A stretch of 22,041 nucleotides of DNA, taken from a virus. The notes beneath the pieces were generated by a model. That model made no database searches and had not been told where the DNA came from. It was given only the letters and a program-made list of their open reading frames with translations. Made by a program: the position numbers and the translations under genes. The stretch is taken from the IMG/VR virus record IMGVR_UViG_3300032309_000806, positions 1 through 22,041 of that record; one strand, written 5' to 3'. This document shows positions 1 to 22,041 of the stretch, piece by piece (position 1 is the stretch's first letter; each line of letters opens with the position of its first letter).

Positions 1-1
1 T

Positions 2-310
2 CACATCACAAAACAAATTACCACAGTTACAACTTGGATTAACGAGGAACAAAATCAAAGAATTGAACACGAATCAGATTCCCAAAACTTTTATTTTTCG
101 GATAAGGGCAAAATAGCAGCCTCATTTGAGGAAAAAGATGCAGCAGACATACTAAAAAAATGTGATGCACTTATTTCTGCTGGCTTCAACGAAATGGATT
201 TAGCAGGGCAAGATTACATCCCTAACAATGCATTTCTCTCAATTGTGTTGTCACAATTTCTTCACGTTCCAAAAATCGACACAATTCACAATAATTCTAA
301 TCATAACTAA
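2..310 (+). CDS. Partial hypothetical protein (C-terminal 102 residues)
   Basis: An open frame runs in from the left edge of the window and stops with TAA at 308-310, giving the last 102 residues of a protein whose start lies outside. The visible part is mixed and soluble, with a short acidic helical stretch (EEKDAADILKKCDAL) and an Asn/His-rich end. No family is recognised and no membrane segment is seen. It sits 12 nt upstream of the SSB-like gene in the same direction, so it probably belongs to the same early recombination/replication operon. Codon use resembles its neighbours. The frame is open throughout and ends just before the next start, which supports a real gene; function is unknown. 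Confidence 0.7.
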   Translation, partial: HITKQITTVTTWINEEQNQRIEHESDSQNFYFSDKGKIAASFEEKDAADILKKCDALISAGFNEMDLAGQDYIPNNAFLSIVLSQFLHVPKIDTIHNNSNHN

Positions 311-322
311 TAAACAAAAAAA

Positions 323-676
323 ATGACAATAAAAGGCACGATTAAGCGCATAGGCGCAACGACAACAGTAAGTGATGGTAAATTCTCAAAGAGAGAACTA
401 ATACTAACAACCGCAGACCAGTATCCGCAAATAGTATCAATCGAATTGCAACAAAAAGCCTGCTCACTTGCAGATGACTTGAAAGTAGGTCAGGACATTG
501 AAGCTCACATCAACATTCGTGGTAGGGAGTGGACATCGCCACAAGGTGAAGTAAAAGTATTTAACACAATAGTGTGCTGGAAAGTGGATGCAAACCCGTT
601 TACGCAGACTGAAGAACCACAAGAAAGTTATTCAAAGCCAATTGCACAAACAAGTAATGATGATTTACCATTTTAA
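323..676 (+). CDS. DUF3127-type OB-fold, SSB-like protein
   Basis: A 117-aa protein whose first 90 or so residues match the DUF3127 pattern found in Bacteroidota and their phages: MTIKGTI start, a variable loop (SKRELILTT), QYPQIVSIEL, and a final strand ending FNTIVCWKVD. This family is predicted to form an OB fold that binds single-stranded DNA. The C-terminal 20 residues are polar and end in DDLPF, closely resembling the acidic tip of bacterial SSB (DDDIPF), which recruits replication and repair partners. The next genes encode a RecT-like protein and Gp157, so it probably coats ssDNA during phage recombination and replication. Family assignment comes from sequence pattern; the SSB-like role is inference. 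Confidence 0.75.
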   Translation: MTIKGTIKRIGATTTVSDGKFSKRELILTTADQYPQIVSIELQQKACSLADDLKVGQDIEAHINIRGREWTSPQGEVKVFNTIVCWKVDANPFTQTEEPQESYSKPIAQTSNDDLPF

Positions 677-701
677 TTTTAACCCTTAAAAATAAATAAC
701 A

Positions 702-1382
702 ATGAACACACAAGTAAGTACAGTAACAACAATTAACACTACTGATATAATGAATATCAGTAAAGCATTTTATGAAAGCGGAATGTTTACCGACATCAAA
801 AGTGTTGCACAAGCAATGGTCAAAATATCCGCAGGGCAAGAAATTGGAATTCCTCCATTTGCTGCTATGACTGGCATCCACATTATTCAAGGAAAGCCGA
901 CCATTGGTGCTGGTCTTATTGCATCAAGATTAAAAGGTAGTGGTAAGTATGATTACCGAGTTATTGAAGCATCTGAAAAGGTTTGCAGCATTGACTTTTA
1001 TCAAGGTAACACTAAAATTGGTAATAGCACATTTACTATTGAAGATGCAAGAAAAGCATTAACTAAAAACATTGACAAATTCCCTAAAAATATGTTATTT
1101 GCCAGAGCAATTAGTAATGGAGTAAAATGGTATTGCCCAGATATCTTTAGTGGGCCAGTTTACGTTCCAGAGGAAATGCAAGTAGTGACAACTGAAGAAG
1201 CTACACACATCGAAGTTGACACAACTATTGATGAAATCATTAATGACATACAAGTTTGCGTTTCACTTGATGAAATTAAAGCGGTATGGAAGAAGTTAAC
1301 GCTTAACCAAAAAACAGACTTGAGAGTATTAGCAGCAAAGGATGAAATGAAAATTAAACTAACACCTAACACCGAAGCATAA
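702..1382 (+). CDS. Putative RecT-like single-strand annealing protein
   Basis: A 226-aa protein resembling phage recombinases annotated as RecT-like. Features are an N-terminal helix (MNISKAFYESGMF), a core with GQEIGIPPFAAMTGIHIIQG followed by a KP.IGAGLIASRLK segment, and the characteristic KFPKNMLFARAISNGVKWY, CPDIFSGPVY and VPEEM motifs near residues 127-158. Such proteins anneal complementary ssDNA in phage recombination. The C-terminal 65 residues form an acidic helical extension. The gene lies between an SSB-like gene and gp157, a common arrangement of recombination modules. Its stop overlaps the next start (TAATG). No exonuclease partner is visible here. The RecT assignment rests on motif memory and context, so other annealing families cannot be excluded. 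Confidence 0.6.
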   Translation: MNTQVSTVTTINTTDIMNISKAFYESGMFTDIKSVAQAMVKISAGQEIGIPPFAAMTGIHIIQGKPTIGAGLIASRLKGSGKYDYRVIEASEKVCSIDFYQGNTKIGNSTFTIEDARKALTKNIDKFPKNMLFARAISNGVKWYCPDIFSGPVYVPEEMQVVTTEEATHIEVDTTIDEIINDIQVCVSLDEIKAVWKKLTLNQKTDLRVLAAKDEMKIKLTPNTEA

Positions 1383-1876
1383 TGAAACTAACAATATATC
1401 AAATCGAACAAAGCTATAACCAATTAGCAGAAGAATTAATCGAAAATGGTGGGGAATTAACCCCATCATTAGAGGAGCAGTTAGCAATCACAGAAGAGCA
1501 GTTGCAAAACAAATCAGTTGCGTATTCGTTTGTTATAAAGCAAATGGATGCTGATGTTGACATTATTTCTGCTGAAATTAAGAGGTTGCAAACAGCAAAG
1601 AAGCAACGCGAGAAAGCATCGGACTATCTAAAAGACCGCATTAAACACGCAATGGATTTATTTAGCATTGATGAGATTAAAACACCATTGGTGAAGATTA
1701 ACTTTCGCAAATCTGAAACTGTTGAGGTGGATGATGTCAATGCACTACCATCACTTTACAAGGTAGTTAAGGTAACAGAACAAGCCGATAAGGCTGCTAT
1801 TAAAGCAGCATTAAAGGATGGTGTTGAGATTGCTGGATGCAGTATAGCAACACATCGTAATTTGCAGATTAAGTAA
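1382..1876 (+). CDS. Gp157 family protein
   Basis: A 164-aa protein with the typical build of the siphovirus Gp157 family. An N-terminal helix (IYQIEQSYNQLAEEL) is followed by a long coiled-coil stretch at about residues 40-90, including DADVDIISAEIKRLQTAKKQ. The family signature then appears as DEIKTPLVKINFRKSETVEV, LPSLYKVVKVTEQADKAAIK and a final GCSIATHRNLQIK. The biochemical role of Gp157 is not firmly known; a streptococcal phage homologue was linked to phage resistance when expressed in the host. It usually sits beside recombination genes, as here. The start is set by the one-base TAATG overlap with the RecT-like gene. Its last codons overlap a promoter-like element and a palindrome. 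Confidence 0.85.
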   Translation: MKLTIYQIEQSYNQLAEELIENGGELTPSLEEQLAITEEQLQNKSVAYSFVIKQMDADVDIISAEIKRLQTAKKQREKASDYLKDRIKHAMDLFSIDEIKTPLVKINFRKSETVEVDDVNALPSLYKVVKVTEQADKAAIKAALKDGVEIAGCSIATHRNLQIK

Positions 1877-1892
1877 TTATTACTTATATTTG
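1861..1892 (+). promoter_or_regulatory. Bacteroidota-type promoter with spacer palindrome
   Basis: A TTTG at 1861-1864 and TATATTTG at 1885-1892 are separated by 20 nt, matching the Bacteroidota consensus (TTTG about -33, TAnnTTTG about -7). Transcription would start near 1897-1900, just after gp157. The spacer holds a perfect dyad, AAGTAAT T ATTACTT (1871-1885), which touches the -7 element and contains the gp157 stop codon. Such a position suits a repressor or activator operator. Boxes and dyad are directly visible; promoter activity and regulation are inferred. Confidence 0.55.
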
Positions 1893-1932
1893 CAAACGAA
1901 ATAACCGCCAAATTGAAAACATTTAACAACAT

Positions 1933-1990
1933 AACCCCTATTTTAGTGTGGCCTCTTGGCGGTGGCGCACTTTAGTAGGGGTTTCTTTAT
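1933..1990 (+). terminator. Nested hairpin, terminator- or attenuator-like
   Basis: An 8-bp stem AACCCCTA (1933-1940) / TAGGGGTT (1976-1983) encloses a second stem AGTGTG (1945-1950) / CGCACT (1966-1971, one G-T pair) and an inner GCC/GGC mini-stem, and is followed by TCTTTAT. The region is GC-rich against AT-rich surroundings. An upstream ACCGCCAA (1904-1911) is exactly complementary to TTGGCGGT (1956-1963) in the loop, so an alternative fold is possible. The T-tract is short, so this may be an attenuator or a small RNA end and not a strong terminator. Confidence 0.45.
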
Positions 1991-1997
1991 ATCCCAA

Positions 1998-2126
1998 ATG
2001 AAAATATTTTTTATAAAGTCACCAACTGGCAAAGTTTACACATTAAACGCTGAATCGAAGTTTCACGCTATTCAAAAAGCAATAGTGAAAGATGATTTTA
2101 AATATACCTCAAACCAATACAAATAA
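1998..2126 (+). CDS. Small hypothetical protein, 42 aa
   Basis: A short frame from ATG 1998 to TAA 2124-2126 encodes 42 residues beginning MKIFFIKSPTGKVYTLNAES and continuing with a helix-like KFHAIQKAI segment. The stop overlaps the start of the next gene in a TAATG junction, the same coupling used at several other places in this genome, which argues that it is translated. It is the first gene after the promoter and hairpin at 1861-1990, so it may act as the leader cistron of the replication operon. It is basic, soluble and without cysteines. No function is recognised. Confidence 0.6.
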   Translation: MKIFFIKSPTGKVYTLNAESKFHAIQKAIVKDDFKYTSNQYK

Positions 2127-2761
2127 TGAAAGATACATTTATAATACGTTCAGAGTGGTGGCCTGCCATCTCTAAACTAAACGATACCCAAAAGGCAATA
2201 ATACTATCCAACCTATTTAACTTTCACGCAGATGGCCAAGTTGACCTATCTGATGCTCTGGTTGAGTTAGTCTGGTCATTCATTGAGCCTAACCTTATAC
2301 GCAATATGGCCAATTATGAAGACCGTGTGAAGAAAGCCTCTGAAAATGGCAAAAAAGGAGGTCGCCCAAAAAGCGAAGAAAACCTAAATAAAGGGTTGGC
2401 TTTTTTGGAAACCAATAAAAAGCCAATTGAAAGCCTAAATGTAAGTGTAAGTGTAAGTGATAGTGTAAGTGTAAATGAAAGTGTTAATGTGAGTGATAAA
2501 ATAGGCGCACCCGCCCGCACGGATTTTCTTTCTTTTTGTCAAGGATTAGATATAGACTTTGAGAAGTTAAAAGAAACTATTGAAGAAAAATATAACACTT
2601 GGATTAAAAACGGATGGAAAGATGGTAATGGTAAGCAGATTGATGACTGGCAGCAGAAAATTAAAAACACTTTACCATACTTAAAGCCAATGCCGAAAAA
2701 ACAAACAAACAACGATATAGTAAAAGCAAAAGGTAACTGGGGAGGTAAGAATGCAAAATAA
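2126..2761 (+). CDS. DUF6291-type replisome organiser / replication initiation protein
   Basis: A 211-aa protein in three parts. Residues 1-85 match the DUF6291 pattern (SEWWPAISKLNDTQKAIILSN, then EPNLIRNMANYEDRVKKASE and NGKKGGRPKS), found in phage replication proteins. Residues 106-125 are a low-complexity linker of alternating Ser and Val/Asp/Asn. Residues 130-195 form a second conserved domain with KYNTWIKNGWKDGNGK and NTLPYLKP, seen in primosome accessory proteins of Bacteroidota phages. It is followed directly, with an 11-nt overlap, by the DnaB helicase gene, so it probably recognises the origin and helps load the helicase. The linker is encoded by hexamer repeats that may themselves form part of the origin. 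Domain matches are from pattern; function is inferred. Confidence 0.65.
   Translation: MKDTFIIRSEWWPAISKLNDTQKAIILSNLFNFHADGQVDLSDALVELVWSFIEPNLIRNMANYEDRVKKASENGKKGGRPKSEENLNKGLAFLETNKKPIESLNVSVSVSDSVSVNESVNVSDKIGAPARTDFLSFCQGLDIDFEKLKETIEEKYNTWIKNGWKDGNGKQIDDWQQKIKNTLPYLKPMPKKQTNNDIVKAKGNWGGKNAK
2396..2426. repeat. Inverted repeat inside replisome organiser gene
   Basis: TTGGCTTTTT (2396-2405) and AAAAAGCCAA (2417-2426) are perfect 10-bp inverted repeats. The 11-nt loop contains a further small dyad, TTGG AAA CCAA. The hairpin lies 14 nt before the hexamer array at 2441-2500, within coding sequence for the start of the protein linker. It could be an origin structure or a chance product of the A/T-rich codons. 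Confidence 0.5.
2441..2500 (+). repeat. Ten imperfect GTAAGT-type hexamer repeats
   Basis: Ten consecutive in-phase hexamers: GTAAGT three times, then GATAGT, GTAAGT, GTAAAT, GAAAGT, GTTAAT, GTGAGT and GATAAA. Each unit encodes a dipeptide of Val, Asp or Glu plus Ser or Asn (Lys in the last), forming the low-complexity linker of the replisome organiser. Iteron arrays inside initiator genes are known as phage origins, for example in lambda O. The array could equally be only a flexible protein linker that expanded by slippage. Confidence 0.75.
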
Positions 2762-4187
2762 AAAGAAAACAGTACGCATTGATGATGATGCCACAATAGA
2801 ATGGGGAAAACTACCACCACAAGCAGATGACTTGGAAGTGTCAATTATAGGTGCAATACTTATTCGTGCTACCTGCATAGATGAGATTGTTGACTTTTTT
2901 CGACCAGATATGATGTACAAGGAAAGCCATAAGGTTATACTTGAAGCAATCTACACACTTTACAAACTTTCAAGCCCAATCACAGTTATAACTGTAAACA
3001 CAGAATTGAAGCGCACAAGTAATTTAGAAAAGGCTGGAGGTACTTATTATCTAACAACCTTATGCAACAAAGCAGATTTCAATGTAGAATACAATGCAAG
3101 GATAGTCTTTCAAAAATACACGCAGCGTGAACTTATATTAATGTCAGCAGGTATTATCAAGGAAAGTTATCAAGACAACGTAGATGCGTTTGAAATGCTT
3201 GAAAAAGGACAAAATATGATTGACAAGGTTACGCAAACTATTCACGTAGGTAAGTTTGATAATGTTACAGATTTGTTCTTTGAATCTGAAAAACGAAATT
3301 TAGAAATTAGATCAAAGCAAGGAATTAGTGGTGTTCCAAGTGGCTATTTTGATATTGATAAAATTACTGGAGGTTGGCAAAGTAGTGATTTAATAATTTT
3401 AGCGGCAAGACCCGGAATGGGTAAAACTGCATTTGTTTTAAATATTGCCAGAAATGCAGCAGTTGACTTTAATGAGCCGATAGCGTTGTTTAGTTTAGAA
3501 ATGTCCTCAATGCAATTAATAAATCGTTTGCAAAGTGCCGAAAGCGAAATACCTTTGGAAAAATTTATGCGTACTGGATTAAACGATGCTGAGGTACAAC
3601 AAAAGAGGTTAAAATGTCAAAAGTTAGTCGATAGTAAAATATTTATTGATGATACCCCTGCAATATCGGTGTTTGAACTAAAAGTAAAACTTAAAAAATT
3701 AAAGCGTGACCACAATATTAAACTTGCAATTGTTGACTATATTCAACTTATGACTGCTGGAAAGGTTGACAATGTTAACGGAAGAGAGCAGGAAGTTGGA
3801 TATATTTCGCGTTCATTGAAAGGCATTGCCAAAGAATTAAACATTCCAATTATTGCACTGTCACAACTTAGCCGAAAGGTTGAAGAACGTGCTGATAGAA
3901 CACCAATATTGTCCGATTTGCGTGAGAGTGGAAGCATTGAGCAGGATGCAGATATGGTTATTTTTTTATTTAGGCCAGAGTATCACGGAATAATGGAGGA
4001 CAACGATGGCAATAGCACAGTTGGCAAAGCGCAGTTTATTATTGCAAAACATCGAAATGGTGCAACAACTGATGATATTCTTCTTGGATGGGATGGTCAA
4101 TATACCAAGTTTAGAGATATAAATGAGGCAGTAAATAAAGAAGCACCAGTGTTTACATCAAACTTAAAAGCAAATGAAGATTTTTAG
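2751..4187 (+). CDS. dnaB: Replicative DNA helicase (DnaB family)
   Basis: A 478-aa hexameric replicative helicase of normal DnaB length. The N-terminal collar domain spans about residues 20-125 (DDLEVSIIGAIL, VITVNTELK, AGGTYYLTTL). The RecA-like motor begins near residue 195 with PSGYFDIDKITGGWQSSDL. Visible motifs are Walker A ARPGMGKT (219-226), FSLEMS (247-252), Walker B LAIVDYIQLM (325-334), SQLSR (371-375), DLRESGSIEQDAD, and a KHRNG arginine-finger region (433-437). It unwinds the replication fork and would act with the preceding organiser, which it overlaps by 11 nt. The nuclease gene downstream overlaps its end by 14 nt. All catalytic residues appear intact. The short basic N-terminus could be trimmed by a later start, but none is better. 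Confidence 0.95.
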   Translation: MQNKKKTVRIDDDATIEWGKLPPQADDLEVSIIGAILIRATCIDEIVDFFRPDMMYKESHKVILEAIYTLYKLSSPITVITVNTELKRTSNLEKAGGTYYLTTLCNKADFNVEYNARIVFQKYTQRELILMSAGIIKESYQDNVDAFEMLEKGQNMIDKVTQTIHVGKFDNVTDLFFESEKRNLEIRSKQGISGVPSGYFDIDKITGGWQSSDLIILAARPGMGKTAFVLNIARNAAVDFNEPIALFSLEMSSMQLINRLQSAESEIPLEKFMRTGLNDAEVQQKRLKCQKLVDSKIFIDDTPAISVFELKVKLKKLKRDHNIKLAIVDYIQLMTAGKVDNVNGREQEVGYISRSLKGIAKELNIPIIALSQLSRKVEERADRTPILSDLRESGSIEQDADMVIFLFRPEYHGIMEDNDGNSTVGKAQFIIAKHRNGATTDDILLGWDGQYTKFRDINEAVNKEAPVFTSNLKANEDF

Positions 4188-4704
4188 CATCCCCGAATTT
4201 GAACTCTATTACCACAATCAATACAAACGGTCAAACATGAATCAAGCGTTTTGGCAAACATTACCGATTGAGCGATTTAACCTTAACAAAAAGAAAGTTG
4301 TTAAGAAGCGAAAGGCGGAGCTCACGACTAATCATTTAGACTTACCGGTAAACAATGTTATCCAACCGAAAGAAACCAAAGATGCTTTCAATACTAATAA
4401 GTTTACCGATTTAATCATTGCTTACCTTAAAGCAGTACATAGTTGCAATAGTGCGAGGCGCATTAGTAGTGAGGGTAGATATCGAAAGGGCATAGGTTAC
4501 ATTGCAGGGCTTAACAAAGGAATGGAAGACATCCAATGTATATTGAGAGGCCGATTGTTCGCCATTGAAGTCAAATCACCAACCGATAAGATAAGCGAAG
4601 CACAACTAAAACGAAAAGCAGCAATCGAATTAGATGGAGGTAATTACATTGTAGCTACATCATTTGAGCAAGTGCAAAATGAAATATTAGGATATTTAAA
4701 ATAA
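4174..4704 (+). CDS. VRR-NUC-like nuclease
   Basis: A 176-aa protein whose C-terminal 80 residues resemble VRR-NUC domains, a PD-(D/E)xK nuclease family related to Holliday junction resolvases. Visible elements are GRYRKGIGYIAGLNKGMEDI, then GRLFAIEVKS, SEAQLKRKAAIELDGGNY and IVATSFEQV. The presumed metal ligands are D119, E132 and K134. The usual G-x-P-D signature reads GMED here, so the proline is replaced. Residues 1-75 are basic and poorly conserved-looking, perhaps a DNA-binding extension. It overlaps the dnaB end by 14 nt, so it probably serves recombination intermediates or replication forks. A 16-nt gap then separates it from the packaging genes, making it the last gene of the replication block. 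Confidence 0.7.
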   Translation: MKIFSIPEFELYYHNQYKRSNMNQAFWQTLPIERFNLNKKKVVKKRKAELTTNHLDLPVNNVIQPKETKDAFNTNKFTDLIIAYLKAVHSCNSARRISSEGRYRKGIGYIAGLNKGMEDIQCILRGRLFAIEVKSPTDKISEAQLKRKAAIELDGGNYIVATSFEQVQNEILGYLK

Positions 4705-4708
4705 TTAG

Positions 4709-4716
4709 TACATTTG
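4709..4716 (+). promoter_or_regulatory. Candidate -7 element before ParB-like gene
   Basis: TACATTTG matches the Bacteroidota -7 consensus TAnnTTTG in a short intergenic gap. It ends exactly 4 nt before ATG 4721, so a transcript would begin at or very near the start codon (leaderless). No TTTG/TTG box is seen at the expected -33 distance, so this is weak evidence. Confidence 0.3.
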
Positions 4717-4720
4717 TGGT

Positions 4721-5272
4721 ATGAAAAGTAAACAAACCGAAAATATAAAGGTAACATCACTAATTGCTGATGATAAGAACTTTAATAAAGGTAGCGAGAA
4801 TGGCGCAGAAATGATACGCAAATCGTTTGAAAAGTTCGGAGCAGGTAGAAGTATACTTTTGGATAAGAACAACCGTATAATCGCAGGAAACAAGTCAGTT
4901 GAGTTTTCTGGCATTGAAGATGTTCTTATTGTAGAATCCGATGGCACTCAACTAATAGCGGTAAAGAGAACAGACATTGATTTGGATTCACCACAAGGCA
5001 GAGAGATGGCACTGGCTGATAATGCTTCGGCAAAGGCTAACATCGTGTTTGATGCTGAATTGATTGAAGCAGAACTTGGCGAGGCGGTTTGTGAGGAGTG
5101 GGGGATTGATGTTGCACAACAAGACATTGAAGAAATAGATAATTTTAATGAGGCAGTTAAATTTACGATTGATTGTAAAAATATTGAGGAATTAGAAAAG
5201 TTGCAGACTAAATTAAATGTATCAGGCAAAAAAATATCGTATGAAGATTTTTTAATAAAGGCTGCATTATGA
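4721..5272 (+). CDS. ParB/Srx-like N-terminal domain protein
   Basis: A 183-aa protein with a ParB-like N-terminal domain at about residues 8-110. It shows a substrate-choice segment (FNKGSENGAEMIRKSFEKFG), a GRSILLDKNNRIIAGN core where IIAGN replaces the usual GExR motif, and MALADNASAKANIVFD. Phage ParB-like proteins of this kind are often found next to terminase genes or fused to DNA methyltransferases. Here the C-terminal 45 residues (FTIDCKNIEELEKLQTKLNV...) are not a methyltransferase. It may act as a DNA-binding or nuclease accessory to packaging. The next gene starts within its stop codon (ATGA). Domain call is good; the precise role is unknown. Confidence 0.7.
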   Translation: MKSKQTENIKVTSLIADDKNFNKGSENGAEMIRKSFEKFGAGRSILLDKNNRIIAGNKSVEFSGIEDVLIVESDGTQLIAVKRTDIDLDSPQGREMALADNASAKANIVFDAELIEAELGEAVCEEWGIDVAQQDIEEIDNFNEAVKFTIDCKNIEELEKLQTKLNVSGKKISYEDFLIKAAL

Positions 5273-6225
5273 AGATTGCATTATTAGATGTTAAGGTAGG
5301 CACAAAAGTAGGAAGTAATTTTACAGCTGTAAATATGCGTAATATGATATTGCTTCAAAAAGAATTAGGTGCTGATTTTTATTATTCAACAGACCAATTG
5401 ATTAATAATAATAAGCAATATGATGTATTTATATTTGGTTTTGCAGGTAGAAATTCAGAAATTGAAAAACAAATAGAATTTATAAATAAATCTATTAATT
5501 ATAAATTATTTTGGTTAGTTGGAGAATATGAGCAAAATGATTATCCAGCATTGTTTTATATTTGCAATAGAAATAAAATTAAATATAATTTAATAAAAAA
5601 TTACAATAAAACTGAAAAAAGAAAATTAATAGATAATCAATATGAATTAAATCTTAATTTACTAATAGCTAAAAAATCAAATGAACTAATTAAAAAAAAA
5701 TATGATTGCATTTATTATGGTAGATGGAGAGAAGATAGGGCAGATTATTTTAAAAAGTATATTCAAGGTGGATTGTATTTAAGTACATCAACCAAAAATA
5801 TGAAAAAATTTAAGCACGAGGGATGCAATCCTAAATATTTAGATACAATTAGTTGGGCAGACAAAAAAGAAACATTAAATTTATTTAAATACTCATTATA
5901 CATTGAGGATAAGTATACTCATAGTGTATTCAATAATCTTGCTAATAGATGGTATGAGGCTGGATTTTGCAATGTAGTAGTATTTTTTGATATTAATTGT
6001 TGGAATACTATACGCAAGTCAGAGATAGGATATTATGAAGAACAGATTAAGGATTACATCGTAACAGATTATCAGTCATTGCAAGAAAAAATAGATTATT
6101 GTAATAAAAATTTTGAAAAACATTTAGCAATTCAAAAGGGATGGCGAATTCAAGAATTACAATTAAGAAGTGATATGATTAACGAATTAAAAAATATTGT
6201 AACTAATGGCAACACCATCACTTAA
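5269..6225 (+). CDS. Putative glycosyltransferase (GT-B-like), AT-rich insertion
   Basis: A 318-aa protein with features suggesting a nucleotide-sugar glycosyltransferase of GT-B type. There is an N-terminal alternating beta/alpha region (MKIALLDVKVG, YDVFIFGFAG, YKLFWLVGEYE), a central DCIYYGRWREDRADYFKKYI, and a late KYSLYIEDKYTHSVFNNLANRWYEAG then FCNVVVFFD segment. In GT-B enzymes that last region resembles the donor-binding part. The gene is markedly AT-rich: by hand count 53 of 300 bases at 5461-5760 are G or C (about 18%), against about 45% in a sampled terminase stretch. It lies between the ParB-like and terminase small subunit genes with 4-nt and 20-nt overlaps. This suggests recent acquisition. 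The acceptor is unknown, and the family call is tentative. Confidence 0.5.
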   Translation: MKIALLDVKVGTKVGSNFTAVNMRNMILLQKELGADFYYSTDQLINNNKQYDVFIFGFAGRNSEIEKQIEFINKSINYKLFWLVGEYEQNDYPALFYICNRNKIKYNLIKNYNKTEKRKLIDNQYELNLNLLIAKKSNELIKKKYDCIYYGRWREDRADYFKKYIQGGLYLSTSTKNMKKFKHEGCNPKYLDTISWADKKETLNLFKYSLYIEDKYTHSVFNNLANRWYEAGFCNVVVFFDINCWNTIRKSEIGYYEEQIKDYIVTDYQSLQEKIDYCNKNFEKHLAIQKGWRIQELQLRSDMINELKNIVTNGNTIT

Positions 6226-6703
6226 ACATACCAAATTCATTGATTTAGTTGCCAATGGTATATCGCAGGATAAAGCCTATATTGAGGCTATTGCACAAAA
6301 AAAAGTAAATGGCAATACTGCCCGAAGCAAAGGCTCAATATTGGCTAAAAGATATGCAAAGGAAATCCAAGAACATAAGCAATTAGTTAAGCAAGCCATT
6401 AACAACGCCACATCAACTGCAATAACCGAACTTGCGGAAAAGAATATTTTATCAACTGCCGAACGAATGGAGATGTTGAGCAAGATTGCCAAAGGTGAAA
6501 TTAAGATTAAGAAACCATTTGTTATTGCTGGTAAGATTATGGAATACCCATCAGAGCCAGACCACAACGACAGAACTAAAGCCATAGCCGAACTTAATAA
6601 AATGGATGGAAGTTATGCTCCTGCGAAAACCGAAACAACCATCACCGACACGCGCCCACCATCAACTGTTACGATGCCTGATGGCACTAAGATTGAAATT
6701 TAA
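6206..6703 (+). CDS. terS: Terminase small subunit
   Basis: A 165-aa protein immediately upstream of the large terminase, with the expected size and layout of a small terminase subunit. Residues 1-50 carry a helix-turn-helix-like region (HTKFIDLVANGISQDKAYIE, then NGNTARSKGSILAKRYAKEI). Residues 50-95 form helices for oligomerisation (LVKQAINNATSTAITELAEK), and a third conserved segment (DRTKAIAELNKMDGSY) precedes a polar tail. It would recognise phage DNA and start packaging. The first 20 nt overlap the glycosyltransferase-like gene, and the stop is coupled to the large subunit by TAATG. The call rests on pattern and position. Confidence 0.85.
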   Translation: MATPSLKHTKFIDLVANGISQDKAYIEAIAQKKVNGNTARSKGSILAKRYAKEIQEHKQLVKQAINNATSTAITELAEKNILSTAERMEMLSKIAKGEIKIKKPFVIAGKIMEYPSEPDHNDRTKAIAELNKMDGSYAPAKTETTITDTRPPSTVTMPDGTKIEI

Positions 6704-8013
6704 TGAATGTCGATTTACAAGCCAACCCAAAGCAATACGATTTTTATATTCAAGCGATGGCAGCGGCACAAGGCGCGACAGAGAAGCGCAACTTACTTTA
6801 TGGTGGCGCAATTCGTGGTGGCAAGTCTTTTATTTGTGCCACGATCTGTTTGCGGTTGGCCTCAATGTATCCAAACAGCAAGTGGCATGTAATCCGTTCC
6901 GATTTTCCGAAGTTAGTAAAGACAATCATACCAACCTTCGAAAAGATTATCGATGGCTCACCACATTTTAGGTGGTCGCGCGATAAGTCAAACTACTTTT
7001 TAGAAAACACTAAGACCAAATCAAAGATATTCTTTATGGCTGAAAACATTAGCCATGACCCCGAACTTAACGCGTTTTTAGGACTTGAAACAAACGGTAT
7101 ATACTTTGAGCAAATTGAGGAGTTAAGTAAGAAACTTTGGAATATTGGCAGCTCACGCGTTGGCTCCTGGTATATTGATAAGATGCCAACCCCATTGATA
7201 TTAGCAACATTCAACCCAACGCAAACGTGGATTAAGGATGAGATACATATTCCGTATTTAAAAGGCGAATTAGGCCCAGAGTTTTATTATCAACTTGCTT
7301 TACCCGATGACAATGCATTCGTAACTGAAGAGCAGCGTAAAGTGTGGTCACGTATGGATGAGCGTTATAAGAGGCAGTTTATCGGTGGCGATTGGACAAA
7401 CTTCGACATGGATGGCAACCGTTGGGCATACGCTTATGATTCGACTAAACACCTTAAGCCCGTTGAACTAAACAAACAACTGCCCATCATACTTAGTTTC
7501 GATTTTAACCGCAATCCAATATGTTGCTCGGTGCTTCAAGTAATGCCGCCATCAACGATAAGAGTTAAGGAAACCATTAAGTTAGCCAATAGCGACATCT
7601 ATCAACTATGCGATGTGATTAAGTCTAAGTATGGCAATGCACTTTACCAAGTAACTGGCGATGCTTCAGGCAAGTCATCGAGTGCATTGGTGCAGGATAA
7701 CCTTAACTATTACGTTGTCATTCGGCAAAAGTTTAACCTCAGCAACAATCAAATGTTGGTGCCAAGCGTTAACCCATTGTTAGAAGACAACCGAATGCTT
7801 GTCAACTCACTTCTTGCGCGTGGTAATGTCGAACTTGACCCACAGTTTACTAAGGGATTACAATTCGATTTAGAAAACGTTGCTGTGTTGCCTGATGGAA
7901 CAATAAAGAAAACAGACCGAAACGACCCAACACAACAAGCCGATGCATTAGACACATTTCGTTATGCATGTAACACTTATCTAAAAAATTTCATATATTT
8001 GTCAAATGTTTAG
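6703..8013 (+). CDS. terL: Terminase large subunit
   Basis: A 436-aa DNA-packaging motor of normal length. The ATPase half shows Walker A GGAIRGGKS (34-42), a Walker B-like IYFEQIEEL (133-141, with the catalytic glutamate in EE) and a coupling motif ATFNPT (168-173). The nuclease half shows the acidic metal-binding residues of the RNase H-like fold: D267 in LSFDFNRNP, D320 in VTGDASGKS, and D414/D417 in ADALDTFRY. It cuts concatemeric DNA and drives it into proheads through the portal. Unusually, the portal gene is not next but lies about 9 kb downstream, after the tail block. All key residues are present. The glycosyltransferase gene downstream overlaps by 8 nt. Confidence 0.95.
   Translation: MNVDLQANPKQYDFYIQAMAAAQGATEKRNLLYGGAIRGGKSFICATICLRLASMYPNSKWHVIRSDFPKLVKTIIPTFEKIIDGSPHFRWSRDKSNYFLENTKTKSKIFFMAENISHDPELNAFLGLETNGIYFEQIEELSKKLWNIGSSRVGSWYIDKMPTPLILATFNPTQTWIKDEIHIPYLKGELGPEFYYQLALPDDNAFVTEEQRKVWSRMDERYKRQFIGGDWTNFDMDGNRWAYAYDSTKHLKPVELNKQLPIILSFDFNRNPICCSVLQVMPPSTIRVKETIKLANSDIYQLCDVIKSKYGNALYQVTGDASGKSSSALVQDNLNYYVVIRQKFNLSNNQMLVPSVNPLLEDNRMLVNSLLARGNVELDPQFTKGLQFDLENVAVLPDGTIKKTDRNDPTQQADALDTFRYACNTYLKNFIYLSNV
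7994..8001 (+). promoter_or_regulatory. Candidate -7 element before GT2-type gene
   Basis: TATATTTG matches TAnnTTTG and ends 4 nt before ATG 8006, the same spacing as the element at 4709-4716. It overlaps the last codons of the large terminase. No clear -33 box is found. It could give a leaderless transcript for the glycosyltransferase-methyltransferase pair, but chance matches to this degenerate motif are common in AT-rich DNA. Confidence 0.25.
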
Positions 8014-8614
8014 CGTAATTATACCTACGATGTGGCGAAGTCAACGCATCATAAATCTTGTTGAAGACCTATGCAACTGCGAATTTGTCGGTGAGATAAT
8101 CATAATTGACAACGATACAACAGAATACAGACCTTTACCGCTTAGCGCTAAGTATGACATACACTTAATGGCTGAAAACATTTACGTAAACCCCGCGTGG
8201 AATTATGGTGTTGAGCGCGCTAAGTATGACAACATATTAATCTGCAACGATGACATTAACTTTAATCCTGCATTCTTATCGATATTCAATGACAGTTTGC
8301 AGCACGTTGGCATTATCGGTATGGCATTTGAAAACTACCAACTAAAAAAGGATGCTAACATACATTTGAAATCAATGAAGCAACGCCCATACGGATGGGG
8401 ATGTATGATGTTGATGCATAAATCTAAATACGTTGCTATACCAGAAGACCTATTGATTGCAAATGGCGATGATTGGTTAGCGCAAAATTCAACGCCTTAC
8501 GAATTGCATGGATTAAGTATTCAATCCGAGATTAGCACCACATCACAACTGCCTGAATTCGGAATGATTCAGCACAATGACAATCAAACTTTCTTAACTA
8601 AATATAAAAAGTAA
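8006..8614 (+). CDS. GT2-like glycosyltransferase
   Basis: A 202-aa GT-A-fold glycosyltransferase. The N-terminus has the family-2 signature FSVIIPTMWR (2-11) and EIIIIDND (30-37). The NPAWNYGVERAKYDNILICN segment follows (62-81), leading to the NDD acidic motif (81-83), which would bind a metal and nucleotide sugar. A later RPYGWGCMMLMHKSKY segment resembles the acceptor-side region. At about 200 residues it is compact but appears complete. It overlaps terL by 8 nt and is coupled by TAATG to a methyltransferase, suggesting a two-enzyme unit making a methylated sugar or modifying the same target. The target could be virion protein, host glycan or DNA; nothing in the sequence decides this. Confidence 0.75.
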   Translation: MFSVIIPTMWRSQRIINLVEDLCNCEFVGEIIIIDNDTTEYRPLPLSAKYDIHLMAENIYVNPAWNYGVERAKYDNILICNDDINFNPAFLSIFNDSLQHVGIIGMAFENYQLKKDANIHLKSMKQRPYGWGCMMLMHKSKYVAIPEDLLIANGDDWLAQNSTPYELHGLSIQSEISTTSQLPEFGMIQHNDNQTFLTKYKK

Positions 8615-9141
8615 TGGCACACAGAGAACAAAGAGAATGGTGTGAGCTTGTAAAATACGCGCACGATGAATTCTTTGTCGGCACAAGCGTGTTAGACATC
8701 GGCTCACTTGACATTAATGGCAACAACCGTTACTTATTTGAGCAATGCAACTACACTGGTATCGATATCGGAGATGGCCCAAATGTTGATGTAGTTTGCA
8801 GCGGCCACTTGTTTAAGTCTAAAGATTTATTCGATATTGTAATTTCAACAGAGTGCTTTGAGCATGATGAGTATTGGCAACAAACGTTAAAGAATGTAAT
8901 CAATAACTTATTGAAAGATGGCGGTTTGTTTTTATTTAGTTGTGCGGCGCCAGGAAGACCCGAGCATGGAACAAAGCGCACAAGCCCAAAGGATTCACCT
9001 TTTACGAATGATTACTATCGCAACTTAAGCGAGGCCGATATTCGCAGCGTGTTAGATTGCGATGCGCTATTTTCAAATTATAAATTCAAAAGACGTATAG
9101 ACTTTCCACAAGATTTGTACTTTTACGGAATAAAAAAATAA
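8614..9141 (+). CDS. Class I SAM-dependent methyltransferase
   Basis: A 175-aa methyltransferase of the small-molecule/sugar type (Methyltransf_11-like). Motif I is VLDIGSLDINGNN (26-38), followed by the acidic strand YTGIDIGDG (47-55) that would bind the ribose of SAM. The LFDIVISTECFEH region (72-84) is motif IV/post-IV, and DGGLFLFSCAAP is motif VI. There is no DPPY or NPPF motif, so a DNA base methyltransferase is unlikely. The gene starts in the TAATG stop of the GT2-like gene, so the two are probably translated together and may act in one pathway. It may methylate a transferred sugar or a virion or host component. Confidence 0.8.
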   Translation: MAHREQREWCELVKYAHDEFFVGTSVLDIGSLDINGNNRYLFEQCNYTGIDIGDGPNVDVVCSGHLFKSKDLFDIVISTECFEHDEYWQQTLKNVINNLLKDGGLFLFSCAAPGRPEHGTKRTSPKDSPFTNDYYRNLSEADIRSVLDCDALFSNYKFKRRIDFPQDLYFYGIKK

Positions 9142-9144
9142 AAC

Positions 9145-9504
9145 ATGAGCATACTTAATTGTTTAACAAGCTACACCCAAGATGTAAGCGGCTGCGCTGA
9201 GGTATTAGAATTCAGTTCACCCACATTCACAAACGATACTAACTACGTTATTAAGTTTACCTATTCTAATGGATGGGTGCTTAAAAAAGATGTAACAAGC
9301 GGCCTATACGATGCAGTCATTGAAATGAACAACAACGGATTCTGGAACATTGGCACTGGCATCGTAAAGGTTGAGATTTTAAATGGCTGCGATGTCACAA
9401 ATTTTGATATTTGCGGGACAGTTTATTCATCGATTACACTTAACTTCATAAACATAACTGAAGATGATACTATTGCCATTATCCCTTGCCCTTGTCCTGA
9501 ATAG
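9145..9504 (+). CDS. Hypothetical protein, probable virion-associated, Cys-containing
   Basis: A 119-aa protein, unrecognised, with predicted beta-strand character (VIKFTYSNGWVLKKDV, YDAVIEMNNNGFW, GIVKVEIL). It has six cysteines, including a terminal PCPCPE. It begins 3 nt after the methyltransferase and precedes the small genes leading to the tape measure. This position and the beta-rich composition suggest a small tail or decoration protein. No major tail tube protein is obvious in the window, and this is one place where a divergent one might hide, though it is short for that role. The end overlaps the start of the next gene by 41 nt. Confidence 0.6.
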   Translation: MSILNCLTSYTQDVSGCAEVLEFSSPTFTNDTNYVIKFTYSNGWVLKKDVTSGLYDAVIEMNNNGFWNIGTGIVKVEILNGCDVTNFDICGTVYSSITLNFINITEDDTIAIIPCPCPE

Positions 9505-9754
9505 TTTCGCTTGTTTAGGTGTTCATTGCCTAACGCGTGAGGGTATGTTATTAGAGCAAATAGCAAACTATATCCGCCATTATGTTGGAGAATTTTGGAG
9601 CAAACCATTGTTCGACTGCCCGCCTTGTATGGCATCTGTGTGGGGTTTAATGGGTTGGTTATATTTTGTAACCGACTTGCATTTGCTACCTTACTTACTT
9701 ATCCTATGTGGATTAAACGCGTTAACATCTAAAATGTATTACCATGGAGATTGA
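9464..9754 (+). CDS. Small membrane protein with CPPC motif
   Basis: A 96-aa protein with a hydrophobic N-terminal segment (residues 1-19, LPLSLALVLNSFACLG) and one or two further membrane segments in residues 57-90. Between them lie LTREGMLLEQIANYI and SKPLFDCPPCMASVWGLMGW. The TREGM and KP.F.CPPCMAS pattern recalls small membrane proteins seen in Bacteroidota phages upstream of the tape measure; this comparison is from memory. The Cys pair could be redox-active or bind metal. The upstream start at 9464 is preferred because it includes the first membrane segment, although it overlaps the previous gene by 41 nt. A holin-like role is possible but unsupported. Confidence 0.65.
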   Translation: MILLPLSLALVLNSFACLGVHCLTREGMLLEQIANYIRHYVGEFWSKPLFDCPPCMASVWGLMGWLYFVTDLHLLPYLLILCGLNALTSKMYYHGD

Positions 9755-9944
9755 AGATGCACATAAGTTTCTACTATCACTTGGCTACACTTACACTGGT
9801 CAAACGTGCGGGTGTGGAGGCAGCGCAAAGAAGCGCACGTATAATAAAGTAGACAATAAAGTAATAATTAATCTGAGAACTAAACAATACATACACAACA
9901 ATGAACTTCCGAAACCTATTCAAGAACTCGCCACCAACTTATAA
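9744..9944 (+). CDS. Small hypothetical protein with CGCGG motif
   Basis: A 66-aa basic protein starting in the last codons of the membrane protein gene (11-nt overlap) and overlapping the next gene by 44 nt. It has an N-terminal helix (EDAHKFLLSLGY), then TCGCGGSAKKRTY, in which C-x-C-G-G sits beside basic residues, and a C-terminal strand/helix region (KVIINLRTKQYIHNNELP). The two cysteines alone cannot make a full zinc site, but dimerisation could. It lies just before the tail chaperone and tape measure, so a tail assembly role is plausible. No family is recognised. Confidence 0.6.
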   Translation: MEIEDAHKFLLSLGYTYTGQTCGCGGSAKKRTYNKVDNKVIINLRTKQYIHNNELPKPIQELATNL

Positions 9945-10491
9945 ATCTGAATTTCCGCTTGAATTCGCGTTCAAGTGTGGAGGCGTTGACTACTTTGAGT
10001 TTGTCGATAAAAATAACTTACCTTATGAGCGTGGGTTAGAAGCGTTGACATTTTACCAAGAAATGCAGAACGGTGTCACAAACGATTACATTAAGAATTA
10101 TAACGCGGCAATGAGCAAGTTGTTAAGTAATCCAAAGAAAATTAACCTCAACGAAATCATTAAACTGCAAATGCGATTTGAGGAGCGTTGTAACTTCATT
10201 ATAAGCAAGGATATAATTTATAAGGTTGCTTCGGTTGCATTTGTGGATAAAAGTGAGCCATTGACACGTTATGACTTTAAGGCCAACGAAAAAAAGATAA
10301 AGAACTGGAAAGAGAATGCGGGCGATAGTTTTTTTTTGTCAATGCCAATAAAGAAATTAGTTCCGTTTTTAGCGAAGTCAGGCGACACTTCCCTGACGTA
10401 TTTGGCGATAGTGGAAAAAGTCGAGCAGATTCAACGGGATATAGTTTCGTTACAGACATTAGGGATGGAATTGCAAGCCGAGAAAGATTAA
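9901..10491 (+). CDS. Probable tail assembly chaperone
   Basis: A 196-aa soluble, largely helical protein directly upstream of the tape measure gene, where siphophages encode the G/GT tail assembly chaperones. It has an N-terminal FPLEFAFKCGGVDYFEF region, a GLEALTFYQEMQNG helix, a central NEIIKLQMRFEERCNFIIS segment, and a C-terminal KKLVPFLAKSG...AIVEKVEQIQRDIVSLQTLG helix. Identification rests on position and size, not on a known motif. A run of nine T (10329-10337) in the gene and an open minus-one frame reaching 10610 raise the possibility of a frameshifted longer form, as in lambda G/GT. The start is set by ATG 9901, which overlaps the previous gene by 44 nt. Confidence 0.6.
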   Translation: MNFRNLFKNSPPTYKSEFPLEFAFKCGGVDYFEFVDKNNLPYERGLEALTFYQEMQNGVTNDYIKNYNAAMSKLLSNPKKINLNEIIKLQMRFEERCNFIISKDIIYKVASVAFVDKSEPLTRYDFKANEKKIKNWKENAGDSFFLSMPIKKLVPFLAKSGDTSLTYLAIVEKVEQIQRDIVSLQTLGMELQAEKD

Positions 10492-10610
10492 AGATTACCG
10501 TATTAAAATATTTACCCGCGAATTATCAAATTAATTTACTAAATTTGTGGGATTTCTTTTTCTTTGCTAATGAGGCAAAGAAGCCACAACCAAAAACGCC
10601 TAAAAAGTAA
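10329..10610 (+). other. Open minus-one frame: possible frameshift extension of tail chaperone
   Basis: Relative to the chaperone frame, the minus-one frame is open from just after TAG 10326-10328 to TAA 10608-10610. It has no ATG or GTG, and its only TTG is at 10545. The part beyond the chaperone stop (10491-10607) reads KITVLKYLPANYQINLLNLW, then DFFFFANEAKKPQPKTPKK, with ordinary codons. It ends in a TAATG junction like those between real genes here. A canonical T_TTT_TTT heptamer (10329-10335) lies in the chaperone frame; slipping there would give about 236 aa. In the overlap, however, the chaperone frame has the more natural codons, so slipping may occur nearer 10488, where no canonical heptamer is seen. 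Alternatively a 21-aa peptide starts at TTG 10545. Confidence 0.4.
10540..10582 (+). promoter_or_regulatory. Candidate -7 element and hairpin before tape measure gene
   Basis: The 125-nt gap at 10492-10616 holds TAAATTTG (10540-10547), a match to TAnnTTTG without a convincing -33 box. It also holds a perfect 8-bp hairpin, TTCTTTGC (10560-10567) / GCAAAGAA (10575-10582), with the loop TAATGAG. The hairpin is not followed by a T-tract, so it is not a normal terminator. It could affect translation of the tape measure or stimulate frameshifting only if the slip site were close, which it is not. Confidence 0.3.
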
Positions 10611-10616
10611 TGGCAG

Positions 10617-12983
10617 TTGGAAAATGTAATAATTAAATTCGTTGCAGACACATCAGGACTTGAGCCTGCGATTAAGCAACTTGAATTACTTGGTAAAATT
10701 AGCAAAGATGATGCGGCCGCGTTTGCGCAAGTAAACAATGAGCAAAAAGAATTCATTCAAAACTTAAATAAATCCACAACTGAAATGGGCAAACTGTCCA
10801 ACGAAGTCGATGGACTTATGGCCGAGATTCAAGCGGGTGTGATGGAGGGATTCGCCGACCATTTGGCTGAGGTAACGAAAGAAACTAAGCAAGCGGGTGG
10901 TGGCTTCAAATCAATGAAGCAAGAGTTGAAAGAATTAAAGGCGCAGATTAGTAGTGGGTCATTAGGCGAAAAGGAATTAAGAGAAGCCACAAAACGCGCC
11001 GCAGAACTACAAGATAAGATTGGCGATGTCAACGATAAGGTTAAGGCATTAGCGAGCGACACAAAGCGAATAGATGCGGTTGTAACTGCGTTTAGAGGAA
11101 TAGCGGCAGCGGCTTCGGTTGCTGCGGGTGCTGCTTCATTGTTTGGAAGTGAGAACGAAAAGTTAACTAAGACATTAGCGCAAGCCCAAGGCGCAATGGC
11201 ATTGTTGCAAGGTGTTCAAGAATTGGCAAACATTGCTACAACTGAGGGCGCATTGAGAACAATGGTGTTGGATGGGGCGCAAAAAACCGCTGCGGTTAGT
11301 GCCAGGTTAATGGGTACAAGTATAGCAGGAGCAACTGCGGTTGCAACTGCAGGAGTTAGCTTGTTAGTTATTGGTTTGGTTGCGCTTGTATCTTATCTAA
11401 ATGATACAAGTGATGATGTTGAATCCTTTAATAAAAAAATAGCTAATATAGGTAATGATGAGGGTAGTATTGCAAATACGCGTGCAAGAATTGAGTTAAT
11501 TCGTAAAGGATTATCAGATGAAACAAATCTAAGATTAGATGCATTAACTGCAAGAAACAAAGTTCAAAAGCAATTTGAAATAGAATTTCGTAAAGATATA
11601 CAAACACTTGATGAAGCTTTTAATGCACTATCAAGTGAGGATAAAATAAGTCAAAATTCAAAATATCAAGCCGAGCGAAAAAAGTTACAAGATCGAGTTA
11701 ACAAAGATTTTGCACTTGCTGAAAAGGTTTATAATCAAGAGATAGCGGATATTAACAAGTCGGCTGCCGATGCTAAGTTAAAAAAACAACAAGAAGTTAG
11801 CAAAAAAGTTGTAGATAATAAAAAAACAGAATCAAAAGATTTAAAAAAAGAGGAAGAATTAAGATTGCGTGAGGAAATAGCAGCTAATCAAATAGCTTTG
11901 GAATCTTCCACATCTATTGATGACCAAGCATTTTACTTTAAAAAAATAACTGAATTAAAAAAAGACCAAGTAAGGTTAACTGGCGATTTAACTGATAGCG
12001 AATTAATATTAAAGAATGAGCAGTTTGACAAAGAATATGATGCATTTGTTAGGATGTTGGTGGATAAAAAATACGCGCAAGATGACTATTACGATGCAGA
12101 TTTAGAAGCATGGGCAGCAGCAGAACAAGCAAAGTTAGATGCAGCAAAAGAAGCCGCAGATAAGAAAGCCGCATATGATAAAGAAAAAATTAAGGCATAC
12201 ACTGACTTAGCTATATCTTCAGCACAAACTATTTCCGACACAATCTTCACAATTAACCAACAAAATAGAGATGCCGAAACCGCATCAATATTAGAGTCAC
12301 TTAGCATGCGTAAAGATGCCGAGTTGGCAAAAAAGAATTTAACAGATGCGCAACGCTTACAGATTGAGGAAAGATACGCACAACAAGAAGCCGAAATCAA
12401 AACACGCGCATGGGAGGCACAAAAACAAGCGGCAACAATGCAAGCGATAATCAATGGAGCTTTAGCAATCGGTAACATACTTGCAACAGTTCCAGGTGGG
12501 CCATTAAATCCTGCAACGATAGCATCGTTAGCAGCCGCAGCCATAGCAACGGGCGCACAAATAGCTGTAATTCAAAACGCACAACCGCCAAAGTTTGCCG
12601 ATGGTGGTATGGTAGGCGGTCAATTGCATTCAAGTGGAGGCACATTGATAGAGGCTGAGCGAGGCGAATACGTAATCAATAGACAATCAACCTCAGACTA
12701 TTTGCCATCGTTAAAGGTGCTTAATAGCGGCGAAGTTGAGCCTACATTCGCAAACAATATCTTAACTGCATTAGCCAACGGAACATTCGACCTTGCGGCA
12801 CAATTTCAAACCAAACAAAGTGCAAATAGTAATGGCATAAACTACGATAAGTTAGACCGCATTATGGCAAAGCACAAATCGAATTTAAATGTCAATATTG
12901 ATGAGCAAGGATTAACAACTTTTTTATTGAAAGAAAATAGCCGCGTTGAATTTAGAAACAAAAAAATGAGATACAAAGCATGA
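10617..12983 (+). CDS. Tape measure protein
   Basis: A 788-aa tail tape measure protein, which sets tail length and travels in the tail tube lumen. It is helical throughout: coiled-coil regions at about residues 30-150 and 340-600, hydrophobic segments near 159-176 and 236-261, and another at about 613-655. Near residue 661 it has the common late motif FADGGMVGG..HSSGGTLIEA, then GEYVINR. By the rule of about 0.15 nm per residue the tail would be roughly 115-120 nm. As written the frame opens with TTG 10617 (TTG GAA AAT GTA). The TAATG junction 7 nt upstream lies in another frame, so the start is doubtful. The middle (about 11400-11760) is more AT-rich, about 30% G+C by hand count. It overlaps the next gene by 4 nt (ATGA). 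Confidence 0.85.
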   Translation: MENVIIKFVADTSGLEPAIKQLELLGKISKDDAAAFAQVNNEQKEFIQNLNKSTTEMGKLSNEVDGLMAEIQAGVMEGFADHLAEVTKETKQAGGGFKSMKQELKELKAQISSGSLGEKELREATKRAAELQDKIGDVNDKVKALASDTKRIDAVVTAFRGIAAAASVAAGAASLFGSENEKLTKTLAQAQGAMALLQGVQELANIATTEGALRTMVLDGAQKTAAVSARLMGTSIAGATAVATAGVSLLVIGLVALVSYLNDTSDDVESFNKKIANIGNDEGSIANTRARIELIRKGLSDETNLRLDALTARNKVQKQFEIEFRKDIQTLDEAFNALSSEDKISQNSKYQAERKKLQDRVNKDFALAEKVYNQEIADINKSAADAKLKKQQEVSKKVVDNKKTESKDLKKEEELRLREEIAANQIALESSTSIDDQAFYFKKITELKKDQVRLTGDLTDSELILKNEQFDKEYDAFVRMLVDKKYAQDDYYDADLEAWAAAEQAKLDAAKEAADKKAAYDKEKIKAYTDLAISSAQTISDTIFTINQQNRDAETASILESLSMRKDAELAKKNLTDAQRLQIEERYAQQEAEIKTRAWEAQKQAATMQAIINGALAIGNILATVPGGPLNPATIASLAAAAIATGAQIAVIQNAQPPKFADGGMVGGQLHSSGGTLIEAERGEYVINRQSTSDYLPSLKVLNSGEVEPTFANNILTALANGTFDLAAQFQTKQSANSNGINYDKLDRIMAKHKSNLNVNIDEQGLTTFLLKENSRVEFRNKKMRYKA

Positions 12984-15208
12984 ATTGGAAGTTTACATTA
13001 ATAGACAGTTCAAGTGTTTCGACCGTTGTTGAATCGCCAGTTGGGTGGAATGGTATTGGTGGCAACTTAACGCGCAACATTGTGCATCATGGCATCAATA
13101 TAAACATTTCAACTGATTCATTCGAATGGGTTGGTGAGGCTTATGATTTGCTTTATACCGAGTATCAAACGAATGGCGCCAATGGTCAATACCAGGTGCA
13201 AATAGATTACGAATGTGCCGAGGGCGATGGATATACAAACTATTTTATAGGTGCATTTGATTTTAATACATTTGAAAGACAATGTTCGGATTATTGTTTT
13301 ATAAAGTTAAGCGTTACAGCATCGAAGTGCACAGATGTGTTTATGAGTAGAATGGGCCAAGATGTTGACATTTTAACTACACAAAACTTTGATGGGGAAA
13401 CCATAAGCCCTATGAGTTATACTACTTTAAACATTGAGGGCCAGAATATATTGTTGCAAAACAAAGCAAACAATGTAGATAGTGAAACATTTAATGAAAC
13501 CTCAACCGATTTAAGTGGATTAACTGGCAATAGATATTATGATATTCCATTATTTTTGCCTAATAATCCATTAGCTGAGATGGGCAATATTGAAAGTGGC
13601 TCACCCGCTTGGAATGTTAACAATGTTTCTCCCGTAATTGTAGCTAAAAACGGAGCTTTAGACAACATAGTTTTTCCTTTAGCAGATGGCGAAAGTGATT
13701 TTGAAAACTACTTTCAATTTATGTATCTTTATGAGCCAGGCAATAATGATTGTGTAAATGATTTATCTATTGAATGGGTTGCAAAAGGAACATTTGAAAT
13801 TACACCTAATTACAATGGTAATGCAACAATAGTACTAAGGGCTAACAAACGCAATCCAATTACAAACGCTGATTTTGATGACTTAGGTACTGTTACAATA
13901 GCTACAACTGCAACACTAACAAATGGGGTAACTTTATCAATACCATTTGATGAAACATTTACTGGAACAACACCACAACCTTTGCCAAATAGCTATATTT
14001 CTTTTGTTTGGCATATTACAATTTTTAAATCAACTGCAAGCGCAGTAGATACAACTAATTTTGTTGTTGCTTATGATACTTTAACAAATTTTTATATGTA
14101 TTCAGATAGTGCTTGCCCGCCATCTGTTACGCGTTCAGTTCCATTGCCTGACTTGTTAGAGTTTTTACCGGCTGCATACATGGACACAGATTGTCCATTG
14201 TTAGAGATTGAGGCTGAGTTAAGAGATTGTTTAGATAGATATTCAATAACTAAGGGCTCATTTTTACGTGATGTAACTCAGCCAAGTGTACCAAAATTAT
14301 TTACATCATACGAGTATTTATTTGAGCAATGCCGCAAAATATTTAACATCGGTTGGGGGTTTGATAATAACGAAACTGAATTAAAGATTGCACGTATTGA
14401 GCACTTTTATAAATCAACAATAGTTGTTGATGTGGGGTTGGTTGACAAAGCTATATTTACAACCGCAAAAGATTTGATTTATGGAACGATAATGGTTGGT
14501 TATAACAAGTGGGAAGCCGAAGAGTATAACGGGCTTGATGAGATGAATACCGAGCGACAATATCGCAGAAACATCGACTCAAATCCAACCGAGTTAGACC
14601 TAATGGCCGATATCATAAGCGCAGGTTATACTATTGAAGTAACACGCAGAAAAAACCAAGCAACAACGGGCACGAGTGACTGGCGTTATGATGATGATTT
14701 GTTTATTATAAATTCAGAAACTATAGATGGTTTTTTATTTGCAATAAGAGGCATTGATAATGGAGCTGCAAACATCTATTCTCCTGCAACACGAATGAAC
14801 TACGTGCTTACACCAGTGCGCAACTTGTTGAGGTGGTTTAAATCAATTGCCGCAGCTACACCGATAGCGACAAATGAATCGCAAATCTTTACAAGTGGAA
14901 CGGGTAACTACATTGCAACGGGTGAAATGACCGCAACTTGTCAAATAGAAAACCAACCTATAACCGAAAACGCAACGATAAGCACTGCGATAATGGGCAA
15001 TGTATATTATGAAACACCAATTTGGAAAACTGAATATGTGACCTTTACTGCTCCGTTTTCGATGGCAGACTTTGAAGATGTTAAAGTAAATCCTTATGGT
15101 GCAATTCGATTTAGATGCTCAGACACTTACTACATTGGTAACATTGTTGAAATTAATCACAATCCAAACGAGGGATTAGCAGAATTTAAACTTTTAATTA
15201 GAAGATAA
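12980..15208 (+). CDS. Large tail protein (baseplate/tail hub candidate)
   Basis: A 742-aa protein directly after the tape measure, where siphophages place distal tail and tail-hub proteins. It starts MNWKFTLIDSSSVSTVVESP and shows beta-rich, Cys-containing N-terminal sequence (YECAEGDGYTNYFIGAFDFN). A middle Asn/Thr-rich region of about residues 150-390 may be exposed. The C-terminal part (about 400-742) is more conserved-looking: LRDCLDRYSITKGSFLRDVT, LFEQCRKIFNIGWGFDNNET, EYNGLDEMNTERQYRRNIDS and a final NPNEGLAEFKLLIRR. It probably forms the tail tip or adsorption hub. No enzymatic motif (peptidase, lysozyme) is visible. Assignment rests on position, size and composition, not on a named domain. 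Confidence 0.6.
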   Translation: MNWKFTLIDSSSVSTVVESPVGWNGIGGNLTRNIVHHGININISTDSFEWVGEAYDLLYTEYQTNGANGQYQVQIDYECAEGDGYTNYFIGAFDFNTFERQCSDYCFIKLSVTASKCTDVFMSRMGQDVDILTTQNFDGETISPMSYTTLNIEGQNILLQNKANNVDSETFNETSTDLSGLTGNRYYDIPLFLPNNPLAEMGNIESGSPAWNVNNVSPVIVAKNGALDNIVFPLADGESDFENYFQFMYLYEPGNNDCVNDLSIEWVAKGTFEITPNYNGNATIVLRANKRNPITNADFDDLGTVTIATTATLTNGVTLSIPFDETFTGTTPQPLPNSYISFVWHITIFKSTASAVDTTNFVVAYDTLTNFYMYSDSACPPSVTRSVPLPDLLEFLPAAYMDTDCPLLEIEAELRDCLDRYSITKGSFLRDVTQPSVPKLFTSYEYLFEQCRKIFNIGWGFDNNETELKIARIEHFYKSTIVVDVGLVDKAIFTTAKDLIYGTIMVGYNKWEAEEYNGLDEMNTERQYRRNIDSNPTELDLMADIISAGYTIEVTRRKNQATTGTSDWRYDDDLFIINSETIDGFLFAIRGIDNGAANIYSPATRMNYVLTPVRNLLRWFKSIAAATPIATNESQIFTSGTGNYIATGEMTATCQIENQPITENATISTAIMGNVYYETPIWKTEYVTFTAPFSMADFEDVKVNPYGAIRFRCSDTYYIGNIVEINHNPNEGLAEFKLLIRR

Positions 15209-15209
15209 A

Positions 15210-16091
15210 ATGCCAGTATCAATATTAAACATCCCAAATAGTTTTGTAACATTCTATGACCTTGGCACAGATGTCGGGAGAAGTGAATATATTACTGATA
15301 CAGATTGCGGAATTCAGAAGGATTTTTGCTATCCTATTTATGAGGTGGCCGATGTGGCTTTTCAAACGCAAATAATATCAAGTGGTGTTATAAGTAGCAT
15401 AACAGTTTTTAAAGTTATGGCAGATGGAACAAGTGTAAATTTAAATGATGTAATAATAAGCATTGTAAGTAATGGAACTCAAAGTGGAGTGCCGATTTAC
15501 AATATTTATTTTTCGTTTGTGTTATCTAATTTACTTGATAATATTTTTGATGGCGATTGCTTTACTTTACAATTAGATGTTGATGTTCCAGATGTAAGAA
15601 CACCTACTTTTATATCTAACCAATGCTTTAAAAAGGTTAACGATAAATGTTTGAGTACTAAACTTGAATACATAAACACATCTAATGCTTTTGGCTTTGT
15701 TTATAGAGCATTTGGCACGTTTCCAAACATAGCATTGACAATAAATAAAATCCGTTTACCATTATACTTTAAAGAGCCAAACATTAGCAGCGACAAAACT
15801 GTTTACGTTCGCCCTGATGGCAGCCGACAACTATTATCGGCCCGATTGGCAAAGCGTTACAAAGGCTATGTAGATGAGGTGCCAGAGGAAGTGCATCAAA
15901 ACTTAGTAATTGCATTGAATCATGATGGCATTTACTTCACACCAGAAAACTTTACAACTCAAATACAAGCACGTTTTGAGGATGAGTATAACAATAATTA
16001 TCCCGAAATAATGCAGAACGTAAACATTTGGAGCTCAGATTTTACTATCTTTGAAACGCCATTTAACAACTTCAATTCAAACTGCGAATGA
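15210..16091 (+). CDS. Tail/virion structural protein, composition mosaic
   Basis: A 293-aa protein starting one base after the preceding tail gene and overlapping the next by 4 nt. The first 190 residues are beta-rich with Cys (DTDCGIQKDFCYPIYEVADV, ISSITVFKVMADGTSVNL), resembling a host-contact or Ig-like module. The last 100 (YFKEPNISSDKTVYVRPDGS, RQLLSARLAKRYKGYVDEVP, EEVHQNLVIALNHDGIYFTP) look like a conserved attachment domain. Base composition changes sharply at about 15770: hand counts give 28-30% G+C before and 48% just after. This suggests that the N-terminal part was exchanged by recombination. It is probably a tail tip or baseplate component. No family name can be given. Confidence 0.6.
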   Translation: MPVSILNIPNSFVTFYDLGTDVGRSEYITDTDCGIQKDFCYPIYEVADVAFQTQIISSGVISSITVFKVMADGTSVNLNDVIISIVSNGTQSGVPIYNIYFSFVLSNLLDNIFDGDCFTLQLDVDVPDVRTPTFISNQCFKKVNDKCLSTKLEYINTSNAFGFVYRAFGTFPNIALTINKIRLPLYFKEPNISSDKTVYVRPDGSRQLLSARLAKRYKGYVDEVPEEVHQNLVIALNHDGIYFTPENFTTQIQARFEDEYNNNYPEIMQNVNIWSSDFTIFETPFNNFNSNCE

Positions 16092-16957
16092 CAACTGGAA
16101 TACTTTTAATCGGAATCGGTCATAAAAACTATGGGTGCATGGCTGCAAACCTTGCAATGTCATTACGTGCAAACGGTTGTGACTTACCTATAACATTAGT
16201 AACGCAAGCCGATACTATCACGCGTTTAGATGAAGACTACAAAGCATTATTTACAGAGATAAAAGAAATATTGCCACATTGCTACACGCTTAAGGACAAC
16301 GAAACGTGTTACATCAAAGCAAAGGCGCACATGGATGAGTTAACACCTTATGAATATACCTTGTTTATTGATGCCGATGTGATAATGATTAACAATCACA
16401 AAATAAACGAGGTAATCGAATCACTAAAAGGCATTGATTTTGCGGTAAAGAATAGCGGATTTAAAAACTATGATAGTGATGAGATTACTGCCGATTCAAA
16501 GCAATGGGCTAACTTATTAGAAGTAAAAGAGGCGTTCGGATTTACAACCGAAAAGATTTGGAATGTGCATAGCGAGTTTATTTGGTGGAAAAAAGGCCAT
16601 CCATTGTTTGCAAAGTGGGTAGAAAACTTTGAAAACATACGTGTAAAAAACATTGAGTTTGCAGGATGCATACCAGATGAGTTGCCATTATGGATTGCAA
16701 TGTGTCAGTTAGGTGTTGACTGCCATCAAGAAATGTATCATCCTACTTTTTGGCCAATGGATTCAAGTAAAACAATGCGTTTAAAGGATTTAACAAATGA
16801 TTATTGTGGTGTATCTATTGGAGGTAACCGAATAAGTGAAGTGCAATTAACAATATATAACAACCTTGTGCAAATTCATGCATTAAGAATGAATATGCGA
16901 TATAAATTTTTACAACAGCCTAAAAGAAGATGGGCTCCAGAACGCCATACTTACTAA
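16088..16957 (+). CDS. GT-A glycosyltransferase with DAD motif (GT8-like)
   Basis: A 289-aa glycosyltransferase-like protein. The N-terminal strand GILLIGIGHKNYGCMAANLA and DLPITLVTQADT resemble the nucleotide-binding start of GT8-type enzymes. YTLFIDADVIM (90-100) contains the metal-binding DxD as DAD (95-97). Later motifs are NSGFKNYDSD, HSEFIWWKKGHPLFAKW, GCIPDELPLWIAMCQLGVD and a basic tail (QPKRRWAPERH). It should transfer a sugar from a nucleotide donor. The gene lies exactly between the tail block and the portal gene, with ATGA overlap upstream and no gap downstream, so it is expressed with virion genes. A virion protein is an attractive acceptor, but a host glycan is also possible. 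Confidence 0.7.
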   Translation: MTTGILLIGIGHKNYGCMAANLAMSLRANGCDLPITLVTQADTITRLDEDYKALFTEIKEILPHCYTLKDNETCYIKAKAHMDELTPYEYTLFIDADVIMINNHKINEVIESLKGIDFAVKNSGFKNYDSDEITADSKQWANLLEVKEAFGFTTEKIWNVHSEFIWWKKGHPLFAKWVENFENIRVKNIEFAGCIPDELPLWIAMCQLGVDCHQEMYHPTFWPMDSSKTMRLKDLTNDYCGVSIGGNRISEVQLTIYNNLVQIHALRMNMRYKFLQQPKRRWAPERHTY

Positions 16958-18694
16958 ATGGAAACCGAAAACAAATACATTATTATTGATGCCGATATCG
17001 TTGCCGATGTTGCACGTAATCCACATATAGAAGATGAGGAATATGTTAACTTCCAATACTATTCCGATGGAGAATATCCGCGTAAATTAATCGATGAGGT
17101 AAGACCTAACGAACACATAATCGTAAAGGAGTATCGCAAGAAAACTTATGAGGCGGTGTTTAGCGAGGTTTATGACCGCGTGTTAAATGCACTTAATAAA
17201 ATACAACGTGCGGATGGATTCTTTTTAAAGTTTCCCGACACGCAATATCCACGAATTGCTAAAGATGAGGACTTAAAAACATACCTTACAAAAAACTTTA
17301 CCGCTTCAAAGTCGTTAATGAATTGGGCTTTTCAAGTTGGCTTAAAACAATATACAATCGATGCTAATGGTGTTATTATTGTGTGGGCGGAACAAGCTGA
17401 ACCAACTGAATATAAGAAGCCGAAACCTTACGTAATTAATTCAAGCAGTATTGTTTACCATTACGAGGGCAATAGCATCGTTTACAAAGATGATGACAAT
17501 GGCAATGTATATTATTCGATTGATAAGATTAGTTGGTCAAAGTGGCGCAAGAAAAAGAAAGGTAATGGGTTTGAATTAGTTGAGGAAACATTGCATGGCC
17601 TTGGTGTATTCCCTGGCTTTACAATTGGCGGTGTTGTAGAAGAGGAAGAGGAGTTGGGCCGCGAATATCAAAGCAGATTAAAGGCAATGTTACCATGGCT
17701 TAACGTGGCAACGGTTGAGTTTAGTGATTTGCGTGCTGAAATAACGCAGCACATACATTCAACTGTTTGGATTTACCAAGATGAGCAATGTAAAAGTTGC
17801 AACGGTCAAGGCTTTACGTTTACCAAAGAGCAAGAGCGTGTTCCTTGTACTAATAGCAAGTGTAAAGATGGTCAGATACCGACATCGCCTTACGAAACTA
17901 TACGCGTAAGGCCTGCAAAAACAACGATGGGAGAAGTGCCTGCACCGACTCCACCGATGGGCTATATTCAAAAGCAAACTGAGATTGCTGAGTTGCAGGA
18001 TAAACGCATAAACGAAATGCGTTATCGTTCATTAGCTGCCATCAATATGCAGTTTTTAGAGGCACAACCCGCGGCTCAAAGTGGTGTTGCAAAGGCTTAT
18101 GATAGAGATGAAACAAACAATACTTTTTATGGTGTTGCAGTTGATATAGGAACGATAATGACAAACATTGCTGAGTTATGTGCGATGTGGAGATATAAAG
18201 AGATATACGATGTTGAAACAATTAAGTCAATGGTGCCAGTTTGCGTTGTGCCAAATCAGTTTGATATTTTAGGCAGTCAACTAATATTAGAAGAAATTAA
18301 AGCGGCTAAGGATAGCGGTTTAAACGATGCGGTATTGAGCGCTCAAGAGTTAGAATATATCGTTAAAAGATTCCCTAACGACATTGCAATGCAAGATATG
18401 TTACGCGATGCATTCAACCTTGACCCCGCGAGTGGTAAAACGCAAGAGGAGAAAGCATTATTGGTAAGCAATAAGATGATGTCTAAAACTGATGCGGTTA
18501 TAAGCACATACATTCAAGATTTCGTGCAACGTGCATACGCTGAGAATTCTGAATTCAACCGATTAGATAAGTCAAGGCAGCAAGCTGTATTGAATGCATT
18601 TGCAGTTGAGAAGTTGAAGGAAATAAACACTAAGGACATATTGTTTAATCAGATATTTGGTGCTACTATTGTAGATAATGGCGCAAGCGAATAA
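16958..18694 (+). CDS. Portal protein with Cys4 insertion
   Basis: A 578-aa protein at the head of the capsid block, with the size and helical C-terminal build of a portal: LQDKRINEMRYRSLAAINMQ, FLEAQPAAQSGVAKAYDRDE, then NNTFYGVAVDIGTIMTNIAE. Portal dodecamers form the DNA channel at one capsid vertex and bind terminase. A distinctive insertion carries CKSCNGQGF (C278, C281) and PCTNSKCKDGQ (C297, C302), resembling a DnaJ-type CxxCxGxG zinc ribbon with a longer second pair. It would lie in the wing or clip region. The gene begins directly after the stop of the glycosyltransferase and overlaps the MuF-like gene by 17 nt. Identification combines layout, the downstream MuF and capsid genes, and general portal features. 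Confidence 0.8.
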   Translation: METENKYIIIDADIVADVARNPHIEDEEYVNFQYYSDGEYPRKLIDEVRPNEHIIVKEYRKKTYEAVFSEVYDRVLNALNKIQRADGFFLKFPDTQYPRIAKDEDLKTYLTKNFTASKSLMNWAFQVGLKQYTIDANGVIIVWAEQAEPTEYKKPKPYVINSSSIVYHYEGNSIVYKDDDNGNVYYSIDKISWSKWRKKKKGNGFELVEETLHGLGVFPGFTIGGVVEEEEELGREYQSRLKAMLPWLNVATVEFSDLRAEITQHIHSTVWIYQDEQCKSCNGQGFTFTKEQERVPCTNSKCKDGQIPTSPYETIRVRPAKTTMGEVPAPTPPMGYIQKQTEIAELQDKRINEMRYRSLAAINMQFLEAQPAAQSGVAKAYDRDETNNTFYGVAVDIGTIMTNIAELCAMWRYKEIYDVETIKSMVPVCVVPNQFDILGSQLILEEIKAAKDSGLNDAVLSAQELEYIVKRFPNDIAMQDMLRDAFNLDPASGKTQEEKALLVSNKMMSKTDAVISTYIQDFVQRAYAENSEFNRLDKSRQQAVLNAFAVEKLKEINTKDILFNQIFGATIVDNGASE

Positions 18695-19595
18695 AGAAAT
18701 ACAAGCAACATTAAACGCCATTGATAATGGTTTGATTACTTGGAATGAGGCAATGCCAAAAATCCAAGAGCAAATTTATCGTAGGTTATTACAATTCCAA
18801 CGCGAGTTAGGTGTTCAAGGCGATACGATAACCAATTCAGTTAAGAACATCAAACTATTATCCAGTCTTAAAAGTGATTTAGAAACAATCATTTTAGATG
18901 ATTCGGATTATGGAGAAAGTGTAACCAAATTTGCAAAGCTTTACGACAAAGTAAACGCGCTAAATTTTTCTTACTACAAAGCGCTTGAAAAAAAATTCAA
19001 ACCGCCAAAAGTAGTTGAGGCAATCAGGCAACAATCAATATCGGTTACGTTGGATAACTTAACTGAATCGGGATTGAATCAAAACCTCATCACGCCAGTG
19101 CGCGAAATGATTAACACCTATGTAACTACGGGTGGAAGTTATTCTAAGCTATCAAAGGAACTAAACAACTACATCAATGGCACACCAACGATTGATGGCG
19201 CGTTAGTTAGATACACTAAACTGATTGCAACTGATTCGATTAATCAATACAACGCAACAGTTAACCAAGCTATAAGCGCGGATTTGGGTTGGGATTGGTT
19301 TCGATATGTAGGCAGTAATATAAAGACAACACGAACGTTTTGTAAGGCATTAACGCAGAAGCAATACTACCATCGTAGTGAACTGCCAAAGATTATCAAA
19401 GGCAACTTTGCTGAATTTAAAGAAATGCAAGGACAAATTAATCCACGAACTGACTTACCGCAAGGAATGATTGAGGATACTAACCCAAGTAACTTCCAAA
19501 CTTATCGAGGCGGTTACAACTGCGGGCATCAAGCATATCCGATACCCGCATCGCTTGTACCTAAAAATATAATTGCTACATTTGCAAATAAATAA
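18678..19595 (+). CDS. MuF-like minor head protein (SPP1 gp7 family)
   Basis: A 305-aa protein following the portal, as expected for a Mu F/SPP1 gp7 minor head protein. The N-terminal two thirds are helical. The C-terminal MuF region shows RYTKLIATDSINQYNATVNQ, then LGWDWFRYVGSNIKTTRTFC with C222, KQYYHRSELP, and a closing YNCGHQAYPIP with C282 and H284. The Cys and His spacing is characteristic and probably structural or metal-binding. These proteins are packaged in small numbers inside the head and help assembly or DNA ejection. It overlaps the portal end by 17 nt. No toxin or ADP-ribosyltransferase extension is present after the MuF domain. A promoter-like pair lies over its last codons. 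Confidence 0.8.
   Translation: MAQANKEIQATLNAIDNGLITWNEAMPKIQEQIYRRLLQFQRELGVQGDTITNSVKNIKLLSSLKSDLETIILDDSDYGESVTKFAKLYDKVNALNFSYYKALEKKFKPPKVVEAIRQQSISVTLDNLTESGLNQNLITPVREMINTYVTTGGSYSKLSKELNNYINGTPTIDGALVRYTKLIATDSINQYNATVNQAISADLGWDWFRYVGSNIKTTRTFCKALTQKQYYHRSELPKIIKGNFAEFKEMQGQINPRTDLPQGMIEDTNPSNFQTYRGGYNCGHQAYPIPASLVPKNIIATFANK
19554..19584 (+). promoter_or_regulatory. Candidate promoter for the scaffold-capsid genes
   Basis: CTTG (19554-19557) and TACATTTG (19577-19584) are 19 nt apart, close to the Bacteroidota -33/-7 arrangement. Transcription would start near 19590, about 20-25 nt before ATG 19613, and would add expression of the capsid genes, which are needed in large amounts. 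It lies in the last codons of the MuF-like gene, so the match may be fortuitous. Confidence 0.35.
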
Positions 19596-19612
19596 TTAAA
19601 CCCAATAATAAA

Positions 19613-19957
19613 ATGGAAACAAATCCGACACTATTTAAATTACTAAAGATTACAAACGTGCGAAACGAAGTTAATTACTTCCCACTAAATCGCACTAACA
19701 AACAATTTCACGAAACTTATAAGCGTTCACTAAGCAATGAAAAGCGCGAGAAGTACAAAGTTGAGGAAGTTGAATTGACAACCGAGCAAGCGGCAGAGTT
19801 AGGTGTTGCTGAAGCACATTCTATTCTTTATCCACCGACACGCAAAGGGCAACCGAATGCAGCAAACACAAACATCATGGAGATGCTTATTGCGCAAAAT
19901 GCTAAGTTAATGGAGATGTTAGAGGCTAAAAACGAAACCACTAAACCAAAGAAATAA
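19613..19957 (+). CDS. Hypothetical head-operon protein
   Basis: A 114-aa protein between the MuF-like and scaffold genes. It opens with a compact domain (TLFKLLKITNVRNEVNYFPL, NRTNKQFHETYKRSLSNEKR, EKYKVEEVELTTEQAAELGV) and ends with a helix, IMEMLIAQNAKLMEMLEAKN, whose leucine/methionine spacing suggests a short coiled coil, followed by a Lys tail. It could be a scaffold accessory or head decoration factor. The stop is coupled by TAATG to an 18-aa micro-ORF. It has no cysteines and no membrane segment. No family is recognised. Confidence 0.65.
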   Translation: METNPTLFKLLKITNVRNEVNYFPLNRTNKQFHETYKRSLSNEKREKYKVEEVELTTEQAAELGVAEAHSILYPPTRKGQPNAANTNIMEMLIAQNAKLMEMLEAKNETTKPKK

Positions 19958-20013
19958 TGGCAAAGCAAACTAAACCCAAAGGCGGCTGCAAAGGATGTGG
20001 CGGTGCACGTTAA
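19957..20013 (+). CDS. 18-aa micro-ORF with CxxC motif
   Basis: ATG 19957 overlaps the preceding stop (TAATG), and the frame ends with TAA 20011-20013, encoding MAKQTKPKGGCKGCGGAR. The peptide is basic, with Gly-rich CKGCGG. The tight coupling, the natural-looking coding sequence and the following short gap before the scaffold gene suggest it is translated. At 18 residues it could be chance, or a leader that affects translation of the downstream scaffold. Confidence 0.45.
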   Translation: MAKQTKPKGGCKGCGGAR

Positions 20014-20036
20014 TTATAATTTAAAACATAAACAAA

Positions 20037-20915
20037 ATGGCAATATTAGCTGATACAATTAAAAAATTACTTACCAAAGCAGGTTTCGATTTAAACTCTG
20101 AAACATACAGACAACTTATAGGCATCAAAGAACTTGTTGCTGAGATACCTGATGAGGTTGACCAATCATTGACTACTCTTATGAGTGCAAACGAGGCTAA
20201 AAATAACATCGACATTAAGAAACATTTTAAAGCAGAGGCATTAGATCCGTTTAACAATAAAGTTTCAACATGGCTTAAAGACAATGGCGCCGATGATGAT
20301 ACTATCAAACTGATTACCGATGACCCAAACACGTATAACAAAGTTGAGGTTGCAATTAAAAAGATTGCTGAATTAAAATCAAAGCAAATTGATGGCAAGG
20401 GAGACAAGGCAGAACTTGAACGTAAGATTAATGAACTAAGTGCACAACTTTCTAAGGCTGCAACTGATGCCGCATTCGAAAAGCAAAGTGCTATTGATGC
20501 TATTGTTGCTAAGTATGATGGCGAGTTTACAGAGATGGAGATTAATCGCATCATTTCATCTAAGAAGTTGCCAGGGCAGTTTGGTTTGGATGTTGAAAGC
20601 AAGATTGCGCGTGAGTTTTTAAACAAGAAACTTGCTGAAAAAAGTGCGGCAATAAAAAAAATTGATGGCAAGTTAAAATTAGTTGCAAAAGATGATGATA
20701 AAATGCTTATCTTTGACAACGGAAAGGAACTCGACCTTGACACTCTCACAGATATGGCCTTGGCCGACAATAAGTTTTTGAAAGTATCTGACAATGGAGG
20801 CGGTATGCCACTAAAGTCGACACAGAGCCAACAAAGCTCATCTAAACCATCTGCCGCGGCAGCCAACGCTTTAAGCGACTTAGACATCGCATTGCAAGGT
20901 TTCGGGCAGAAATAA
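20037..20915 (+). CDS. Putative capsid scaffolding protein
   Basis: A 292-aa, highly charged, mostly helical protein immediately before the major capsid gene, the usual place for a scaffold. Residues 1-90 are helical (MAILADTIKKLLTKAGFDLN). Residues 100-150 make a coiled coil (VEVAIKKIAELKSKQID, then KAELERKINELSAQLSKAA). A small domain follows (KKIDGKLKLVAKDDDKMLIF), and then a Gln/Ser-rich linker and a short helical tail (NALSDLDIALQGFGQK), suited to coat binding. No protease motif is seen, and no separate prohead protease gene is present between portal and capsid. The long open frame on the opposite strand is a codon-bias shadow. The start at 20037 follows the A-rich context typical of this genome. 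Confidence 0.7.
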   Translation: MAILADTIKKLLTKAGFDLNSETYRQLIGIKELVAEIPDEVDQSLTTLMSANEAKNNIDIKKHFKAEALDPFNNKVSTWLKDNGADDDTIKLITDDPNTYNKVEVAIKKIAELKSKQIDGKGDKAELERKINELSAQLSKAATDAAFEKQSAIDAIVAKYDGEFTEMEINRIISSKKLPGQFGLDVESKIAREFLNKKLAEKSAAIKKIDGKLKLVAKDDDKMLIFDNGKELDLDTLTDMALADNKFLKVSDNGGGMPLKSTQSQQSSSKPSAAAANALSDLDIALQGFGQK

Positions 20916-20928
20916 ACACTAAAATATC

Positions 20929-22041
20929 ATGGCATTAGGTTATTGCCCCGCGATGCTCCAACATATGAAATTCATAATTGGACAAAACGCACCAGAACAT
21001 AAAATTACTCCTACGGGATTTTTACGCGCTGCCTTAGAGAAAGGCGCAAACGCGACACCAATCGCTGACTCTTTACAACTTGCAAACACTGCGGGCCACA
21101 TTAAAGATTTAAGATTGAAATACTACCAACGTACAACTCCAGCACAAATGTCAACTGCTGACAACTGTGATATTGACTTAGTACAAGCGTATGATGAGAT
21201 TACTATTGATACAACTTCAATCGTAAAGTTCGGATTACATTTTGACCAAGCAACTATCGCACGTTACTGCGATGAGGCTTCTGCAACTGTGTCAATAGGT
21301 GGTGCACCAACTCCATTTATGCAAGAGCACTTAGCAGGCTTAATGGCTGCTATGAATGGTTTCGTTGGTAAAATCGACCAAACATTGTTAGGTCAAGTTA
21401 CATGGGGTAAGAATGTCGTTACGGGCGCAAACACTGCGGTAACCGTTAACTTCAACGATGACTCTACTGTAAACAACTTTTCTGAGGGTTGGACAAAAGT
21501 ATTAACTGATTACAGAAGCAATGAGGGTCAAGGAAGACCAATCGTTGTAGGAAGTGGATTAGTTGATTCTGCTTACATTCAATCTTTGAATCCTGCAATG
21601 ACTCAATACGCTAACTTAAACAACGCAGCGGCTGCAAGTAACATTGATTACTACCATGATATCTATTCAGGTACATCTTGGGGGTCAAATCAATTTGCAG
21701 TATTGATGCCTGGAACTTTTGGTATTGTTGAATTAGACAGATACAAAGGATTCAGAGCTCAACAACTTGGTTTATCTACATTCTGGAACATGGCAATGCC
21801 ATTTGAAATGCCAGGAAGTGAGGGTACATTAGGTATGTTAAACATCGATTTCCAATTAAGAGAGATTGATTGCCCGACAGAAACCACAGTTGGTTACGAA
21901 TCTGCAACACTTGGAGCGGGTTATTCTTTGATTATGTCTAAGAGATTTGCATTATGGCAAGTGCCAAGTGATGCATACTTAGCATCTGACAGATTAACTG
22001 GCAACAATGGAAGTTTACGTTACACCGCAACTAACTCTTAA
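20929..22041 (+). CDS. Major capsid protein
   Basis: A 370-aa protein that ends with TAA exactly at the window edge. Size, position after the scaffold, and composition (Ala/Asn/Thr-rich, few Lys in the core) fit an HK97-fold major capsid protein. Landmarks are an N-terminal arm (MALGYCPAMLQHMKFIIGQN), an early LKYYQRTTPAQMSTADNCD, a central KFGLHFDQATIARYCDEASA, an A-domain-like GRPIVVGSGLVDSAYIQSLN, NQFAVLMPGTFGIVELDRYK, and a C-terminal EIDCPTETTVGYESATLGAG then YSLIMSKRFALWQVPSDAYL. Codon use is more G/C-ending and regular than in neighbouring genes, as expected for a highly expressed gene. The fold is inferred from context, not from a diagnostic motif. Confidence 0.8.
   Translation: MALGYCPAMLQHMKFIIGQNAPEHKITPTGFLRAALEKGANATPIADSLQLANTAGHIKDLRLKYYQRTTPAQMSTADNCDIDLVQAYDEITIDTTSIVKFGLHFDQATIARYCDEASATVSIGGAPTPFMQEHLAGLMAAMNGFVGKIDQTLLGQVTWGKNVVTGANTAVTVNFNDDSTVNNFSEGWTKVLTDYRSNEGQGRPIVVGSGLVDSAYIQSLNPAMTQYANLNNAAAASNIDYYHDIYSGTSWGSNQFAVLMPGTFGIVELDRYKGFRAQQLGLSTFWNMAMPFEMPGSEGTLGMLNIDFQLREIDCPTETTVGYESATLGAGYSLIMSKRFALWQVPSDAYLASDRLTGNNGSLRYTATNS

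Follow-up and report, generated by a model that had tools for sequence, protein, structure and literature searches.

A putative cis-acting leader RNA with two complementary segments upstream of a phage replication operon

Results and discussion

A predicted leader between Gp157 and the replication operon

The window, by which we mean the whole stretch of DNA analysed, is a virus contig of 22,041 bases, from a Bacteroidota phage, with 37% GC overall. A gap of 121 bp separates a Gp157/Gam-like gene (1382–1876) from a 42-aa ORF (1998–2126), behind which lie genes for a DUF6291 protein and a DnaB-like replicative helicase. Gene functions are taken from profile matches throughout, except those marked as our own recognition; for the 42-aa ORF, Pfam and PHROG searches returned no match. 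Further downstream, the ORF at 5269–6225 (318 aa) has ~22% GC compared with 37% for the genome, which suggests that it was recently acquired. The genes and the elements of the gap are as follows.

1382–1876, + strand: Gp157/Gam-like gene, upstream (Pfam PF05565, E 8e-34); its 3' end overlaps the -33 box
1861–1892, + strand: Bacteroidota-type promoter, with TTTG at 1861–1864, a 20-nt spacer and TATATTTG at 1885–1892
1871–1885, no strand: AAGTAAT-T-ATTACTT dyad between the promoter boxes, seen in the sequence
1904–1911, + strand: 5' pairing element K5 (ACCGCCAA), exact complement of 1956–1963
1912–1932, + strand: A-rich linker from K5 to the terminator hairpin, seen in the sequence; similar A-rich linkers occur in other leader types
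1933–1983, + strand: terminator hairpin, outer stem 1933–1942/1974–1983
1945–1949/1967–1971 and 1951–1953/1964–1966, + strand: inner stem of the terminator hairpin, from the fold
1956–1963, + strand: apical-loop pairing element K3 (TTGGCGGT), exact complement of K5
1982–1990, + strand: T-rich tract of the intrinsic terminator (TTTCTTTAT), seen in the sequence
1998–2126, + strand: 42-aa ORF (MKIFFIKSPTGK...), first gene after the leader
2126–2761, + strand: DUF6291 protein, second gene past the leader (Pfam PF19808, E 2e-20)
2751–4187, + strand: DnaB-like replicative helicase (Pfam PF03796/PF00772; PHROG 19)

The original prediction described 1861–1990 as a promoter with an operator-like palindrome followed by a hairpin region that could switch between two folds, giving either a separate small RNA or an attenuator, and every element that it listed is present where it had been placed. 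The transcript is predicted to start at about 1897. The core at 1945–1971, which had been called unusually GC-rich, has 67% GC against 37% for the window, and only 0.34% of the window's 27-mers are as GC-rich. The 94-nt fold has an energy of -27.2 kcal/mol, compared with -18.5 ± 2.8 kcal/mol for dinucleotide shuffles (z = -3.1). The complementarity between K5 and K3 is exact; only ~0.2% of composition shuffles give the 5' segment and the apical loop a complementary stretch of 8 nt. In the window, K5 is largely single-stranded, while K3 lies in the unpaired apical loop of a pseudoknot-compatible hairpin, where it directly adjoins the 3' side of the inner stem and is separated from the 5' side by 2 nt (TC). 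Because K3 sits in this unpaired loop, the K5–K3 pairing and the terminator hairpin can form together, the terminator stem being left intact.

Leader types among relatives and covariation of the pairings

A search with the Gp157 protein yielded 79 loci, and in 62 of these the gap holds a leader of type A (the type of the window), type B or type C. The three types are unrelated in sequence and equal in layout, with a TAnnTTTG-type box, K5, an A-rich linker, a hairpin carrying K3 in its apical loop, a T-rich tract and a start codon. In types B and C, K5 forms the loop of a 5'-terminal hairpin. Both K partners lie in hairpin loops in types B, C, D and F and in most of the new clusters described below, and in the same types and clusters the 3' partner adjoins its stem, which is a kissing-loop geometry. 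The two alternative folds originally proposed are thus doubtful, as nothing but the apical loop of the terminator takes part in K pairing, which in most types has kissing-loop geometry, and a mutually exclusive two-state attenuator was rejected since K pairing does not disrupt the terminator stem. Most likely, both pairings coexist as a kissing loop or pseudoknot rather than alternate, because the stem stays intact and K3 adjoins its 3' strand, a placement that would suit stacking of the kissing helix; comparison among the relatives points to coexistence as well.

The TAnnTTTG-type box is present in all 62 leader-bearing relatives and is kept where the upstream gene differs (L083, L088 and L152), whereas a perfect form of the dyad at 1871–1885, which takes in the Gp157 stop codon, occurs in only 34 of the 62. 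Given this restricted distribution, we find no support for the palindrome as an operator and have dropped that assignment; the dyad is probably incidental.

Covariance among relatives had been proposed as a check, and compensatory changes do back the long-range pairing. In type B, the K5–K3 helix is paired in all 17 distinct sequences (100% of cells), with two-sided changes in four of its eight pairs (GATTCCAC, GGTCTCAC and GGTTCGAC, with exact complements). The whole type B structure is paired in 99.2% of cells compared with 29–52% when the partners are slid, a control that was run on the whole structure and not on the K helix alone. RNAalifold, which cannot draw kissing pairs, predicts both hairpins from the type B alignment and leaves exactly the K columns as loops. 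Both partners are altered together in type C (GTTGCGG/CCGCAAC to GTTGCGC/GCGCAAC) and in type F (GATGCAG/CTGCATC to GATACAG/CTGTATC). In type A, the terminator stem has five pairs with two-sided changes and 97.8% of cells paired (25 relatives), and an insertion variant, ACCCGCCAA, is matched by TTGGCGGGT, the length changing on both sides (ACC(C)GCCAA/TTGGCGG(G)T). Because the type A K helix hardly varies (seven of eight aligned pairs are invariant), direct support for the window's type consists of the terminator stem and this length variant. The prediction of a short promoter-to-terminator transcript upstream of the replication operon is supported, and with it a conserved long-range pairing, for which the compensatory changes are the evidence.

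Some relatives (for example L010) carry a plain terminator directly after Gp157, which would fit the hairpin being an ordinary insulating terminator behind the Gp157 operon, its complementarity to K5 arising by chance. However, at least seven relatives with a plain terminator or a further gene after Gp157 carry a type F motif before an MTVTIYK/MIVTIYK primase, and in L035, L045, L046 and L053 this motif lies 677–697 nt past the end of Gp157, behind an extra gene. This placement of the leader further on in at least seven plain-terminator relatives, before the primase or behind an extra gene, together with compensatory changes in both loops and the 28 clusters against 0–5 in controls reported below, makes an insulating terminator hardly credible. 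The leader also stays next to the downstream gene where the upstream gene differs (L083/L088/L150/L152), and these placements favour linkage to the downstream gene.

We note that one 39.6-kb record, IMGVR_UViG_3300042310_000167 (L038/L116/L123), has the Gp157–leader–primase segment near both ends with small differences, so that two near-identical type A leaders stand in near-identical gene contexts; this duplication is probably an assembly overlap of strain variants.

A search by geometry alone

A descriptor based only on geometry found further leader types. Further loci came from IMG/VR pattern scans and from VirE-primase relatives in IMG/VR and GTDB contigs. As looser geometry filters gave many chance hits, we used a strict version that requires a promoter, a 5' loop, a terminator hairpin with a complementary apical loop, a T-run and an ATG within 45 nt, with K segments of 7–9 nt, at least 4 G/C and K3 adjoining the 3' stem strand. 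It returned 28 leader clusters from 231 hits, compared with 1, 3, 0 and 5 clusters in scrambled controls (K reversed, complemented or rotated), a contrast that is somewhat favourable in that the strict thresholds were set after the looser-filter background had been viewed. The clusters, which are grouped by an 8-mer rule and not by phylogeny, include three subtypes of A, three of B and four of C; their sources are contigs from IMG/VR, contigs of Bacteroidota MAGs and two cultured phages. In 25 of the 28 the 5' stem has at least 4 bp, and K3 is flanked by 0–2 nt on its 5' side and by 0 nt on its 3' side, the latter being set by the filter. In 1.2 Mb of host chromosome from two Bacteroidota genomes, there were 10 loose hits, two with a nearby ATG, and these look like chance hits in coding sequence.

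A less tuned test is the search without promoter and T-run requirements, itself one of several descriptor versions tried, in which 23 of 55 clusters had both features compared with 1 of 37 and 0 of 27 in controls; the remaining ~30 of the 55 resemble chance background. This search bears on a further explanation, in which the leader is a structured 5' UTR for the control of mRNA stability or translation, its hairpin and kissing fold protecting the mRNA or gating the ribosome, and the T-run is AT-rich sequence and not a signal for termination. The predicted transcript does begin with the 5' hairpin, and ~20 nt separate the second hairpin from the start codon. Nevertheless, 23 of 25 promoter-bearing clusters have a T-run where none was required, as expected of terminators, and we regard the 5' UTR explanation as improbable.

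Genes downstream of the leaders

A start codon follows the terminator arm by 10–37 nt in 28 of 28 clusters, an ATG within 45 nt being, like the T-run, a filter condition of the strict search; dropping the ATG requirement added only four clusters, no more than controls yield. The genes after the leaders include VapE/BT4734-type (VirE-type) primases, NUMOD4-HNH endonucleases, small ORFs starting MKIF and MYTYY, and others. Because the loci were gathered largely via replication genes, they undersample the variety of genes that follow leaders and inflate the apparent link to replication. One leader precedes the gene for a protein starting MNVLSLFDGMSCG, which by our own motif recognition resembles, we presume, C5 cytosine methyltransferases. 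Some phages with a type A or B leader have a second one, of type GTAGGAG/CTCCTAC, on the other strand (L088 on the minus strand, L091, L103, L104, L130, L153, L175, L274 and L275), where it precedes several different genes, among them the one whose product starts MNVLSLFDGMSCG.

The leaders of cultured phages were found only by the geometry search. In Tenacibaculum phage Gundel_1, a leader stands before the gene for an AntA-type antirepressor (gp64), and Flavobacterium phage mumin9-1 has one strict-search leader, before the gp34 endonuclease. A second mumin9-1 candidate, returned by the looser search only, stands before the gp37–helicase–primase operon with the segments GTGGAACG/CGTTCCAC, a T-run and an ATG ~24 nt on. 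Phage LS06-2018-MD05 has two looser candidates, which are not among the 28 clusters; their loop pairs are unlike each other, and neither has an ORF of 35 aa or longer within the following 300 nt. Under the strict filter, no leader came from five more cultured genomes, whole or in part (L213, L214, L216, L219 and L320). In L301, L270, L210, L215, L281 and L293, leaders or looser candidates lie directly before NUMOD4-HNH endonuclease genes, which may be mobile genes that bring the leader along; as an independent set, relatives of the NUMOD4 endonuclease returned only two loci.

A cis-acting attenuator or a trans-acting RNA

The original prediction left two options, a separate RNA and an attenuator of the replication operon, and under either one a terminated short RNA would be made. 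The leader has the layout of a cis-acting attenuator with an intrinsic terminator, namely a promoter, a short leader, a terminator hairpin with a U-tract and a gene in the same direction. Since the start codon closely follows the terminator in all 28 clusters, we favour, with moderate confidence, an attenuator that would act in cis, from the 5' leader, on transcription of the replication operon. No known switch input for such an attenuator was identified.

The main rival is a trans-acting small RNA of the phage with its own promoter and terminator, in which K5 or K3 would serve as the recognition loop for host or phage RNAs, or for the corresponding leader in a super-infecting phage, in the manner of the P4 CI and P1 C4 RNAs or of IsrK. 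The next gene would then be expressed by incidental read-through or as a second function. The promoter-to-terminator unit is indeed self-contained, the K sequences vary among otherwise near-identical type B leaders, and wherever one genome was seen to have two different leaders, these do not share their K sequences. The nearness of the start codon speaks for the attenuator, yet a separate small-RNA gene might also end just before the next start codon, given how compact phage genomes are. On the other hand, the types have no conserved seed in common, the two K elements of one molecule occupy each other, a start codon lies within 45 nt in every cluster (a filter condition whose removal adds only four clusters), and elsewhere in the window K is matched only by isolated 8-nt stretches, in predicted coding regions. 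On balance we consider a trans-acting RNA rather unlikely.

All of this evidence comes from comparing sequences, which establishes the layout, the long-range pairing, its covariation, the recurrence of the leaders and their closeness to a start codon. For the cis-acting attenuator, transcription, termination and read-through as we infer them would proceed as follows. Host RNA polymerase would start near 1897, and the nascent RNA would expose K5, in a 5'-terminal hairpin loop in most relatives and largely single-stranded in the window's type. About 45 nt later, K3 would emerge in the apical loop of the terminator and pair with K5, giving a kissing-loop or pseudoknot fold. Some of the polymerases would stop at ~1990, releasing a structured RNA of ~95 nt, and the remainder would read through into the operon, whose start codon follows directly. 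That the kissing helix hinders termination is a guess. As K5, K3 and their flanks vary freely while the layout is kept, the leader RNA probably works via the geometry or timing of its folding and not via a conserved ligand or protein site.

Comparison with known systems

At gathering threshold, Rfam gave no matches in the window or in the loci carrying types A–F, and at permissive thresholds nothing relevant. We rejected a riboswitch on this result and on inspection, which revealed no apparent sequence core across the clusters; because of the latter, a classical ligand pocket is unlikely. Mimicry of a CRISPR repeat by type B (GTTTC...GAAAC) was dropped as the other types share nothing with it. 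BLASTN searches of INPHARED phages, with the region from the window and with leaders of types B and C as queries, gave only short unrelated matches or none, and a literature search for kissing-loop terminators or leader RNAs of Bacteroidota phages found none.

The CI RNA of phage P4 and the C4 RNA of phage P1 are short RNAs derived from leaders that precede phage replication or antirepressor genes and contain mutually complementary segments; they act in trans and use separate target sites. One of our leaders likewise precedes an AntA-type antirepressor. The Rfam family of C4, RF01695, had no match in the window or in loci carrying types A–F.

Three described systems share parts of the predicted behaviour. 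At the IsrK locus of the Salmonella prophage Gifsy-1, a prophage promoter and terminator yield a short RNA, as predicted here, and terminator read-through gives a longer mRNA for the next gene (PMC4825925). IsrK is a precedent for a dual small RNA and messenger; unlike the leader as read here, it acts in trans on its own long form and is a single locus in another phylum, and its abstract states no loop–loop pairing with the terminator apex (PMC4825925). In the pT181 attenuator, too, hairpin-loop contacts in a 5' leader decide whether an intrinsic terminator acts downstream, but an antisense RNA kisses the leader in trans and an anti-terminator segment pairs with the terminator stem (PMC4878617), whereas our leaders have both loops in cis and pair the apical loop, not the stem. 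The put RNA of HK022 likewise folds within the nascent phage transcript and influences termination in cis; it does so by direct binding to the elongation complex, whose pausing and termination it suppresses (PMC9378689), whereas here the partner structure is the terminator itself and there is no conserved sequence.

The feature is larger than first noted, with many unrelated sequences of the same predicted shape before many phage genes, and this recurrent shape probably represents a kind of on/off gate, not yet described, that acts on phage genes. More tentatively, and with some doubt, the leaders could form a widespread phage RNA class that is defined by geometry and free of sequence constraint, in which a 5'-terminal loop docks on a terminator apex ~90 nt downstream and times or locks termination, each operon having an orthogonal loop pair and the terminated leaders acting also as trans repressors. 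If the gate is real, many Bacteroidota phage genes would stand behind a common RNA element that escapes profile searches, being conserved in geometry alone. Such an element would offer a concrete way to study when these phages switch on replication and accessory genes, a collection of natural cis-acting loop–terminator parts that seem to be orthogonal, and a test case for discovering RNA elements by structure alone.

As a minor observation, the genome L217 (OP947161.1), labelled Rhodobacteraceae, has leader candidates at 4529 and 20501, each apparently with two complementary segments and Bacteroidota-like promoter boxes, and its host label may be worth checking.
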